A stretch of DNA of 64,000 nucleotides, taken from assembly GCA_001642945.1 (NCBI GenBank), contig LGRT01000018.1:186001-250000 (forward strand). The letters are read 5' to 3'. The notes under the pieces are model-generated. The model saw nothing but the letters and a program-made list of their open reading frames with translations, did no database searches and was not told the DNA's origin. The position numbers and the translations under genes are program-made. Position 1 is the stretch's first letter; each line of letters begins with the position of its first letter. Shown in pieces: positions 1 to 64,000 of the stretch. Source of the stretch: Rhodobacteraceae bacterium SB2 (GTDB lineage: Bacteria; Pseudomonadota; Alphaproteobacteria; Rhodobacterales; Rhodobacteraceae).

Positions 1-1704
1 GCGCGTGCGCAAGCGAAAACCACCTGATATCTCATCGACCTTCATCACCAACGGCGTCTTATCCACCAGCATATCGGCCAATTTTATACCCGGCGTCCAG
101 GCTCCAATTACATAATGCGCCGCGCCATCCTCAAAGGTGACCAAAGCCCCATTTGGATCCGCCGCTACGGTTACAGCATGCGTTTCCCCCTGCAAGCACA
201 CCACCCAGTGATCGCCAACTTTGCGCGCATGATTGTCGAGGCGTCCGGAAATCTGAGCCCGCCGTATTTCGCCAACGCGGTACATCGCAGCGCTGGCCGC
301 AACAACCCGTCGCAAAGCCGCAGCTGGCAGCGTAACCCCTTCAAAACCGTCCGGGTATTCTTCTGCAATAAACGCCGTTGTCATATCACCAGAGGTGAAT
401 TTTGGATGATCCATCACCGCGCTGAGAAAGGGCAAATTATGGCCAATACCTTCAACTTCGAACCGGTCAAGCGCCAAGCGCATATGTTCAATCGCCCCGG
501 CCCGGCTTGGCGCCCAGCTGCACAGCTTTGCGATCATCGGATCATAATACATACTGATCTCGCCGCCCTCATACACCCCCGTATCGTTTCGGATAATATG
601 ATCATCTGAGGCTATTTCGGCAGGCGGACGATAGCGGGTAAGCCGGCCAATAGAGGGCAAGAAGTTTCGATAAGGATCTTCTGCGTAAAGTCGGTTTTCA
701 ATAGACCATCCATTGATCTGAACCGCGTCTTGGGTTAGGCCAAGCGGCTTGCCCGCCGCCACATTGATCATTTGCTCCACCAGATCGATGCCGGTGATCA
801 GCTCGGTCACCGGATGTTCAACCTGCAAGCGCGTATTCATTTCCAAAAAGTAAAAATTTTGCGCGCTATCGACGATAAATTCCACGGTACCGGCGCTTTG
901 ATAGCCCACAGCTTGCGCCAAAGCGCAGGCTTGTTTGCCCATCGCGGCCCGGGTTTCTGGCGTTAAAAATGGGCTCGGCGCTTCTTCCACAACTTTTTGA
1001 TTGCGCCGCTGGATCGAGCATTCGCGTTCGTTTAGATAAATGCAATTGCCATGGCTATCCGCCAAAACCTGAATTTCAATATGGCGGGGTTGGGTGACGA
1101 ATTTTTCAATAAAAATGCGATCATCCCCAAAGCTGCTGGCAGCTTCATTCTTAGAAGATTGAAAGCCTTCGCGTGCCTCATCATCCGTCCAGGCGATGCG
1201 CATGCCCTTGCCGCCGCCCCCGGCCGAGGCTTTTATCATCACCGGATAACCAATTTGTTGCGAGATTTCAACCGCCTCTTCGGCATCGTTGATCAAGCCC
1301 ATATATCCAGGCACGGTTGAAACGCCGGCCTCTTGGGCAATTTTCTTCGAGGTGATTTTATCGCCCATTTGCTCAATCGCGGCGACAGGGGGGCCAATAA
1401 AAGCCACATTCGCCGCCGCCAAAGCTTGCGCGAACCGGCTGTTTTCAGACAGAAACCCATAGCCGGGATGTACCGCCTGCGCCCCTGAACTTGCAATCGC
1501 CTTCATCACATTTTCAATCACGATATAGGATTGATTGGCCGGAGATGGGCCAATATGCACGGCTTCATCAGCCATTTGCACATGTAGCGCCTGACGGTCA
1601 GCATCCGAATAGATCGCAACTGTTTTGATTCCCATTTTGCGGGCAGTTTTGATGACGCGGCAGGCTATTTCACCGCGGTTGGCTATCAGAATTTTCTCAA
1701 ACAT
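1..1704 (-). CDS. pccA: Propionyl/acetyl-CoA carboxylase biotin carboxylase subunit (3' end outside window)
   Basis: This is the biotin-carboxylase half of a biotin-dependent acyl-CoA carboxylase, which carboxylates biotin with ATP and bicarbonate. With PccB it turns propionyl-CoA into methylmalonyl-CoA in the cytoplasm. The reading frame is open for 568 codons to the left edge, so the C-terminal biotin-carrier domain is not visible. The N-terminus reads MFEKILIANRGEIA. The ATP-grasp glycine loop GGGGKGM lies near residues 162-168. EMNTRLQVEH puts Glu and Arg at 288 and 292, the same numbers as in E. coli AccC. The start is ATG 1704 behind an AAGGA-type site, 14 bases after the preceding gene. 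The pairing with pccB and a PccR-type regulator favours propionyl-CoA as substrate. A methylcrotonyl-CoA or generic acyl-CoA role is less likely. Confidence 0.93.
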   Translation of the reverse strand, partial: MFEKILIANRGEIACRVIKTARKMGIKTVAIYSDADRQALHVQMADEAVHIGPSPANQSYIVIENVMKAIASSGAQAVHPGYGFLSENSRFAQALAAANVAFIGPPVAAIEQMGDKITSKKIAQEAGVSTVPGYMGLINDAEEAVEISQQIGYPVMIKASAGGGGKGMRIAWTDDEAREGFQSSKNEAASSFGDDRIFIEKFVTQPRHIEIQVLADSHGNCIYLNERECSIQRRNQKVVEEAPSPFLTPETRAAMGKQACALAQAVGYQSAGTVEFIVDSAQNFYFLEMNTRLQVEHPVTELITGIDLVEQMINVAAGKPLGLTQDAVQINGWSIENRLYAEDPYRNFLPSIGRLTRYRPPAEIASDDHIIRNDTGVYEGGEISMYYDPMIAKLCSWAPSRAGAIEHMRLALDRFEVEGIGHNLPFLSAVMDHPKFTSGDMTTAFIAEEYPDGFEGVTLPAAALRRVVAASAAMYRVGEIRRAQISGRLDNHARKVGDHWVVCLQGETHAVTVAADPNGALVTFEDGAAHYVIGAWTPGIKLADMLVDKTPLVMKVDEISGGFRLRTR

Positions 1705-1718
1705 CGGAACAGTCCTTT

Positions 1719-2069
1719 TTATTCTGGATCAAACGCATCAGCAAAATTGGCGTGGATCAACTTCAAATCGAGGATCAGCTTGGCCCCATAACAGGCTGGA
1801 TCAAACGGATCATCATAGGGTTTCACTTCGCGCTCGAACAGCCAATTGAGCCGCCCTGCATCCAGATTTCCCCGCTCAAAGGGCTGATCCCAAAAATGTT
1901 CAAGCAGCGCGCGCACGAAGCCCGTATCGGCCCGCCGATCCGGGGGGCGACGGTCTTTAAAGCGATCAAGCCGTTTCAAAGGCGTCACGCCTTTGGGGTT
2001 GGGCCGGCGAATGGTGAATTGAAAATCTGTACCCGGCAAACGCCCCGGGAAGCCACGATGTTTTAGCAT
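1719..2069 (-). CDS. Small unknown protein inside the pcc operon
   Basis: I do not recognise this 116-residue protein. It is rich in Arg, Asp and Pro (KGVTPLKRLDRFKDRRPPDR), then has the segment NWLFEREVKPYDDPFDPACYG near residues 79-99. There is no signal peptide or membrane segment, so a soluble protein is likely. It starts at ATG 2069, seven bases inside the end of the preceding small gene, and stops 14 bases before pccA. That tight packing between pccB and pccA argues that it is translated as part of the operon. A role in carboxylase assembly or regulation is only a guess from position. Confidence 0.7.
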   Translation of the reverse strand: MLKHRGFPGRLPGTDFQFTIRRPNPKGVTPLKRLDRFKDRRPPDRRADTGFVRALLEHFWDQPFERGNLDAGRLNWLFEREVKPYDDPFDPACYGAKLILDLKLIHANFADAFDPE

Positions 2070-2458
2070 GATGGGAGAGCCTTTTGTTTATGGCAATGGG
2101 GGCCGCGCGTTGCGGCAAAGGCCGCCCAACGACGCTGGTTATCTCGATTGCTCAAGACATCAAAGATCCGCTCGCCAGAGCGCTCAAATGGCGCTGGGCA
2201 TGTCAACTCGCCCCCGGCCCGTATGTGTAAATGCGACCCGCGATCAGTGATTTCAACCACCGGCAAAAACCCCCTAATCGATTGCAGTTTGCGCCAAATA
2301 TCTTGCCGAACTTGGCGCGCCAAACGCGGCGCAGACATAAGGGGCATAGAAATCTCGCGGCTGATATCAAACCGCGCTGGAAGCCGGCGCGCCAATGTGA
2401 AACATGGTCCATCATAGATTTCGAACCAATTGCCGCGCTTGATGGTTTTCTGGTGCAT
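2063..2458 (-). CDS. Small unknown basic protein between pccB and pccA
   Basis: This 131-residue protein has no function I recognise. It is basic and soluble, begins MHQKTIKRGNWFEIYDGPCF, and has a Trp-containing middle (RQDIWRKLQSIRGFLPVVEI). The last 20 residues hold Cys and His (GPHCHKQKALPSC). No membrane segment or signal peptide is visible. The start is ATG 2458, 41 bases after the pccB stop. Its end overlaps the next small gene by seven bases, so the four genes pccB, this one, the next and pccA form one unit. No clear Shine-Dalgarno sequence is seen. Translational coupling to pccB is possible. Confidence 0.7.
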   Translation of the reverse strand: MHQKTIKRGNWFEIYDGPCFTLARRLPARFDISREISMPLMSAPRLARQVRQDIWRKLQSIRGFLPVVEITDRGSHLHIRAGGELTCPAPFERSGERIFDVLSNRDNQRRWAAFAATRGPHCHKQKALPSC

Positions 2459-2499
2459 GCTCAGCTCACATCACTACTAAAAATCAAAGTAAAACCTTT

Positions 2500-4032
2500 T
2501 TACAATGGTATATTATCATGCTTTTTCCATGGATTTTTCAGCTGCTTACCGCGCAGGGATGCAAAAGCCCTCGAGACCCGTTTGCGGGTTGATTTGGGTT
2601 GAATAACCTCATCTATAAAGCCCAGCTCTGCGGCCACGAACGGATTGGCAAACCGGTCTTCGTAATCGGCTGTATGTTGCGCGATTTTATCTGCATCGCC
2701 CAAATCGGCGCGATGAATAATCTCGGTTGCGCCCTTGGCCCCCATCACGGCAATCTCGGCGGTGGGCCAGGCATAGTTAAAATCACCCCGTAAATGTTTT
2801 GAGGACATCACATCATAGGCTCCGCCATAGGCTTTGCGGGTGATCACGGTTACTTTTGGCACCGTGGCTTCGCCATAAGCAAAGAGCAATTTCGCACCAT
2901 GCTTGATCACCCCACCATATTCTTGCGAGGTGCCGGGCAGGAACCCCGGCACATCCACAAGCGTCAGAATTGGGATTTCAAACGCATCGCAAAACCGCAC
3001 GAACCGGGCCGCTTTGCGCGAACTGTCAATATCAAGGCATCCCGCGAGCACCATGGGTTGGTTCGCCACGATACCGACGCTTTGCCCCTCTAATCGAATA
3101 AACCCAGTTAAGATGTTCTTTGCAAAATCTTCCTGAATTTCAAAAAAATCACCTTCATCGGCGATTTTAAAAACCAATTCCTTCATATCATAAGGGGTGT
3201 TGGGATTATCAGGGATCAAAGTATCCAATGACGCCTCAATGCGGCCCGGCTCATCAAAAAACGGGCGTATGGGTGGCTTTTCACGGTTGTTCAAAGGCAG
3301 AAAATCAACCAAACGACGGGCCTCGCTCAACGCAACGATATCATTCTCATACGCCGCATCCGCAACAGATGATTTCTTGGTATGCGTCGCGGCGCCGCCC
3401 AATTCTTCGGCCGTGACCACCTCATTGGTCACCGTTTTGACCACATCGGGCCCCGTGACGAACATATAAGAGCTGTCTTTGACCATCAGAATGAAATCGG
3501 TCATCGCGGGGGAATAGACCGCGCCACCGGCGCAAGGACCCATGATCAAGCTGATTTGCGGCACCACGCCAGAGGCCAAAATATTACGCTGGAACACTTC
3601 AGCATATCCTGCAAGCGAGGCAACCCCCTCTTGGATACGTGCTCCACCAGAATCGTTTATGCCAATCACCGGCGCGCCATTTTGCAACGCCATATCCATG
3701 ATTTTACAAATTTTTTGGGCATGCGTCTCAGAGAGCGAGCCCCCGAACACGGTGAAATCTTGCGAGAAAACATAAACCATTCGGCCATTAATCGTGCCCC
3801 AACCGGTGATCACACCATCGCCGGGCGGGCGCTGTTTTTCCATACCAAAATCAGTGCAGCGATGCGCAACAAACATGTCAAACTCTTCGAAACTGTCTTC
3901 ATCCAACAGCAGCTCAACCCGCTCGCGCGCGGTTAATTTACCCTTGGCATGCTGCGCCTCTATGCGCTTGCTGCCGCCGCCTTGGCGAGCAACGTCGCGG
4001 CGCTGCTCAAGCTGTTGCAAAATATCTTTCAT
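2500..4032 (-). CDS. pccB: Propionyl-CoA carboxylase carboxyltransferase subunit
   Basis: This is the carboxyltransferase subunit that moves CO2 from carboxybiotin to propionyl-CoA. At 510 residues it has the family's normal length. Both halves of the crotonase-like fold are visible. The N-terminal acyl-CoA site [10 protein letters not shown] is at residues 128-137. The C-terminal biotin site [15 protein letters not shown] starts near residue 403. ATG 4032 has a strong AAGGAG site five bases upstream. It leads an operon with two small genes and pccA and faces an MFS gene across 182 bases that hold TTTGCAAA-type repeats. Regulation by the ScfR-family protein at 5496 is therefore likely. Confidence 0.95.
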
Positions 4033-4095
4033 CTTGACTCCTTCGGCAATCTGCCGCTTCTGCTATACTGCTTGCGGTGTAACGCAAAGAAGATT

Positions 4096-4151
4096 TATGC
4101 AAATTTGCAAATAAATCTGTGGATTAAAGTGCTAATTTGTTAATTTGCTAA
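4096..4151. promoter_or_regulatory. Candidate PccR (ScfR-family) operators in the pccB/MFS intergenic region
   Basis: Two tandem-octamer sites lie 24 bases apart. TATGCAAATTTGCAAA covers 4096-4111 and TTTGTTAATTTGCTAA covers 4136-4151. The first contains a perfect 12-base palindrome, TGCAAATTTGCA. TTTGCAAA is the half-site I recall for Rhodobacter PccR and the related RamB. The sites lie about 65-120 bases upstream of both divergent start codons, so either gene could be controlled. Confidence 0.65.
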
Positions 4152-4214
4152 CCTTATTTTAGCCAGCAAAGAGATAACCCCATCCGCCTTCTTCTGGATG
4201 GTTAAGGAGCGTAT

Positions 4215-5432
4215 ATGATCGAAAGACCCAAGGCCCAGTTTCTTAACCGGCAAACCCAGCCGCATATGGCCACGCTGATTTTGATGGTCAGCATTTCGGC
4301 GCTGGCGATGAATATCTTTTTACCAAGCCTCCCGCGCATGGCGGATGAGTTTGGCACCAGCGCCGCCATTTTAGGGTTGTCAGTGAGCGTATATCTGGCG
4401 ATCAGCGCACTGGTTCAGTTATTCTCGGGGCCGCTTTCGGACATGCAGGGGCGCCGTCAAGTCACTCTTTGGTCGATTGCCCTGTTCACGGCGGTCAGCA
4501 TCGCCATTACCTTTTGTCAAAGCACCGAGTCATTTTTGATTTTGCGCGCAATCCAATCTGTCATCGCAAGCGTTTTTGTGATTTCGCGCGCCATCGTACG
4601 CGACACCACCGATACCGCAAGTTCGGGCTCTCGGATCGCCTATATCATGATGGGTATGGCGCTGGTGCCGATGTTCGGGCCAGCTTTGGGCGGGGTGATT
4701 GATGCCTATTTTGGCTGGCGCGCTAATTTTTGGATTCTAAGCCTGCTGGGGGTGGCGCTTTGGCTCAATTGCTTTTTTGACCTTGGCGAAACCGCGCCAA
4801 AGGCAGATGTGAAATTCCAAGCGCATTTTGCGCTCTACCCCGATCTTTTGCGTTCAAAACGGTTTTGGGGGTATTGCTTCACCTCCGCATTGGGATCAGG
4901 CGCCTTCTTCGCCTATCTGGGCGGGGCCCCTTTTGTTGGCTCTGAAATATTCAACTTAAGCCCAGAGGCGCTCGGGCTATTCTTCGGCGCACCGGCAGCG
5001 GGATATTTTTTGGGAAACTTTTTCACCGGGCGGTTTTCGTCGCGGATCGGCCTTGATGCGATGATTTTTTGGGGGCTGGCCTTGAACTTATTTGGCCTCA
5101 CCGCCTCTTTGGCCGTATTCTACAACGGCATGGGGTCAGCAATCAGCTTTTTTGGCTTCATGACCTTTGTCGGATTTGGCAATGGATTAAGCATTCCCAA
5201 CGCCACGGCCGGCATGCTCGCCATACGCCCAGATCTTGCCGGCGCCGCCTCAGGGCTTGGCAGCGCCATTATGATTGCGGGCGGGGCGGCCTTATCCGCC
5301 CTTGCCGGCGCCGTTTTAACGCCAACCAGCGGCGCCACGCCCCTGCTATGGTTGATGTGGAGCTCGGTTGCCGCAGGGGTGATCTGCATGATCTATGTCA
5401 AAAAACGCCACCGCAGTATTCAAACCTCTTGA
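4215..5432 (+). CDS. MFS transporter, Bcr/CflA-type drug or metabolite exporter
   Basis: This is a 405-residue 12-helix major facilitator of the Bcr/CflA subgroup, which normally exports drugs or metabolites by proton antiport across the inner membrane. The N-terminus runs straight into helix 1 (MATLILMVSISALAMNIFLPSLPRMA). The loop-2/3 signature GPLSDMQGRRQV lies near residues 72-84. ATG 4215 has AAGGAG seven bases upstream. It is divergent from pccB and 63 bases before the pcc regulator, with which it probably forms an operon. Export of an organic acid linked to propionate metabolism is possible, but the sequence does not show the substrate. Confidence 0.88.
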   Translation: MIERPKAQFLNRQTQPHMATLILMVSISALAMNIFLPSLPRMADEFGTSAAILGLSVSVYLAISALVQLFSGPLSDMQGRRQVTLWSIALFTAVSIAITFCQSTESFLILRAIQSVIASVFVISRAIVRDTTDTASSGSRIAYIMMGMALVPMFGPALGGVIDAYFGWRANFWILSLLGVALWLNCFFDLGETAPKADVKFQAHFALYPDLLRSKRFWGYCFTSALGSGAFFAYLGGAPFVGSEIFNLSPEALGLFFGAPAAGYFLGNFFTGRFSSRIGLDAMIFWGLALNLFGLTASLAVFYNGMGSAISFFGFMTFVGFGNGLSIPNATAGMLAIRPDLAGAASGLGSAIMIAGGAALSALAGAVLTPTSGATPLLWLMWSSVAAGVICMIYVKKRHRSIQTS

Positions 5433-5446
5433 CGCCTCTACCATAA

Positions 5447-5485
5447 TTAGCAAGCTTAGCAGATCATTTTTAAAAATTTGCAAAT
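5447..5485. promoter_or_regulatory. Candidate autoregulatory operator of the pccR gene
   Basis: ATTTGCAAAT, a perfect 10-base palindrome containing TTTGCAAA, covers 5476-5485 and ends 10 bases before the regulator's ATG. A related repeat, TTAGCAAGCTTAGCAG, covers 5447-5462. Binding here would block the ribosome-binding region or promoter, so negative autoregulation is the simplest reading. Confidence 0.55.
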
Positions 5486-5495
5486 CGGGGTAACA

Positions 5496-6896
5496 ATGGC
5501 CGTTCAAAAGCTCTATGCCGGCGCCAAGCTGCGCGATCTACGCCGTAAGCTGAGTCTGACACAAAAGGAATTTGCCGCGCGGCTGGGCGTGTCGCTGCCC
5601 TATTTGAATCAGATTGAAAACAACAACCGGCCCGTTTCCAGTTCTATTCTCTTGGCATTGGCCCAAGAATTCGGCTTTGACATCACAGAATTATCAAGCG
5701 GAGAAAGCGAGCGGCTTGTCAGCGATCTGCGCGAAGTTCTGGTGGACCCGATTTTTAGCGAAGCGCAACCCTCGCTTGGCGATCTGCGGCTGGTGGCGTT
5801 TAATGCCCCGGCCTTTAGCCGCGCATTTCTGGATCTACACCGCGCGTATAAAAACACCCAAGAACGCATGATGTCATTTGATGAAGCCTTGGGTTGGCAA
5901 GACGGGCATATGCAGCCCAACCCATGGGAAGAGGTACGTGATTTCTTTCATTATTGCGACAATTACCTGGATGCGGTGGATAAAGCGGCCGAACGTTTCG
6001 CGCATGGGTGGCAGGGGCCCAACTGGCTGCGTGGAAACGTTGAAAAGGCGCTTTCAGGCTTAGGAATACGCGTGGAATTAAGCGACCAAACCCCATTGCG
6101 GCACTATGATAAGACCCAAAACCGGCTGAGCTTGAGCGCCCATGCCAGCCCACCAACGCAAATTTTTCAACTCTGCCTGCAATTTGCCCTGATCACAGAA
6201 GAGCCTTTGCTCGAGGCCACATTGGATTTGGCGCGGTTTCAAACACCTCAAGCCCGCGATATTGCAAAAATTGGTCTGGCCAATTATTTCGCCGGCGCCG
6301 TGATGATGCCCTACAGAATATTTTTGCAGGCGGCTCAAGACGAGCGCCATGACCTAGAGCGGTTGGCCCGCCACTTTGGAGCGTCGTTAGAACAAGTCGC
6401 GCATCGGCTCTCTACGCTGCAAAGGCCCGGCGCAAAAGGTATTCCCTTTTTCTTCGTGCGCGTCGACCAAGCAGGCAACATCACCAAACGCCATTCTGCG
6501 ACGCGGCTGCAATTTGCGCGCTTTGGCGGCGCGTGCCCGCTGTGGAATGTGCATCGCGCCTTTGAAACACCGGGGCGATTTTTGCGGCAATTGGCCGAAA
6601 CGCCAGATGGAGCGCGTTACATTTCGCTTGCCCATGATGTGTCAAAAACCGGGGGCGCGTTTGGGGCTCCGGCGCACCGCTATGCCATTGCGCTGGGCTG
6701 CGAAGTGAAACATGCCGCGACCATGGTCTATGCCGATGGAATGGACCTTGACACCCCGCATGCCTATGAACCTATTGGCGTTTCATGCCGGGTCTGTGAT
6801 CGGCGCGCCTGCCACCAACGCGCGCTGCCCCCGTTAGATAAAGAGCTTAGCATTGATCATGATCTACGCGAAAACCTTCCCTATTCCATCCAGTGA
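5496..6896 (+). CDS. pccR: Short-chain fatty acyl-CoA regulator (ScfR/PccR type)
   Basis: This is a DNA-binding regulator of the family that senses short-chain acyl-CoA and controls propionyl-CoA carboxylase in Rhodobacter. From ATG 5496 it has 466 residues. An XRE-type helix-turn-helix spans residues 12-66 (SLTQKEFAARLGVSLPYLNQ). A degenerate IrrE/ImmA-like middle contains GLANYFAGAVMMPY. The C-terminal domain has CRVCDRRACH at 431-440, with three Cys and a His that could bind metal or thioester ligands. An in-frame TTG at 5478 lies inside the TTTGCAAA palindrome and is unlikely to be the start. Its position next to pccBA and matching sites in both control regions support a local regulator. 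The exact ligand is inferred. Confidence 0.88.
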   Translation: MAVQKLYAGAKLRDLRRKLSLTQKEFAARLGVSLPYLNQIENNNRPVSSSILLALAQEFGFDITELSSGESERLVSDLREVLVDPIFSEAQPSLGDLRLVAFNAPAFSRAFLDLHRAYKNTQERMMSFDEALGWQDGHMQPNPWEEVRDFFHYCDNYLDAVDKAAERFAHGWQGPNWLRGNVEKALSGLGIRVELSDQTPLRHYDKTQNRLSLSAHASPPTQIFQLCLQFALITEEPLLEATLDLARFQTPQARDIAKIGLANYFAGAVMMPYRIFLQAAQDERHDLERLARHFGASLEQVAHRLSTLQRPGAKGIPFFFVRVDQAGNITKRHSATRLQFARFGGACPLWNVHRAFETPGRFLRQLAETPDGARYISLAHDVSKTGGAFGAPAHRYAIALGCEVKHAATMVYADGMDLDTPHAYEPIGVSCRVCDRRACHQRALPPLDKELSIDHDLRENLPYSIQ

Positions 6897-6933
6897 TCGC
6901 TGAAAATCGCCGCGCTGTTTAAGACCCGCTTCT

Positions 6934-8601
6934 TTAGCGCTGGCTGGTCTGCCAATCCGGCGCCAACCAGGGCTGTGAATTGGCGCGCGCAAGCGGCGTT
7001 TTACCCAAAATAAGATCACTGGCTTTCTCGCCAACCATGATCGAAGGCCCGTTTAAATTGCCATTGGTGATTTGTGGAAAAATGCTGCTATCAACCACGC
7101 GCAGCCCCTTAACACCAATCACATTTGTTTGCGGATCGACCACCGCCAAAGGATCATCCACCGCCCCCATTTTACAGGTACCGCAGGGGTGATAGGCGCT
7201 TTCGGCATGGGCGCGGATAAATCCGTCAATCTGGGCATCGGTTTGCAACGCAACGCCGGGTTGAATTTCGTGTTTTACAAACGGCCGAAAGGCCTCTTGC
7301 GCGAAGATCTCTCGCGTGAGGCGAATACCGCGGCGGAAATCTATCCAATCTTTTTCGGTAGACATATAGTTAAAGGTAATTTTTGGGCTGTCTTCCGGCT
7401 TGGCCGACCGCAAAGTAACCGCCCCGCGAGACGGACTGCGCATCGGGCCTATATGGGCTTGAAATCCGTGCCCCTCTGAGGCTGCCTGGCCATCATAGCG
7501 CACCGCGATGGGCAAAAAATGAAATTGCAAATCGGGATATTCTACCCCCGCGGCCGAACGAATAAATCCGGCGCTTTCAAATTGATTAGACGCGCCAGGG
7601 CCGCTGCGCGTCAACGCCCATTGCAGCCCAACCCGCGCCTTTCCAAGCAGGTTCCAATATTTAAACAGGCTCACCGGTTGGCTGGCGGCCATTTGAATAT
7701 AGACCTCCAAATGATCCTGAAGATTTTGGCCAACGCCAGGGCGGTCCGCCACTATTGGGATGCCATGAGCGGTCAGATGCGCGGCAGGGCCAATCCCAGA
7801 GAGCATCAGTAGTTTCGGGGAATTGATCGAAGAGCTTGCTAAAATCACTTCTTTTTTGGCCCGAACGGTTTTCAAGCCCCCGCCTGCCAAAAGCTCAACC
7901 CCAACCGCGCGACGTCCGGAAAACACGATCTTACGCGCCAGGCCACGGATCAGATTGCAATTTTCACGTTGTAAGGCAGGGCGCAGATACGCTTTTGCAG
8001 CGGACCAGCGGGCCCCTTTGTGAATGGTATGCTCCATCGGGCCAAAGCCCTCTTGCTGCTGGCCGTTATAATCGTCGGTCAGCTGATAGCCGGCCTGCCG
8101 GCCAGCCTGCACAAAAGCCTGCACCAAGGGGTTATCGCGCTTGCCGCGCGTCACGTGCAACGGGCCATCGCTTCCGCGCCAGCTGGCATCGCCGCCATGC
8201 CCGGCCGGATCCCAGGTTTCCATACGTTTATAATAGGGCAGCACATCCGCGTAAGACCAGCCGCTGGCCCCCATTGCCTCCCACGTGTCAAAATCTTTGG
8301 CATGGCCGCGCACATAAACCATGCCATTGATGCTAGAAGACCCCCCAATCACCTTGCCGCGCGGGCAGGCAAGCCGCCGCCCGCCCAGATGCGGCTCGGG
8401 CTCGGACCGATAGCCCCAATCATAGCGCTTCATATTCATCGGAAAGCTCAACGCGCCGGGCATCTGAATAAGCGGGCCCGCATCGCTGCCGCCATATTCC
8501 ACCACCAGGACCGAAGCCCCCGCCTCGCTTAAGCGATACGCAAGGGCACAGCCCGCGCTGCCAGCTCCGACAATCACATAATCGGCTTCTGCCGCGCTCA
8601 T
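6934..8601 (-). CDS. betA: Choline dehydrogenase (GMC oxidoreductase)
   Basis: This FAD enzyme oxidises choline to betaine aldehyde, the first step to the osmolyte glycine betaine. It has 555 residues from ATG 8601, which has a GAGG site eight bases upstream; the GTG nine bases earlier is less likely. The FAD dinucleotide fold shows GAGSAG at 12-17. The GMC C-terminal active-site segment HPCGTCKMG starts at residue 471 (catalytic His), and [11 protein letters not shown] follows near 514. It lies 45 bases downstream of betB in the same operon. Another GMC alcohol dehydrogenase could look alike, but betB, betI and betC next door make choline the likely substrate. Confidence 0.92.
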
Positions 8602-8646
8602 GCGCGCCACCTCAGGTTCCGTGCATAAATGTGGATATCCGCGCGT

Positions 8647-10101
8647 TCAAAACGGTGCATCAACATCCCCCATACGCACATAGACCGATTTCAACTGCGA
8701 ATAATGCTCGATCGCGTTTTTCGAGTTTTCGCGCCCGATACCGGATAATTTCATACCGCCAAAAGGCGCCTCGACTGGGGCATCATTATATGAATTGATA
8801 AAGCAACTGCCCGCCTGCAATTTACCAATTACACGATGCGCGCGGCTTATATCACGGGTAAAAACCCCTGCAGAGAGGCCATATTCGGTGTTATTCGCAC
8901 GCGCCACCACATCCCCCTCATCATCAAAATCCAAAACGCTGAGAACGGGCCCAAAGATTTCCTCGCGCGCGATCGTCATCTGATCGCTGACATCTGCAAA
9001 CACGGTCGGCGCCAAATAATAGCCCGGGCGCTCAAGCCGCCGCCCGCCGCAGATCAGCCGCGCGCCCTCGGAAATACCTTGCGCGATAAACCCCTGAACA
9101 ATCTGCATCTGCCGATCACTGACCAGCGGGCCAAAATTTGTGGTTTCATCGAGCGGATCGCCGATCACCGCCTGTTCAAGCCGCGCGCTTAAACGATCCA
9201 AAAACGCCTCTTTAATGGCCTTATGCACAAATACCCGCGTGCCATTGGAACAAATTTGACCTGACGAGTAGAAATTCGCCAGGATCGCCCCGCCAACGGC
9301 ATTTTCCAAATCCGCATCTTCAAATATAATCAGCGGCGATTTACCCCCCAGCTCAAGCGTCACCTGCTTCAGACCCACGGCCGCGCTTTGGTAAACTTTG
9401 CGCCCCGTTGCCACCGATCCGGTGAGCGAAACTTTGTTGATGCGCGGATCCTGCAGCAACGCCGCCCCAACATCGCCCTGCCCTTGTACAACGTTGAACA
9501 CGCCATCTGGCAAACCAGCTTCACTGAGGGTTTCGGCGATTTTCAGCGCGCAAAGTGGCGTGGTTTCTGATGGTTTGAAAATCATCGCATTGCCGCAAGC
9601 CAAGGCTGGCGCAGCTTTCCAGCAGGCGATTTGGGTCGGGTAATTCCAGGCACCAATGCCAAGACAGATCCCCAAAGCTTCGCGGCGCGTATAGACCCAA
9701 TTTTCGCCAAGCTGGATATGCTCTCCAGTCACATTTCCCGCCAAACCCCCGAAATATTCAAGCGCATCGGCGCCGCTGGTGGCATCCGCATAAAGCGTTT
9801 CCGAAAGCGGTTTGCCCGTATCATGGGTTTCCAGCACCGATAGTTCTCGGTTGCGGGCGCGGATCAGATCGGCAGCGCGGCGCAATACGCGCCCCCGTTC
9901 AGTGCCCGAGCGCGCCGCCCAGTCCTGCTGCGCGGCCTGCGCCGCGCCGAGCGCCTGCTCGATAATCTGATCCGTACCCGCGTGTATCTGTGCGATAACA
10001 GCCCCTGAAGCAGGGTATATCACGTCAAACCGCGACCCGCTTTTATCTTCAACATAGCGCCCACCGATAAAATGGCTTGCCGTTGGCTGCGTGCTAGACA
10101 T
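8647..10101 (-). CDS. betB: Betaine aldehyde dehydrogenase
   Basis: This NAD(P)-dependent dehydrogenase converts betaine aldehyde to glycine betaine in the cytoplasm. It is 484 residues, the family length. The catalytic Cys is at 284 ([13 protein letters not shown]), and the general-base Glu is in TLELGGKSP near 250. Its C-terminus holds the usual [14 protein letters not shown] segment. ATG 10101 follows a GGGGG-rich Shine-Dalgarno region. It is the first gene of betBA and is divergent from betI across 131 bases that contain a large inverted repeat. Confidence 0.93.
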
Positions 10102-10160
10102 GCATATCCCCCTTCAAAGCTGCGCGGAAAGCCCTAGCAGAAAAAGTGATATAGATAAAT

Positions 10161-10187
10161 AAAAATTTATATGGCCATATTATTTTT
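10161..10187. promoter_or_regulatory. Candidate BetI operator between betB and betI
   Basis: A perfect 12-base palindrome, ATATGGCCATAT (10169-10180), is flanked by outer arms AAAAAT (10161-10166) and ATTTTT (10182-10187), giving a 27-base inverted repeat. It lies 60 bases upstream of betB and 46 bases upstream of betI. TetR-family repressors bind such palindromes in divergent control regions, so BetI repression relieved by choline is the likely use. Confidence 0.55.
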
Positions 10188-10232
10188 GATATATTTCTTG
10201 AAATTTTACCCCAGCCACGTCAGATAAACCCC

Positions 10233-10814
10233 ATGGAAAGACGCAGCATTCGTGACATACGCAATTCAGAATTCATTCAAGCCACTTTGCAAGCGGTACA
10301 ACAGAAAGGATTTCAGAATGTCACTTTAAGTGAAATTGCTGCCTATGCGAGCACCACAGCTGCCAGCATAACCTATCATTTTGGCAGCAAAGAAAACCTG
10401 CTGGAAGCTACGATGCGCCACTTACTCGAACTCTTGCGCCGTGAGGTCATCAACAATCTAAAAGAAGCCAAGACACCCAAACAACGCCTGCAAGCCGTTT
10501 TAACTGCAAACTTTTCCGATTCTCTATTCACCAAAACCCATTGCAATGTCTGGGTGCAGTTTTGGTCAGCCGCGCCCTACCAACCCGCGCTGGCGCGGCT
10601 TCAAAAAATCAATCGCTCTCGCGTGGCCAGCCATTTGCGCCGCGAAACGCAGCTCCTGGTTGCTTCAGAGCGCCAACAAATGTTGGAACAGGCGCTGCAG
10701 TCCTATATAGACGGAGTTTGGATAAGTGCGGCGCAATCCACGGCTGTGATAGACGCTAAAGCCGCGCGTACAGATATCAATAATTTATTGGATCTGCTCG
10801 TAAGCGCCGGCTAA
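10233..10814 (+). CDS. betI: TetR-family repressor of choline genes
   Basis: This is a 193-residue TetR-type regulator, the expected size for BetI. The N-terminal helix-turn-helix covers about residues 8-56 (NVTLSEIAAYASTTAASITY, then HFGSKENLLEAT). The C-terminal ligand domain contains CNVWVQFWSAAPYQPAL near 105-121, the aromatic region usual in BetI. No strong Shine-Dalgarno sequence is seen before ATG 10233. It is divergent from betBA and its stop codon overlaps that of betC on the other strand. Choline as inducer is inferred from the family and the location. Confidence 0.88.
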   Translation: MERRSIRDIRNSEFIQATLQAVQQKGFQNVTLSEIAAYASTTAASITYHFGSKENLLEATMRHLLELLRREVINNLKEAKTPKQRLQAVLTANFSDSLFTKTHCNVWVQFWSAAPYQPALARLQKINRSRVASHLRRETQLLVASERQQMLEQALQSYIDGVWISAAQSTAVIDAKAARTDINNLLDLLVSAG

Positions 10815-12322
10815 CCCCCTCTGGGAAAGCGCTGTTGGCTTTCCAAAATATTCAGATTCATATGGTTGCGCATATAGCGTTCAGAGGCATCTTGCAGCGG
10901 CTGGTAATCCCAAGGGTAATAGCCCCCCTTGCGTACCGCCTCATACACCACCAAGCGGCCCGCCTGGCTTTGTCGAACAGCGGCGTCAAAGGCGTTAAGA
11001 TCCCAGCGCGCCTCGGATTTTGCCTTGAGCGACGCCACCGTGCCCTGATGCGCCGGCAGATTGGCCAAATTTACCCGCTCTTGCGGGTCCACCTCCAAAT
11101 CAAACAACTGATCCGGATCCAGCAAACAGCGGTTATATTTCCAGCGCCCATAGCGCAAAGACACCAGCGGAGCATAAGAGCCTTCTGCCGCGTATTCCAT
11201 CGCCACGGGCGCGCTGCGCGCTTGACCATGCGCCAGCGGCACCAAAGTTTCACCGGCCGTCCAAGGCTGCAAAGCATCAAGCGATATGCCGGCCAGATCG
11301 CAGAGCGTTGGGCAGACATCCAGCGTTGAAACCGGCTGGGTCAGCAGCCCCGCGGGCAGCTCTGGCGCCGATATCATCAAAGGCACCCGCGCAGACCCCT
11401 CATAAAAAGACATTTTAAACCACAAGCCCCGCTCACCCAGCATATCCCCATGATCTGAAACAAAAACAATATGGGCTTCTTGCTGCGTGGTTTCTAACAC
11501 CTCTAAAATCTCACCAATTTTATAGTCAAGATAGCTGATATTGGAGAAATAGGCGCGGCGGGCGTCACGGATCATCGCCTCGCTCAAAGAATATGAGCGC
11601 CAATCATTGGCATCAAATAACCGTTGTGAATGCGGATCATGCTCGGCATAAGGAAGCGCTGCAACCGCGGGGCTGAGATGCGCGCAATCCTCATAAAGAT
11701 CCCAGTATTTTTTGCGTGCAACGTAAGGATCATGTGGATGCGTAAAGCTAACGGTGAGGCACCAGGGGCGATCATCTTTGCCACGCGCCAGATCGTATAA
11801 TTTACGGCAGCTTTGATAAGCAACCTCATCATCATATTCAAGCTGGTTTGAAATTTCACCGATCCCCGCACCCGTCACCGAACCCATATTGTGATACCAC
11901 CAATCAATGCGCGTGCCAGGTTTGCGGTAATCCGGCGTCCACCCAAAATCAGCGGGGTAAATATCGGTGGTCAAACGCTCCTCAAACCCGTGCAACTGAT
12001 CCGGACCAACAAAATGCATTTTGCCAGATAGGCAGGTTTGGTAGCCTGCCGCGCGCAAATGATGCGCATAGGTGGGTATAGAGGCTGCAAATTCAGCAGC
12101 ATTGTCATAGACCCCCGTTGTCGAGGGCAATTGCCCCGACATGAATGAGGCCCGCGCCGGCGCGCATAACGGGCTGGCGGTATAGGCATTGGCAAACCGC
12201 GCCGAGCGCTGCGCCAGGCGTTTTAAATGCGGCGCGTGCAGCCAGTCGGCAGGGCCGTCCGGAAACAGAGTTCCATTCAACTGATCAACCATAATAATTA
12301 GAATATTTGGGGAAGATGTCAT
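10811..12322 (-). CDS. betC: Choline-sulfatase
   Basis: This 503-residue type I sulfatase hydrolyses choline-O-sulfate to choline and sulfate, feeding betBA. The metal-binding start reads ILIIMVDQLNGTLFP. The formylglycine signature CAPAR lies at residues 53-57, with Cys53 as the residue to be converted. The C-terminal half has the choline-sulfatase features GPDQLHGFEERLTTDIYP and SDHGDMLGERGLWFKM. No signal peptide is visible, so a cytoplasmic enzyme is expected, as for Sinorhizobium BetC. ATG 12322 has GAGG eight bases upstream. It converges on betI with a four-base overlap. No anaerobic or FGE maturase gene is in the window. Confidence 0.92.
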   Translation of the reverse strand: MTSSPNILIIMVDQLNGTLFPDGPADWLHAPHLKRLAQRSARFANAYTASPLCAPARASFMSGQLPSTTGVYDNAAEFAASIPTYAHHLRAAGYQTCLSGKMHFVGPDQLHGFEERLTTDIYPADFGWTPDYRKPGTRIDWWYHNMGSVTGAGIGEISNQLEYDDEVAYQSCRKLYDLARGKDDRPWCLTVSFTHPHDPYVARKKYWDLYEDCAHLSPAVAALPYAEHDPHSQRLFDANDWRSYSLSEAMIRDARRAYFSNISYLDYKIGEILEVLETTQQEAHIVFVSDHGDMLGERGLWFKMSFYEGSARVPLMISAPELPAGLLTQPVSTLDVCPTLCDLAGISLDALQPWTAGETLVPLAHGQARSAPVAMEYAAEGSYAPLVSLRYGRWKYNRCLLDPDQLFDLEVDPQERVNLANLPAHQGTVASLKAKSEARWDLNAFDAAVRQSQAGRLVVYEAVRKGGYYPWDYQPLQDASERYMRNHMNLNILESQQRFPRGG

Positions 12323-12378
12323 GCAAGCGCCTCTTTCAGATACAGGTTACTCGGTCAGAGCCTCCATAAGGTAAAAGC

Positions 12379-13284
12379 CTAGACTTTTGTAGCAGGAACT
12401 GGGGGGGTGCGCAGACGACGTTGCAAAACCGCCTCGCGCCAGCTGATAAAACTGACCGATGCCAAAATTGTGCCGCCCCCAATCACCACCCATGGATCGA
12501 GCGGTTCGTCAAAAAACACTATCCCAACCGACACCGCCCAGACCAGCTGTAAAAACGTAACCGGCTGCGTGATGTTCACGGGCGCTGCAGCAAAGGCCAG
12601 CGTCATCGTGTAATGCCCCAATGTGGCAAAGCAGGCCACACCAAAAAGGATAAGCAAATCGTTAGTCGAGGGCGGAACCCAAACCATCCATGCCATCGGC
12701 GCCAGCCCCACCGTGACAAAGAGTGAAAGCATCACAACGATTGTACCCGCCGAAACTTGATCGCTGAGCCGTTTGGTTAACAAATAAGAGCAGGCAAAAA
12801 ATACCGCAGCCAACAGCATCGCCAGATGCCCCATATCCACGCTGCGAATACCGGGGCGCAAAATAATCAAGGCCCCCACCAACGCAATGCCGACGGCGAT
12901 CACCCGCCGCAACGCCAGTTTTTCGCCCAAAAATAACGCCGCCCCCAACGTCACATAAATCGGCGATAGGTAATTCATCGCCGTTACATCCGCCAAAGGA
13001 ATCCGCGCCATCGCAAAAAACCATAAAAACACCGCCCCCACATGCGCCGCGCCGCGATACACAAAAAGCCGCATCAACGGCTGAGAAAAGTCGCTTTTGA
13101 AAACCGACCCCAGCATCGGCACCAGCAAGACCAAGCCCAAAGCATATCGCAAAAACGCCGCCTCAGCGGCGGGCATATCCGGCCCTAAATATTTCACCAA
13201 GGAGGTGACGCCCACAAACATAAGCCCTGTCACGATCATCCATAAGATGCCGCGTAAGGTCGATGAAGAAGAGCGTTCGGTCAT
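12379..13284 (-). CDS. EamA/DMT-family permease
   Basis: This is a 301-residue inner-membrane protein with about ten predicted helices in two EamA repeats (first repeat about 12-140, second about 155-285). The family moves amino acids, nucleobases or other metabolites, usually outwards, and the substrate cannot be told from sequence. PLADVTAMNYLSPIYVTLGA and the matching PVNITQPVTFLQLVWAVSVG are the equivalent conserved stretches of the two halves. ATG 13284 lacks a good Shine-Dalgarno sequence. It lies 39 bases downstream of the LysE-type gene and may share its transcript. Confidence 0.85.
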   Translation of the reverse strand: MTERSSSSTLRGILWMIVTGLMFVGVTSLVKYLGPDMPAAEAAFLRYALGLVLLVPMLGSVFKSDFSQPLMRLFVYRGAAHVGAVFLWFFAMARIPLADVTAMNYLSPIYVTLGAALFLGEKLALRRVIAVGIALVGALIILRPGIRSVDMGHLAMLLAAVFFACSYLLTKRLSDQVSAGTIVVMLSLFVTVGLAPMAWMVWVPPSTNDLLILFGVACFATLGHYTMTLAFAAAPVNITQPVTFLQLVWAVSVGIVFFDEPLDPWVVIGGGTILASVSFISWREAVLQRRLRTPPVPATKV

Positions 13285-13323
13285 GGCGTTACTGAAAAGC
13301 TAAATAGCCCCAAAGCACAAGAG

Positions 13324-13923
13324 CTAATGAGACGCGAGCAGGCTGTAAGCGATTGCCCACATCACAAGCGCAATCCCGATGTCTAAAATCTGCCATGCGC
13401 GGGGATTGGCAAAAAATGGCGCCAAAAGACGCGCGCCGAAGCCCAATCCGAAGAAAAACGTAAAACTGGCTAGCATCGCCCCTAAACCAAAACCCAACGG
13501 GCTTTCAGATTGGTTCGCAATCCCCCCCAGCAAAATCACCGTATCAAGATATACATGGGGATTTAAAAAGGTCAGCGCCAAGCAGGTGAACAAGGCCGCC
13601 GATAAAGACATCACATCGCCCATTGCATCCAAAGCGTGATTGCCACGCCAAGCCGATATCATGCTGCGTATACCATAGGCGAACAGAAACAACGCCCCTG
13701 CAAAGCGGATCCAGCTCATAAGGTTGGGCAGGGCCTCCAAAAGAGTGCCCAAACCAAACACCCCCAGAAAAATCAACAGCGCATCAGAAGCCGCACAAAG
13801 CAACACGATCGGCAAAACAAAACGGCGCATCAACCCCGCCTTCAACACGAAGGCGTTTTGCGCTCCGATCGCGAGGATCAACGAAAAACCAAGGCCAAAG
13901 CCCAAAAAGAAAGGTTCGATCAT
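13324..13923 (-). CDS. LysE/ArgO-type amino-acid exporter
   Basis: This is an inner-membrane exporter of the LysE superfamily, 199 residues from ATG 13923. The N-terminus MIEPFFLGFGLGFSLILAIG leads into AQNAFVLKAGL, the typical LysE/ArgO motif. About six helices follow. NPHVYLDTVILLGG near residues 120-133 matches the second conserved motif. An in-frame upstream ATG at 13971 would add a hydrophilic leader that the family lacks, so the later start is chosen. Export of arginine or lysine is the usual role. No LysR-type regulator sits beside it, which leaves the substrate open. Confidence 0.88.
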   Translation of the reverse strand: MIEPFFLGFGLGFSLILAIGAQNAFVLKAGLMRRFVLPIVLLCAASDALLIFLGVFGLGTLLEALPNLMSWIRFAGALFLFAYGIRSMISAWRGNHALDAMGDVMSLSAALFTCLALTFLNPHVYLDTVILLGGIANQSESPLGFGLGAMLASFTFFFGLGFGARLLAPFFANPRAWQILDIGIALVMWAIAYSLLASH

Positions 13924-13998
13924 GATATAGGTCTTGCGAAAATCATCCGCGACACAAGCCATAAAACACAAGGCAAAACAACCGTAGAACAGCCCCCC

Positions 13999-14292
13999 CT
14001 ACGCGATGGGGCTTGTATAGCTTCCCGCTTTGGTATTGGGCGCATGCGACAGTAACCCGCGCCCGATCAAGGCCTTCAAACACCTGTGGAAGGTCGGCTG
14101 CGCCATGCCCAACAACAAAGCGTGCCTTTTAATATCAACAGATTTTGCAGTGCCACCCGCCAAATAAATTTCTGTGTAAGACGCGTAGAACACGTCTTTT
14201 TCGTTTTGGGTCAATGCCCCAAGGCCCACTTCGTCTTCCAGACCCAAAAGCAGCTCGCGCATTTGCGCCATTTTAAAGTATCGTTGGGACAT
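13999..14292 (-). CDS. Small winged-helix-like protein, function unknown
   Basis: I cannot name this 97-residue soluble protein. The second half (KRHALLLGMAQPTFHRCLKA, then LIGRGLL) has the spacing of a helix-turn-helix with recognition helix QPTFHRCLKAL, followed by GSYTSPIA like a wing. The first half (MAQMRELLLGLEDEVGL, then NEKDVFYASYTE) looks helical. ATG 14292 has an AGGTG site six bases upstream. It stops 76 bases before the LysE gene and has almost 500 non-coding bases upstream. A small transcriptional regulator, perhaps of the LysE/EamA pair, is the best guess. Confidence 0.6.
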   Translation of the reverse strand: MSQRYFKMAQMRELLLGLEDEVGLGALTQNEKDVFYASYTEIYLAGGTAKSVDIKRHALLLGMAQPTFHRCLKALIGRGLLSHAPNTKAGSYTSPIA

Positions 14293-14790
14293 TATTCACC
14301 TGTCACAAACGCCAAATGGCCGTTTGATCGATTTAATTGCCGAAACCATAAAAGTCTTAAAACCATACCTGAAGTCGATCAAAAAACTATCTGACTTTCA
14401 ATACAAAATTGTGTCAATTAAAAAGTTATCATAATGACTTAAGGAAATCTTTGCATTGACCCTGCGCGACGGAAGGGCGCGCCAATTTTACCGGAAAACT
14501 GCTAAACTCGGCTTGGCATCGTCTCAAAAAATGTATAATTTGTGGGCCAAAAACAAAGAACTGTCACTAATTTCTGACGCTGTACATAAAAGATTACACA
14601 GCCAGCGAATGATGTCATAAAGATAATCGTTTCGCACGCCAAGCGCAATCAGCTCAAAAAAATAAACAACAAAAAACGCACAAAAAAAATTTCAAAGCGC
14701 GATTTCACCAATTTCACAGAATCGTGTCGAAATCCGATCATGCATTAGGTTAATATGAACGCCTCGATATCATATGTACCAAAAAGATAC
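14293..14790. other. AT-rich intergenic region, no gene found
   Basis: These 498 bases lie upstream of the small HTH gene and downstream of yebC. The stretch is distinctly AT-rich, with several A-runs (14657-14695). I found no credible coding frame with a ribosome site, no tRNA and no strong terminator. Both flanking genes are on the minus strand, so the promoter of the HTH gene should lie in the part near 14300-14400. A small RNA cannot be excluded. Confidence 0.5.
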
Positions 14791-15543
14791 TCAATCAGAA
14801 GCTTCCAATTGCGCTATAACCTCATCACTAGCTTCAAAATTGGTTGTCACGCGCTGAACATCATCGTCATCCTCAAGCGCATCGATCAGCCTCATCAGCT
14901 TTTCCATCCCTTCAAGATCAAGCTCTGTGGTGGTTGTGGGTTTCCAAACCAGCTTGGTGGACAGGCTTTCGCCCAAATCATTTTCCAACATTTGCGCCAC
15001 TTCATTCAGGCTGGTGTCTTCACACCAGATGAAATGCCCATCTTCTGAGCTTTCTACATCTTCCGCGCCCGCTTCCAGCGCCGCCATCATTACGCTATCA
15101 TCATCACCGGCGGATACGGCGTAGCTCACCTGACCTTTGCGATCAAACATAAACCCTACCGAACCGGTTTCCCCCAAATTGCCGCCGTGTTTTCCGAAGG
15201 TCGAGCGCACATTCGATGCCGTGCGGTTTCTGTTATCGGTCATTGTTTCAACGATCACTGCCACGCCATTTGGGCCGTAGCCCTCATAACGGATTTCTTC
15301 ATACTCATCCCCATCACCCGCAACCGATTTTTTAATCGCGCGCTCAATCACATCTTTTGGAACCGAATTTGATTTGGCTTCCTTAACAGCCAAGCGCAAA
15401 CGGGGGTTTTTTTCAGGATCCGGATCCCCCATTTTGGCGGCTACGGTAATTTCTTTGGAAAGCTTCGAAAATAATTTTGAGCGCGCCGCATCTTGGCGCC
15501 CTTTGCGATGCTGAATGTTCGCCCATTTTGAATGGCCTGCCAT
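14791..15543 (-). CDS. YebC/PmpR-family protein
   Basis: This is a 250-residue YebC-family protein. The family acts in transcriptional regulation and, in some bacteria, in relieving ribosome stalling at proline stretches. The N-terminus [20 protein letters not shown] is the family signature. It continues into the [18 protein letters not shown] segment and the [10 protein letters not shown] motif near residue 93. ATG 15543 has a GGAGG site five bases upstream. The frame extends 25 codons further upstream, but that part is not conserved-looking. It is not linked to ruvC here, the common partner in other bacteria. The identification is firm; the molecular role in this organism is not. Confidence 0.95.
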
Positions 15544-15684
15544 TTTTCCCTCCGAAATTCGCTTATCTGCGCCTATATAGGTCAGGCTATCGCCGAGGGG
15601 CAAGCCACGAATCTGCAAAGTTTATCACCATGGGCCATGTCTCGGCAAAACAGGCTTAAAATCCCCAAAACCAGACCAGCCGCT

Positions 15685-17469
15685 TTAAAAGGGCCATAGT
15701 TTGGGAATAAACCAAGCCGATAAAAGCCCGATACTCAGATTGAGCGGCACACCAACGCGCAAAAAATCAGAAAACCGATATCCGCCGGGCCCGTAGACCA
15801 GCATATTGGTTTGATAGCCAATCGGCGTGGCAAAGCTGGCCGAAGCGGCCACCATCACCGCCACAACCAACGGCCGGGGATCAACGCCCAAATCATGCGC
15901 CAATGCAATTGCCAAAGGCGTGATGATCACGGCTACCGCATTATTTGACACCACTTCTGTGAGCAGCGAGGTCAGCAGGTAGAAGCACCAAATCAACAAG
16001 AAGGGCGACAGGCCCGCGATCGCGGGTGTCAGAGCCTTAACCACAAGTGCCACCGCGCCCGCATGGCCCAACCCGGCGCCTATGGCCAACATTGAAAATA
16101 TCAAAACCAACAAGCGGCCCTGAACGAAAGCAAAGGCTTCCTCTGCGTCAATGGCCCGCGTCACAAGCAATATCGCGGCGGCCACCAAGCTAAGTACGAA
16201 AAGAGGTGCAAGGCCAAAACCGGCCATCAGCACCAAACCCAAAATCGTTCCAAATGCGATGGGCGCATGACGGCGGCGGAACGCTTGCACAGTCGGTTGA
16301 GAAATATCAACCACGGCAAATTCTTGTGCCAAACGTTTGATGTCTTCAGCAGCGCCTTCGAGCAGCAGCGTATCCCCCAAAGTGATAATAAGAGAGTGCA
16401 AATTTTGCGCTATATTCTGATTATGCCGATGCACAGCCAGCGTATAAACCCCAAAGCGCCGTCGCAAATGCAAATCGCTCAGCCTGCGCCCCAGCATTTG
16501 GCACCCAGGCGTAATTAATATTTCAACCGTTGTGGTTTCCACGGCAGAAACCTGATCCACCGCGCCTTTTCGCCTTAAGGTTTTTTCTTGCTGTAGCCCC
16601 AACAATTCCCCGATCGGAGAGCGTAAAACAACCCGGTCACCTGCGTTTAGCCGGATTGCCTTTAATCTATCACGCAACGAGGCGTTCTTGCGCAGCACAT
16701 CGATCACCCGAACCCCTTGCCGGCGAAATAAGGCCACTTTTAAGACCGGCCTACCGATAAGCGCCGAGCCCGGCGGGATAAGCACTTCGCTGAAAAATTT
16801 CTTCTGCGTTTGATCTGATAATACATCCGCCAAACTGGCGCGTTCGGGCAAAAGCAACGGCGCGATAAACCGCAGATAAACCGAGCCCCAGATCACCAAG
16901 ATTAAAGCCAAAGGTGTGATTTCAAAAAGCCCAAACCCCGCCAAACCCAAGTCACGGGCAACCCCATCCACCAATAAATTGGTGGAGGTCCCCAACAGGG
17001 TCAACATGCCACCTAATATGGCTGTATAGGAAAGCGGAATAAGAACTTTACTGGCAGCAATATTCAGGTTTCGGGCCAATTGCACAAAGACTGGGATCAT
17101 CACCACCACCACCGGCGTGTTCGACACCACCGCCGAAGATAACAACACGAATAGCAGTAGAAGGGCCAAAATGCCGCCAGGATGGCGCATTTTTCGATTT
17201 TGCACAGCCGAAATCAACGCATCCAAAGCGCCCGTGCGCACCAAGGCGGCCACCACGATGAACATCGCGCCAATCGTCCAAGGCGCCGGGTTTGAAAACA
17301 CTTGCAACGCGGTCTCATAGGGCAAAAGACCCGTCACCAAAAAAAGCGCGGCACCGCTTAAAGCAATGACCTCACTGGGAAACCGCTCTTGCCAAAACAT
17401 CACCAGCATCACTGCCACGATGCACAGCGAAAATCCCGCCGGCCATAAACCGGAAGAAAAAAAGACCAT
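15685..17469 (-). CDS. SLC13-type permease with two RCK_C domains
   Basis: This 594-residue membrane protein belongs to the divalent anion:sodium symporter (SLC13/CitT-ArsB) group. Helices fill residues about 10-190 and 400-590. Between them are two TrkA-C (RCK_C) domains, near 207-290 (VLIPPGSALIGRPVLKVALF) and 312-390 (ILITPGCQMLGRRLSDLHLR). The architecture matches bacterial anion permeases often annotated as sulfate or dicarboxylate transporters. The substrate is not shown by neighbours. ATG 17469 has AAGGA eight bases upstream. The gene lies 42 bases downstream of an EamA gene on the same strand. Confidence 0.85.
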   Translation of the reverse strand: MVFFSSGLWPAGFSLCIVAVMLVMFWQERFPSEVIALSGAALFLVTGLLPYETALQVFSNPAPWTIGAMFIVVAALVRTGALDALISAVQNRKMRHPGGILALLLLFVLLSSAVVSNTPVVVVMIPVFVQLARNLNIAASKVLIPLSYTAILGGMLTLLGTSTNLLVDGVARDLGLAGFGLFEITPLALILVIWGSVYLRFIAPLLLPERASLADVLSDQTQKKFFSEVLIPPGSALIGRPVLKVALFRRQGVRVIDVLRKNASLRDRLKAIRLNAGDRVVLRSPIGELLGLQQEKTLRRKGAVDQVSAVETTTVEILITPGCQMLGRRLSDLHLRRRFGVYTLAVHRHNQNIAQNLHSLIITLGDTLLLEGAAEDIKRLAQEFAVVDISQPTVQAFRRRHAPIAFGTILGLVLMAGFGLAPLFVLSLVAAAILLVTRAIDAEEAFAFVQGRLLVLIFSMLAIGAGLGHAGAVALVVKALTPAIAGLSPFLLIWCFYLLTSLLTEVVSNNAVAVIITPLAIALAHDLGVDPRPLVVAVMVAASASFATPIGYQTNMLVYGPGGYRFSDFLRVGVPLNLSIGLLSAWFIPKLWPF

Positions 17470-17511
17470 ACGCGTCCTTTCAAACCCACTCAGCCGCGCC
17501 TTAGACCGTGT

Positions 17512-18390
17512 TTAACGGCGCGGCTGCACCAAAAACATACCAATCAGTATGGCAGATAATGCCGCCCATAAAAACAGGCTTGGTTGCTCATTCAGCAGAA
17601 TAATCGCCCAGAAAACGGCAAAAATCGTAACGGCATAACTAACCTGTAGCGCGAAAACAGGCCCCGCCCGCTTCACCAACCACACATAGCTCGTATAGGC
17701 AAAAGCATGCAGCGTTGCCGAAGCGATCAAAGCAAGATCTGGCGCGCCCCATGGCAGGCGCGGGTCGATCCAATGCCCGCTGAGAAGCGCAAAAGGCAGC
17801 GTTGCAAGCGCTCCAAGACAGCTGGCGCCAAATAACGTGGCCACGGGGTTTAAGTTTTGAGTTCCAAACCGCGCAACGTAATTGCCCTCAAACCCATAGC
17901 AAAGGGGCGCAATGACGGCTAAGAAAATAAATCCCACTTTTGAAGAGTCGGGCAAACGCGCCTCTGGCAGCACCAGCAACATCACACCACAGAGCCCAAA
18001 AAACAGCCCCAAGAGCCGGAATTTCGCAAAGGTTTCATTGTCCATCATCACGGCAATAGGAAAGCCGAACATGGGTACAGTGGCGATAATCACCGCCAAA
18101 AACCCCGCCGGCAAGTGGATAGCAGCCGTATAAGAGGCCGAATTTGGCGCAATGGTGCCCACGCAGGCGATGATTGCAAACAAGCGCAGCGCGCCGGGCG
18201 TAATGGTTAAGCTTTGACGCCGGACCAGTAAGACAATGCCCAAAACGCTGGCGCAAATCACCTGTTGCCAAAAAATAAGGCCAAAAAACAAATAGCCATC
18301 CGAGACAATTACTTTTGTCAGCGGGATCGTTAAACCCCAGGCGGAGCCAATGCATAGCACCGCTAAATACGGCCAAATCCGTTCAATCAT
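17512..18390 (-). CDS. EamA/DMT-family permease
   Basis: This is a 292-residue inner-membrane protein with about ten helices and two EamA repeats. The first helix contains CIGSAWGLTIPLTKVIVSDG, and the repeat junction is near residue 145 (KVGFIFLAVIAPLCYGFEGN). Substrate is unknown; metabolite export is usual for the family. Its ATG overlaps the stop of the upstream phosphodiesterase gene as ATGA (18387-18390), so the two are translationally coupled. It is only distantly similar to the EamA protein at 12.4-13.3 kb and is not a recent duplicate. Confidence 0.86.
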   Translation of the reverse strand: MIERIWPYLAVLCIGSAWGLTIPLTKVIVSDGYLFFGLIFWQQVICASVLGIVLLVRRQSLTITPGALRLFAIIACVGTIAPNSASYTAAIHLPAGFLAVIIATVPMFGFPIAVMMDNETFAKFRLLGLFFGLCGVMLLVLPEARLPDSSKVGFIFLAVIAPLCYGFEGNYVARFGTQNLNPVATLFGASCLGALATLPFALLSGHWIDPRLPWGAPDLALIASATLHAFAYTSYVWLVKRAGPVFALQVSYAVTIFAVFWAIILLNEQPSLFLWAALSAILIGMFLVQPRR

Positions 18391-19199
18391 AAAGCCGCCG
18401 GTTGCAATTGACCGCCCACGCGGATCATCCTTACATTCTGCGCTTTTCCAGTGCTATCCTCAGTTTCCACGTAAAGCCCAGCAAGCGTGGCAGGTCCATC
18501 TGCCGGGCTGAACCGCGCCTTGGGCATACCCGTCACAAAGCGGCGCAAGGGTTCGGTTTTTTCCATCCCGATCACGCTGTTATAATCGCCGCACATGCCC
18601 GCATCGCTTTGATAGGCGGTGCCTTTGGGCAAGATCATCGCATCCGCGGTTGGAATATGCGTATGGGTGCCCACCACAACGCTGGCCCGCCCATCACAAA
18701 AATGCCCCATCCCCATTTTTTCAGAGGTTGCCTCGCAATGAATATCAACCAAGCTGGCCTGTATTTGCCCGCCCAAAGGATGACTACGCAACACCGCATC
18801 AATCGCCGAGAAAGGATCATCAAAGGGACGCTTCATAAACACCTGTCCCAAAACCTGCGCGATCAGAATTTTGCGCCCGCGCGCATCACTGAAAATACGC
18901 GCTCCGCGTCCCGGCGCGTTCTTGGCAAAATTTAAGGGGCGAATAATTCGTGGCTCTTTTTCGATAAATCCCAACATGTCTTTTTGATCAAACGCGTGAT
19001 CGCCCAAAGTGATGCAATCTGCACCCGCGCCAAGCAATGCGCGCGCATGATCGGGGCTTAATCCATGGCCACTTGTGGCGTTTTCAGCATTGACCACGGC
19101 AAAATCAATCTGCCACTCAGCTTTCAACCGCGGCAGTTTTTCAACCAGAGCTGCGCGACCTGCGCGCCCCATCACATCTCCAAGAAAAAGAAGCTTCAT
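18387..19199 (-). CDS. TIGR00282-family metallophosphoesterase (YmdB-like)
   Basis: This 270-residue metallophosphoesterase is related to YmdB, a cyclic-nucleotide phosphodiesterase of Bacillus. It begins MKLLFLGDVMGRAGR, with the first metal-ligand Asp. VNAENATSGHG near residues 39-49 supplies the Asn. GDHAFDQKDM, VDIHCEATSEKMGMG and VVGTHTHIPTADA supply the remaining Asp, Glu and His ligands. The start ATG 19199 is chosen because the family begins exactly there, and an upstream frame extension to 19235 is ignored. It is coupled to the downstream EamA gene by an ATGA overlap. The natural substrate in this group is not established. Confidence 0.9.
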   Translation of the reverse strand: MKLLFLGDVMGRAGRAALVEKLPRLKAEWQIDFAVVNAENATSGHGLSPDHARALLGAGADCITLGDHAFDQKDMLGFIEKEPRIIRPLNFAKNAPGRGARIFSDARGRKILIAQVLGQVFMKRPFDDPFSAIDAVLRSHPLGGQIQASLVDIHCEATSEKMGMGHFCDGRASVVVGTHTHIPTADAMILPKGTAYQSDAGMCGDYNSVIGMEKTEPLRRFVTGMPKARFSPADGPATLAGLYVETEDSTGKAQNVRMIRVGGQLQPAAL

Positions 19200-19246
19200 G
19201 CCGCCGTCCCTAGGGCCTCTGCCCTGAAAGCGCAAGCAAAAGCCGG

Positions 19247-19717
19247 CTATGAAAACTGATATTTCGCCCCGTAAGTGACCGGAAAATTAACAGAACGGGC
19301 GATAAAGCACCGCTCTGAAACGCGGTGGTGCAGCAGGTCGGCACGGCTGGGATCATCGCCGTTCGACAGCGTAATCTGCGGCCGTAACGTTGCCGCGACA
19401 AACCGACTGGCGCCATTAGCAAGCGTTTCACCCTGTGCAATGGGGTGATCTTGATACGCTTGAATACATAAGCCGGCCGCACTGGCCAGGTGCAGATACC
19501 ATAACATATGGCAGGCGCTCAACGTTGAAATCAACAAGTCCTCAGGATTATAAAGCGCAAGATCCCCACCCAAAATTGGATCATTCGAGCAGCTTATCAC
19601 GGGTTTTCCGGGGCTGCATAAATCCCAACTGCGCGCATACCCGCGATAGGTTTTCGTGCCCTGCCCGCGGTTTCCCGTCCAAATTACCTGCGCCGTATAA
19701 TCGTGAAGAACAGCCAT
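19247..19717 (-). CDS. OsmC-family protein
   Basis: This 156-residue OsmC/Ohr-fold protein is probably a thiol-dependent hydroperoxide reductase. The two redox Cys are visible: Cys69 in LSACHMLWYLH and Cys137 in VSERCFIARSVNFPVTY. The Glu/Asp-rich helix NPEDLLISTL just before Cys69 is typical. It lies closer to the OsmC-like YhfA-type branch than to Ohr, whose LIAAGYAACF motif is absent. ATG 19717 follows an AAGGA site. It is followed 47 bases later by the phosphoesterase gene. Detoxification of organic peroxides is the expected role but was not tested. Confidence 0.88.
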   Translation of the reverse strand: MAVLHDYTAQVIWTGNRGQGTKTYRGYARSWDLCSPGKPVISCSNDPILGGDLALYNPEDLLISTLSACHMLWYLHLASAAGLCIQAYQDHPIAQGETLANGASRFVAATLRPQITLSNGDDPSRADLLHHRVSERCFIARSVNFPVTYGAKYQFS

Positions 19718-19779
19718 TATTTTTCCTTTCAGTCAAGGCCGTTTGTCCAACGAGGTCACCGTCAAAACCACGCCAAAAC

Positions 19780-20352
19780 TTAGATCATGCGCGCGCGAAG
19801 ATCGATGACCTCATCCTCGGTTACGATTTGATCCAAAGGTTGGTCGGTTGCCTCCAATGGCAGGTGATCTGCCTGCTGCGCGTTATAGGCAAACCCAATG
19901 GCAAAAGTAGGTCGCTTTGCGCGTAACATCTCGAGCGTGCGGTCATAAAATCCACCGCCATAACCCAGCCGCCCCCCATTTCGATCAAAAGCGACAAGGG
20001 GCACGATCACCAGTTCCGGTTCGAAAAAATCATCATCAATCGGGATTTTGGCACCAAATGGCCCCTCCTTAAGCGCGCCCTCAGGATACCATTTTGAAAA
20101 CCGCAAAGGATGGCCTTCGGCGGCAATCACCGGCACCCCAACCGGGCCATATCCAGCGGCTTCCGCCATCGCGGGGCGCGGATCAATTTCGGTGCGAATG
20201 GGCATGTACCCGGCCAAGGATACGCCGCGATATCCGGCCAAAACCGATGATAAGAGCCCCGCGCAAGCGCCTATATCCCGAGCATGCGCCGATTTGCGCC
20301 GCGCAAAGGCAGCTTTGCGCGCGGCCCGTTTGCGCTCTGTCAAATCATTCAT
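19780..20352 (-). CDS. fthC: 5-formyltetrahydrofolate cyclo-ligase
   Basis: This enzyme uses ATP to convert 5-formyl-THF to 5,10-methenyl-THF, recovering folate from a dead-end form. It has 190 residues from ATG 20352. The N-terminal basic helix ERKRAARKAAFARRK and the C-terminal signature GGRLGYGGGFYDRTLEML are diagnostic. The ATG overlaps the mgtE stop as ATGA (20349-20352), so this start is favoured over the GTG 12 bases earlier. Translational coupling to a magnesium channel gene may help supply Mg-ATP-dependent reactions, but this is more likely just compact operon packing. Confidence 0.93.
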   Translation of the reverse strand: MNDLTERKRAARKAAFARRKSAHARDIGACAGLLSSVLAGYRGVSLAGYMPIRTEIDPRPAMAEAAGYGPVGVPVIAAEGHPLRFSKWYPEGALKEGPFGAKIPIDDDFFEPELVIVPLVAFDRNGGRLGYGGGFYDRTLEMLRAKRPTFAIGFAYNAQQADHLPLEATDQPLDQIVTEDEVIDLRARMI

Positions 20353-21743
20353 AACAAGATCCACCCTGCCAAACCCAAAAACGCCAGAAATCCCACAATA
20401 TCGGTGACCGTGGTAACAAAAGCCCCAGAGGCCAACGCAGGATCAATGCCAAAACGCGCCAGCAGAACCGGAATGCCGGTGCCAGCCAAACCCGCAACAA
20501 CCAAATTGATCACCATCGCTAACGCGATCACATATCCAAGCACGGGGGATCCGAACCAGATCACCCCGACCGAGCCCATTACCAACGCGAAAACCACCCC
20601 ATTTAAAAGCCCCACAAGAACCTCTCGTCGCACCACCCGAACCAGATTTGAGCGGGTCAGATCTTTGGTCGCAATCGCACGCACCGCAACCGTCAGGCTT
20701 TGCGTGCCCGCATTGCCGCCCATCGAGGCCACAATGGGCATTAAAATCGCCAAAGCCACCAATTGCGCAAGCGCTGCTTCGAATTGCGCGATGACCACAG
20801 AGGCTAAAATAGCTGTAAACAGGTTCACCCCCAACCAAGGCAAGCGCTGCTTGGCCGTTTCCAAAACCGTATCGCTGAGGCTACTTTCTCCAACCCCGGC
20901 CAGGCGCAAAATGTCTTCCTCATGTTCATGGTCAAGCACCATCATCGCATCATCAATCGTAATCATGCCGACAAGGCGCTGTTCATGATCCACAACAGGC
21001 GCAGAAATCAGATGATATTGATTGAACGCATAGGCAACTTCTGCTTCGTCTTGATCTGCCGGGATAACGCGAAACATCTCTTCCTTCAGGCTGACCAACG
21101 CGGTGCTACGCTTTGATGACATGATGCGCCCCAGCGTGACATTGCCCACCGGATGGAATTTTGGATCCACCAGAATCACATGATAAAACTGTTCTGGCAA
21201 CTCCTCGGCTTTGCGCATGAATTCAATCGCATCGCCAACCGTCCAATAATCAGGCGCTGCAACCACTTCGCGCTGCATTAAGCGACCAGCGGAAAACTCT
21301 GGATAGGCCAGCGATTGTTCGACAGCCAAGCGATCTATATCATCCAAAGCGTCCAGAATGGCTTCTTGCTGCGGCGTTTCCAAATCTTCCAGAAGATCGA
21401 CAACATCGTCGCTTTCCAGATCGCGCACCGCGTCGGCCAAAACCTCGGGTTTCAGAAGATTGATCACGTCTTCGCGAATGGCCTCATTCAGCTCAGACAG
21501 GATTTCACCATCAAATTCACGCTCATAAAGACGGATCAACCGCGCCCGATCATAGCCATCGATTTGTTCGAGCAAATCCGCGATATCCGCCGCGTGCAAA
21601 GGCTCCATCTGCGCAACCAGCTGATCACGATCTTCACGATCTACAGCGTCTAAAATACCCGCAACATCGCTTGGATTGAGCTCATAACTGCGATCAGGCT
21701 GCGCCACGTCTTGATCAGATAGGATGGTATGGTTTTGCATCAT
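20349..21743 (-). CDS. mgtE: Magnesium transporter MgtE
   Basis: This inner-membrane magnesium channel has 464 residues from the tandem ATGs at 21743/21740. The N-terminal helical MgtE_N domain (DVAGILDAVDREDRDQLVAQ onwards) is followed by two CBS domains near residues 125-255 (GRLMQREVVAAPDYWTVGDA; SAPVVDHEQRLVGMITIDDA). Five helices end the protein, with MGGNAGTQSLTVAVRAIA forming the pore region. The N and CBS domains close the channel when cytosolic Mg is high. A frame extension upstream to 21854 is rejected as it adds a non-family leader. No M-box riboswitch is evident in the 126-base spacer shared with guaD. Confidence 0.94.
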   Translation of the reverse strand: MMQNHTILSDQDVAQPDRSYELNPSDVAGILDAVDREDRDQLVAQMEPLHAADIADLLEQIDGYDRARLIRLYEREFDGEILSELNEAIREDVINLLKPEVLADAVRDLESDDVVDLLEDLETPQQEAILDALDDIDRLAVEQSLAYPEFSAGRLMQREVVAAPDYWTVGDAIEFMRKAEELPEQFYHVILVDPKFHPVGNVTLGRIMSSKRSTALVSLKEEMFRVIPADQDEAEVAYAFNQYHLISAPVVDHEQRLVGMITIDDAMMVLDHEHEEDILRLAGVGESSLSDTVLETAKQRLPWLGVNLFTAILASVVIAQFEAALAQLVALAILMPIVASMGGNAGTQSLTVAVRAIATKDLTRSNLVRVVRREVLVGLLNGVVFALVMGSVGVIWFGSPVLGYVIALAMVINLVVAGLAGTGIPVLLARFGIDPALASGAFVTTVTDIVGFLAFLGLAGWILL

Positions 21744-21869
21744 AAGCCCCCATAAACTATGCTCGTGATAGCTGAGAATAAAACAAAAGAGCAATGCAAT
21801 AACGCGGTTTACCGGCCCTGATATGCAAATTATACAGCTAGAGATGGATTTCAATCAAAAGGATCTTAC

Positions 21870-23183
21870 GTGATCGCATCCTCACCTCAGCTGTTGCTAA
21901 CAGGCCAAACGCTCAGTTTTAAAGCCGATCCCTTTGTAACAAAGGTCGAATCGGCCAGCGCCTTTGACAGCGCCGGCGGCGTGCTCATTGAAGCGGGAAG
22001 GATCCTTGCACAAGGCCCAGCTGCAGATTTACGCCGACACTACCCACAAGCGCAGGTCATCGATTATGGCGATAAGCTGATCATAGCGGGCTTTATCGAC
22101 GCGCATGTTCATTATCCGCAGACCGCAATCATTGCCAGCTGGGGAAACCGCCTGATTGATTGGCTCAACCAGTATACATTTCCCGAAGAAATGCGATTTG
22201 GCGATGCGGCTTATGCACAACACAGCGCGGAGACGTATTTGGATCTGGCGCTCGCGCATGGCACGACCAGCCTGGCCAGTTTTTGTACCATTCATCCAAA
22301 CAGCGTAGAGGCGCTGTTTGCCAGTGCGGACGCGCGCGGCATGGCCATCGTGGCGGGCAAAACCTGCATGGATCGCAACGCGCCCGAAGGCTTGCGCGAC
22401 ACGGCGCAAAGCGCCTATGATCAAAGCAAAGCTTTGCTGCAAACATGGCATGGGCAAGGCCGGGCGCGCTATGCCATCACGCCGCGGTTTTCACCCACCT
22501 CAACCCCCGCGCAACTGACCGCATTGGGGGCTTTATGGCAGGAATTTCCCGATTGCCTGATGCAAACCCATCTCAGCGAACAAATCGATGAAATCGCATG
22601 GGTGAAAGATCTCTTCCCCAATGCGCGCGATTATCTGGATACCTACGAGACATTCGGTTTGCTGGGCCAACGCGGCCTGTACGGGCATGCGATACATTTG
22701 CAGCCGCGTGAAAAAGCCCGGCTGAAAGAGGTTGGCGCGGCTTTGGTTCATTGCCCAACATCAAACAGTTTCATCGGCTCGGGCCTCTTTGATATGCACG
22801 GCCTGGCAAATGCCGGGCAACGCATCGCTCTGGCAACCGATACCGGGGGTGGATCCAGCTTTTCCATGCTGCGCACTATGGCTGCGGCCTATGAGATCGG
22901 CCAACTAAACGGTCATCCTTTGCACCCGGCGCAATTGCTCTGGTTGGCCACGATGGGCTCCGCGCGCAGCCTGCATCTTGAACATGAAATCGGCAGCCTA
23001 ACACCCGGAAAATATGCAGATCTGGTGGTTTTAGATTTGGCCTCAACCCCCGCAATCGCGCAGCGGCAAAGGCAAGCGAATGATCACTGGTCAAGCCTGT
23101 TTCCGACCATCATGATGGGCGATGATCGCGCCATCCATTCGGTGTGGATCAAAGGCGCAGAACGGCACAGCAAAACCAGTTAG
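21870..23183 (+). CDS. guaD: Guanine deaminase
   Basis: This zinc amidohydrolase deaminates guanine to xanthine. It has 437 residues from GTG 21870, behind an AAGGA site. Metal ligands show in PGF-like IIAGFIDAHVHYPQ (His79, His81), MQTHLSEQ (His near 234), YGHAIHL (near 272) and ATDTGGGSSFSML (Asp near 323). PQTAIIASWG and the AFDSAGG-type N-terminus fit GuaD. It is divergent from mgtE and convergent with an 8-oxoguanine deaminase-like gene 26 bases away. The two give the strain at least two purine-deaminating activities. Confidence 0.93.
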   Translation: MIASSPQLLLTGQTLSFKADPFVTKVESASAFDSAGGVLIEAGRILAQGPAADLRRHYPQAQVIDYGDKLIIAGFIDAHVHYPQTAIIASWGNRLIDWLNQYTFPEEMRFGDAAYAQHSAETYLDLALAHGTTSLASFCTIHPNSVEALFASADARGMAIVAGKTCMDRNAPEGLRDTAQSAYDQSKALLQTWHGQGRARYAITPRFSPTSTPAQLTALGALWQEFPDCLMQTHLSEQIDEIAWVKDLFPNARDYLDTYETFGLLGQRGLYGHAIHLQPREKARLKEVGAALVHCPTSNSFIGSGLFDMHGLANAGQRIALATDTGGGSSFSMLRTMAAAYEIGQLNGHPLHPAQLLWLATMGSARSLHLEHEIGSLTPGKYADLVVLDLASTPAIAQRQRQANDHWSSLFPTIMMGDDRAIHSVWIKGAERHSKTS

Positions 23184-23209
23184 GCGCGCCGCAGAGGCCT
23201 CTCTCAACC

Positions 23210-24553
23210 CTATGCGTTGATAAGCTTTTGCACCAGGCGGTTTTGATGCGCGATCAAAGCCTCTAAATCAGTGCTGCGCAGCTGGCCATCGCGCACAACA
23301 AAGCGCCCTTCCACCAGTAAATCCCGCACTTTATTGGGCCCCGAAAGAACCAACGCCGCAGGATCCCAGCTGCCCGCACTTTCCACGCCAGAAACATCCC
23401 AAATTGCAATATCCGCCCGTTTTCCGACCGCCAAGCGCCCACATTCGGGTCGGCCCAGCACATCTGCACCCCCGCGGGTTGCAATTTCTAACGCCTCGCG
23501 GGCACTCATCGCATCTGCGCCTTGCGACACCCTTTGCAGCAACATCGCTTGGCGCGCCTCATCCATCAAATTGCCCAAATCATTGCTGGCAGACCCGTCG
23601 ACCCCCAATCCCACGGGCACCCGCGCATCGCGCATTTGGCGCAGCGGAGCGATCCCAGAGCCAAGGCGGCAATTCGAACAGGGGCAATGCGCCACACCGG
23701 TTTGGCTTTTGCCGAATAGGGCAATTTCTTTGGCATCCAATTTCACACAATGCGCGTGCCACACATCCGCACCTGTCCATCCCAGATCTTCAGCATATTG
23801 CCCTGGGCGACATCCAAATTTTTCAAGCGAATAGGCGATATCCTCATCATTTTCCGCCAAATGCGTGTGTAAAAATACCCCCTTATCGCGCGCCAAAAGC
23901 GCCGCGTCGCGCATTAAATCACGACTTACTGAAAAAGGGGAACAGGGCGCAATGCCCACCCTGAGCATGGATGCGGGAGAGGGATCATGGAACGCATCCA
24001 CCACACGGATGCAATCTTCCAAAATCCACGCTTCCGTTTCAACCAAAGCATCAGGCGGTAAGCCGCCATCGCTTTCACCGATGCTCATCGCACCCCGGGT
24101 TGGAAAAAAGCGCAGGCCAATTTCCTGCGCCGCCTCAATCGTATCTTCCAGCCGCACACCGTTGGGGTATAAATACAAATGATCGGCGCTTAAACTGCAG
24201 CCAGACAATGCCAATTCGGCCAACCCCACCATCGCTGAAACGCGCATTTCTTCAGGCCCAAAGCGGGCCCAAATAGGGTAGAGCGTCTGCAGCCACCCAA
24301 ACAACAATGCGTTTTGCGCGCCCGGCACCGCGCGGGTTAAGCTTTGATAGAGGTGGTGATGCGTATTGACCAAACCCGGCGTCACAACGCAGCCTTCGGC
24401 CTGCACCACCTCACAGTCAACGGGCGGCGCGTAATTCTGCGCGACGGCTATAATTTCTCCCTCATGTAAATGGATATCAGCGCCGTGCAATTCGCGTCGC
24501 GCATCATCCATGGTGAGGATGTAATCTGCATTTTTGATCAGGATATCGCCCAT
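23210..24553 (-). CDS. 8-oxoguanine deaminase-like amidohydrolase
   Basis: This 447-residue amidohydrolase of the ATZ/TRZ group most likely deaminates 8-oxoguanine to urate. The zinc site is NTHHHLYQSLTRAVPGAQNA (His65, His67). FLHTHLAENDED gives the third His, and VGLGVDGSASND gives the Asp. The segment HCPCSNCRLGSGIAPLRQM is typical of the 8-oxoguanine deaminase branch and differs from cytosine or S-adenosylhomocysteine deaminases. ATG 24553 has AAAGG ten bases upstream, directly after the HisN-type gene (nine-base gap). Triazine or other aminohydrolase activity is the main alternative. Confidence 0.85.
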   Translation of the reverse strand: MGDILIKNADYILTMDDARRELHGADIHLHEGEIIAVAQNYAPPVDCEVVQAEGCVVTPGLVNTHHHLYQSLTRAVPGAQNALLFGWLQTLYPIWARFGPEEMRVSAMVGLAELALSGCSLSADHLYLYPNGVRLEDTIEAAQEIGLRFFPTRGAMSIGESDGGLPPDALVETEAWILEDCIRVVDAFHDPSPASMLRVGIAPCSPFSVSRDLMRDAALLARDKGVFLHTHLAENDEDIAYSLEKFGCRPGQYAEDLGWTGADVWHAHCVKLDAKEIALFGKSQTGVAHCPCSNCRLGSGIAPLRQMRDARVPVGLGVDGSASNDLGNLMDEARQAMLLQRVSQGADAMSAREALEIATRGGADVLGRPECGRLAVGKRADIAIWDVSGVESAGSWDPAALVLSGPNKVRDLLVEGRFVVRDGQLRSTDLEALIAHQNRLVQKLINA

Positions 24554-24562
24554 GCGCGGCCT

Positions 24563-25393
24563 TTAGAGGCGCGCGTTTTGCAGCAAGGGCAAAGCGGCTG
24601 CCATCAGCTCGGGCGTTGCCGCAGCGATAATTTGCCCGCCGTCATGCGCAGGATGCCCCTGCCAATTGCAAACGACCCCTCCAGCGGCTTCGATCACTGC
24701 GATCGGCGCTTGCACATCATAGGCGCTTAATCCGGCCTCGATCACCAAATCGATCTGCCCCGCCGCCAGCAAGGCATAGGCATAGCAATCTAAACCATAG
24801 CGTACCAATTTAACCTGTTTGGCCACCGCCTGAAAGCTGGCATGCTCGGCGCGGCTGCCAATTTCAGGAAAGGTGGAAAACAACAGCGCATCCTTCAAAG
24901 CGCGCGTAGAGCGCGTTTGCAAAGCCGCCGCCCCCAAAGGACCGGCCATCGTGTTCAGCCCCAAACCGCCGATAAAACGCTCTCCGATATAAGGTTGATC
25001 AATGACTCCAAAAAACGGGCCCGCCGCATCGCGCAGGGCAATCAAAACGCCCCAGGTTGGCGTTCCGCTCATGAAAGAGCGGGTGCCATCGATCGGATCA
25101 AGCACCCACGTTAACCCTGAGCTTCCAAAAGTTTCCCCGTATTCTTCACCCAAAATACCATCCTCTGGGCGTTGCGCTTCAAGGATGGCGCGCATCGCGC
25201 GCTCGGCGGCTTTATCCGCATGGGTCACAGGATCAAAGCCCTGATCGGCTTTATTTTCAAGCGCCAAGTTTGTTGACCGGAATAGCGGCAAAATTGCCGC
25301 TCTAGCCGCCTCAGCCAAGTCGACCGCCACGCGTTTTAGCTCTTCTTTATCTGCCGCAGAAAGAACCTCTCTGCTTACATACGCTTGTTCCAT
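24563..25393 (-). CDS. hisN: Histidinol-phosphatase (inositol-monophosphatase family)
   Basis: This is a 276-residue Li-sensitive phosphatase-fold enzyme. The metal site is EEYGE (Glu83/84), WVLDPIDGTRSFMSG (Asp99, Asp102) and AYDVQAPIAVIEAAGG near residue 219. The DPIDGTRSF form and the overall length match HisN, the histidinol-phosphatase of actinobacteria and alphaproteobacteria, better than SuhB. ATG 25393 has GAAAGGG eight bases upstream. An in-frame TTG two codons earlier is ignored. It leads a pair with the purine deaminase, a link with no obvious metabolic reason. Inositol-1-phosphatase activity remains possible. Confidence 0.82.
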   Translation of the reverse strand: MEQAYVSREVLSAADKEELKRVAVDLAEAARAAILPLFRSTNLALENKADQGFDPVTHADKAAERAMRAILEAQRPEDGILGEEYGETFGSSGLTWVLDPIDGTRSFMSGTPTWGVLIALRDAAGPFFGVIDQPYIGERFIGGLGLNTMAGPLGAAALQTRSTRALKDALLFSTFPEIGSRAEHASFQAVAKQVKLVRYGLDCYAYALLAAGQIDLVIEAGLSAYDVQAPIAVIEAAGGVVCNWQGHPAHDGGQIIAAATPELMAAALPLLQNARL

Positions 25394-25440
25394 AATCAAA
25401 CCCTTTCGCCCACAGGCGCTAGAGCATGATCACGCGAAAA

Positions 25441-25812
25441 TCAAGCGACGTCGCTGAGCACCCGGGCAAGGTCAAACAATCTACGCCGTTGGTTTTCCGG
25501 TATCGCATAGTAAGAGCGCACCAAATCCAACGCTTCTTTATCGCCCATAAGATCTGACGGCATAGCGTCAGACTGAATTTTAACGCCTTTTTCTGCCTGC
25601 AACCCATCGAAGAAAAAATTAATCGAAACGTCTAAAGTGCTTGCGATATCCCATAGGCGTGATGCGCTTACACGGTTCGCACCGGTTTCATATTTTTGAA
25701 TTTGTTGAAATTTAATCCCGACATGCTCTGCCAATTGTTGCTGCGTCATCCCAACCAGCCATCTACGCTGCCGGAGTCGCTTTCCAACATGTTCGTCAAC
25801 AGGATGTGCCAT
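25441..25812 (-). CDS. XRE-family transcriptional regulator
   Basis: This 123-residue regulator has an N-terminal Cro/CI-type helix-turn-helix (residues about 12-66; GMTQQQLAEHVGIKFQQIQK). A helical C-terminal tail ends in PENQRRRLFDLARVLSDVA. The type is common as a single chromosomal copy in alphaproteobacteria, and its targets are not known to me. ATG 25812 has AAAGGA eight bases upstream. A 29-base inverted repeat at 25842-25870 just upstream could be its own operator. It lies 47 bases upstream of hisN and could be co-transcribed with it. Confidence 0.85.
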   Translation of the reverse strand: MAHPVDEHVGKRLRQRRWLVGMTQQQLAEHVGIKFQQIQKYETGANRVSASRLWDIASTLDVSINFFFDGLQAEKGVKIQSDAMPSDLMGDKEALDLVRSYYAIPENQRRRLFDLARVLSDVA

Positions 25813-25841
25813 TGAATATTCCTTTTTATAACAATTATGGA

Positions 25842-25870
25842 GGTTTAGACCTAAATACTCTGGCTAAACC
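25842..25870. promoter_or_regulatory. Inverted repeat upstream of the XRE gene, candidate operator
   Basis: GGTTTAG (25842-25848) and CTAAACC (25864-25870) are perfect seven-base arms, and the spacer starts with ACCTAAA, giving a nested TTTAG-AC-CTAAA palindrome. The repeat lies 30-58 bases upstream of the regulator's ATG. XRE repressors commonly bind such nested repeats to control themselves. Confidence 0.45.
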
Positions 25871-26398
25871 CTTAAATCATGAGATGGAGATTAACAGAAC
25901 AGCCGCAAAATTCAAGCCGTTTTGTTACTTTAACGAATAAAATTTAAAATTCACTCTCTTTAAGGGAGAGTCGCCAAAGCGCTTAAAACTGGCTTTTAAA
26001 GCGGTCATCGCAACGCAAGCCGCCCCCCCCCACCACCTTTGAAGCACAGCCCCGACAAGCTATCTTTTTTGCGCAGGTCTTTCTAAGAAACCTCGCATTT
26101 TCCGAGCAAAGGGCAAATCTATTCAATTTTACAGAAACCACATAAGCGCGCTGAAACTCCCATAAGCCATGGCTCCTACTCACTTTTCGGTGAGATGCAG
26201 AAACGGCCTGCCCGTTCTTTTGCCTGCAACACCCTGTAGCTGGTTCGTACCTTTAACCGCTCAGCACCTTGGAAGGTCGGAAAAGAGGGCTTAAAAAACG
26301 CATAAAGCCTTTAACTGGTGTTCAAAAAGACTCACTTCACACTATTTTTAACAAATCAGGAATTGATCTTACGCTAAGCCTTGAAAATTGGCTCATTC

Positions 26399-26466
26399 TC
26401 CCCAATATACGCAGTAATATGTTTTTCAGAATGGGGATCCCATCCTGTTCATTCGGCACTGGAGGT
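26399..26466 (+). promoter_or_regulatory. Possible structured leader of the Bax-inhibitor gene
   Basis: TCCCCA (26399-26404) pairs with TGGGGA (26432-26437) around a 27-base loop that itself contains an ATAT/ATAT pairing. GGGATCCC (26434-26441) could form a competing small hairpin. A strong ribosome site TGGAGG follows at 26460-26465, six bases before the ATG. A ybhL leader RNA motif is described upstream of this gene family in alphaproteobacteria. I cannot confirm that this is an example. Confidence 0.3.
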
Positions 26467-26471
26467 TAATT

Positions 26472-27248
26472 ATGGCAGAATTTGAAACAATGCGCAGCAC
26501 CGCAGCGGGTCGCGTCGGCGAAATCGACGAAGGCCTGCGCACGCATATGAACAAAGTATACGGGACAATGTCTGTTGGTATGCTGATTACAGCATTGGCC
26601 GCATGGGCCATTGCCGGTTTGGCAACCACGTCTGATCCCGCCTTGGCGGCTGGCCAGATGGCCAATGGCACGTTGCTCACGTCTTTCGGCGTTGCCATTT
26701 ACACATCGGCTCTACGCTGGATTGTGATGCTGGCACCTTTGGGAATGATTTTTGGCTTTGGCGCCATTATGCAACGCGCTTCAGCCAGCGGCGCGCAGTT
26801 GTTCTTCTTTCTTTTCGCCACATTAATTGGCGTCTCGCTGAGTTCGATCTTTGTGTTCTACACAACTATCTCAATCGTGCAGACCTTTTTAGTCACCGCG
26901 ATCGCTTTTGCAGGCTTGTCGCTTTGGGGTTACACCACGAAGCAAGACATTTCGGGCTGGGGCTCTTTTCTGATCATGGGCGTAATCGGCATTTTTGTAG
27001 CGATGATCGTCAATATGTTTCTCGGCTCTCCCGCGATAATGTTTGCGATTTCCGTTCTGGGCGTTTTGATCTTTGCCGGCCTAACCGCCTATGACACACA
27101 AAATATCAAAAATACCTATTTGGCGCATGCGCATCATGGCGATCAGGAATGGTTGGATAAATCAGCGATTCACGGCGCGCTAAATCTTTATTTGGATTTC
27201 CTCAACATGTTCCAGTTCTTGCTGATGTTCATGGGCAACCAAGAATAA
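26472..27248 (+). CDS. Bax inhibitor-1/YccA-family membrane protein
   Basis: This is a 258-residue inner-membrane protein with about seven helices. An N-terminal cytoplasmic tail (MAEFETMRSTAAGRVGEIDE) leads to NKVYGTMSVGMLITALAAW. The central LGMIFGFGAIMQRAS and the C-terminal GALNLYLDFLNMFQFLLMFM are family features. Members in bacteria (YbhL, YccA, YetJ) are calcium leak channels or modulators of the FtsH protease; which applies here is open. ATG 26472 has TGGAGG six bases upstream. A strong terminator follows 22 bases after the stop, so the gene is probably monocistronic. Confidence 0.92.
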   Translation: MAEFETMRSTAAGRVGEIDEGLRTHMNKVYGTMSVGMLITALAAWAIAGLATTSDPALAAGQMANGTLLTSFGVAIYTSALRWIVMLAPLGMIFGFGAIMQRASASGAQLFFFLFATLIGVSLSSIFVFYTTISIVQTFLVTAIAFAGLSLWGYTTKQDISGWGSFLIMGVIGIFVAMIVNMFLGSPAIMFAISVLGVLIFAGLTAYDTQNIKNTYLAHAHHGDQEWLDKSAIHGALNLYLDFLNMFQFLLMFMGNQE

Positions 27249-27270
27249 GCAAGCGCTACTTTTATACAAG

Positions 27271-27303
27271 AAAAGGCCGCGGTTCGCTTCGCGGCCTTTT
27301 TTA
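27271..27303 (+). terminator. Rho-independent terminator after the Bax-inhibitor gene
   Basis: AAAAGGCCGCG (27271-27281) pairs perfectly with CGCGGCCTTTT (27290-27300) around an eight-base loop. A run of T follows into 27302. It lies 22 bases after the stop codon. Confidence 0.9.
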
Positions 27304-27344
27304 TACGATCTGAATAAATCGACGGGTCGAACCATCAACCGCAA

Positions 27345-27379
27345 CAAAAAAACCACTCAGAAGTCTGAGTGGTTTTTTT
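27345..27379. terminator. Bidirectional terminator between the Bax-inhibitor gene and rpmG
   Basis: CCACTCAG (27353-27360) pairs with CTGAGTGG (27365-27372) around the loop AAGT. Eight A lie before and seven T after, so it works on both strands. Its main job should be to end the rpmG transcript, whose stop codon is 25 bases away on the minus strand. Confidence 0.9.
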
Positions 27380-27403
27380 GTCACTTAAAAGGGCAAGGCC
27401 TGC

Positions 27404-27571
27404 TTATTTGATCTTGCCTTCTTTATATTCAACATGCTTACGCACAACCGGATCGTATTTACGAACGATCATCTTCTCAGTCATTGTGCGGGCGTTTTTC
27501 TTGGTCACATAAAAATGGCCAGTGCCTGCGGTAGAATTCAGGCGGATTTTAATAGTGGTTGGCTTGGCCAT
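27404..27571 (-). CDS. rpmG: 50S ribosomal protein L33
   Basis: This is ribosomal protein L33, 55 residues: [20 protein letters not shown] at the start, then [20 protein letters not shown]. It belongs to the zinc-free type, as the CxxC pairs are absent. ATG 27571 has AGGAG seven bases upstream, and the upstream extension to 27598 is rejected. It lies about 125 bases downstream of rnpB on the same strand and ends in a strong bidirectional terminator. Binding to 23S rRNA near the E site is the known role. Confidence 0.97.
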
Positions 27572-27697
27572 GAAACGTCTCCTGAAGCGGGGGATCAAAC
27601 ACCCGTAAAACTCTGTAGAATGTGCCTTTTAGCGATGCTGAGGCTGCTGTCAACCGGGACCGCGCATATTTTCCGCGGCGCATCCAGATCAAAGCAA

Positions 27698-28092
27698 ACG
27701 CGCGGAGAACCTATAAGCCGGATTCTGTCCAGAGGTTGCCCTCTTGGATGATCATTCCTCTTAGCCCAAGGTTGCCCCTGCGCCTCTAGCTGCCAACCCG
27801 AACCCTACAGGCCAAAGATGCCCGGTGGTGATATCGAAAAGACGATCAACCCACCTGAGGTTCCTATTTGGCATTGCTCCTGGTGGGGCTTGCCATGCAA
27901 GACCTGTTACCAGGCCCCCGGTGGGCTCTTACCCCACCCTTTCACCCTTACCTACGACCAGCGCAGGCGGTTTGCTTTCTGTTGCGCTATCCGTCGGGTT
28001 GCCCCGCCCGGGCGTTACCCGGCACCATTTCTTTGTGGAGTCCGGACTTTCCTCGACCCCGAAGGGCCGCGATCATCCAGTTCTCCGCGCAC
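27698..28092 (-). ncRNA. rnpB: RNase P RNA (bacterial class A)
   Basis: This is the catalytic RNA that trims the 5' ends of tRNA precursors. The P1 helix is perfect: GCGCGGAGAAC at the 5' end (minus strand, 28090-28080) pairs with GTTCTCCGCGC at the 3' end (27710-27700). The universal core shows as GGAAAGTCCGGACTCCACA near 28032-28050, just after the 5' side. The 3' side carries AGAATCCGGCTTATAG near 27710-27726. The length of about 395 bases is normal for alphaproteobacteria. Long open frames on both strands across this region are meaningless. A good sigma-70 promoter lies just upstream. The ends are accurate to a few bases. Confidence 0.96.
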
Positions 28093-28096
28093 AGGT

Positions 28097-28125
28097 GCAG
28101 TAGGCGCGAAAAGCGACAAGGTCAA
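28097..28125 (-). promoter_or_regulatory. Sigma-70 promoter of rnpB
   Basis: Read on the minus strand, TTGACC (28125-28120), a 17-base spacer and TACTGC (28102-28097) stand about five bases before the P1 helix of RNase P RNA. The -35 box overlaps the stop codon of the upstream amidase gene (28122-28124). Confidence 0.7.
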
Positions 28126-28844
28126 TTGCAAAGCGCATTCAAAGCGGCCAGCAGCGCAAAATCAAAGCGGCTTAAAGGGCCGCTGCGATGGGGTGCGAAA
28201 TGCTGCCGAAGCGACGATAAGATTTGTTCCACACCAAGGCTTGGATCATATCCATAATCTGCAGCCTGTTTTACAAACTGTGCGCAAAGGCGCGGATCAT
28301 CTTTACCCATCACCGGATCCATCTCGACGGCCTCATTCAAATGCCAGGTTTTAAGATCCGGCCAAACACCAACCCCGCTGAGCGCCAATCTGCGCCAATC
28401 AAACCGCGCACCAGGATCGGTTTTTCGGCCAATCGCAACGTCAGAATGCCCCAGAACCCGATGCGCCGGAATATTGTTACGCCCAGCGATATCGCCACAA
28501 AGCGCAATAAGCGCGCGCATTTGTTTATTGGAAAACGGATGATCGCCGCGATTATCAAGCTCAATACCAATCGATCGGCTGTTTATATCGGTTTCACCGG
28601 CCCAGAAACTGCGCCCGGCATGCCAAGCACGCTTGCTTTCGCACACCAGCTGGAGAACCCGGCCATCCAATGTGATCAGATAATGCGCCGACACCTCATG
28701 GATCGGATCGCATAAGCGCTGCAGCGCGGCCTCGGCGCTTTGCATCGCCGTGTAATGCAACAGCAAAAGATCGATCGAGCCTCCTGCGCGACGTGGGCCA
28801 AAATTTGGCGAGGCCCTGACATCCGCAAAAGGGGCGCCAATCAT
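28122..28844 (-). CDS. N-acetylmuramoyl-L-alanine amidase (amidase_2, AmiD/AmpD type)
   Basis: This 240-residue zinc amidase splits the bond between muramic acid and the stem peptide. LLLLHYTAM gives the first His ligand (His30). HRVLGHSDVAIGRKTDPGARFDW near residues 129-151 gives the second His and the Asp/Arg catalytic region. SIGIELDNRGDHPFSN lies between them. No signal peptide is visible, so it may act in the cytoplasm on recycled muropeptides like AmpD, although the C-terminal tail (about 155-240) is longer than in AmpD. ATG 28844 overlaps the preceding lipoprotein stop as ATGA, so the start is firm and the two genes are coupled. Confidence 0.88.
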   Translation of the reverse strand: MIGAPFADVRASPNFGPRRAGGSIDLLLLHYTAMQSAEAALQRLCDPIHEVSAHYLITLDGRVLQLVCESKRAWHAGRSFWAGETDINSRSIGIELDNRGDHPFSNKQMRALIALCGDIAGRNNIPAHRVLGHSDVAIGRKTDPGARFDWRRLALSGVGVWPDLKTWHLNEAVEMDPVMGKDDPRLCAQFVKQAADYGYDPSLGVEQILSSLRQHFAPHRSGPLSRFDFALLAALNALCN

Positions 28845-29452
28845 CCCGACGATCCGGCCAAGCGAAACGGCGTTGGATCCCAAGAGCAGGCAAACCCATC
28901 GCCATCCGGATCAAGACCCATCCAATCCACTTTCGGACCGCTGCGCTTTAAAAACAACTGCTGGGCTTCGCTTGGCGACGCATAAAAGTTACAGCTCCGC
29001 AGATACAGCTCTTCATTGTAAAGGCCAGAGCGGCGATAGATTTTTACCCCAACCGGGTTGGTCGTACGCAAGGCGTATTCGATGATGCTGATCTCATTTG
29101 TGCCCGGGCGCACGGGCAAATCAGTAGGCTCAATCAAAACATATTTCGCGCGACTTTCGGCCAAGCGCTTGGCATCGCTTTCGATCGATTGACGGGCAGC
29201 GACCGCCTCAAAATCATTTTCATCCGACAGCGAGGTCGTGTCAACCGAAGCAGCCGCGCCTGTTGGGTCATCAACCTCAACCCCTGAGGCGGGCGCCAAG
29301 CTTTGTTGTTCAACAGCCATCGGAGAGGGCAGCGGCAGCACCGAGGCCGCATTTGGCGTCGGGTTTTGCCCAATCTCAACTGGCTCGCAGGCGCCAAGAA
29401 GCGCCAAGGCGCCGCTGGCGGCTAAAGCTCTGATCAAAAAGGGTTCCGACAT
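28841..29452 (-). CDS. Lipoprotein with excalibur-like C-terminus
   Basis: This 203-residue protein has a lipoprotein signal, MSEPFLIRALAASGALALLG followed by Ala-Cys22, with LGAC as lipobox. A low-complexity Pro/Ser/Ala linker follows (about 25-85). The C-terminal 55 residues (YLRSCNFYASPSEAQQLFLK, then GLDPDGDGFACSW) recall the excalibur calcium-binding motif DxDxDGxxC, with two Cys that could form a disulfide. It is coupled by ATGA to a peptidoglycan amidase and lies 16 bases after gatA. A cell-envelope role beside the amidase is inferred. The start at 29452 is set by the signal peptide. Confidence 0.75.
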   Translation of the reverse strand: MSEPFLIRALAASGALALLGACEPVEIGQNPTPNAASVLPLPSPMAVEQQSLAPASGVEVDDPTGAAASVDTTSLSDENDFEAVAARQSIESDAKRLAESRAKYVLIEPTDLPVRPGTNEISIIEYALRTTNPVGVKIYRRSGLYNEELYLRSCNFYASPSEAQQLFLKRSGPKVDWMGLDPDGDGFACSWDPTPFRLAGSSG

Positions 29453-29468
29453 TAACAGCGATCCTGCA

Positions 29469-30956
29469 TCATGAGGCCCACCAATTCTGCGGTTTATGCG
29501 CAAACCCAGAAGCCTGTTCCAGAGCGTAGGCAGAATTTAGCAAATCTGCTTCCTCCCAGGGGCGACCAATCAGCTGCAGCCCCAGCGGTAAGCCCTGTTT
29601 GTCCAATCCGGCGGGTACCGAAATCCCCGGCAAGCCGGCCAAGTTCACGGTGACCGTAAACACATCATTAAGATACATTTCCAAAGGATCCGCATCCGCC
29701 ATACCGCCAAGCGCAAACGCCGCAGAGGGCGTGGTCGGGGTTAAAATACTATCGATACCCGTTGCAAAAACATCGTCAAAATCTTTTTTGATCAAGGCGC
29801 GTACTTTGCGCGCACGGTTGTAATACGCATCATAAAACCCTGCGGATAACACATAAGTTCCCACCATGATCCGGCGCTGCACTTCCGGGCCAAAGCCTTC
29901 CGCGCGGGTTTTTTCATACATCTCGGTAATGCCATCGCCCGCCGCCAAAGCAGCCCGATGCCCAAAGCGAACACCATCATAACGCGCCAGGTTTGACGAC
30001 GCTTCTGCTGGCGCAATCACGTAATAGCTTGGCAGCGCATATTGCGTATGCGGCAAACTGATATCGATCATTTCTGCCCCAGCAGATTTCAACATATCTT
30101 GGCCTTCTTGCCATAAAGCCTCGATCTCATCCGGCATGCCATCCATCCGATATTCGCGCGGGATACCGATTTTTTTGCCCCGAATATCCCCATTCAACAT
30201 CGCTTCGAAATTTGGCACGGCCAGATCAGCGCTGGTGCTGTCTTTGGGATCATGGCCAGACATGGCCTCAAGCATAATCGCCGCATCCCGCACTGTTTTC
30301 GTCATTGGGCCTGCTTGATCAAGCGAACTGGCAAAGGACACAATACCCCAACGCGAACAGCGCCCATATGTTGGTTTAATCCCGACAGTGCCGGTAAATG
30401 CAGCAGGTTGGCGGATCGACCCTCCGGTATCGGTTCCGGTAGCGGCCAAACAAAGATCTGCCGCCACGGCCGCGGCGGAGCCGCCAGAGGATCCGCCCGG
30501 GGTGAGCGCCTGCTCACCCAGTTTCCAGGGGTTGAGTACGTCGCCATAGATCGAGGTTTCGTTTGAACTGCCCATCGCGAACTCATCCATGTTGAGCTTG
30601 CCCAACATAACGGCACCGCTATCGCGCAATTTCTGGCTAACCGTGCTTTCATATTCGGGCTTAAAACCCTCTAAAATTCGGCTTGCCGCTTGACTGGCTA
30701 CGCCTTTGGTACAGAATAAATCTTTGATGCCGATCGGCAAACCGCACATATCCGGCGCCTCCCCGGAGGCCAGCTGCTCATCCGCTGCCCGTGCCAAATC
30801 CAACGCCAACTCGGGCGTTTTGTGAACAAACGCGCCCAGCGCATCAGCGCCCTCAATCGCGCTTAGACAAGCTTCGGTCAGTTCAACCGAAGTGACCTGT
30901 TTCGCGCGCAGCGCATCGCGGGCCTGCGCCAAACTCCATGCGTTCATCTCACTCAT
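29469..30956 (-). CDS. gatA: Asp/Glu-tRNA amidotransferase subunit A
   Basis: This is the amidase subunit of GatCAB, which converts Glu-tRNA(Gln) and Asp-tRNA(Asn) to their amides by releasing ammonia from glutamine. It has 495 residues. The Ser-cis-Ser-Lys triad is visible: Lys78 in LPIGIKDLF, Ser156 in [14 protein letters not shown], and nucleophile Ser180 in [14 protein letters not shown]. Its ATG (30956) overlaps the gatC stop as TAATG, confirming the gatCA operon. gatB is not in the window. It is followed closely by the lipoprotein-amidase pair. Confidence 0.96.
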
Positions 30957-31243
30957 TATTCAACCACCTTTGGAACCGCAAAAAACCCTTCACGCGCGTC
31001 TGGCGCATTGGCCAATACCTGCATTTGCTGATCACCATCATTCACCTGATCCGCGCGTCGTTTCAAACGCTGCGGAGTGACCGAGGTCATGGGCTCAACC
31101 CCGCTGACATCCACCGCATTTAATTGCTCGATGAATCCCAAAATCGCATTAAATTCCTCAGCCAAGGCGGGCAAAGCCGCTTCGTCCACTTTTATTCTGG
31201 CCAATTTTGCCACTTTTGCGGCTGTTGCAGTATCGATCGCCAT
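30956..31243 (-). CDS. gatC: Asp/Glu-tRNA amidotransferase subunit C
   Basis: This is the small belt subunit that holds GatA and GatB together. It has 95 residues from ATG 31243, which has GGAGAGG upstream. The N-terminal helix [20 protein letters not shown] and the C-terminal [20 protein letters not shown] are the family's two conserved ends. An in-frame upstream start at 31255 is less likely. It is the first gene of the minus-strand string gatC-gatA-lipoprotein-amidase. Confidence 0.95.
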
Positions 31244-31586
31244 CGACCTCTCCATATTCTTTCCCCGAGGGGTTTAGCGCCGCAGGCCTCTGCCTGCAAG
31301 CATCTGCTGACAGCATCAACGGAAAAGCCAGAGTGCCCTTTCGGCTGCGCCCCCAACGAAACGTCAAATCGCCGATCCAAACGCTGAACCCGAACACCTT
31401 GTATTTTTTGTAAGAACGAACCCACAGCAACCGTTGGGCGCGTATGCCGCTTTTCAAAATTTCATGCAAAGCGGGCAGTAAAGCGGGCAGTATAGATCAG
31501 CGGTTTAGCCCATCCGGCCACACCACACGCGCGCGCCCAAATTGCAATCTCGTTGGGCAAGACCGGCCTGGCACCAAAAACGGGAG
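31244..31586. repeat. Intergenic region with a 12-base tandem duplication, no gene found
   Basis: These 343 bases separate the GNAT gene from gatC, both on the minus strand, and should contain the gatC promoter. The only notable element is a 12-base unit, AAAGCGGGCAGT, present twice in tandem at 31468-31491. I see no coding frame with a ribosome site and no clear terminator. Confidence 0.5.
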
Positions 31587-32183
31587 TTACCCGCGCTGCT
31601 GCAATTGCCAGGTTAAATTTGCCTTCACGCTCGGCCATTCAGTTGCAATGATCGAATACACGGCGCTGTCTCGATAGCTGCCATTGGCCATAATCATATT
31701 GTTGCGCAAAATCCCATCCTGCTTGGCGCCAAGGCGCTCAATCGCCCGCCGGCTTTGTAAATTCATCGCATGGGTTCGAAATTCCACGCAAATGCAATTT
31801 AATTGTTCAAACGCGTATTTTAGGAGCAGCCATTTACATTCGGTATTTACCGCGCTGCGCTGGATAGATTTTCGCAGCCAGGTTGATCCAATTTCCAACC
31901 TGCGCTGCGATTGTTCAATATTCATATAGGTTGTCATACCAACGCAGCGCTGCGTCTTCAGGTTTTTGACGGCAAAAGGGTACATTAAGCCTTTCCGCTG
32001 CAAGTCTAAGCGCCGGCTGATCTCTGCGCGCATCTCGCCAGCAGAGGGAATGGTTGTGTACCATAATTTGTGCAAATCACCATCTTGAACCGCCTCAACC
32101 AGATCTTCGTGATGGGCTATCGACAAAGGTTCCAGCGCGGCAACTTTGCCCGTAAGGGCAATATCTTCTTCGCAAAGTCGCAT
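31587..32183 (-). CDS. GNAT-family N-acetyltransferase (RimJ/RimL type)
   Basis: This 198-residue acyltransferase has the RimJ/RimL pattern: HHEDLVEAVQDGDLHKLWYT at the start and a central EIGSTWLRKSIQRSAVNTE. The acetyl-CoA-binding segment is followed by ECKWLLLKYAFEQLNCICVE and FRTHAMNLQSRRAIERLGAK. The last of these (N-x-x-S-R-x-x-I-x-x-L-G) is diagnostic of the family's motif A/B end. It probably acetylates protein N-termini or a small amine, and the substrate cannot be told. ATG 32183 has only a weak GGAAAG site. It lies alone between a spacer and the divergent RidA gene. Confidence 0.87.
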   Translation of the reverse strand: MRLCEEDIALTGKVAALEPLSIAHHEDLVEAVQDGDLHKLWYTTIPSAGEMRAEISRRLDLQRKGLMYPFAVKNLKTQRCVGMTTYMNIEQSQRRLEIGSTWLRKSIQRSAVNTECKWLLLKYAFEQLNCICVEFRTHAMNLQSRRAIERLGAKQDGILRNNMIMANGSYRDSAVYSIIATEWPSVKANLTWQLQQRG

Positions 32184-32424
32184 CGATTATCTTTCCATTC
32201 TTCCAGGTTCACCACCGCGCTGCGCCGAGATAGACGCCCAACCCGCCTTTCGTAACACCCAGTCTTGCTATTTTGCCCAGCTTAAGGGCGGCGCGCGATC
32301 TGCATGTTCCTGCGCACGCGCTGCGTAAAATTTCATCCAAAGGCAAATCGGTGCTTTCCTCTGCGCGTAATATTGCAAATACTGCCCCGTATCGAAACCC
32401 CATACTCGCGCTAAAGGAAAAGAC

Positions 32425-32775
32425 ATGTCAGACATAACACGAATCGCAACAGGGCAACGTATGAGCCAAGCTGTGGTACATGGCAGCACCATTTATTTGG
32501 CAGGCCAAGTCGGAACTCCGGGCACATCAGTCACTGAACAAACCCAAGAAATTCTTGATAAAGTTGACAGTTTACTAGAGCAGACGGGCTCGGATAAAAC
32601 GCGCATTTTAAGCGCCACGATCTGGATGGCTTCTATGGATGATTTCGCGGATATGAACGCGGTCTGGGATGCTTGGGTGCCCGAGGGCCACGCCCCGGCA
32701 AGGGCCACGGGCGAATCTGCCCTTGCGACCCCCAAGCACCTGGTTGAGGTGATTATAATCGCCGCAAAAGCCTAA
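32425..32775 (+). CDS. RidA/YjgF-family protein
   Basis: This 116-residue member of the Rid family deaminates reactive enamines or imines and protects PLP enzymes. The N-terminus MSDITRIATGQRMSQAVVHG, the core IYLAGQVG and the helix TEQTQEILDKVDSLLEQTG are typical. Arg93 (GHAPARATGESAL) corresponds to the substrate-binding Arg. The residues around it differ from E. coli RidA, so it belongs to another Rid subgroup and may lack or alter the deaminase activity. ATG 32425 has AAAGGA six bases upstream. No catabolic partner is adjacent. Confidence 0.88.
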   Translation: MSDITRIATGQRMSQAVVHGSTIYLAGQVGTPGTSVTEQTQEILDKVDSLLEQTGSDKTRILSATIWMASMDDFADMNAVWDAWVPEGHAPARATGESALATPKHLVEVIIIAAKA

Positions 32776-32844
32776 CTGCTATTGCTCCAAAGCCACCCAA
32801 GCCGCTGCTTCGCCTCGGGCTTGCGCCGCGCCAGTAAGAGCCGC

Positions 32845-33525
32845 TCAATCGGGCTTATGCCACCGCAGAACCTCATGCACGCCCGCACGCTTGGTCCGAA
32901 ACGCATTTGCCGGATGGTGTTTATCTTCATAGCCAAAAGACACAGCGCATAGAATATCGCGATCCGCTTCAATCTGCAGATTTTCGCGCAAAATAGGCGC
33001 CATTCCGGCAATCGCCGCCTGTGCTATCGTGGCTATTCCCAAGGCCTGCGCGGCAAGCGTAAAGGCGGTGACAAAAGCGCCCGCATCCAGCGCGGCATAT
33101 GCACCCAATTCTTTGGGAATGGTCAGGATTGCCACCTGCGGCGCATTGAAGAAGCGATAGTTTTGCAGCATTTGCTGACGCGACGCGGCGCGATCGCCTT
33201 TTGCAACCCCCACAGCCTCGTATAATTGCCAGCCACAAGTTGAGCGGCGATGTTTGTATTTGCCGCTATAGCTTTCGGGAAAGGGGATCTCTGGTGCTTG
33301 CAACCCCTCTTTGGCCGCCGCTGTCAACGCGGCGGCCAATATCTTGGTTTGCGCGCCTTCGCACAGAATAAGCTGCCAAGGCTGCGCGTTACACCAAGAT
33401 GGGACCCGTTGAGCCGCCTCAACAATTTTTTCAATATCAGAATGCGCGACCGGCCTGTCTAAAAATGCACGGCAAGAATAGCGGGTCTGTAACAGCGCGT
33501 TCAGCGTCTCAAACGGGGCGAGCAT
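32845..33525 (-). CDS. Nitroreductase-family FMN oxidoreductase
   Basis: This 226-residue FMN enzyme reduces nitro compounds, quinones or similar acceptors with NAD(P)H. The N-terminal FMN contact is LLQTRYSCRAFLDRPV. NAQPWQLILCEG near residues 46-57 and the C-terminal ILCAVSFGYEDKHHPANAFR are the family's conserved pieces. The central AYAALDAGAFVTAFTLAAQA is the dimer helix. Its first 17 bases overlap the end of the upstream racemase gene, so the two are co-transcribed. The physiological substrate is unknown. Confidence 0.9.
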   Translation of the reverse strand: MLAPFETLNALLQTRYSCRAFLDRPVAHSDIEKIVEAAQRVPSWCNAQPWQLILCEGAQTKILAAALTAAAKEGLQAPEIPFPESYSGKYKHRRSTCGWQLYEAVGVAKGDRAASRQQMLQNYRFFNAPQVAILTIPKELGAYAALDAGAFVTAFTLAAQALGIATIAQAAIAGMAPILRENLQIEADRDILCAVSFGYEDKHHPANAFRTKRAGVHEVLRWHKPD

Positions 33526-34618
33526 CAGGAGTTCCTTCGTTTAATTCTGCCAATATCTGGCCTCGGTCTGCATTTTTGGCGCGTATTTCGCCCATTGTTT
33601 CGGGGGCCCATGTCGAAAATCGCGGCGCCGGTGCTGCCTGCAGCAAGCCTTGTGCCCAGCTCCATATCTGGCGCGCTTGAATATGGGGATCATTTTGCGC
33701 ATCTTGCGGCGCATTTATTTTCGCAACGCAGGCATCGGTTTGCGCAAATAAATCATCCCAATGCGGCGCCGGTTTTTGCGCGAATAATCCCGCCAAACGG
33801 GCGGTGAGCTCGGGCCATAGCGCGGGCTCAAATTGTTTGCAAAAATCAGCATCTTCGTGCAGGTCCAATTTCCTTAAAAAGGCTGCATAAAATTGCGGCT
33901 CCAAACATTGCACCGAAATATAACCGCCGCCGCGACAGGCGTAACTACGGCTAAAATGCGGCCCGTCCAAAAGGCTTTTGCCGCGTTCTTTGACCAGCCC
34001 GCCCTGCCCTTGAAGAGACATCAAAAGCGACAGCATATGCGATGTCCCATCCACCATAGCCGCATCGATCACAGCGCCTTTCCCGGCGGTTTTTTGGGTC
34101 AGCAAAGCCGCCAGAACCCCAATCACCAGATACAGCGCACCGCCGCCAATATCACCCAATAAGGTGGGCGGCGGAAACGGCGCTTCACCGGCATTTGACG
34201 CATACCAAAGCCCGCCACTGCGCGCCAAATAATTCAAATCATGACCCGCTGCCCGCGCCAAAGGACCGGTTTGCCCCCAGCCAGTAACCCGCCCGTAAAC
34301 CAAACGCGGATTGATTTGCATCACCTCCTCTGGTCCCAAGCCCAAACGCTCCATAACCCCGGGTCGAAAGCCTTCGATCAGCCCATCAGCTTGGCAAACC
34401 AAACGATGCGCAAGCTGTTTTTCATCCGCATCCTTCAAATTCAAAACGATCGAGCGTTTGCCACGATCCAGCAGATTATGACGGGCAAGACCAGGGCTTT
34501 TATCTCCGGTTTCGCGATGAATAACGATCACATCCGCGCCCAAATCTGCCAGCATCATACCCGCAAAAGGCGCTGGCCCAAGGCCTTCAAACTCGATCAC
34601 TTTTAATCCTGATAACAT
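33509..34618 (-). CDS. Alpha-methylacyl-CoA racemase (CaiB/BaiF family)
   Basis: This is a 369-residue class III CoA-transferase-fold protein. The catalytic residues of the Mycobacterium racemase MCR are in place: His126 (AAGHDLNYLARSGG), Asp156 (LLGDIGGGALYL) and Glu240 (SVQCLEPQFY). That supports a true 2-methylacyl-CoA racemase, which interconverts (R)- and (S)-isomers before beta-oxidation of branched chains. It is not a plain CoA transferase, which would carry Asp169. ATG 34618 has no clear Shine-Dalgarno sequence. It overlaps the nitroreductase gene by 17 bases. Confidence 0.88.
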   Translation of the reverse strand: MLSGLKVIEFEGLGPAPFAGMMLADLGADVIVIHRETGDKSPGLARHNLLDRGKRSIVLNLKDADEKQLAHRLVCQADGLIEGFRPGVMERLGLGPEEVMQINPRLVYGRVTGWGQTGPLARAAGHDLNYLARSGGLWYASNAGEAPFPPPTLLGDIGGGALYLVIGVLAALLTQKTAGKGAVIDAAMVDGTSHMLSLLMSLQGQGGLVKERGKSLLDGPHFSRSYACRGGGYISVQCLEPQFYAAFLRKLDLHEDADFCKQFEPALWPELTARLAGLFAQKPAPHWDDLFAQTDACVAKINAPQDAQNDPHIQARQIWSWAQGLLQAAPAPRFSTWAPETMGEIRAKNADRGQILAELNEGTPDARPV

Positions 34619-35072
34619 CGACACCGCGCGCTTTTGAACACAGCGTGCTGCTTAGCATATCTGCCAGTGGTTTCCAATCAAAGCGCCCGTCGCAGCCAAG
34701 ATATTCAGCCCGCGTGCCGTTAAAGCGGCCGTAGGAGGGATACCTTCGCCGCCGGCGGATCCAGCGTGAGCGCCGCTGCCAAGGCCACTGCCAACAAACT
34801 GGCGACCTGAAGATACATCAAAAAAGTAAATTTTGTCATTGGCGCCATCTCCCGTGCCCACACTCTCCCGTCAGATAGCCAGACTTCACTTGCGATCAAG
34901 CCGTCAGGCTGTTCTTGCGTCCAAAACAGCGGAAAATTGCCGACCATCGGATTCAAAATAAGCGGCAATCAGGCCTTGGCATCTCCATTCAGAATTGATT
35001 TAACTGCGCCTTAACGGGCAAACAAGCGCCGTCGCAAGCAGCAAAGCCGCCCAAATACAAAGGATCTAACCC
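34619..35072. other. Intergenic region with a doubtful small membrane-protein frame
   Basis: These 454 bases separate the divergent racemase genes. On the minus strand ATG 34839 has a GGGAG site nine bases upstream. It opens 39 codons (34839-34720) with one clear hydrophobic helix (TFLMYLQVASLLAVALAAAL). A second frame continues to 34652 with GNHWQIC at its end, which could be the displaced rest of a broken gene. Neither is recognisable. The plus-strand part near 35050-35072 holds the AAAGGA site of the next gene. Confidence 0.35.
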
Positions 35073-35789
35073 ATGAGAAAAATCGGCGTTTTAGGGGGTA
35101 TGGGGCCCGAAGCGACCATTCTTTTTCAACAACGCTTGCTCAAGGCGGTGCGCGCGCAGGATGATCAAGATCATATTCCTTTACTGATCGATATGAACCC
35201 TCAAGTGCCCTCACGCTTGGCCTATGTTTTGGATCAAACAGTCGGTGCGCCAGATCCCGGTCCAGTGCTGGGGGATATGGCCAAGCGCCTTGACAGATGG
35301 GGCGCAGAGGCGCTGGCAATGCCCTGCAACACAGCGCATCTCTTTGCAGAGGTTATTCAAAGAAAAACCGCCCTGCCGTTTTTTAATATGGTGAAATTAT
35401 CGGTGGAAACAGCGCTTGCAAAAAGCAAAGCTGGCGATGTTATTGGCATTCTCGCTTCACCAGCACTGCGCAAAACTCAGCTTTTCGAAAGGTATTTTCA
35501 GGCGAGTGAGCGCACCGTGATTTGGCCGGAAGATGATACCAAAATGGTGCAGGCGATCCGGAAAATCAAAACCTCTGGCGACACAGCCGAGGCCCGCAGC
35601 ATCCTTTTGGACGCCTCTTCAGAATTGACCCGCCGCGGTGCCAATCTTCAGCTCGTGGCCTGCTCTGAGTTTTCAATGATCCAAACCAGCCATGATCCAA
35701 GCGCAGCGATGATCGACACCTTGGATGTGCTGGCCGAAGCAGTGGCGCGATTTGCCCTGGACGCGCGTGGGCCACAGCGTGGCGTATAG
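35073..35789 (+). CDS. Aspartate/glutamate racemase family protein
   Basis: This is a 238-residue cofactor-independent amino-acid racemase of the aspartate/glutamate family. The start MRKIGVLGGMGPEATILFQQ is the aspartate-racemase signature. The two catalytic Cys are present: Cys85 in AMPCNTAHLF and Cys197 in VACSEFSM. It lies 29 bases upstream of pxpB and in line with pxpBCA. Conversion between L- and D-glutamate or aspartate next to 5-oxoproline hydrolysis makes a D-glutamate link plausible, but the substrate is inferred. Confidence 0.88.
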   Translation: MRKIGVLGGMGPEATILFQQRLLKAVRAQDDQDHIPLLIDMNPQVPSRLAYVLDQTVGAPDPGPVLGDMAKRLDRWGAEALAMPCNTAHLFAEVIQRKTALPFFNMVKLSVETALAKSKAGDVIGILASPALRKTQLFERYFQASERTVIWPEDDTKMVQAIRKIKTSGDTAEARSILLDASSELTRRGANLQLVACSEFSMIQTSHDPSAAMIDTLDVLAEAVARFALDARGPQRGV

Positions 35790-35818
35790 ACCCCAGCAAA
35801 ACCAAGGCTTTGAGGGCC

Positions 35819-36619
35819 ATGGCCATGCCCGGTGACGCAACGCCTGAAACCGTCAAAAAAGGCGATGGCGACGTGCAACAACGCCTCACATATCCACGCA
35901 TCGTTCCTGTGGGGTTAAACGGCTTTCTGGTGCAGTTCAGCGGCGGCTTGAACGAAACCTCAAATCGCGCTGCCTTGGCGTTTAAGGCCGCGATTGACCA
36001 GCAGGCGTGGCGCGGCATCGAAGAAACCAGCAGCACGTTGGCGTCAAGCTTTCTGCGATTTGACACAGCTGCCCTGACCCATTCTCAGATGCGCGCGCGG
36101 CTAACAGAGTTGCTTGAGCAACATGATTGGTATCAGGCCGCGCTGCCCCGCGGACGTCGTTTGTTCATGATTCCCTGCGCTTTTGATGCTGCAAACGGGC
36201 CACAATTATCCCACGCAGCAGAGCTGGCCGGGATGGACAGAGCCACGGCCGTCCAAAGCTTGACAGCTGCGCCGCTGCGGGTGATGGCCATAGGATATGC
36301 CCCGGGCCAACCTTATGCCGGCGAGTTGCAACCGGCTTGGGATATTCCGCGTATGGAGCACGTGAACCCAAAAGTCCCTGGCGGCGCATTGGTCGTGGCG
36401 ATCCGGCAAGTGATAATTTTTGCCGCCGATAACCCAACCGGCTGGCGCCATGTTGGGCAAACTGCCTTTCAATGCTTTCGCCCCCAACAGCCCGATAATC
36501 CCTTTGCGCTGCGCCCGGGGGATGAATTGCAATTGCAATCCGTATCGGCAGAACAGCTTTTTAACCTTAAAAGCCAAGATCACAGCGGTGATGGCGGCGC
36601 AGTGATTCGCGCTTTGTGA
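35819..36619 (+). CDS. pxpB: 5-oxoprolinase subunit B
   Basis: PxpB works with PxpA and PxpC as the ATP-dependent prokaryotic 5-oxoprolinase, turning cyclic 5-oxoproline into glutamate. From ATG 35819 it has 266 residues, slightly longer than usual because of a variable N-terminal 20 residues. It then runs PRIVPVGLNGFLVQFSGGLN, and the conserved core VMAIGYAPGQPYAGELQPAW lies near residues 157-176. ATG 35819 has GAGGG upstream; ATG 35825 is an alternative. The stop overlaps the pxpC start, and the order B-C-A with coupled ends makes the assignment strong. Confidence 0.91.
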   Translation: MAMPGDATPETVKKGDGDVQQRLTYPRIVPVGLNGFLVQFSGGLNETSNRAALAFKAAIDQQAWRGIEETSSTLASSFLRFDTAALTHSQMRARLTELLEQHDWYQAALPRGRRLFMIPCAFDAANGPQLSHAAELAGMDRATAVQSLTAAPLRVMAIGYAPGQPYAGELQPAWDIPRMEHVNPKVPGGALVVAIRQVIIFAADNPTGWRHVGQTAFQCFRPQQPDNPFALRPGDELQLQSVSAEQLFNLKSQDHSGDGGAVIRAL

Positions 36620-37641
36620 TGGCCGGGCTAAAGATCCTCTCCTGTGGCGCTCATGCAAGCATTCAAGATTTTGGTCGCCCAGGTTATTTGGCTCAAGGGC
36701 TTTCGAAATCGGGCGCCGCAGATTGTTTGGCGTTGGAGGAAGGCGCCGTACTTCTTGGGCAAGTCAGCGGCGATGGGGCACTAGAGATGGCTGGGTTTGG
36801 CGGCGTCTTCCAAGCTCAAGGTGATATCAAAATTGCGTTAACCGGTGCCCCGATGAACGCAGAGCTGGACGGAACGTCCGTGGCTTGGAACGCCGCGCAT
36901 CATCTGCCAGATGGGGCAATTTTGCGCTTAGGGGGGGTGCGAGCGGGCACGTATGCCTATTTGTCGGTGGGAGGCGGCTTCGACACAGAAGTTTTTTTGA
37001 AGGCCCGTGCTGCGCATCGTGCGATTGGAATCGGCGAGGCGTTGGCTGCAGGCGCCACTCTGCCGATCGGCCCGCACGAGAAACCCTTTATCGGCCAAAA
37101 ATTAGAGGTAGACGATCGCTTCCAAGGGGGCAGCATTCATATCGTCGCCTCGGTTCAAACCGATCTTTTCAGCCCAGCTGAGCGCGCGCGCTTTGAAAAT
37201 ACAATTTTCACCCGCGACATTCGTGCCAACCGCATGGGCATAAAATTAGACTTTGAAGGCGCGCCGTTTCAAATAAGCAATCAACTTAAAATTCTTTCAG
37301 AAATCATCGTGCCAGGGGATATTCAAATGACCGGTGATGGACGCCCCTTTGTCTTGATGCCGGAATGCCAAAGCACCGGAGGTTATCCACGGATTGGAAC
37401 GGTGCTTCCGAGTGATCTACCAAAAATCGCGCAAGCCGGCTTAGATGCCCCGATTACGTTTAAATTTCTATCGCTTGAACAAGCGCTTGAATATGAAAAC
37501 CGGTATACTGAACGCGTGTCTCAATTATCTGACCGCTTGCATCCATTGTTGCAAGATCCCTATAAAATGAACAACCTCTTGTCGCTTCAATTGATCGGAG
37601 GCGTGGTGTCGGCCTTCGATGCAGGAGATGCAAAGCAATGA
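36619..37641 (+). CDS. pxpC: 5-oxoprolinase subunit C
   Basis: This is the second 5-oxoprolinase partner, of the biotin-dependent carboxyltransferase-like (allophanate hydrolase subunit 2) fold. It has 340 residues. The N-terminus KILSCGAHASIQDFGRPGYL matches the family opening (x-IQDxGRxGY). LPSDLPKIAQAGLDAPITFK near residues 257-276 is another conserved part. ATG 36619 overlaps the pxpB stop (TGATG), and a GTG three bases earlier is possible. The 3' end overlaps pxpA as ATGA (37638-37641). No biotin site is present, as expected for this subfamily. Confidence 0.92.
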   Translation: MAGLKILSCGAHASIQDFGRPGYLAQGLSKSGAADCLALEEGAVLLGQVSGDGALEMAGFGGVFQAQGDIKIALTGAPMNAELDGTSVAWNAAHHLPDGAILRLGGVRAGTYAYLSVGGGFDTEVFLKARAAHRAIGIGEALAAGATLPIGPHEKPFIGQKLEVDDRFQGGSIHIVASVQTDLFSPAERARFENTIFTRDIRANRMGIKLDFEGAPFQISNQLKILSEIIVPGDIQMTGDGRPFVLMPECQSTGGYPRIGTVLPSDLPKIAQAGLDAPITFKFLSLEQALEYENRYTERVSQLSDRLHPLLQDPYKMNNLLSLQLIGGVVSAFDAGDAKQ

Positions 37642-38399
37642 AAAATATTGATTTAAATGCGGATATGGGGGAAAGCTTCGGCCCCTGGAAAATGGGCAAT
37701 GACGGCGCTCTTTTACAAGTGATCACCTCGGCCAATGTTGCTTGTGGCTTTCACGCAGGGGATCCAGATGTGATGCAGCAAACAATGCAGCAGGCGCAGG
37801 ATTGCGGGGTCGGTATCGGCGCGCATCCGGGCTTTGACGATCTGCAAGGGTTTGGACGGCGGCGGCTTCACCTATCCAAAACCACGTTGCAAAATCAAAT
37901 ACGTTATCAGATCGGGGCGGCGCAGGCGATGGCGCGCAGCGTTGGCGCTGAAATTCGCCATATTAAACTGCATGGCGCGCTGTCAAACATGGCATCGGAA
38001 CATGCAGAGCTGGCTTATGACGCCTATGAAGCCGCGCTTTCAGTCGCGCCAGAGACCATTTTAATGGTGCTGGCAGCCAGCGCTCAAGAAGAGGTCGCGC
38101 AAAGCTTGCCCTGTCGATACGTTGGCGAAATTTTTGCCGATCGGGCCTATAATGAGGATGCAACGCTGGTGGATCGTTCAATCGAGGGCGCGGTGATCCA
38201 TGATCCAGCGCTGGCGGCTGATCGGGTCACCGAAATGGTGTTAAACGGCAGCATCATCACGCGCTCGGGACAGCCTATAAAAGCTCGAATCGATACAATT
38301 TGTCTGCATGGAGATACGCCAAATGCCCTCAAAATTGCCAAGTCGGTGCGCAGATCACTGGAACAAGCTGGGGTCACCTTGGCGAAATTTTGCCTCTGA
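37638..38399 (+). CDS. pxpA: 5-oxoprolinase subunit A (LamB/YcsF)
   Basis: This is the LamB/YcsF-family subunit of 5-oxoprolinase, 253 residues, the normal length. NIDLNADMGESFGPWKMGND opens the protein, and ANVACGFHAGDPDVM, GAHPGFDDLQGFGRR and IRHIKLHGALSNMAS follow as the family's conserved blocks. It probably contributes the deacetylase-like catalytic barrel. It is coupled to pxpC by ATGA. Its stop is followed by 224 bases before the TRAP operon, so the pxp unit ends here. Confidence 0.94.
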   Translation: MKNIDLNADMGESFGPWKMGNDGALLQVITSANVACGFHAGDPDVMQQTMQQAQDCGVGIGAHPGFDDLQGFGRRRLHLSKTTLQNQIRYQIGAAQAMARSVGAEIRHIKLHGALSNMASEHAELAYDAYEAALSVAPETILMVLAASAQEEVAQSLPCRYVGEIFADRAYNEDATLVDRSIEGAVIHDPALAADRVTEMVLNGSIITRSGQPIKARIDTICLHGDTPNALKIAKSVRRSLEQAGVTLAKFCL

Positions 38400-38533
38400 C
38401 GCAGCAATTAGATAGGCAAAACTCAAACGATCCTAAAACTGGCAATGGCCTTTACAAGCGGGCTCACAGGCGTGAAAAACCTTGCCTTGTCCTCAGAAAC
38501 GGCTAATTAAATTACGTGCAAGGGACAAATTAG

Positions 38534-38546
38534 TTGCGATCCGCAA
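38534..38546. promoter_or_regulatory. Palindrome upstream of the TRAP operon
   Basis: TTGCG-ATC-CGCAA forms a 13-base palindrome, with AGT and ACT in weaker extension, 78 bases upstream of the binding-protein start. A GntR- or LacI-type regulator could bind here. No regulator gene lies next to the operon. Confidence 0.3.
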
Positions 38547-38623
38547 ACTGGTTAGATAACTTGACCAATATTGGGGCTCGGAGGACTGCCCTGCAAAAAA
38601 ATTAAACAGTGAGGAGAAACTGT

Positions 38624-39712
38624 ATGGAACGTCGTAAGTTTTTAAAAGGCGCTGCGATTGGCGCTACTGGCGCTGCTTTGGCGGCACCCGCCGTTGCCGG
38701 TGGTCATGGCAAAACCATGACCGTTGTTGCAACTTGGGGGCGTGACTTCCCGGGCCTCGGAACATCTGCTCAGCGTTTCGCGCGCCGCGTCGGTGAAATT
38801 TCTGACGGTGCCTTGAATGTTGAATATTTCGCTGCGGGCGAGCGTGTTGGCGCGTTTGATTCGTTCAACGAAGTGGCATCTGGCAATAGCCAGGCCTATA
38901 TCGCGGCTGATTATTACTGGATCGGAACGCATCCGGCCTTTGCCTATTTCACCTCTGTTCCATTTGGAATGACTACGCAGGAATGGACGGCATGGATCCG
39001 CTTTGGCGGTGGACAAGCGCTGTGGGATAAAGTGTCAGGCGAATTCGGCTTGAAAGCACTTCCCGTTGGCTCAACAGGCACCCAAGCGGGCGGCTGGTTC
39101 AACAAAGAAATCGAAAGCGGTGACGATTTTAAAGGCCTGAAAATGCGTATTCCCGGGCTTGGCGGAACCGTATTGTCAAAGTTGGGCGCCTCAACCGTGT
39201 CCTTGCCTGGCGGCCAGATCTATGAAAACTTGGTGTCAGGTTCGATCGATGCCACAGAGTGGGTTGGCCCATGGAACGACTATTTCTTGAAATTCTATGA
39301 AGCGACAAAATACTACTACACCGGTGGTATGCATGAGCCAGGCAGCTGTATTGCGCTGGGAATGAACGCTGAATGGTGGGGAAGCCTAACCGATTATGAG
39401 CAAAACGTGATCCAAGCCGCCGCGGCGGAAGAGCACGCGCTGGCGCATGACGAGACGATGGCGCGGAACGGTGAATACCTGACCAAACTGGTCGAAGAGC
39501 AAGGCGTTGAAGTTCGTAACTTTAACGATGATGTTTGGGATGCAATGAGCGAAGGCGCATTGGAAGTGTTCGAAGAAACGCGCGATCACTCTGCGTTGGC
39601 AACCGAAGTTGATGATGCCTATCAAAAAGGCATGCGCGAAATCGGCGGCATGCTCGCACAATTCGAGACAACGTTCTTGAACCAGCGTAACCGCGTATTC
39701 GATATCGGTTAA
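38624..39712 (+). CDS. dctP: TRAP transporter substrate-binding protein (TakP-like)
   Basis: This is the periplasmic binding protein of a TRAP transporter, 362 residues from ATG 38624 (GAGGAG site eight bases upstream). The leader MERRKFLKGAAIGATGAALA carries a twin-arginine motif and ends in APAVAGG, so Tat export is likely. GSTGTQAGGWF near residues 152-162, GLKMRIPG with the carboxylate-binding Arg, and DATEWVGPWND near 209-219 match the TakP branch. Members of that branch bind 2-oxo acids or lactate. A terminator-like hairpin follows the stop, so this gene can be expressed above its permeases. The true ligand is unknown. Confidence 0.9.
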   Translation: MERRKFLKGAAIGATGAALAAPAVAGGHGKTMTVVATWGRDFPGLGTSAQRFARRVGEISDGALNVEYFAAGERVGAFDSFNEVASGNSQAYIAADYYWIGTHPAFAYFTSVPFGMTTQEWTAWIRFGGGQALWDKVSGEFGLKALPVGSTGTQAGGWFNKEIESGDDFKGLKMRIPGLGGTVLSKLGASTVSLPGGQIYENLVSGSIDATEWVGPWNDYFLKFYEATKYYYTGGMHEPGSCIALGMNAEWWGSLTDYEQNVIQAAAAEEHALAHDETMARNGEYLTKLVEEQGVEVRNFNDDVWDAMSEGALEVFEETRDHSALATEVDDAYQKGMREIGGMLAQFETTFLNQRNRVFDIG

Positions 39713-39725
39713 CCCAATCCAGAAG

Positions 39726-39756
39726 AGTGCGTGTTTGATTACACGCACTTTTTTTA
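39726..39756 (+). terminator. Terminator/attenuator between dctP and dctQ
   Basis: AGTGCGTGT (39726-39734) pairs perfectly with ACACGCACT (39741-39749) around TTGATT. A run of T follows. It stands 14 bases after the dctP stop and 30 before dctQ, so it should let only part of the transcripts read on into the permease genes. Confidence 0.85.
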
Positions 39757-39785
39757 TTTGTTTTATAAAAAATACAGGTGACTAA

Positions 39786-40763
39786 ATGACAGCGCCGGAC
39801 ACGGGACACACCGGTCAACCGCAGGCAAAAAGCGCGGTGACCATAAGAGCAGTTTCTTGGGCCTTGCTGGCGATGTTGTTGGCATTTTTAACCAATAATG
39901 TTCTGAACCTTTCTTTTCAAAGCGACACCGAGCTGCGCTGGAACAATCCGCTGCCGATGTTGGTATATTTAATTCCGATGCTTGCGGCGATTTTATTCGC
40001 CCGAGGAACGCCTGGAACGGCCCTACGCCAGGATGCAGATCGCATCCATCGGTTAAACCTCTATCTGGTTAGATCATTGTTTTGGGGCGTGTTTCTGGTT
40101 GGTATGGCAGATGTGGCTGTGGCTTTTTTACGCGTGGAAGGGCTGGCCGAAAGCTTGCTCTGGGAGGGCGCAGCAAAAGACCTGAACAAACCGTTCTTCG
40201 TTGGCCTCAAAATCCACATACCCCTGCTTGTATTTGGCTTCGTTCTCGGCGCGATCACGCGTACAGCTGGGTTTTTGTGGTTGGCTCTGTTGATCGTGGT
40301 TGCCGAATTGGCAATCGTGGTTTCGCGATTCGTCTTCTCGTATGAACAGGCGTTTATGGGTGATCTGGTGCGCTATTGGTATGCCGCGCTGTTTCTATTT
40401 GCTTCTGCCTATACTTTATACGACGAAGGCCATGTGCGCGTTGATATCGTTTATGCTGGCCTGCGTGAGCGCACAAAAGGCTATGCAAACTTCATTGGGA
40501 CGATCTTGCTGGGCCTGTCGACCTGTTGGGCGATCCTCTTGATCGGCCTTGATGGCAAACAGGCATTGATCAACATGCCCATTCTGAATTTTGAGGTCAG
40601 CCAAGCCGCGTCCATCGGGTTGTTTATCAAATACCAAATGGCCGCCTTCCTGGGCGTGTTTGCAATTACGATGTATATCCAATTTGTCAGCTATATGCTG
40701 GAAGCTTGGGCCGATGTTTGCGGCGAACCTGGCAAACGCCAAATAAATCCAACCGGTCATTGA
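39786..40763 (+). CDS. dctQ: TRAP transporter small permease with N-terminal extension
   Basis: This is the small membrane subunit of the TRAP transporter. At 325 residues it is nearly twice the usual 160-190. The DctQ domain is the last half: AELAIVVSRFVFSYEQ near residue 180, then RYWYAALFLFASAYTLYDEG and HVRVDIVY, and a final helix near 290-312. The first 165 residues add about four helices (e.g. SWALLAMLLAFLTNNVLNL and LFWGVFLVGMADVAVAFL). ATG 39786 has AGGTG seven bases upstream. It ends seven bases before dctM. The extension may be a specific feature of this TRAP subgroup, and its role is unknown. Confidence 0.86.
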   Translation: MTAPDTGHTGQPQAKSAVTIRAVSWALLAMLLAFLTNNVLNLSFQSDTELRWNNPLPMLVYLIPMLAAILFARGTPGTALRQDADRIHRLNLYLVRSLFWGVFLVGMADVAVAFLRVEGLAESLLWEGAAKDLNKPFFVGLKIHIPLLVFGFVLGAITRTAGFLWLALLIVVAELAIVVSRFVFSYEQAFMGDLVRYWYAALFLFASAYTLYDEGHVRVDIVYAGLRERTKGYANFIGTILLGLSTCWAILLIGLDGKQALINMPILNFEVSQAASIGLFIKYQMAAFLGVFAITMYIQFVSYMLEAWADVCGEPGKRQINPTGH

Positions 40764-40770
40764 GGTTTTC

Positions 40771-43440
40771 ATGGAACTGTTTTTTCTTTTAATTTTGATC
40801 CTCATAATGGCCACTGCATTGGGCTCGGGCTACCCCGTGGCCTTCGCGCTACCAGGCTCTGCGATCATTACAATCGTTATCGCTGCAATCAGCGGCTACG
40901 CGTTTGAAGGCGATGTTAGCAGCTATTTTCACTCTGGCGGCCCGTCTGAGTGGATCTCAGCCGGGGTCTTAAACCTGCGGGGCGTATATTGGGAAGTGGA
41001 ACGCGATACGCTGATTGCGATCCCTTTATTCATCTTCATGGGCATTATGCTTCAACGTTCAAAGATCGCAGAAGATCTTTTGGTGACCATGGCACGGTTG
41101 TTTGGCCCTGTGCGGGGCGGGTTGGGCATTTCAGTTGTCTTCGTGGGCGCCTTATTGGCGGCCACCACTGGTATTGTCGGCGCAACCGTGGTGGCGATGG
41201 GTCTTATTTCCCTGCCGGCGATGCTGCGTAACAAATACTCTCCGTCCTTGGCAACCGGTACAATCGCAGCCTCAGGCACGCTGGGGCAGATCATCCCGCC
41301 TTCAATCGTGCTGATCATTCTGGCTGACCAATTGGCTTCTGCGGCGGATCAAGCGGGTAGCCTGCGCAAATCCTTATTCAAGGAATCGACCGGAAACCTT
41401 CAGATGCCAAGCGTCTTTGACGTAACCTCAACGAGCGCAGGTGAAATGTTCTTAGGCGCCTTCATCCCGGGCCTGGTTTTGGTGGCGCTCTATATGCTGT
41501 ATATTTTAGGCTACGCGTTTTTAAAACCATCAGCGGCCCCCTCGGTGCCGTATGAAGGGAAATTTGATCGGGCTTTCTGGGGCCAAGTTTTCATTACGTT
41601 GGTGCCCCCTCTTACTTTGATTTTCTTGGTACTGGGGTCGATCATTGCCGGTATTGCAACAGTGAACCAAGCTGGCGCCATCGGCGCAGCAGGTGCTTTG
41701 GTGATGGCCGGATATCGCTTGGTCGATCAAAACAAATGGACGTTTGTACCTGCCTTTTTGGTTATATTGGGGCTGTTGATCACCGGCTATGCACTGCAAA
41801 ACTATGAAATGAATGTCAAAGCGGCCGAGAGCGCCGAGGATATGCAAGGTATTTGGATCGGGGTGCTGGGCGCTCTGGTCATGCTAACTGGAATCATTTG
41901 GAGCGCTATGCGCGTACTCAATATCAACGGTACGTTGCATGGCGTGATGATGGAAACCGCAAAAACCACCGCCTTGGTATTCGTTATTCTGCTGGGGGCC
42001 GCGATGCTAACCGCGGCATTCCGTGCATTTGGTGGCGAGGATTTGGTGCGCGAGTTTTTGAACTCGTTACCGGGCGGCTTCTGGACGCAATTTGTGATTG
42101 TGATGGCGGTGATCTTCGTGCTTGGATTCTTTTTGGACTTCATCGAAATCGCGGTTGTGGTGGTTCCGATTGTGGCGCCGATTTTGTTGGCCGATCCCGG
42201 TGCAAATATAACCGCAGTGTGGCTGGGTGTCATGATCGGCTTGAACATCCAAACCTCTTTTCTAACCCCGCCTTTTGGCTTTGCGCTGTTTTATTTGCGC
42301 GGCGTGGCGCCGGCCGTGGTGCGCACGATCGAAATGTATCGCGGCGTGATCCCTTTTATTCTGTTGCAATTATTGGCTCTGGGGATCGTTGGCAATTATC
42401 CACAATTGGTCAACTATCTGCCTAACCGCTCAAACCTGCTGTCAGAATCTGCGCCGCCGCCGCGCAATCCACGGCTGCAATTCTGCATGGACCAATTCGT
42501 TGGAGATCAAATTGCGGCAAGTGGCGGCGCAACCGTCGCTGCTATCGAGAAAGCAAAACGCATCGATTTGTCAAAACTGTCAGATATTTTGGCCGATCCG
42601 ATTGCCAACTCGCTGAAAGAGGCCGATAAAGCCTTAGAGAACTTGGCACAGATTTCGGTGACAGCTGCGGCGGTGAAAGCCTCAGAGGACAGCTATCGCC
42701 CAATGCTAAGCCAAGTGCGCTCAGTGCAAAAACAACTGCGCCAAGAGAACGAGCATCTTAAAGCCAGCGAAAAAGAACTGGCCCGTTTAAAAGGCGAAGA
42801 GTTTGCACAAAGACGCGCTGCTCTGACCACGGATGTTGCCGACACAAAAGCCAAAATTGCCACGCTAGAAGGCGAGATACCGGCCTCATGGGAAACCGAA
42901 TATGAGACCTTCAGCCTGCTAACCGCCGCCGAAACAAAAGCGCGAAACACCTATCGCAGGGCTGCAGATGGTACGTTTGAAGGGGCTTCAGAAGCTTTGA
43001 TGGTTTTGGAAGCAACATCAGCTTATATCGCACTGGAAGCAGAATTGATCGGCCTTAGGTCAATTATAGAAGCGGTTGAACTTGATGCTGATTACAAATC
43101 CGCAGAAGAGGCCGTGAAACAAGCCGAGCGCAGCGTACGTGCTGTAGAGGGCGCGGATGATGTGAAAAAAGCCTTAGGCAAAGCCAAAAAGGCGCTGGGA
43201 AAACGTAAAAAAGACCGTGAAAAAGCGCTTGCCCATTACGAGGAAGCGCTAGAGCTATACGCGGCCCAGCTTGAGTGGCGCGCGCAGGCTGAAGCGGAAT
43301 TACGCGGCCCTCTGAGTGAATATGTCGAGGCGCTGAAAGGTACATTGGGCGCGCGTTTGCAACCGGCGCTGACCCGCGATCAGGCTCTATTCTTAGCCTC
43401 TTGCACTGCGGTTCATCGTGATTTGTCGCTGAATTTTTAA
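40771..43440 (+). CDS. dctM: TRAP transporter large permease with long C-terminal extension
   Basis: This is the large sodium-driven permease of the TRAP system, 889 residues against 430-600 for usual members. The membrane part runs to about residue 545. It includes VGALLAATTGIVGATVVAMG near 125-144, GQIIPPSIVLIILADQ near 172-187, and NIQTSFLTPPFGFALFYLRG near 492-511, the conserved DctM blocks. Residues about 546-889 are hydrophilic, rich in Lys, Glu and Ala, with coiled-coil-like heptads near 645-690 and 775-845. There is no frameshift or codon change at the junction. ATG 40771 has GAGG eight bases upstream. The tail may regulate or anchor the transporter. Confidence 0.87.
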   Translation: MELFFLLILILIMATALGSGYPVAFALPGSAIITIVIAAISGYAFEGDVSSYFHSGGPSEWISAGVLNLRGVYWEVERDTLIAIPLFIFMGIMLQRSKIAEDLLVTMARLFGPVRGGLGISVVFVGALLAATTGIVGATVVAMGLISLPAMLRNKYSPSLATGTIAASGTLGQIIPPSIVLIILADQLASAADQAGSLRKSLFKESTGNLQMPSVFDVTSTSAGEMFLGAFIPGLVLVALYMLYILGYAFLKPSAAPSVPYEGKFDRAFWGQVFITLVPPLTLIFLVLGSIIAGIATVNQAGAIGAAGALVMAGYRLVDQNKWTFVPAFLVILGLLITGYALQNYEMNVKAAESAEDMQGIWIGVLGALVMLTGIIWSAMRVLNINGTLHGVMMETAKTTALVFVILLGAAMLTAAFRAFGGEDLVREFLNSLPGGFWTQFVIVMAVIFVLGFFLDFIEIAVVVVPIVAPILLADPGANITAVWLGVMIGLNIQTSFLTPPFGFALFYLRGVAPAVVRTIEMYRGVIPFILLQLLALGIVGNYPQLVNYLPNRSNLLSESAPPPRNPRLQFCMDQFVGDQIAASGGATVAAIEKAKRIDLSKLSDILADPIANSLKEADKALENLAQISVTAAAVKASEDSYRPMLSQVRSVQKQLRQENEHLKASEKELARLKGEEFAQRRAALTTDVADTKAKIATLEGEIPASWETEYETFSLLTAAETKARNTYRRAADGTFEGASEALMVLEATSAYIALEAELIGLRSIIEAVELDADYKSAEEAVKQAERSVRAVEGADDVKKALGKAKKALGKRKKDREKALAHYEEALELYAAQLEWRAQAEAELRGPLSEYVEALKGTLGARLQPALTRDQALFLASCTAVHRDLSLNF

Positions 43441-43458
43441 GCCCGTCATGCAAAACTT

Positions 43459-43490
43459 AAAAGGTCGCCAACGCTGGCGGCCTTTTCCTT
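43459..43490 (+). terminator. Terminator after the TRAP operon
   Basis: AAAAGGTCGCCA (43459-43470) pairs with TGGCGGCCTTTT (43475-43486), with one G-U pair, around ACGC. CCTTTT follows. It lies 18 bases after the dctM stop. Confidence 0.85.
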
Positions 43491-43580
43491 TTGTGGCTTA
43501 CCCGTCACGCGCTGCATCCATTCAAAGCTAGACAACAGCATCTGGACACGTAGGATCACGCCGACGAGAAAGAGGCGCGC

Positions 43581-44384
43581 ATGCATCCATTATTAACCAC
43601 TGATTTAATTCACGCGTTTCGCACCGATGGTGTAACGCTGATCCGCGGCATGTTTGCCGATTGTGTTGAACCGCTGCGTGACGGGGTTGCGTTTAATCTA
43701 CAGCACCCCGGGCCCTATGCTGCAGAAAACCTAAGCGACACAGAGAGCGGACGGTTTTTTGATGATTATTGCAACTGGGCGCGCATCCCCGAATTTTCGG
43801 ATGTTATTCATCGGCCACATATTGCCCAAATCGCTGCTGAGCTGATGGGATCAAACACGGTACAATTATTCCATGAGCATGTTTTGGTCAAAGAGCCAGG
43901 CACCTCAAAACCTACGCCTTGGCATTCTGATGCCCCATATTACTTCACCAGTAGCCAGCAAAATATCAGCTTTTGGGTGCCCCTTGATCCTGTAAAAGAA
44001 AACAGTTTGCGCGTGGTCGCCGGGTCGCATAAGTGGCAAAAACCTGTGCTGCCGACCCGCTGGCTATCAGAACAAAATTTTTACCCCGATAGCGATCTCT
44101 ACCAACCCGTGCCGGATCCTGATGCCGAGGGAATGAGCATCATCGAATATAATATGCAGCCGGGAGACGCCGTTGCGTTTCACTTTAATGCCTTGCACGG
44201 CGCGCGCGGTAATCACAGCGCCGAGAGGCGCCGAGCGTTTTCACTTCGCTTGCTTGGGGATGACGCGCGCTATATCGAGCGTCCAGGTCCCACCTCACCG
44301 CCCTTTCCCGGCCATGCGATGCAACCTGGCGAGCGGTTGCGCAAAGACTGGTTTCCTATTCTGCTTGACCAAAGCAGCTTATAA
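43581..44384 (+). CDS. Phytanoyl-CoA dioxygenase family protein
   Basis: This 267-residue Fe(II)/2-oxoglutarate dioxygenase has the metal triad His115-x-Asp117 (PTPWHSDAPYYF) and His206 (FHFNALHGARGN). The 2-oxoglutarate Arg is probably in ERRRAFSLRLLGDD (near 218-223). Family members hydroxylate acyl-CoAs, osmolytes such as ectoine, or phosphonates. The substrate here is not shown. ATG 43581 has GAGG nine bases upstream. It follows the TRAP terminator and precedes the Kdo transferase by 16 bases, so co-transcription with that gene is likely by spacing only. Confidence 0.87.
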   Translation: MHPLLTTDLIHAFRTDGVTLIRGMFADCVEPLRDGVAFNLQHPGPYAAENLSDTESGRFFDDYCNWARIPEFSDVIHRPHIAQIAAELMGSNTVQLFHEHVLVKEPGTSKPTPWHSDAPYYFTSSQQNISFWVPLDPVKENSLRVVAGSHKWQKPVLPTRWLSEQNFYPDSDLYQPVPDPDAEGMSIIEYNMQPGDAVAFHFNALHGARGNHSAERRRAFSLRLLGDDARYIERPGPTSPPFPGHAMQPGERLRKDWFPILLDQSSL

Positions 44385-44400
44385 CCCCTACGTCCTGCGC

Positions 44401-45651
44401 ATGTTTATATACCGCCTCTTCTTAAACTTTGCCGCCTTCCCGCTAGTGCTCCTTTTAATGATACGCTGTTTAAAAGGTACCGAAGACTGGGCAGATTTCT
44501 GGCAACGGTTTGGAAAACCAGTGGCGCTGAAACGCCCTGCGCAAAAATGGCTCTGGGTGCACGCCGCATCGAATGGTGAGCTGCAATCCGCTAAGCCAAT
44601 TTTGGACGCGCTAGCGGCGCGTTACGGTCAAAACAGCTTATTGATCACCTGTAATTCGCTTTCCGGACGTCTCTGGGCGAAAGAGCTTGGATATCACGCG
44701 GCGCTCTCGCCGCTAGATTTCCGTTGGGCACAGCGCAGGTTCATGAAGGCATATTCAATCGCCGCGCATGTGACTTTTGAGGCCGAATTATGGCCCAACC
44801 GTATCGCCATATTGGCCGCAGCAGGCATTCCGGTCACCGCCTTGGGGGCTCGGATGAGCGCGCGCGGTCAGAATCTCTGGCGCCGGTTTCCGAAGCTCAG
44901 CGCCAAATTGTTGAACGCGATAGCCTATCTGCAACCCCAAGATGCAGGCTCTTATCAGCGCTTCAAAGGCTTAGGAATTGATCCCGAAAAAATGGGCCCT
45001 GTGCTCAATTGGAAATCATTATATCAACCCCAAACGATCGATTTGGATCCCAAAAAACGCCGCAATATATGCCTGGCCGCCTCAACGCATCCCGGCGAAG
45101 ACGAAATCATCTTAAAAGCCTTTGGCTTGGTGAGACAAACATGGCCCGAATTACAGCTGATTATCGCGCCGCGCCATCCCAAACGCGGCGCCGAAATAGC
45201 TGATCTTATCCTGTCGCAGGGCTGGCGACTACAACGCTATAGCCAAGACCAGGCTAGCGGGCCTGAAAAGGTTGACGTGATCTTGGCAGATACGCTGGGC
45301 GAAATGCCCAAATGGTACGCCGCTTCGGGCCTGTGTATCGTTGGTGGGGCTTTTAAAGATCACGGTGGACACACCCCCTACGAACCTGCGGCTTATGAAT
45401 GCGCGCTGATCACGGGCCCCCATACGAGCAATTTTAGCGCTGAATACGAAACGCTCGCCCTAAACAAAGCGGCGTTACGCGCAGCAGATGCTGAGGCATT
45501 AGCCAAAGCCCTGTCATCGTTAAAGACGCCCAGCGCGCAACAAAACCTTGCGCAGCGCGCCACAAAGGCGCTGTCTCATGACACAGATATGAGCATTATT
45601 ATGGATGTGTTAGAACACCTAATGCCCAGATCAAATACCGATTTAGCTTGA
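44401..45651 (+). CDS. waaA: 3-deoxy-D-manno-octulosonic acid transferase
   Basis: This enzyme adds Kdo to lipid A precursor at the inner face of the membrane, an essential step in lipopolysaccharide assembly. It has 416 residues from ATG 44401. An N-terminal membrane anchor (MFIYRLFLNFAAFPLVLLLM) precedes the N-terminal glycosyltransferase domain (LWVHAASNGELQSAKPIL, TFEAELWPNRIAIL). The C-terminal domain shows AASTHPGEDEIILKAF, ADTLGEMPKWY and GGHTPYEPAAY. The frame continues upstream into the PhyH gene, but the family starts at the anchor. Transfer of one or two Kdo units cannot be told. Confidence 0.93.
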   Translation: MFIYRLFLNFAAFPLVLLLMIRCLKGTEDWADFWQRFGKPVALKRPAQKWLWVHAASNGELQSAKPILDALAARYGQNSLLITCNSLSGRLWAKELGYHAALSPLDFRWAQRRFMKAYSIAAHVTFEAELWPNRIAILAAAGIPVTALGARMSARGQNLWRRFPKLSAKLLNAIAYLQPQDAGSYQRFKGLGIDPEKMGPVLNWKSLYQPQTIDLDPKKRRNICLAASTHPGEDEIILKAFGLVRQTWPELQLIIAPRHPKRGAEIADLILSQGWRLQRYSQDQASGPEKVDVILADTLGEMPKWYAASGLCIVGGAFKDHGGHTPYEPAAYECALITGPHTSNFSAEYETLALNKAALRAADAEALAKALSSLKTPSAQQNLAQRATKALSHDTDMSIIMDVLEHLMPRSNTDLA

Positions 45652-45702
45652 TTCCAAATCCGCAATCGTTGACAAGGCAGAGCGAAGAGAGCACGGCGAG
45701 AG

Positions 45703-46161
45703 ATGATCAATTACTCCTTAAAATGCAGCAATAAGCACAGTTTTGACAGCTGGTTCCAATCTGCGGATGCGTTTGAGAAACTGCAAAACGCCGGAATGGT
45801 GACCTGTGCAATCTGCGGCTCTACGCAGGTGACAAAAGCGATTATGGCGCCCCGGGTCAACACCGCCTCGGCGCCCGCTCCTATGGCCCAGCCGAACGCC
45901 GCGCCCGAAACAGCCCAAAAGCCCCTGCAAGAGCCCCCCCATCCTGCGCAACAGGCTTTAAAAGACTTCAAGGCGCATATGGAAAAAAATGCCGATTATG
46001 TCGGATCCGATTTTGTTCAAGAGGCTCGGGATATGCATTACGGATTAACGCCAGAGCGGGCAATTTACGGTGAAGCCAAAGCTACAGAGGCAAAAAAACT
46101 TGTAGAAGAGGGGATACCCGTCGCCCCTCTGCCCTTTGATCCTAAGCGCAAAACCAACTGA
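45703..46161 (+). CDS. DUF1178 family protein
   Basis: This is a 152-residue protein of DUF1178, common in proteobacteria and of unknown function. The N-terminal part is a small zinc-ribbon-like unit: MINYSLKCSNKHSFDSWFQS with Cys8, then CAICGSTQVTKAIMAPRV with Cys35 and Cys38. A Pro/Ala linker follows (about 52-78). The C-terminal helix segment ARDMHYGLTPERAIYGEA is strongly conserved in the family. No signal or membrane helix is seen. It stands between waaA and lysC with no functional hint. Confidence 0.92.
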   Translation: MINYSLKCSNKHSFDSWFQSADAFEKLQNAGMVTCAICGSTQVTKAIMAPRVNTASAPAPMAQPNAAPETAQKPLQEPPHPAQQALKDFKAHMEKNADYVGSDFVQEARDMHYGLTPERAIYGEAKATEAKKLVEEGIPVAPLPFDPKRKTN

Positions 46162-46226
46162 ACAGCCCTTGCGCTTGGCCCTACTTCGCCCTAAACCGCG
46201 GTGCAATTTAGCTTTAGAGGACCATC

Positions 46227-47462
46227 ATGCCGGTTTTGGTAATGAAGTTTGGTGGCACATCCGTTGCCTCAATCGACCGCATCACCCGCGCTGCCAAACG
46301 CGTGGCGCGAGAAGTAGCGCTGGGATATGATGTTATCGTGATCGTATCGGCCATGTCGGGCAAAACGAATGAATTGGCAGGCTGGGTAAATGATATCTCC
46401 CCGTTACATGACGCGCGTGAATATGATGCGGTTGTGTCCTCTGGCGAAAATGTCACCGCCGGCCTGATGGCGCTGGTGTTGCAAGAAATGGAAATCCCCG
46501 CACGCAGCTGGCAAGGCTGGCAGGTACCATTGAACACCAGCTCCACCCATTCTGCCGCGCGGATTGAGGAAATTCCAACCCAGAATATCAACGGCAAGTT
46601 TGCCGATGGCATGCGGGTGGCAGTGGTCGCTGGTTTTCAGGGGTTAAGCCCCGAGGGGCGAATTACCACGTTGGGCCGCGGTGGATCTGATACCACGGCG
46701 GTCGCATTCGCGGCGGCTTTTGACGCAGAGCGCTGCGATATCTACACAGATGTTGACGGGATTTACACCACCGATCCTCGGATCGAAACCAATGCCCGCA
46801 AATTGAACAAAATCTCCTTTGAAGAAATGTTGGAATTGGCATCGCTGGGGGCAAAAGTTTTGCAAACCCGATCTGTAGAACTGGCGATGCGCTACCGCGT
46901 TAAACTGAGAGTATTGTCAAGCTTTGAGGAACCATCGGAAACGGCCGGTACTTTGGTCTGTAGCGAGGAAGAAATTATGGAATCTAATGTTGTTTCAGGA
47001 ATAGCCTATTCGCGCGATGAAGCGAAGATGACGCTGGTCTCGGTCGAAGATCGCCCCGGCACGGCTGCAGCTATTTTCGGACGGCTTTCAGAGGCCAATG
47101 TTAATGTGGATATGATCATTCAAAATATCGCCGAAGATGGCCGCACCGATATGACCTTTTCCTGCCCGACCGATCAGGTCGCCCGCGCTGAAAAAGCGCT
47201 TTTGGATGCAAAGACTGAAAACCATGTTGATTTCGTCGATCTGATCGCAGATATGAACGCCGCCAAAGTATCGGCCGTAGGAATTGGCATGCGAAGCCAA
47301 TCCGGCGTTGCGGCAAAAATGTTCAAAACATTATCTGATGAAGGCATTAACATCAAAGTCATCGCCACGTCAGAAATCAAGATTTCCGTTCTTATTGATA
47401 GGAAATATATGGAACTTGCCGTACAATCCCTGCATCATGCATTTGGGCTCGAAAGCGCCTAA
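46227..47462 (+). CDS. lysC: Aspartate kinase
   Basis: This enzyme makes aspartyl phosphate, the first step to lysine, threonine, methionine and diaminopimelate. It has 411 residues. MPVLVMKFGGTSVASIDRIT holds the nucleotide site. GRGGSDTTAVAFAAAFDAER and YTDVDGIYTTDPR form the aspartate site. Two ACT domains (about 265-400; VSVEDRPGTAAAIFGRL and VGIGMRSQSGVAAKMFKTL) give allosteric control by lysine and/or threonine. ATG 46227 has AGAGGA seven bases upstream. No lysine riboswitch fits into the 65-base spacer. ptsP follows after 28 bases. Confidence 0.96.
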   Translation: MPVLVMKFGGTSVASIDRITRAAKRVAREVALGYDVIVIVSAMSGKTNELAGWVNDISPLHDAREYDAVVSSGENVTAGLMALVLQEMEIPARSWQGWQVPLNTSSTHSAARIEEIPTQNINGKFADGMRVAVVAGFQGLSPEGRITTLGRGGSDTTAVAFAAAFDAERCDIYTDVDGIYTTDPRIETNARKLNKISFEEMLELASLGAKVLQTRSVELAMRYRVKLRVLSSFEEPSETAGTLVCSEEEIMESNVVSGIAYSRDEAKMTLVSVEDRPGTAAAIFGRLSEANVNVDMIIQNIAEDGRTDMTFSCPTDQVARAEKALLDAKTENHVDFVDLIADMNAAKVSAVGIGMRSQSGVAAKMFKTLSDEGINIKVIATSEIKISVLIDRKYMELAVQSLHHAFGLESA

Positions 47463-47490
47463 GCCAAGGGAAACGGGGGGCGCGCCGCCC

Positions 47491-49737
47491 ATGGAAGACA
47501 CCACGGGAACCAACAGCCGCAAACTGCTAAAGCGCTTGCGTGGCACGCTGGCAGAAGATTCAGCTGGCCAAGCCCGCTTGGATAAAATCACCCATTTGAT
47601 CGCTGATTCAATGGGCACAGAAGTGTGCTCGATCTACCTTTTTAGAGATAAGAGCACGCTGGAGCTTTGCGCCACCGAAGGCCTGCATGCCGACGCCGTT
47701 CACAAAACACGCCTACGCCTTGGGGAAGGCTTGGTGGGGCGGGTGGCCGCGCGCAAGAACACCATCAACGCGGCGAATGCCCCAGCCACCAAAGGCTTTC
47801 GGTTTATGCCGGAAACAGGCGAAGAAATTTACTCGTCCTTTTTGGGCGTGCCCATTCAGCGCCTCGGATCGGGCCTCGGGGTCTTGGTCGTCCAATCCAA
47901 AACCGCGCGTGAATTTTCCTCAGACGAGATTTACGGCTTGGAAATTGTGGCCATGGTTCTGGCAGAAATGGCCGAGCTAGGCGCTTTTGTGGGCGAAGGC
48001 GCAGCATTAAGGCCTCAACACCAAGAACCGGCCCTGTTTCGCGGCACCCCCGTGCAAGAGGGCACCGCCTCTGGCCATGTTTGGCTGCATGAACCCCGCG
48101 TTGTGGTCACCAATCCAATCGCTGAAGATCCGCAAATTGAAAAACAACGCCTGTCCTCAGCATTGGAAAAGTTGCGCAGCGGCATCGATGATTTGCTGGA
48201 TGCAGCGCACTTTGGCGATAAGGAGCCAAGGGCAATTCTGGAAGCCTATCGCATGTTTGCCAATTCGCGCGGCTGGCTGCGTCGAATGGACACCGATATT
48301 GATCAGGGGCTTTCGGCAGAGGCGGCCGTTGAAAAAGAACAATCCGCGGCGCGGGCACGGCTGTCACAAGTTGCCGACCCATATTTACGCGACCGCCTTC
48401 ATGATTTGGATGATCTATCGAACCGTTTGTTGCGCAGCCTTACAGGCCAGGGGCGCAATACGGGCGCGGTGATTCCGAGCGATGCGATTTTGGTGGCGCA
48501 AAATATTGGCACCGCCGAGCTCTTGGAATATGGGCGCAGCCTAAAAGGTCTGGCGCTTGAAGAAGGGTCGGTGGGATCGCATGCCGCAATCGTGGCACGG
48601 GCTCTAGCGATTCCGCTCGTCATTCACGCCGAAAATCTAACCACCGAGGCCTTAAACGGCGATCCCATCATGATCGATGGTGATGCAGGGGTAATCCATC
48701 TACGCCCAGATGACAGCGTGGCCAGCGCCGTCAAAGATAAAATCGCTATGCAAGCAAAGGCGCAAAAGCGCTATGCCGCCCTTCGCGACAGCCCCGCCAT
48801 CGCCGCCTGCAAGACGCGCGTCACGTTGCTGATGAATGCCGGGTTAATGGCCGATCTGCCCAGCCTCGAAAGCTCTGGGGCAGAAGGCGTTGGGCTTTTT
48901 CGTACCGAATTGCAGTTTTTACTACGCAGTCAAATGCCCAAACGCTCAGAGCTGAGCGCGATCTATGCGCGGGTTTTAGAATCGGCTCAAAACAAACCTG
49001 TCACCTTCAGAACGCTTGATATCGGCTCGGATAAAGTACTGCCCTATATGACCGAAGTGGAAGAGCCAAATCCGGCGCTAGGCTGGCGTGCGATCCGCGT
49101 TGGCTTGGACAAGCCGGGCGTGTTGCGCATGCAGTTGCAAGCTTTGTTGCGCGGCGCAAACGGGCGCGATCTGTCAATCATGTTCCCCTTTATCGCGCAA
49201 CATGAAGAATTTCGCCAAGCGCGCAGCGAAATGGACAAAGCTCTCGAGCGCGAGAAAATCCTGGGTCACCCGCTGCCAAAAAGCCTGCGGGTTGGCGCGA
49301 TGATCGAAACCCCTTCGATCCACTACGCCCCCAAAGCATTTTTTGACTCGGTGGATTTTTTGTCAATTGGGGGCAATGATCTGAAACAATTCTTCTTCGC
49401 CGCTGATCGCGAAAATGAATTGGTGCGCAAACGCTATGATACGTTGAGCAGCAGCTTTCTCAGCTTTCTCGAAGATATCGTGACAAAATGCCAAGCGCAT
49501 AAAACACCGCTGTCTTTTTGTGGCGAGGATGCCGGGCGCCCGTTAGAAGCCGTCTGTCTGGCGGCTTTGGGGCTTCATACTTTATCAATGCGCCCCGCCT
49601 CTATTGGCCCCGTCAAACAGGCCCTCATGAATACCGACTTGAAAGCATTGAAGGCGGAACTAGACCAGGCCCGCTTGGCAGGTGTCGATAATCTGCGTAA
49701 GACAGCGGCCAATTTCATGGCCAAGCATGGCGGATAA
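47491..49737 (+). CDS. ptsP: Phosphoenolpyruvate-protein phosphotransferase of the nitrogen PTS (EI-Ntr)
   Basis: This is EI-Ntr, which takes phosphate from PEP and passes it to NPr and EIIA-Ntr, a signalling chain that tunes carbon, nitrogen and potassium responses. It has 748 residues from ATG 47491. A GAF domain (about 15-165) senses glutamine in related proteins. The swivelling phospho-His domain has His364 in GSVGSHAAIVAR. The PEP-binding barrel shows GLFRTELQFLLRSQ, GGNDLKQFFFAADREN and FCGEDAGRP with Cys near 677. The start is chosen after the lysC stop. The linkage lysC-ptsP is common in Rhodobacteraceae. Confidence 0.95.
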   Translation: MEDTTGTNSRKLLKRLRGTLAEDSAGQARLDKITHLIADSMGTEVCSIYLFRDKSTLELCATEGLHADAVHKTRLRLGEGLVGRVAARKNTINAANAPATKGFRFMPETGEEIYSSFLGVPIQRLGSGLGVLVVQSKTAREFSSDEIYGLEIVAMVLAEMAELGAFVGEGAALRPQHQEPALFRGTPVQEGTASGHVWLHEPRVVVTNPIAEDPQIEKQRLSSALEKLRSGIDDLLDAAHFGDKEPRAILEAYRMFANSRGWLRRMDTDIDQGLSAEAAVEKEQSAARARLSQVADPYLRDRLHDLDDLSNRLLRSLTGQGRNTGAVIPSDAILVAQNIGTAELLEYGRSLKGLALEEGSVGSHAAIVARALAIPLVIHAENLTTEALNGDPIMIDGDAGVIHLRPDDSVASAVKDKIAMQAKAQKRYAALRDSPAIAACKTRVTLLMNAGLMADLPSLESSGAEGVGLFRTELQFLLRSQMPKRSELSAIYARVLESAQNKPVTFRTLDIGSDKVLPYMTEVEEPNPALGWRAIRVGLDKPGVLRMQLQALLRGANGRDLSIMFPFIAQHEEFRQARSEMDKALEREKILGHPLPKSLRVGAMIETPSIHYAPKAFFDSVDFLSIGGNDLKQFFFAADRENELVRKRYDTLSSSFLSFLEDIVTKCQAHKTPLSFCGEDAGRPLEAVCLAALGLHTLSMRPASIGPVKQALMNTDLKALKAELDQARLAGVDNLRKTAANFMAKHGG

Positions 49738-49760
49738 AAGCGCAAACGCGCCCTTTTAGA
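49737..49760 (+). terminator. Weak terminator after ptsP
   Basis: AAAAGCGC and GCGC-C-CTTTT pair around AAAC with one bulged base just after the ptsP stop. The T-run is short (four), so the strength is uncertain. Confidence 0.45.
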
Positions 49761-49974
49761 AAATTGAGGCAGAAAACTGTTCTGCAGCAGGGTCGGAAGG
49801 GTCTAGACCCGCAGGCGAGACGGGCCTATAAGCGGCCTTAATGGCTCTTTTTTATACATCATCTCATCGAATTATATACCCGGCGCTCTAAGACATCAGA
49901 GTGGCCGGGAAAACGCGTACGCGCCAGCCCGCCGTACATTATACTATCTTCTTACGCCCCAAGGATACCAAGCC
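49761..49974 (+). promoter_or_regulatory. Structured region upstream of ileS
   Basis: This spacer is unusually rich in stems. GCAGAA/TTCTGC lies near 49773-49789, a GGGTCTAGACCC palindrome at about 49799-49810, and GGCC/GGCT followed by six T near 49836-49853. A long hairpin pairs CCCGGCGCTCT with AGAGTGGCCGGG at 49879-49909. The palindrome GCGTACGC follows at 49914-49921. The features fit a small RNA ending near 49855 and/or an ileS leader. No T-box signature is present. Confidence 0.4.
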
Positions 49975-52878
49975 ATGTGCGCTGAAACGCCCGATTATAA
50001 AGATACTTTGAACCTTCCAAAAACCAATTTTCCGATGCGCGCTGGCTTGCCGAAACGCGAACCGGAATGGTTGGAAAAATGGGAAAACATGGGCATCTAC
50101 AACCGCCTCAGGGAAAAGCAGGGCCGTAAGCCCTTTACCCTCCACGATGGTCCACCTTATGCAAATGGACATTTGCACATTGGGCACGCGCTCAATAAGA
50201 TTTTAAAAGACATGGTTGTGCGCAGCCAACAAATGATGGGAAAAGATGCCTGCTATATCCCAGGTTGGGATTGTCACGGCTTGCCAATTGAATGGAAAAT
50301 CGAGGAACAATATCGTAAAAATGGCCGCGATAAAGACACGGTGCCCGTGGTCGATTTCCGCCAAGAATGCCGCAAATTTGCTGCTGAATGGGTAGATGTT
50401 CAGCGCGCGGAGTTCAAACGGCTTGGGATTACCGGCAATTGGGAAATGCCTTATTTAACCATGGATTATCATGCAGAACGCGTGATCGCAGAAGAATTCA
50501 TGACGTTTCTTATGACGGGAACGCTGTATCAAGGCTCAAAGCCAGTGATGTGGTCTCCCATTGAAAAAACCGCATTGGCAGAGGCTGAAGTGGAATATCA
50601 TGACAAAGAAAGCTTCACCATTTGGGTGCGTTTTCCGGTTCTAAATAGCGATAACCCAGCGCTAGAAGGCGCCGATGTGGTAATCTGGACCACCACGCCT
50701 TGGACCATCCCTTCAAACCGCGGTGTGGTCTATCACCAAGACATTTCTTACGGGGTCTATGAGGTGACGGCCGCCCCCGAAGACAATTGGGTCAAAACGG
50801 GCGATCGCATTCTTCTGGCGGATAAACAGGCCGCTTCGGTTCTGGAAAAGGCCCGCGTCGAAAGTTTTGCGCGCATCAGTGATGCGGGTGATTTATCAAA
50901 TACCAGCCTGTCCCATCCCTTGGCCGGCATGGAGGGCAGCGATGGCGAATGGGATGAGCCGCGCGATTTTCGCGCCGCGCCCTTTGTCACCGAAGAGGAC
51001 GGCACCGGATTTGTTCACTGTGCCCCCAGCCATGGTATGGATGAGTTTGAGCTGTATCGCGATGCGGGGATGCTGGAGCAAGTGCTTACCTATAACGTAA
51101 TGGAAGATGGCGCGATGCGGGCCGATTTGCCATTTTTCGGCGGCAAAAGGATTCTCAAGCCCAATGGCAAAGAAGGCAATGTGAATGCCGCGGTGATTGA
51201 GAAGCTGGCAGAAAGCGGAAAGCTTTTGGCGCGCGGAAAGATCAAGCATAGTTATCCGCATAGCTGGAGATCCAAAGCGCCTCTGATCTATCGCAACACC
51301 CCGCAATGGTTCGCCGCAATCGATCGCCCGGTCGGCGATAATCAAGATGAATTCGGCAAAACCATTCGCGAACGGGCCCTGAATTCTATTGATAAAATGG
51401 TCGAATGGACGCCAAAAACTGGCCGAAACCGGCTTTATTCAATGATCGAAGCCCGCCCCGATTGGGTGCTTTCGCGCCAACGCGCTTGGGGGGTTCCACT
51501 GACATGTTTCACAAAAACCGGCGGCAAACCGACAGACCCAGATTTCTTGCTGCGCAACGGCGAGGTCAATGCCCGTATCGCCGCCGCATTTGAAAGCGAA
51601 GGCGCGGATGCGTGGTATGCTGAGGGGGCCAAAAATCGCTTCCTTGATGGTATCGTCGACCCAGAGGCTTATGAGCAAGTTTTTGATATTCTTGATGTCT
51701 GGTTTGATTCCGGCTCAACGCATGCCTTTGTTTTGCGTGATCGTGATGATGGATCCAAAGACGGCATGGCTGATCTTTATCTGGAAGGCACCGATCAGCA
51801 TCGCGGTTGGTTCCATTCTTCGATGCTGCAATCCTGTGGCACCCGCGGCCATGCGCCCTATCGCGGGGTGCTAACGCATGGCTTCACGCTCGATGAAAAA
51901 GGCATGAAAATGTCAAAATCTTTGGGCAATACGGTGGCGCCTGAGCAAGTGGTAAAACAATATGGCGGCGATATTTTGCGGCTCTGGGTGGCGCAGTCAG
52001 ATTATTCTGCGGATCTTAGAATTGGACCTGAAATCTTAAAAAATACCGCCGATGCCTATCGTAGATTGCGCAATACGATGCGGTTTTTACTCGGCTCGCT
52101 GGCCGATTTTAGCGAACGCGACCGCATCGCGCCGCAGGACATGCCTGAGCTCGAGCAATGGGTTCTGCACCGCTTGGCGGAATTGGATGAAAAGGTGCGC
52201 AGCGGCTATGATGCCTATGATTTCCAAGGCGTATTTCAAGCCGTTTTTGCCTTTGCAACTGTCGATCTGTCGTCGTTCTATTTCGATATCCGCAAAGACG
52301 CGCTGTATTGCGATGGCGATACGGTTCAACGGCGCGCGGCGCGCACGGTGCTTGATATTCTGTTTCACCGGCTGACCACCTGGCTCGCCCCGGTGCTGGT
52401 CTTTACGATGGAAGAGGTATGGCTTGAGCGGTTCCCCGGCGATGACAGCTCGGTTCACCTGCTGGATATTCCCGAGACCCCCGCGGCTTGGAAAAACCCG
52501 GAACTGGCGGAAAAATGGGCAATGATCCGCTCTGCACGCCGCGTGGTCACATCGGCTTTGGAAGTGCAGCGCTCTGAAAAAGTTATTGGGGCCAGTTTGG
52601 AAGCTGCACCAAGCGTCACCATCAGCGATCCTGCGATGCTGGCCGCGTTGCAATCTGTGCCCTTTGAGGACATTTGCATAACATCGGCGCTGCAGCTGAC
52701 GACCGGTCAGATTGAGCACGGCCAGTTCACCCTTGCAGATCACCCTGGGATTGGCGTTGCCTTTTCCAAAGCAGAGGGTGAAAAATGTCAGCGATGCTGG
52801 AAAATTCTTCCTGATGTGGGGCAAGACCAGCATCCTGGCACCTGCCAGCGCTGCAGCACTGCTCTGAGCGCGGCTTAA
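49975..52878 (+). CDS. ileS: Isoleucyl-tRNA synthetase
   Basis: This class I synthetase charges tRNA(Ile) and edits valine. It has 967 residues. The HIGH box is HLHIGH at 66-71 (HIGH 68-71), and KMSKS is at 645-649 ([10 protein letters not shown]). The CP1 editing domain lies between, with [15 protein letters not shown] near 233-247. The C-terminal zinc finger is CQRCWK (Cys near 938 and 941) with CQRC near 957-960. ATG 49975 has AAGGA ten bases upstream. The 3' end overlaps tadA tail-to-tail by four bases. Proofreading domains appear intact. Confidence 0.97.
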
Positions 52879-53336
52879 CGCGCGCCGCCGCGCCGCTTGG
52901 CAAAAAAATCGCGCAACAGCGCCGCGGCCTCGCCTTCTGCAATGCCCGAATAAACCTCAGGTTTATGATGGCATTGTGCATGACTGAACACCTGCGGGCC
53001 TTGCGCAACACCACCAGATTTGGGATCGCAGGCCCCATAATAAAGCCGTTCTATCCGCGCCGCCGCAATCAAGCCTGCACACATCGGGCAGGGCTCTAAC
53101 GACACATAAAGGTCACAGCCCGATAAGCGCTCGGATCCCAATGCTTTACACGCGGAACGAATGGCCAGAACTTCCGCATGCGCAGAGGGGTCATTTTGCG
53201 CACGCATCTGGTTTCCAGCGCGCGCCAAAACCGCGCCCTGCGGCGAGATTACGGCCGCGCCCACCGGAACCTCTCCGCGTTCCGCCGCCAAACGCGCTTC
53301 CTTTAACGCAATCTCCATAAAACTTTTAAACCGCAT
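52875..53336 (-). CDS. tadA: tRNA-specific adenosine deaminase
   Basis: TadA deaminates adenosine 34 of tRNA(Arg) to inosine, needed to read CGN codons. It has 153 residues. The zinc site is His53-Ala-Glu55 ([12 protein letters not shown]) and Cys83-x-x-Cys86 ([11 protein letters not shown]). The C-terminus shows [16 protein letters not shown], with the substrate-positioning helix after it. It is divergent from the pseudouridine synthase gene with a spacer of about 63 bases. Its stop codon overlaps that of ileS on the other strand. Confidence 0.95.
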
Positions 53337-53399
53337 AAGCTTTTGATGACGGCTGAATGCCCCTTTCGCAAGCCTTGTTTTTGCCGTAAAGCCCGAAGA

Positions 53400-54182
53400 A
53401 TGGACAGCAAAACCCCTTCAGGCGAACGCATCGCTAAAACCATCGCCCGCGCCGGGCTTGCCAGCCGCCGCGATGCGGAAAAGATGATTCTGGCCGGCCG
53501 CGTGCATGTGAACGGCACCGTTATTACATCGCCAGCCCTGAACGTGACGCAAAAAGACCAGATAAAAGTTGATGGCACCCTGCTGAAAGAGCCCGACCAT
53601 GCGCGGCTTTGGCTCTATCATAAACCCAGCGGCTTGGTGACAAGTGATAGGGATGAAAAAGGCCGTACAACAATTTATGATGAAATGCCCGAAAATCTGC
53701 CCCGCGTGATGAGCGTGGGCCGGCTTGATCTAAACTCTGAAGGCCTGTTGTTGTTAACCAATGATGGGGCAATCAAACGCCAGCTGGAACTGCCTGCAAC
53801 GGGATGGCTGCGCCGCTATCGCGTTCGCATCAACGGGCGGCCAAGCGAAGATAGTTTTACGCCATTGCGTGCAGGCCTGCGCATCGGCGGTGAACGGTTT
53901 CAGCCCATGAGCGTCACATTAGACCGCCAGCAGGGCGCGAATGCGTGGTTAACCATTGGTCTACGAGAAGGCAAAAACCGCGAAATTCGGCGCGCGATCG
54001 AAGCTATAGGCCTGCAGGTCAACCGATTGATCCGCGTCTCGTTCGGCCCGTTTCAGCTGGGCACTTTGAAATTGGGCGAGGTTGAAGAAGTGCGCCGCAA
54101 AATCATGCGCGATCAATTGGGGTTGGCGCCAGTTTCTGACGAAAAGCCAAAGGCAAAAAAGCCCCAGCGCCGGCATAGATAA
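53400..54182 (+). CDS. Pseudouridine synthase, RsuA/RluB family
   Basis: This 260-residue enzyme changes a uridine of rRNA to pseudouridine. An S4 RNA-binding domain covers about 8-65 (RIAKTIARAGLASRRDAEKM). The catalytic Asp110 is in VGRLDLNSEGLLLLTNDG. LREGKNREIRRAIEAIGL is near 193-210. The length and the missing long C-terminal tail fit RluB/RsuA-like enzymes of alphaproteobacteria, which usually modify 23S rRNA near 2605. ATG 53400 is preferred to the frame's earlier ATG at 53346, because the latter would leave only nine bases to the divergent tadA start and no room for promoters. Confidence 0.9.
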   Translation: MDSKTPSGERIAKTIARAGLASRRDAEKMILAGRVHVNGTVITSPALNVTQKDQIKVDGTLLKEPDHARLWLYHKPSGLVTSDRDEKGRTTIYDEMPENLPRVMSVGRLDLNSEGLLLLTNDGAIKRQLELPATGWLRRYRVRINGRPSEDSFTPLRAGLRIGGERFQPMSVTLDRQQGANAWLTIGLREGKNREIRRAIEAIGLQVNRLIRVSFGPFQLGTLKLGEVEEVRRKIMRDQLGLAPVSDEKPKAKKPQRRHR

Positions 54183-54257
54183 GCGCAGCAGCCCGTTTTT
54201 GCGCCAATCAAAATAAATCTTGTCAAATTTATTAAACCCAGCTTAGGCTTGGGGATT

Positions 54258-55100
54258 ATGTTTGATCTTTTTACAATCGAAAATTTTGGTAACCTGATCG
54301 TATTATTGGTTTTACAGGCCGTTCTTGGCTTTGATAATTTGCTTTATATTTCGATTGAAAGCCAAAGAGCGCCCGTGGCCCATCAAAAAGCCGTGCGGTT
54401 TTGGGGCATCATTATCGCCGTGGTGCTCAGGGTTGTTTTGCTTTTTGCAATGATCCATCTGATCGAAGCGCTTGGCGCACCCTTCTATATTTTCAGCTGG
54501 TCTGGAGTGTTAGAGGGCGGTGTGAATTTTGCCACATGCGTGTTCGTGCTAGGCGGTGTATTTTTGATGTACATAGCGGTTAAAGAAATTGGCCATCTTC
54601 TTACGATCCAACATCTGGATGCAGATCTTGATAACAAACCGGGGAAATCTGCCGTGCAGGTAGTTCTGCTGATCGTTTTGATGAACCTTATTTTCTCATT
54701 CGATTCAGTTCTATCCGCCTTGGCGATCACCAAAGTATTTGCGGTTCTGGCAACCGCAATCTTGCTATCTGGGCTGGCGATGTTGGTCTTAGCAGATGGT
54801 GTAACCGCCTTTTTGGAGAAAAACCGCATGTACGAGGTTTTAGGCCTGTTTATTCTGCTGATTGTCGGGATTGTACTGCTTGGAGAAAGCGGTCAAGCAG
54901 CAGCACATGCAATGCATGATCCCAGCTTAGCGCTGCGCGTCTTTGGCTATGAGATTATTCCCATGTCGAAAACAACATTTTATTTTAGCGTCTTGGTCCT
55001 GATTGTGGTGGAGATCATCCAATCAAGGTATAGCCGAAAACTAACGATTGAGCGCGGCCATAACGGCGCCGGAACAGCCAAGCCTAAACATCACTTATAA
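54258..55100 (+). CDS. TerC-family membrane protein
   Basis: This 280-residue TerC/YkoY-type inner-membrane protein has seven or more helices. The two acidic metal motifs are LGFDNLLYISIESQ (near 25-38) and NLIFSFDSVLSALAIT (near 152-167). Such proteins export manganese or support metalation of secreted proteins; tellurite resistance is a historic name. The start ATG 54258 has GGGG shortly upstream, and TTG 54249 is not favoured. It ends with a short basic tail. It stands alone between the pseudouridine synthase and DUF2927 genes. Confidence 0.88.
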   Translation: MFDLFTIENFGNLIVLLVLQAVLGFDNLLYISIESQRAPVAHQKAVRFWGIIIAVVLRVVLLFAMIHLIEALGAPFYIFSWSGVLEGGVNFATCVFVLGGVFLMYIAVKEIGHLLTIQHLDADLDNKPGKSAVQVVLLIVLMNLIFSFDSVLSALAITKVFAVLATAILLSGLAMLVLADGVTAFLEKNRMYEVLGLFILLIVGIVLLGESGQAAAHAMHDPSLALRVFGYEIIPMSKTTFYFSVLVLIVVEIIQSRYSRKLTIERGHNGAGTAKPKHHL

Positions 55101-55170
55101 GGCGCCCCTGCGCGTTAAACGTAAAGGCAATAGGCACAAAAGAAAAATGCCTGCGCTGGAGAAATAAGAC

Positions 55171-56142
55171 GTGCCAGATGTGACAAGCCCGACAATGTAT
55201 ATTGCGATAAAACAGCGCTGGAAACGCAGCCTCAAAGGCACAGGTGCGGCCCTCATCCTCAGCCTGAGCGGTTGCGCAGAGCTTGCCAATATCAAACGGG
55301 GCGCAGAGGACGCAAACAAACCGGCTTTTGCTGCTGAAACATCACGGCAGCTCAGGCAACGCTATGACCATCTTGCCACGGGCTTAATAGCCCAGGGGCT
55401 GCTTCGAACCGATGCTGGCTCCAATAGCCCGCGCGCGACACCAAAGGCCCTTACTGAGTTGTTTAACAGTTTGGCATTTTACGATGAATATGAACCAAGC
55501 AGCGGTTTTCAACCTGCCCAAGCGACGCCCACGGCGCTTTCAAAATGGCAAAGGCCGGTGAAGATCAATTTGCATTTTGGCCCCTCGCTCAGCCCTGAAA
55601 CCCGCGTGAAGGATACGCAATTCCTGTCAGATTATGCCACGCAACTGTCTGACATCACCCGCCATCCTATTGAGCTTACAACCGAGCTTGGGAATTTTCA
55701 CGTGGTTGTCGTGGATGAAGTGCATCGCATGAACATGGTGCAAAACCTACGCAAGAAGGATGTGCTTGTGCCGCCAAATATTCAACAAGTGATCCAACGG
55801 ATGCCCGCTGATATCCACTGCATGGTGTTAACGTTTTCTGCGCGGCACAGCCCCCATATTCATGAACAAGCGCTTGCGGTGATCCGCGCCGAGCATCCGC
55901 CGATGTTAAAGAAAGCCTGTTTTCATGAGGAAATTGCCCAAGGGTTAGGGCTTCACAATGACAACCCGGCAGCGCACCCCTCCATTTTCAATGATGATGA
56001 TGAATTCGCATTTTTAACAAATCAAGATGCCCTTCTTTTGCGGGTTCTCTACGATCCCCGCCTACCCGCCGGCATTGAATTGCAAGAGGCGCAACCGCTC
56101 TTGAAGCAATTGATAATTGAGCATAACGCGCCAAGCCGTTAA
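55171..56142 (+). CDS. DUF2927 lipoprotein
   Basis: This 323-residue protein carries a DUF2927 domain, frequent in Rhodobacteraceae and of unknown function. The N-terminal stretch [20 protein letters not shown] is a lipoprotein signal with lipobox LSGC (Cys35 from GTG 55171, or Cys27 from ATG 55195). The domain spans about 120-290 ([58 protein letters not shown]). [13 protein letters not shown] resembles a metallopeptidase helix, but the HExxH motif is not complete. GTG 55171 has GGAG nine bases upstream, so both starts are possible. Confidence 0.85.
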
Positions 56143-56204
56143 CCTTCCCGCCAGACGCTTTGATCTTTTTCAACCCCCTTCTCATACTATTAAAGGAGAA
56201 ACAG

Positions 56205-56651
56205 ATGCGCGCCGTGATCCAAAGGGTTCAGACAGCTTCCGTTGCCGTGAAAGGCGATCAGATCGGCACATGCGATGCAGGTATGCTCATCCTGATTTGT
56301 GCGATGCTGGAAGATACGCCCGAGCATGCCGAGAAACTGGCGTCAAAAATCGCCAAATTGCGAATATTTGCAGATATCGAGGGGCGGATGAACAAATCCT
56401 TGCTAGACATTGGCGGCAGCGCTTTGGTCATCAGTCAATTCACTCTGGCAGCCGATACAAAGCGCGGCAACAGACCTGGGTTTTCGCGCGCAGCGCCGCC
56501 CGAACTGGGAAGGCAACTTTACGAAACATTCGCAAAAGCCCTTGCTGATCTGGGCCCGCGCGTTGAAACCGGCCGTTTCGGAGCCGATATGCAGGTCAAT
56601 TTGATCAATGATGGACCAGTGACAATTTGGATCGACACAGAAGCCGATTAA
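56205..56651 (+). CDS. dtd: D-aminoacyl-tRNA deacylase
   Basis: DTD removes D-amino acids (and glycine from mischarged tRNA(Ala)) from tRNA, protecting translation. It has 148 residues from ATG 56205, which has AAAGGAG eight bases upstream. [20 protein letters not shown] is the family start. The two active-site motifs are [20 protein letters not shown] (near 78-97) and [15 protein letters not shown], the usual NxGPVT form. The frame open upstream to 56160 is not part of the family. It converges with the acyl-CoA dehydrogenase gene, 50 bases away. Confidence 0.95.
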
Positions 56652-56701
56652 AGCCACTTTAGGGCCGGCCCAGTTGCGCCAGTGCGCCGAAGCGGCGGAA
56701 T

Positions 56702-57937
56702 TTATTTTTGCGTATTGCTATATTTTTTCAATTCTGCGCGGGCCACTTGGCGGCGATGCACCGCATCGGGGCCATCGGCAAAGCGCAGCGTGCGAATATG
56801 CGTCCACATATGGGCAAGATCAAAATCTTGGCTGATGCCCCCTGCGCCATGCATTTGCATGGCCTCATCCACCACTTTGCCCGCCATCAACGGCGCGATC
56901 ACTTTGATTTTTGAAATCCATGGCTGAGCTGCCCGTAAACCGGCCGTATCCATCATATAGGCCGCCTTTAAACAGAGCAGACGCGCCATTTCGATCTCCA
57001 TACGCGCATTCGCGATGATATCATAATTGGCCCCCAATTCCGTAAGCTGCTTTCCAAAAGCCTCGCGTGACAAACCCCGCCGGCACATCATTTCCAAGGC
57101 TTTTTCAGCCTGCCCGATCGCGCGCATACAATGGTGAATCCGCCCTGGCCCCAACCGGCCTTGCGCCACTTCAAACCCGCGCCCTTCGCCAAGAATAATC
57201 GCATCTTGTGAAATTCTTACATCGGTGAAGCGCAAATGCATATGACCATGGGGTGCATCATCATTGCCAAAAACCTGCATTGGCCTTAGCACCTCGATTC
57301 CAGGCGTTTTCGGATCAAGCGCAAACATCGTATGGCGGCTGTGTTTGGCCGCTTCCGGCGCAGTACTGGCCATTAAAATATACAAAGCACAACGCGGATC
57401 CCCTGCGCCAGAAATCCACCATTTTTCACCATTTAATATAAAATCATCCCCGTCACGGCGCGCCTCAAAGGCCAATTGCGCCGCGTCAGAAGAGGCAAGC
57501 CCAGGTTCGGTCATCACATAGGCAGACCTGATCCGCCCCGCCAACAGATCACCCAGCCAACGATCTTTATGCAGCTGCGTACCGTAGCGCTCTAAAACTT
57601 CCATATTGCCGGTATCGGGGGCAGAGCAATTGAACACTTCGGCAGCCAAAGGCACTTTGCCCATTTCTTCAGCCAAATAGGCATATTCAACCGTGCTCAA
57701 GCCGTAGCCGCGATCGCTGCCAGTCAACCAGAAATTCCATAAATTGCGCTTGCGCGCCAAGGCTTTTAACCCATCGATGATTTCCAATTGCCGGTCCGTC
57801 ATTGCAAACCTGTTGCCGGACGGGTGTTTGCCCACTTCGGCATGATATTCGCGATCAAGCGGCGCAATATCGTTTTCGATCATCTCGCGCACCGCATTCA
57901 GCAGCGTAGCAACCCGTTCAGTTACACCTAAATCCAT
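56702..57937 (-). CDS. Acyl-CoA dehydrogenase
   Basis: This 411-residue FAD acyl-CoA dehydrogenase resembles the ACAD10/11-like branch. Conserved blocks are AYVMTEPGLASSDAAQLAFE (near 138-157), FILNGEKWWISGAGDPR, RIHHCMRAIGQAEKALEMMC and MHGAGGISQDFDLAHMWTHI near the C-terminus. WTHIRTLRFADGPDAVHRRQ ends the domain. The acyl chain preferred is not visible. ATG 57937 has AGAGGA eight bases upstream, and the gene follows an acyl-CoA ligase gene after nine bases. The pair activates and oxidises a fatty acid, probably of medium to long or branched chain. Confidence 0.9.
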   Translation of the reverse strand: MDLGVTERVATLLNAVREMIENDIAPLDREYHAEVGKHPSGNRFAMTDRQLEIIDGLKALARKRNLWNFWLTGSDRGYGLSTVEYAYLAEEMGKVPLAAEVFNCSAPDTGNMEVLERYGTQLHKDRWLGDLLAGRIRSAYVMTEPGLASSDAAQLAFEARRDGDDFILNGEKWWISGAGDPRCALYILMASTAPEAAKHSRHTMFALDPKTPGIEVLRPMQVFGNDDAPHGHMHLRFTDVRISQDAIILGEGRGFEVAQGRLGPGRIHHCMRAIGQAEKALEMMCRRGLSREAFGKQLTELGANYDIIANARMEIEMARLLCLKAAYMMDTAGLRAAQPWISKIKVIAPLMAGKVVDEAMQMHGAGGISQDFDLAHMWTHIRTLRFADGPDAVHRRQVARAELKKYSNTQK

Positions 57938-57946
57938 GGTAATCCT

Positions 57947-59581
57947 CTATGTTTCATTGGGCAATTCAAAGGCTTCAAATTGCTGACGCAACGTGAGCTT
58001 TGACACTTTACCGGTGGCCGTCAGGGGCAGTTTTTCAACAAACTCGATTGCATCGGGCAATTGCCAGCGCGCCACATGGGCCAAGAGAAGACTATCTATC
58101 TCGGCCTTTGTCACCTTATAGGACCCGCGAGGCACGACAACCAAAAGCGGCCGCTCATCCCATTTGGGATGGGGCACAGCAATCACGGCACAATTTGCCA
58201 CCTCAGGATGGCCCATCACAATATTTTCAAGATCAATCGAACTGATCCATTCGCCCCCTGATTTGATCAAGTCTTTCGCCCGGTCCTGAATGATTAAAAA
58301 CCCTTCTGGATCAATCGAGGCAACATCGCCAGTGCCGAACCAGCCGGCGCTGTCAAAGGCCGAAGCGGTGGCCGCAGGATCTTCAAAATAACCAGAAATG
58401 ATACCATTTCCGCGCACATAAAGATCGCCAGCAGCAATACCGTCATGCGGTAAAGCCTGCCCCGCCTCATCGACGATTTTTAAATCAACACCGAAAGCGC
58501 GCCGCCCCTGTCGGGCCTGCAAGTCAAACCGCTGATCCTGCGTTAATTCGCGATGGTGATGTTGCGATAAAAGCCCATGCGTGCCCACCGGACTCATTTC
58601 TGTCATCCCCCAGGCATGCACCACTGTCACGCCCGAGGTTTCGAAGGCTTCGATCATCGAGCGCGGCGCAGCAGACCCCCCTACGATCAAATTGTCAAAG
58701 CCTTTTGGATGGCGCCCGCGCGCTGCAATCTCACCTTGCAGACCCAACCACACGGTTGGAACCCCCCAAGCGGAAGACACTGCCTCATGCTCCATCAAAT
58801 CGAATAAAGAGGCCCCGTCCAGAGCGGGCCCGGGAAATATTAATGAGCTTCCCGTCATCGGCGCCGTGTAAGGCAGGCCCCATGCATTCACGTGGAACAA
58901 CGGCACAACCGGCAAAATACGCGCGCCCTCTTTCAGGCTGTTTGGAATCGAAATGGCGGTGGAATACGCGTGCAGCAGCGTTGAGCGATGCGAAAACAAC
59001 GCGCCTTTCGGGTTCCCCGTAGTGCCCGACGTGTAACACAGGCCCGAAGCTGTGTCTTCGGGCAGCTCTGGCCAATCAAAAACCGCGGGGTGCCCTTCTA
59101 ACAAGTCTTCATAACATAAAAAATCCAAGCTTGACTGGGGCATATGCTCGGGCCCGGTCATAACCACAAACTTGAGTGATTTGGGCAATTTATCCGCCAG
59201 CGCCTGCACCAGAGGCACGAAACTGGTGTCGATAAACAAAATCTCATCGCCGGCATGGCCAATGATATATAGCATTTGCTCAGCACTGAGGCGCGGATTG
59301 ATGGTGTGGCAGACCGCACCAATCCCAGATATCGCGTAATATAATTCAAAATGCCGATAGCCATTCCAAGCCAAAGTGGCAATTCTTGCGCCCGGTGCGA
59401 CGCCAAGCTTTTTTAAAGCATGCGCCAATTGTCCAACGCGGCGTAAACTGTCAGCGTAAGTTTGGCGATGTATATCACCTTCGGTGCGCACCGAAACCAT
59501 CTCGGCGCGTGGATGCGCCTCTGCCGCAAATTTTAAAATTTCGATAATCGACAACGGTCGATGCATCATTTGGCCAAGCAT
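57947..59581 (-). CDS. Acyl-CoA synthetase (AMP-forming, fatty-acid ligase type)
   Basis: This 544-residue AMP-binding enzyme joins a fatty or aryl acid to CoA. The P-loop-like motif [18 protein letters not shown] is near 188-205, and [14 protein letters not shown] near 321-334. The hinge region [20 protein letters not shown] (near 417) leads into [15 protein letters not shown]. The catalytic Lys is in [13 protein letters not shown] near 526. ATG 59581 follows a G-rich site GGGGGGGTGG. It leads the operon with the acyl-CoA dehydrogenase. Medium- or long-chain substrates are likely but not proven. Confidence 0.9.
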
Positions 59582-59678
59582 TCACCACCCCCCCTGCAGC
59601 GTCTGATTGCCATATGAAAAGGAAATCGCGCCGTTTGCAAGCCACGTTCTTGCCGCGGCCCATGCAGAGCTGAACAGA

Positions 59679-61211
59679 TTATCCATCTTCTTGAATATCC
59701 AAAGCCAAAGGCGCCGGAGCTTGCGCGCGAAGATCCTCGATTTGAAGCGGGGTTGAGGGTTTGGACAATCGGTTACGCACCACCCAGATCAGCCGCTGCT
59801 CGGCCCGGGTGATCGCCACATAGGCAAGGCGCTTCCAAAGCGGTTGATTGGCCTCGACTCGCCCCATACGCGCAGCCATTTCCAGATCTGGTGCAAAAAC
59901 CTGCACCGTTTCCCATTGGCTGCCCTGCGCTTTATGGATGGTCACGGCCGCGCCATGTAAAAAAGCGGCGCCCATATTGGCCGCAAACGGAATAAACGGT
60001 TCTTCTTCACCGGGTTTTTCAATTTTGATGATAGAAGCCGCTGAAACTTTTGGGTCTTCCGCCCCGATCACGTGCAATTTTGAAAAGCCGGCGCGCCGCC
60101 CAGGCCCCAAATAGACAATTTGCGCGCCTTTGATGAGGCCCCGTGCCTCCAAATCAAGGCGCTTCTTGCGATGTTTCAATGGCAATTCAATCCCATCGCA
60201 AATCAGTGGTTCGCCCTCAAGCAGCTCGGTGTCCGGTGCATCATAAACCCTTCGAAAGGCAGAAATAAGCCGAATTCGGGTGGCATTGCGCCAAACCAGA
60301 ACCGGGCTGCGGGCCATCAGATCAACATCGACGCGCTGGCCCAAAACAACGCGCTCATCGCGCGCGGCATAATGCGATATCATCGCTTCAAAATCAGCAA
60401 ATCCAAGCGCAGGATCACCCAGCGCATGGGCCAAATCCAAGATCGGATTATCCGCATCTTGGCGGTGAACGCGTTGCAGCGTGATCTGCTTTTCTGGTTC
60501 TAATTTTTCAAATACCATTTGGCCTGATTGGTTTACCGGGGCCAATTGCGCCGGATCTCCGAATAAAACCAATATTGGAAAAATTTGCTGTAAATCTTCA
60601 AATTGTCGATCATCCAACATTGAGGCTTCATCGATAAAGCCGATATCCAACGGATCTTCGCGACGCTTCCAGCCGGTAATAAAATCCGAACCGCGCAGGC
60701 CAGCCGCCGCCAGCGCCCCGGGGATAGATTTATTGTTTTGGTAAAACTCAAAAGCGCGCGCCAGGGCCGCCTCGCTTAAATCTTCAATCTGGGGTTTTTC
60801 AGATTGACCGGCCAGCCAATCAGCAATTTTTTCATATTCCGGATCATAAACCGGCGTATAAAGAATGCGGTGAATGGTTGTGGCCGGTACACCTTTCATA
60901 CGCAGCACGCTGGCGGCTTTATTCGTGGGTGCCAAAATCGCCAAACTGCGCTTGGTACGATTGCGCCGCGGTTCATAATCCCCCGACACCACATCAACAC
61001 CGATGCGCCGCATCGCGTGATAAAGTTCCGACAGCAATAAGGTTTTTCCAGAACCCGCTTTACCGATCAAAGCGGTAACCCGGGCATCGCGCTCGCGCCC
61101 CGGCACCAAAAGGTTGTTTTCAAGATCTACGCCAGCGGCGCGCAGCAGCGCCGCCACATGATCATAAGCCTCTGCTTGATCTAAAGAAAGTTCAACCTGC
61201 CGTACCTGCAT
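59679..61211 (-). CDS. RecD/UvrD-type superfamily 1 ATPase, putative helicase
   Basis: This 510-residue SF1 ATPase resembles RecD-like helicases. Walker A is GKAGSGKT at 50-57 (VTALIGKAGSGKTLLLSE). The conserved Q-like opening LSLDQAEAYDHV stands near the N-terminus. APTNKAASVLRMKGVPATTI is motif Ia, GFIDEASMLDD motif II near 190, and LFGDPAQLAPVNQ motif III. TIHKAQGSQWETVQVF and AYVAITRAEQRLIWVV are the C-terminal motifs. It could act in DNA repair or processing. It lies 52 bases downstream of luxI on the same strand, so a shared transcript is possible but no direct link is known. Confidence 0.85.
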   Translation of the reverse strand: MQVRQVELSLDQAEAYDHVAALLRAAGVDLENNLLVPGRERDARVTALIGKAGSGKTLLLSELYHAMRRIGVDVVSGDYEPRRNRTKRSLAILAPTNKAASVLRMKGVPATTIHRILYTPVYDPEYEKIADWLAGQSEKPQIEDLSEAALARAFEFYQNNKSIPGALAAAGLRGSDFITGWKRREDPLDIGFIDEASMLDDRQFEDLQQIFPILVLFGDPAQLAPVNQSGQMVFEKLEPEKQITLQRVHRQDADNPILDLAHALGDPALGFADFEAMISHYAARDERVVLGQRVDVDLMARSPVLVWRNATRIRLISAFRRVYDAPDTELLEGEPLICDGIELPLKHRKKRLDLEARGLIKGAQIVYLGPGRRAGFSKLHVIGAEDPKVSAASIIKIEKPGEEEPFIPFAANMGAAFLHGAAVTIHKAQGSQWETVQVFAPDLEMAARMGRVEANQPLWKRLAYVAITRAEQRLIWVVRNRLSKPSTPLQIEDLRAQAPAPLALDIQEDG

Positions 61212-61263
61212 AAGCGTAGTTTACCGGCCAAGCCACCAAAGCACCAGCGAGAAGCCACTTTCT

Positions 61264-61896
61264 TTACGGCACGGGCACCACGCGCTTACTTGCCCCAAAA
61301 GCCAAGTCAAACCAATGGCTTGAATGTTCCGGCAAAACCTTCGCGCTGCGGGCAACCGTCTGGCGTTGCAAGGGGGAAAAACTCCATAATCCCAGACCGA
61401 TATATGTTTTACCGGAGCCCTGCTCGGCTAAAATCTCAGGGGTTGCCCCGATACGTCGATAGATGCGCCGCATCGTATGATCAAACACAGCCACCGATTG
61501 CTCAACGCCAAACCCAAGCATGACCTCACCCGCCGCCAGCATCAATTTTGACGCGCTATGCTTGAAAGCTTTGGGGGCCAGACAAAACCGCGTAGATTCC
61601 CAGATCAACGGGCTGCTCAGGCTGCTGCCTCCCAGCAAAAAACGGAACTTCTCATTGATCATACAGCGCCCAGTGGTGGGCAGCAGACGCAAAGAGCCCT
61701 CATGCCGACCAAGGTTATTTTCCAAAATCACATAAAGCGGATTAAGCGCGTCATACTCATCGCGCTCAAAGCCATTTTCATCCACATCCACCTGCCATTT
61801 AAGGCGGGTTTTAAATTGGGCGGCACGATCACGAAACATAGTGTCGCGCAAAAGCGGGTGATCAGACAGCTGATCGCCATAAAGATATCTAAGCAA
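61264..61896 (-). CDS. luxI: Acyl-homoserine-lactone synthase (LuxI family)
   Basis: This enzyme makes an N-acyl-homoserine lactone signal from acyl-ACP and S-adenosylmethionine. It has 210 residues. The conserved N-terminal pattern is FRDRAAQFKTRLKWQVD, with Arg22 or Arg24 and Trp34. ERDEYDALNPLYVI gives the Asp residues, LRLLPTTGRCMI the Arg near 70, and IWESTRFCL the Glu and Arg near 99-102. The start is TTG 61896 (MLRYLYGDQL), with AGGGG nine bases upstream, since no ATG fits. It is 83 bases downstream of luxR in the same direction. A long-chain signal is usual in Roseobacter, but chain length cannot be read from sequence. Confidence 0.92.
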   Translation of the reverse strand: MLRYLYGDQLSDHPLLRDTMFRDRAAQFKTRLKWQVDVDENGFERDEYDALNPLYVILENNLGRHEGSLRLLPTTGRCMINEKFRFLLGGSSLSSPLIWESTRFCLAPKAFKHSASKLMLAAGEVMLGFGVEQSVAVFDHTMRRIYRRIGATPEILAEQGSGKTYIGLGLWSFSPLQRQTVARSAKVLPEHSSHWFDLAFGASKRVVPVP

Positions 61897-61940
61897 ATAT
61901 ATAATCCCCTGATTGCCTTAAAAAGACTAGGATCAGACCA

Positions 61941-61955
61941 TTAAACTTAGCTTAG
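61941..61955. promoter_or_regulatory. Degenerate CtrA-like site between luxR and luxI
   Basis: Plus-strand TTAA-ACTTAGC-TTAG differs by one base from TTAA-N7-TTAA. It lies 45 bases upstream of the luxI start. On its own it is weak evidence. It gains interest from the perfect site before the operon. No clear lux box was found here. Confidence 0.2.
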
Positions 61956-61979
61956 ACATGCGCGCGCAGCGCAGGCGAG

Positions 61980-62708
61980 CTAGAGCAAAATCAACCCGCG
62001 GCTAACCGCCAACGAAACCGCATGCGTGGTATTGGCAGCGCCCAATTTATAGCGGGCGCTTTCAATATAGACGCGCAATGTATTTTCCGAAATGCATAAT
62101 GTATGCGCAACTTGCGCCCGGCTATACCCAAGCGCCAGAAATGTCAGCGTTTCATTTTCGCGCGGGGAAAGCACCGGGCTGGGATCTACGACACCCTCAG
62201 CTTCGATATCTAAAATTTTTTTATTAAAATAATGCGCAATTAAAATAAGGTCGCGCCGAGCCGTTTCGATAAAGCCCGCCCATGCCTCATCCGAAGCGTT
62301 ATGACTGATCGTAAACAAAGCGTATTGGCCTTTTGGCCCTCGGATCGGAATAGACAGCCCCTGACGGCCCACCCCATGCTCTAACGCGTCAGCCTGAAAC
62401 GCCCGCGCCGCTTTGCTTGACCAATCAAGATCCTTCCAATCAACGGGGTGAAACCGCTGAAAGCCCCCCAAAACCACCGGATCAATACGAATATAGGATT
62501 GCTGAATATAGCGGCTGACCCAAGCGCCCGAATACGTGCCCACCCCCAGCCGTCCACATTTCGAATTCACCCAATGATAAACCATATGATCAACGGAAAA
62601 TACATCGCGAAATTCTTCAATAACGGATTGAACATCAGCCAGCTGGCTGGCGTTCTCGAGGCGCCCCAGCGTGGGTTCGAAGGTCGTGATCTTTGTGTAA
62701 CGCGTCAC
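61980..62708 (-). CDS. luxR: LuxR-family quorum-sensing regulator
   Basis: This is a 242-residue AHL-responsive transcription factor. The autoinducer-binding domain (about 15-160) keeps the aromatic and Asp residues in YHWVN, AWVSRYIQQSYIRIDPVVLG and WKDLDWSSKAARAFQADA. The C-terminal LuxR helix-turn-helix (about 175-235) shows LSPRENETLTFLALGYSRAQ and SENTLRVYIESARYKL. GTG 62708 is chosen because TAGGGG, overlapping the upstream small gene's stop, stands seven bases before it. A TTG at 62735 would lie inside that gene. It is followed by luxI. DNA target is unknown; no typical lux box was found nearby. Confidence 0.92.
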   Translation of the reverse strand: MTRYTKITTFEPTLGRLENASQLADVQSVIEEFRDVFSVDHMVYHWVNSKCGRLGVGTYSGAWVSRYIQQSYIRIDPVVLGGFQRFHPVDWKDLDWSSKAARAFQADALEHGVGRQGLSIPIRGPKGQYALFTISHNASDEAWAGFIETARRDLILIAHYFNKKILDIEAEGVVDPSPVLSPRENETLTFLALGYSRAQVAHTLCISENTLRVYIESARYKLGAANTTHAVSLAVSRGLILL

Positions 62709-62718
62709 TGCGCAGCCC

Positions 62719-62853
62719 CTAGGTTTTTGCCGCAATTTCCAGTGCAGCCATTAATTGCGCATTGTCTAATTGCAAAGCCAGCCCCTCTAGGCCGTTCTTC
62801 TCAGCGAAAGTACGAAGATCTGAAAGGACATCAATAATCCAATTATGCGTCAT
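62719..62853 (-). CDS. 44-residue small protein upstream of luxR
   Basis: This short frame begins MTHNWIIDVLSDLRTFAEKN and ends QLMAALEIAAKT. It is predicted to form two amphipathic helices with a conserved-looking Trp5 and no signal or membrane segment. It runs from ATG 62853 to a TAG at 62719-62721. The GTG of luxR follows ten bases later, with the luxR ribosome site overlapping this stop, so the two are probably translationally coupled. I recall similar tiny proteins next to LuxR genes in Rhodobacteraceae but cannot confirm this here. It could be a regulatory partner of LuxR, a leader peptide or a simple accessory protein. Confidence 0.65.
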   Translation of the reverse strand: MTHNWIIDVLSDLRTFAEKNGLEGLALQLDNAQLMAALEIAAKT

Positions 62854-62873
62854 AGCGATTCTCACGAAAAATG

Positions 62874-62889
62874 GTTAACAGAGTGTTAA
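62874..62889 (-). promoter_or_regulatory. Perfect CtrA-consensus site upstream of the luxR operon
   Basis: Read on the minus strand, TTAACACTCTGTTAAC matches TTAA-N7-TTAAC, the full CtrA box of alphaproteobacteria. It ends 20 bases before the 44-codon gene. If used as a CtrA-activated -35 region, the transcript would start near or within that small gene. If the operon's promoter lies further upstream, CtrA binding would repress. Confidence 0.6.
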
Positions 62890-63061
62890 ATCTAGGATAG
62901 CAAAGCGTCTGATTTAACGAAATTCGCGTTTTCCAATTCCCCAAAAATAGTGAGGGGTTCGCAATAAACCACTGAAAACCAAAGAACGACCCAAAAAAAG
63001 CTGCACGCCCCCTCTAACAAAAGCGATTCGTTGCAACCTGCCCAAGGCGTCACTTTTAAAT

Positions 63062-64000
63062 CTATAAAACCGCATCCTCAAACGTGCGCAAACCTGCCCG
63101 TGGCGCTTGTACCAAAACGGCCATATTTCCCGGCTTATGCTCGTTGCGGCGCATTTTAATATGCGCGGCGGGAATCTCATCCCAGCCAAAGACTTCGGAC
63201 AAGCAAGGATCTAACCGCCGCTCGACCATAAGTTTATTGGCCGCTGAGGCTTGCTGCAAATGCGCAAAATGGCTACCTTGAACGCGTTTCTGGTTCATCC
63301 AAAGATAGCGTGCATCCAACGTCAGATTATAACCTGTGGTGCCCGCGCAGATCACCACCATCCCGCCTTTTTTACACACGAAAGTCGAAACCGGGAAAGT
63401 GCTTTCACCAGGGTGCTCGAATACAATATCCACATTCACGCCCTTGCCCGTGATCTCCCAAATGGCCTTGCCAAATTTGCGCACCTCGGAGAACCAAGTT
63501 TTATACGCGTCAGAATTCACAACCGGCAATTGTCCCCAGCAATTGAAATCTTTGCGATTGATAACGCCTTTAGCGCCCAAGCTCAGCACAAAGTCGCGTT
63601 TATCTTCATCCGAAATCACGGCAATCGCATTGGCGCCAGCCGTATTGATCAGTTGGATTGCATAAGAGCCCAACCCCCCAGACGCGCCCCAAACCAACAC
63701 GTTTTGCCCCGGCTTAAGATCATGCGGATGGTGCCCGAATAGCATCCGATAGGCGGTCGCCAATGTCAGCGTGTAACAGGCACTTTCTTCCCATGTCAGA
63801 TGTTTAGGGCGCGGCATCAATTGCTGTGATTGTACCGCTGTGAATTGTGCAAAAGATCCATCTGGTGTCTCATAACCCCAAATCCGCTGACTGGCAGAAT
63901 ACATCGGGTCGCCGCCATTGCATTCTTCATCATCACCATCATCCTGATTGCAATGGATCACCACCTCATCCCCGACGCGCCATCTTGTGACCTTTTCGCC
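63062..64000 (-). CDS. ccr: Crotonyl-CoA carboxylase/reductase (5' end outside window)
   Basis: This is the key enzyme of the ethylmalonyl-CoA pathway: it reductively carboxylates crotonyl-CoA with NADPH and CO2 to ethylmalonyl-CoA for acetate assimilation. The visible 312 codons are the C-terminal part, open to the right edge. WGYETPDGSFAQFTAVQSQQ, the NADPH Rossmann segment NVLVWGASGGLGSYAIQLIN and NRKDFNCWGQLP are present. FEHPGESTFPVST then follows, a typical Ccr block with Glu and His near the CO2 site. The stop is followed by 208 bases before the 44-codon gene. It connects to pccBA at the other end of the window through propionyl-CoA and ethylmalonyl-CoA metabolism. Confidence 0.95.
   Translation of the reverse strand, partial: GEKVTRWRVGDEVVIHCNQDDGDDEECNGGDPMYSASQRIWGYETPDGSFAQFTAVQSQQLMPRPKHLTWEESACYTLTLATAYRMLFGHHPHDLKPGQNVLVWGASGGLGSYAIQLINTAGANAIAVISDEDKRDFVLSLGAKGVINRKDFNCWGQLPVVNSDAYKTWFSEVRKFGKAIWEITGKGVNVDIVFEHPGESTFPVSTFVCKKGGMVVICAGTTGYNLTLDARYLWMNQKRVQGSHFAHLQQASAANKLMVERRLDPCLSEVFGWDEIPAAHIKMRRNEHKPGNMAVLVQAPRAGLRTFEDAVL

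Follow-up and report, generated by a model that had tools for sequence, protein, structure and literature searches.

The locus described here raises a question about how a TRAP transporter can be built. Its large permease continues beyond the last membrane helix into a long, charged domain, and we asked what this domain is, on which side of the membrane it lies and what it may do for the transporter.

The locus

The window (the whole stretch of 64,000 nucleotides that was analysed) contains an open reading frame on the forward strand at 40771-43440, which starts with ATG and runs for 889 aa without an internal stop. This is dctM. On its 5' side lie dctP and then an enlarged dctQ. Both neighbours score above the Pfam cut-offs for DctP and DctQ, and the three genes together constitute a TRAP transporter system with adjacent partners. 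The features discussed below are as follows.

38609-39712, +: dctP, a TakP/SmoM-type solute-binding protein of 367 aa with a twin-arginine-like signal (Pfam DctP 158 bits, cut-off 23.4; PDB relatives 4pet, 7ug8 and 2hzk, TakP; six TakP residues kept)
39786-40763, +: enlarged dctQ, consisting of the next two parts
39786-40250, +: membrane extension at the N-terminus of DctQ, roughly residues 1-155, confined to systems with a tail (absent from tail-less DctQ; its occurrence follows that of the tail)
40251-40763, +: DctQ core, a four-helix small permease (Pfam DctQ, residues 175-301, 39.8 bits, cut-off 28.3)
40771-42426, +: permease domain of DctM, residues 1-552 (Pfam DctM; alignment to solved TRAP M subunits)
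41746-41922, +: two extra permease helices, residues 326-384 (hydropathy; model helices; sequences L132 and L136)
42436-43437, +: tail domain of DctM, residues 556-889, a predicted periplasmic helical arm (conservation in the best relatives; AlphaFold2 of the tail alone)
42454-42471, +: PPPxNP motif of the linker (residues 562-567), at the foot of the tail next to the membrane (562-564, 566 and 567 invariant in 80 rows)
42484-42486, +: Cys572, first tail cysteine (C in 121 of 121)
42583-42786, +: long tail helix of residues 605-672, which if straight would span about 100 A (models; 3.45-residue period)
42796-43011, +: two helices that run back, 676-702 and 707-747; P704 and W707 in the turn between them are invariant (alignment, models)
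43012-43335, +: helical-bundle part of the tail, residues 748-855 (model; generic four-helix matches; largely absent in the divergent L171)
43336-43437, +: C-terminal base of the tail, residues 856-889, GxR ... C ... RDxSLxF (best-conserved part of the tail)
43402-43404, +: Cys878, the other tail cysteine, predicted to form a disulfide with Cys572 (C in 121 of 121)

Where the permease ends

The first part of the 889-aa protein matches the Pfam family PF06808 (DctM) with 208 bits, against a cut-off of 23.8. Its score with the NCBIfam model TIGR00786 is 248.7 bits and falls under the curated line of 268.45; the product of dctM is a clear relative of TIGR00786, yet an atypical DctM. Alignment with the solved permeases of SiaQM and IseQM extends to residue 552 and no further, leaving four residues at the end of 7qe5, and we therefore place the end of the permease near this residue. 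The closest tail-less permeases, which are at most about 51% identical, end 3-5 residues past position 552. A first-pass annotation of this DNA had supposed that other DctM proteins stop after the last helix, and these relatives agree with it. It had also been right about a long helical tail on DctM, but its boundary near residue 545 has to be moved to about 552, leaving a tail of 334 residues (556-889) that is joined to the permease without a break.

Helices 326-384 of the permease also occur in the tail-less relatives that were read (L132 and L136) and hence are not tail-specific; because these relatives share them, they would have arisen before the tail.

The tail domain

The tail has a charged composition in which Ala, Leu, Glu and Lys are abundant, much as had been noted at first (Ala, Glu and Lys). 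Nothing in it is of transmembrane grade by hydropathy, the family-mean maximum over 19 residues being 0.58 compared to 2.0-2.7 for most transmembrane peaks of the permease. The heptad-like segments of the first-pass annotation survive in part: helix 605-672 has a hydrophobic period of 3.45 residues and is coiled-coil-like, but the periodicity of 676-702 and 816-855 is weak.

A structure model of the full-length protein was poor in the permease, much of which had a pLDDT of 34-60, and confident in the tail. Given the tail alone (103 rows), AlphaFold2 predicts an entirely helical domain with a mean pLDDT of 95.5 and a pTM of 0.87. In this model the PPPxNP linker, which the divergent members L172 and L173 have in a relaxed form, leads into a short helix with C572 and then into the 68-residue helix 605-672, from which a hairpin returns through 676-702. 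Next come a turn, in which P704 and W707 are invariant, helix 707-747 and the bundle 748-855. The chain finishes with the C-terminal base, which contains G860, R862 and C878 and has an invariant Phe889 as its last residue.

Neither Pfam nor NCBIfam has a named entry for these 334 residues; a named domain of known function would have told against the annotation. Pfam searches of 20 members gave 19 families, each in a single member and none shared; the weak matches of the window's own tail, DUF7118 and DUF2857, are below cut-off and were not found in other members. Against PDB profiles the tail matched only assorted coiled coils (best E 0.0013), and a Foldseek search with the tail model returned no match at E 0.001 or better. 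A structural aligner matched the model to generic helical bundles. These results do not show the fold to be new.

Distribution and evolution

A scan of genome contigs gave 522 confirmed relatives, of which the best 80 loci were followed up. Permease and tail occur together in all 80. A DctQ partner is present at 78 of these loci and a DctP at 73, several of the remainder being cut by contig ends. P, Q and M are the only genes that the 80 neighbourhoods share, any other gene being found in a small minority; the other large neighbourhood clusters are, judged by position, antisense or shadow frames of the same three genes. Since no other gene is shared, any fixed partner of the tail is most likely P, Q or M.

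Tail matches came from 69 of 394 genomes in a family sample, from 33 of 385 in a class sample (31 if two marginal matches are subtracted) and from 8 of 398 in a phylum sample, one of the 8 being marginal. In every case, marginal matches and frames cut by contig ends aside, the tail is the last part of a reading frame some 840-960 residues long. Two apparent stand-alone tails, a 157-aa frame in G417 and an 82-aa frame with a stop in G1084, are both marginal and were taken as chance coiled coils. The possibility of an assembly-specific fusion, which had been raised at the outset, is ruled out by the 80 best relatives, the family-sample genomes and a 97% identical copy from the same genus. Presence nevertheless varies within the genus: another of its genomes (97% complete) lacks the tail. 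Alphaproteobacteria have the system broadly, together with a few gammaproteobacterial records (Granulosicoccaceae, Chromatiales), and many source records are marine, as judged from organism names and isolate titles. Among 72,556 plasmid records, 904 had a permease relative, none of which covered 80% of the query.

Mean pairwise identity is about 0.37-0.38 for the tail and 0.78 for the permease of the same rows. Within the tail the C-terminal base (856-889) reaches 0.57 compared to 0.38 for the whole, and the long helices and the bundle are least conserved. Compared to the same-genus copy, dN/dS is 0.14 in the tail and 0.013 in the permease. By these sequence measures the tail evolves faster than the permease, yet under purifying selection. 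In a tree of the permease columns, 25 tail-bearing and 22 tail-less rows are split by one branch with full SH-aLRT support; this was a quick tree with some long branches flagged and with rows sampled by similarity to the window. It fits a single origin of the tail, gain and loss not being separable from the tree count.

Two divergent copies deserve a mention. L171, of 838 residues, is a natural deletion variant, without about 90 residues of the bundle but with the base and both cysteines; the tail match in its genome (G844) lacks profile positions 193-283. One genome has two tail-bearing permeases, L116 and L173 (G660:C4:31500-38500), and the L173 copy branches first among the tail-bearing rows of the quick tree.

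The enlarged DctQ

The first-pass annotation had paired the tail with the enlarged DctQ, and the association is close. A search for the DctQ extension in the same 394 genomes gave 69 positives against 69 for the tail, with 68 common to both, i.e. agreement in 68 of the 70 genomes that have either. Both exceptions lie at contig ends. One (G087) has a fragment of the tail alone, right where a contig begins; in the other (G329) there is only a DctQ, on a contig of 3,606 bases and about 530 bases or less from its end. Tail and long DctQ are on one contig in 65 of the 68 genomes, from a reading of the two tables. In tail-less systems DctQ, where found and measurable, has about 165-212 aa.

Side of the membrane

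The M subunit of PpSiaQM is described as N-out/C-out (PMC9971032), and the C-terminus of FnSiaQM is given as periplasmic (PMC11801797). Because solved M subunits have a periplasmic C-terminus, the tail should be periplasmic too, and we consider this placement well supported and very probable. Exactly two cysteines, in the columns of C572 and C878, are present in 121 of 121 tails, 103 of which are less than 80% identical to one another. The class-search set, whose genes partly overlap the 121, has the two tail cysteines in 20 of 20, and the divergent L171-L173 have two each when read by eye. Elsewhere in the system the number of cysteines varies: 0-2 in the permease, 0-7 in DctP and 0-3 in DctQ. 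Relatives of DsbA and DsbB are encoded in this genome. The simplest account, we infer, is a C572-C878 disulfide that closes the base of the tail.

The tail had originally been suggested to link the transporter to metabolism or to energy status, which implies a location in the cytoplasm. A charged, soluble-looking sequence would agree with that. However, solved M subunits are N-out/C-out in the sources quoted, the permease aligns with them up to their last helix, and two invariant cysteines that fit a periplasmic disulfide disfavour a cytoplasmic placement. We would be very surprised if the suggestion were correct. Sensing of substrate and anchoring of the transporter, which had been suggested beside it, return below among the less likely functions of a periplasmic arm.

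The binding protein and its ligand

DctP groups with TakP (2hzk), 4pet and 7ug8 among PDB relatives; an alternative start, MERRKF, lies five codons in and may be the true one. The residues of TakP that contact ligand and cation are defined in PMC1839085. With the mapping indexed by hand from the alignment, Y100, Q156, R177, E214, W215 and E240 of TakP are all kept in DctP, each in 70 or 71 of 71 rows. The likely ligand is a 2-oxo or 2-hydroxy acid together with a cation. In total length DctP (367 aa, against 365 in TakP) would suit a C-terminal swapped helix and dimer as in TakP, but the sequence alignment stops near residue 329. Twenty-two positions of DctP, with a run at 203-232, are fixed in tail-bearing and different in tail-less systems; as the contrast involves 10 tail-less proteins and is confounded by ancestry, it is a lead rather than proof.

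Directly 5' of the TRAP genes and on the same strand, the window has CT_A_B carboxyltransferase and LamB/YcsF genes of 5-oxoprolinase type (35810-38399). These adjoining pxp-type genes suggested 5-oxoproline as a substrate, which we rejected: pxpA occurs at 1 of the 80 loci and at none of the 57 with more than 5.5 kb upstream, and pxpB and pxpC recur at none of the 80, again the best of 522 relatives. The pxp neighbours are local, and therefore the neighbourhood gives no substrate.

Presentation of the hypothesis

We suggest that the dctP-dctQ-dctM system takes up a small carboxylate and that its large permease bears a folded periplasmic helical arm. The arm would begin where the last transmembrane helix ends on the periplasmic side, would have its base closed by the predicted disulfide and would extend as a helical stalk of about 100 A with a variable bundle. 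In PMC9352664, the last helix of HiSiaQM is described as belonging to the elevator bundle, with the C-lobe of the binding protein sitting on the elevator. Because the last helix of solved TRAP transporters belongs to this moving bundle, the arm should ride on the elevator, rising and falling with it beside or around the binding protein. The same source considers a TakP-type dimer compatible with HiSiaQM docking, its second monomer pointing up. The upper monomer of a DctP dimer could be within reach of a long straight helix. As the likeliest of its roles, the arm would then dock or retain a TakP-type, probably dimeric, DctP above the permease, and capture and release would be coupled to elevator movement. 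The larger DctQ would be a larger stator that braces or carries the arm; the authors of the HiSiaQM study suppose that a stator needs a minimal size (PMC9352664).

To this reading as a whole, in which a periplasmic arm on the elevator docks or retains the binding protein and a larger DctQ serves as stator, we give a probability of about 0.5. C-out topology and elevator attachment are taken from solved homologues; conservation, the confident fold, the cysteine pair, co-occurrence with the long DctQ and the conserved ligand site were computed here. The docking of DctP by the arm, where contact and a role in coupling are what we infer, has perhaps a slightly less than even chance. Two findings argue against it. 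Tail-less permeases also use TakP-type binding proteins, meaning that the arm is dispensable for this DctP family, and the distal tail varies freely, down to the missing 90 or so residues of L171, so that a spacer fits as well as a docking surface. Only tentatively, and with the odds somewhat against us, would we go as far as a disulfide-locked, elevator-riding arm that captures DctP and hands it over, i.e. a built-in docking arm and a new way of coupling a binding protein to a secondary transporter.

Several other functions can be imagined for a periplasmic arm. It might be a scaffold for oligomerisation, or might brace the enlarged DctQ and DctM, without touching DctP directly. In its favour, tail and DctQ extension occur jointly, the best-conserved part of the tail is its membrane-near base, and the long helix is coiled-coil-like. 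Yet the solved TRAP transporters are described as monomeric elevators, and a projection of about 100 A exceeds what bracing needs; we find a pure scaffold unlikely. The arm, with its long helix of 68 residues and its periplasmic placement, could also tether the transporter to an envelope structure, such as peptidoglycan, a porin or another outer-membrane partner, and so place it where substrate enters. This seems to us quite unlikely, since the neighbourhoods share no gene besides P, Q and M, Pfam finds no peptidoglycan-binding family in the tail, and contact would fall to the distal part, one of the least conserved.

The bundle could also be a sensor that gates transport according to ligand or envelope state, similar to the helical ligand-binding domains of chemoreceptors. 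It aligns with the McpS ligand-binding domain with a Z of 10.1 and an rmsd of 2.2 over 91 residues. But cytochrome b562 fusions reach the same Z, meaning that the match is generic for four-helix bundles, and the bundle is poorly conserved and mostly absent in L171; such a role is highly improbable.

Implications and comparison with known systems

The strict coupling of TRAP permeases to free binding proteins is described as poorly understood in the abstract of PMC9971032. A conserved arm at the docking site of the binding protein would make this coupling testable by removal of the arm. A search of the literature open without subscription found no paper on a C-terminal domain of DctM.

The system is thus a transporter of a known kind, TRAP, with an unnamed conserved domain on the permease and an enlarged DctQ. 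Genomes of the same family hold another enlargement. In the related DctM proteins L142-L150, of about 780-795 aa, about 200 residues are inserted midway through the permease and nothing is added beyond the last helix; three cysteines are conserved in 8 of 8. Their permease is likewise enlarged, but the insert is not C-terminal, and it is a second, separate enlargement. The tail-less relatives L131-L141 and the plasmid-borne L176-L180 have a permease up to 51% identical to ours and a TakP-type DctP, but they end near 552 and have the short DctQ. TakPQM of Rhodobacter sphaeroides, a 2-oxo acid TRAP transporter compared by TakP (2hzk) alone, has a binding protein of the same family with the same six ligand and cation residues. 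The sialic-acid transporters SiaQM (7qe5, 8thi, 7qha) and IseQM (9pym) share with the present system the DctM fold, by both sequence and structure comparison, and the partner subunits. They differ in that M ends within a few residues of where the tail starts here, without a periplasmic arm, and Q is the small core.

Follow-up and report, generated by a model that had tools for sequence, protein, structure and literature searches.

The luxRI locus and its conserved elements

The window, that is, the whole 64,000-nucleotide stretch of DNA that was analyzed, carries a luxRI locus with the gene order ccr, small ORF, luxR, luxI, and helicase. A crotonyl-CoA reductase gene upstream and a helicase gene downstream of luxRI mark the locus as topology B luxRI, and the same order (crotonyl-CoA reductase, luxRI, helicase) is described for the Roseobacter loci of this topology (PMC3824088). 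The excerpt of that review consulted here makes no mention of the small ORF and its promoter, both of which are seen in the window. The genes and the elements between ccr and luxR are listed below; P1 and P2 denote the upstream and the downstream predicted promoter.

59679 to 61211, minus strand: ATP-dependent helicase gene, the downstream neighbor of luxRI
61264 to 61896, minus strand: luxI, with an Autoind_synth domain
61980 to 62708, minus strand: luxR, with Autoind_bind and GerE domains
62719 to 62853, minus strand: conserved small ORF, 44 aa here, a predicted helical hairpin, recognized by codon-position entropy and orthologues
62858 to 62863, minus strand: -10-like hexamer GAGAAT (GAnnnT) of the predicted P2, with A at 62862 as -11 and T at 62858 as -7
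62874 to 62889, minus strand: putative CtrA box TTAACACTCTGTTAAC
62894 to 62902, minus strand: predicted extended -10 of P1, TGCTATCCT (TGnTAnnnT), present in 100 of 107 genera
62920 to 62927, minus strand: conserved element GCGAATTT, close to where the -35 region of P1 is expected
62939 to 62957, minus strand: lux-box-like dyad CCCCTCACTATTTTTGGGG, conserved in an alignment of 122 genera
63062 to 64000, minus strand: ccr, crotonyl-CoA carboxylase/reductase, cut by the window edge (TIGR01751, 625 bits against a cut-off of 378.55)

The initial annotation had reported a perfect TTAA-N7-TTAAC on the minus strand at 62874-62889, 20 bases from the first start codon. Rereading of the sequence confirmed both statements: TTAACACTCTGTTAAC is an exact match, and 20 nt lie between it and the ATG of the small ORF at 62853. 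An in-frame GTG at 62865 lies only 8 nt from the box, and ATG is the start used by relatives. The box doubles as a dyad, TTAACA-GAG-TGTTAA. The genome to which the window belongs encodes one CtrA above the family cut-off (406 bits versus 350), and ChpT is also present.

The small ORF is a protein-coding gene

The small ORF was found in all 80 of the named loci and showed codon-position entropies of 0.89/0.59/1.54; it is a real protein gene under protein-level selection. In relatives, it encodes 65-76 aa and overlaps the luxR start. In the window, the frame ends at a TAG stop at about codon 45, where a genome of the same species (G003, locus L021) and the relatives have GAG, and the conserved part of the small ORF stops near this truncation point. 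The small protein belongs to no Pfam or NCBIfam family, and comparison with PDB structures gave no meaningful fold match (best E 2.4); fold prediction returned a helical hairpin.

The box is conserved at one fixed position

TTAA-N7-TTAA occurs twice in the 64-kb window compared with 0.92 expected from shuffles, 24% of which reach two, and TTAA-N7-TTAAC has 20 matches in the whole genome, many of them within genes, compared with 79 for a reversed control pattern. By themselves, the motif counts of window and genome do not exceed chance. In the genome taken as that of Dinoroseobacter shibae (G038), TTAA-N7-TTAAC is enriched (24 versus 2). A near-identical copy of the box at C28:355990 (L017) was discarded as unlinked, as it lies inside a coding frame.

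LuxR orthologues were identified in 228 of 394 family genomes at E <= 1e-45, and 129 upstream regions, one genome per genus, were then compared. The initial annotation had proposed such an alignment as a check on the box, and the outcome was strongly in its favor: an exact TTAA-N7-TTAA stands at the same place in 107 of the 129 genera, with C as the next base in 99 of those 107. Extra copies of the box in the same upstream regions amount to one or two per about 108,000 positions. It is this conservation at one fixed position that raises the box above chance. Regions taken one per genus share descent, and the control is provided by the neighboring columns, which drift to near-random composition. 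Because column values obtained from box-bearing sequences alone are biased, a second alignment was made of 122 regions anchored on the small ORF, in which presence of the box was not required. Its eight TTAA columns were 92-98% identical and the C after them 88%, compared with 30-77% for the N7 columns and 30-58% for the spacer upstream of the P1 -10. Among the 80 named loci, a set that overlaps the genus set, the box was found in 72 and the full P1-box-P2 pattern in 67.

A chance match without function would fit the finding that the exact motif is not overrepresented in this AT-richer genome, but it has practically no probability left, as the comparative data, with a fixed position kept in 107 genera while the surroundings drift, already refute it. 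The box is, as judged from its sequence conservation, a genuine and ancestrally conserved CtrA site to which CtrA is predicted to bind. Within this luxRI group, the data indicate a single ancestral site.

The exact box is missing in about 22 of the 129 genera, several of which differ from it by one base in one half-site. Loss of ctrA was considered as a cause of box loss and rejected, since all box-less genera tested except one (G201) keep CtrA. In G201, the luxR promoter is intact and no CtrA match was found, yet its assembly is 81% complete, so that the absence of CtrA from this genus is unproven.

An upstream promoter is predicted to start inside the box

Of the 107 box-bearing genera, 100 have a TGnTAnnnT element ending 4-6 nt upstream of the box, compared with a mean of 0.7 and a maximum of 5 in shuffled sequences. 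With the -10 at this distance, the P1 start is predicted to fall within the first TTAA, at approximately 62887. A third in-register TTAA half-site upstream of the box was also considered; none of the 107 genera has TTAA there, which identifies the element at this position as a -10 rather than a CtrA half-site. Further upstream, the lux-box-like dyad has the form CCCC-N11-GGGG and is centered some 60 nt upstream of the predicted P1 start; close matches to it are essentially unique to this position in its own genome. A LuxR protein probably drives P1 via this dyad, a putative LuxR-binding site. The element GCGAATTT between the dyad and the -10 is nearly invariant in the 122-region alignment (G62927 100%, G62925 96%, T62922 98%) and does not match a consensus -35 or the lux-box dyad.

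A predicted downstream promoter with the spacing of mapped CtrA-activated promoters

In Rhodobacter sphaeroides, mapped CtrA-activated promoters start 23-24 nt after the box and have an invariant A at -11, according to the excerpted report (PMC6180460), and the CtrA box of Caulobacter ctrA P2 lies at -39 (PMC4287350). Applied to the window, these known spacings would place the P2 start on the G of the small-ORF ATG, at 62851. The sequence agrees with this spacing (box at -35, A at -11), which most other perfect D. shibae sites lack, and the P2 start is a prediction from it. In 103 of the 107 genera, NAnnnT begins 11-12 nt downstream of the box, compared with a shuffle mean of 13.6 and a maximum of 28. 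Of the 97 sequences that have GA there, 95 have T as the sixth base, and T occupies neighboring positions in 3-30%. A ribosome-binding site does not need T at hexamer position six. Furthermore, the distance of the hexamer from the box varies slightly less than its distance from the ATG (entropy 1.69 versus 2.06 bits). The P2 -10 has no T at position -12. It also shares bases with the ribosome-binding region, and translation may therefore account for some of its conservation. A leaderless P2 transcript starting on the A of the ATG was considered and is not favored, because the distance from predicted start to ATG is variable, by several bases.

The box spans approximately -2 to +14 relative to the predicted P1 start. 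This place would also suit a pure repressor, in which case CtrA~P blocks P1 as the sole real promoter, GAnnnT is a ribosome-binding site, and the outcome is negative quorum-sensing feedback. The P1 extended -10 is indeed the better -10 match, and Caulobacter CtrA sites over a -10 repress (PMC4287350). Nevertheless, we regard pure repression as unlikely: a ribosome-binding site leaves the invariant T four bases past the A (95/97) unexplained, and the orthologous luxR2I2 falls, not rises, in the ctrA mutant of D. shibae, as given in the excerpt of PMC4046655.

Less probable still is the absence of any P2, with CtrA either activating P1 in an unusual manner or, if expression in the D. shibae mutant falls for indirect reasons, with the box only tuning P1. 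The P1 elements are very strongly conserved, and perfect D. shibae sites seldom have the P2 spacing; among the other perfect TTAA-N7-TTAAC sites of that genome, it was found in 5 of 24 strand readings, so that perfect sites did not confirm it as a general rule. However, the distance from box to GAnnnT equals that of the mapped CtrA-activated promoters to the base, as far as the excerpt of PMC6180460 documents them.

Two further observations concern this region and its spacing. A GANTC site (GAATC) at 62857-62861 on the minus strand overlaps the P2 -10. GANTC is the CcrM methylation sequence. It occurs between box and ATG in 38 of the 107 genera, compared with 7 expected from shuffles, an excess suggesting that, in some members of the family, methylation may be an additional means of cell-cycle control. 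In addition, an exact box elsewhere in the same genome (L019, G000:C33:58129-58144) is flanked by divergent small genes, with a lipoyl-synthase-like gene nearby; it shows the P2 spacing, with TAAAGT at gap 12, and may be a further CtrA promoter.

The orthologous promoter of D. shibae

The luxR2I2 locus of D. shibae (G038, taken as strain DFL 12) has the same small ORF, with the box TTAATGTTTCGTTAAC 18 nt upstream of it, and the P1 and P2 elements are also present. In the excerpt of Wang et al. 2014 (PMC4046655), luxR2I2 is reported as most strongly reduced in the ctrA mutant, and strong reduction in the ctrA, chpT, and cckA mutants is given in the excerpted PMC4046655 and PMC6473078. The reduction in the ctrA mutant could be partly indirect. 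The same excerpt of Wang et al. gives two perfect, predicted CtrA sites for the luxR2 promoter. We found a single exact box there that is perfect on both strands, which probably explains the "two" sites. Elsewhere in D. shibae, a perfect CtrA box lies just upstream of an ftsZ-like gene (L266, G038:C1:2556726-2556741).

Another binder of TTAA-type sequences, such as MucR or SciP, might be the main user of the site, these proteins being reported at many Caulobacter CtrA target promoters (PMC4287350). This is improbable, as the distance between the two half-sites, the C at the 3' end (99/107), and a right half of the TTAACCA type are those of the CtrA consensus, and the ctrA mutant phenotype of the D. 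shibae orthologue fits CtrA.

Proposed action of one CtrA site on two nested promoters

We assign a probability of about 0.6 to the reading that one CtrA site serves two nested promoters, activating P2 and covering the start of P1. From the arrangement of the elements, we infer that CtrA~P would bind at the classical -35 position and activate P2, that P2 would start at or just past the small-ORF start codon, and that its transcript would carry luxR and luxI without an intact start of the small ORF. While bound there, CtrA would also cover the start of P1, the promoter presumably under LuxR control, the transcript of which would include the small ORF together with the GAG that serves as its ribosome-binding site. 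CtrA~P would in this way raise luxRI expression and exchange the P1 form of the transcript for the P2 form. If CtrA~P both activates P2 and covers P1, the CtrA-dependent transcript should lack the small-ORF start. Skipping the small ORF might release LuxR from an inhibitor or might change translational coupling, and both are possible.

The initial annotation had offered a choice, CtrA either repressing or driving a start in the small gene. Both halves have a conserved signature, the box over the predicted P1 start for repression and the predicted P2 start at 62851 for activation; instead of one or the other, CtrA probably does both. Its further suggestion, that the small frame is an untranslated leader, would stand for the CtrA-driven transcript only, because the frame itself is a real and conserved protein gene. 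That the two mRNAs form a switch throughout the family, by which the cell-cycle state decides whether the small protein accompanies LuxR and LuxI, is an idea we put forward tentatively, with somewhat less than even confidence. The small protein is conserved and goes unmentioned in the excerpts of the literature consulted on these loci, and CtrA, by its choice of promoter, may determine whether it is produced.

Comparison with known systems

A regulatory loop from CtrA back to luxR, also raised in the initial annotation, has been reported genetically for the D. shibae orthologue (excerpt of PMC4046655) and hence is not new. New are the family-wide conservation and the two-promoter geometry; the action of CtrA on the operon was already reported in D. 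shibae. The small ORF, the two overlapping promoters, and the fixed position across the family are absent from the excerpts of the D. shibae work (PMC4046655, PMC6473078), and no paper on overlapping CtrA promoters at luxR in Rhodobacterales was found in the collection of papers searched. The present findings turn a loosely placed link from CtrA to quorum sensing into a base-resolved prediction for more than 100 genera. According to the excerpt of Wang et al. 2014 (PMC4046655), quorum-sensing-associated CtrA sites are scattered and evolved several times, whereas the conservation of the box speaks against repeated independent origin within this luxRI group. In Ruegeria KLH11, phosphorelay feedback on ssaRI has been suggested (PMC3692519).

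The fla2 promoters of R. sphaeroides, as presented in the excerpt of PMC6180460, start 23-24 nt after the box and have A at -11, as predicted here for P2. They differ in that their starts lie 12-33 nt before the start codon, whereas the start predicted here lies inside it; an overlapping extended -10 promoter, as predicted here, is not described for fla2 in that excerpt.

A comparable arrangement is that of Caulobacter ctrA, for which a single CtrA site activating P2 and repressing the upstream P3 has been proposed (PMC4287350). There, one full site would activate the downstream start from -39 and repress the upstream one, and a like double action is proposed here. The upstream start lies 14 nt after the 5' end of the box in Caulobacter ctrA, whereas that predicted here falls within the box, at about +2. 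Moreover, unlike in Caulobacter ctrA P2/P3, the downstream start predicted here would remove the start codon of a separate small gene.
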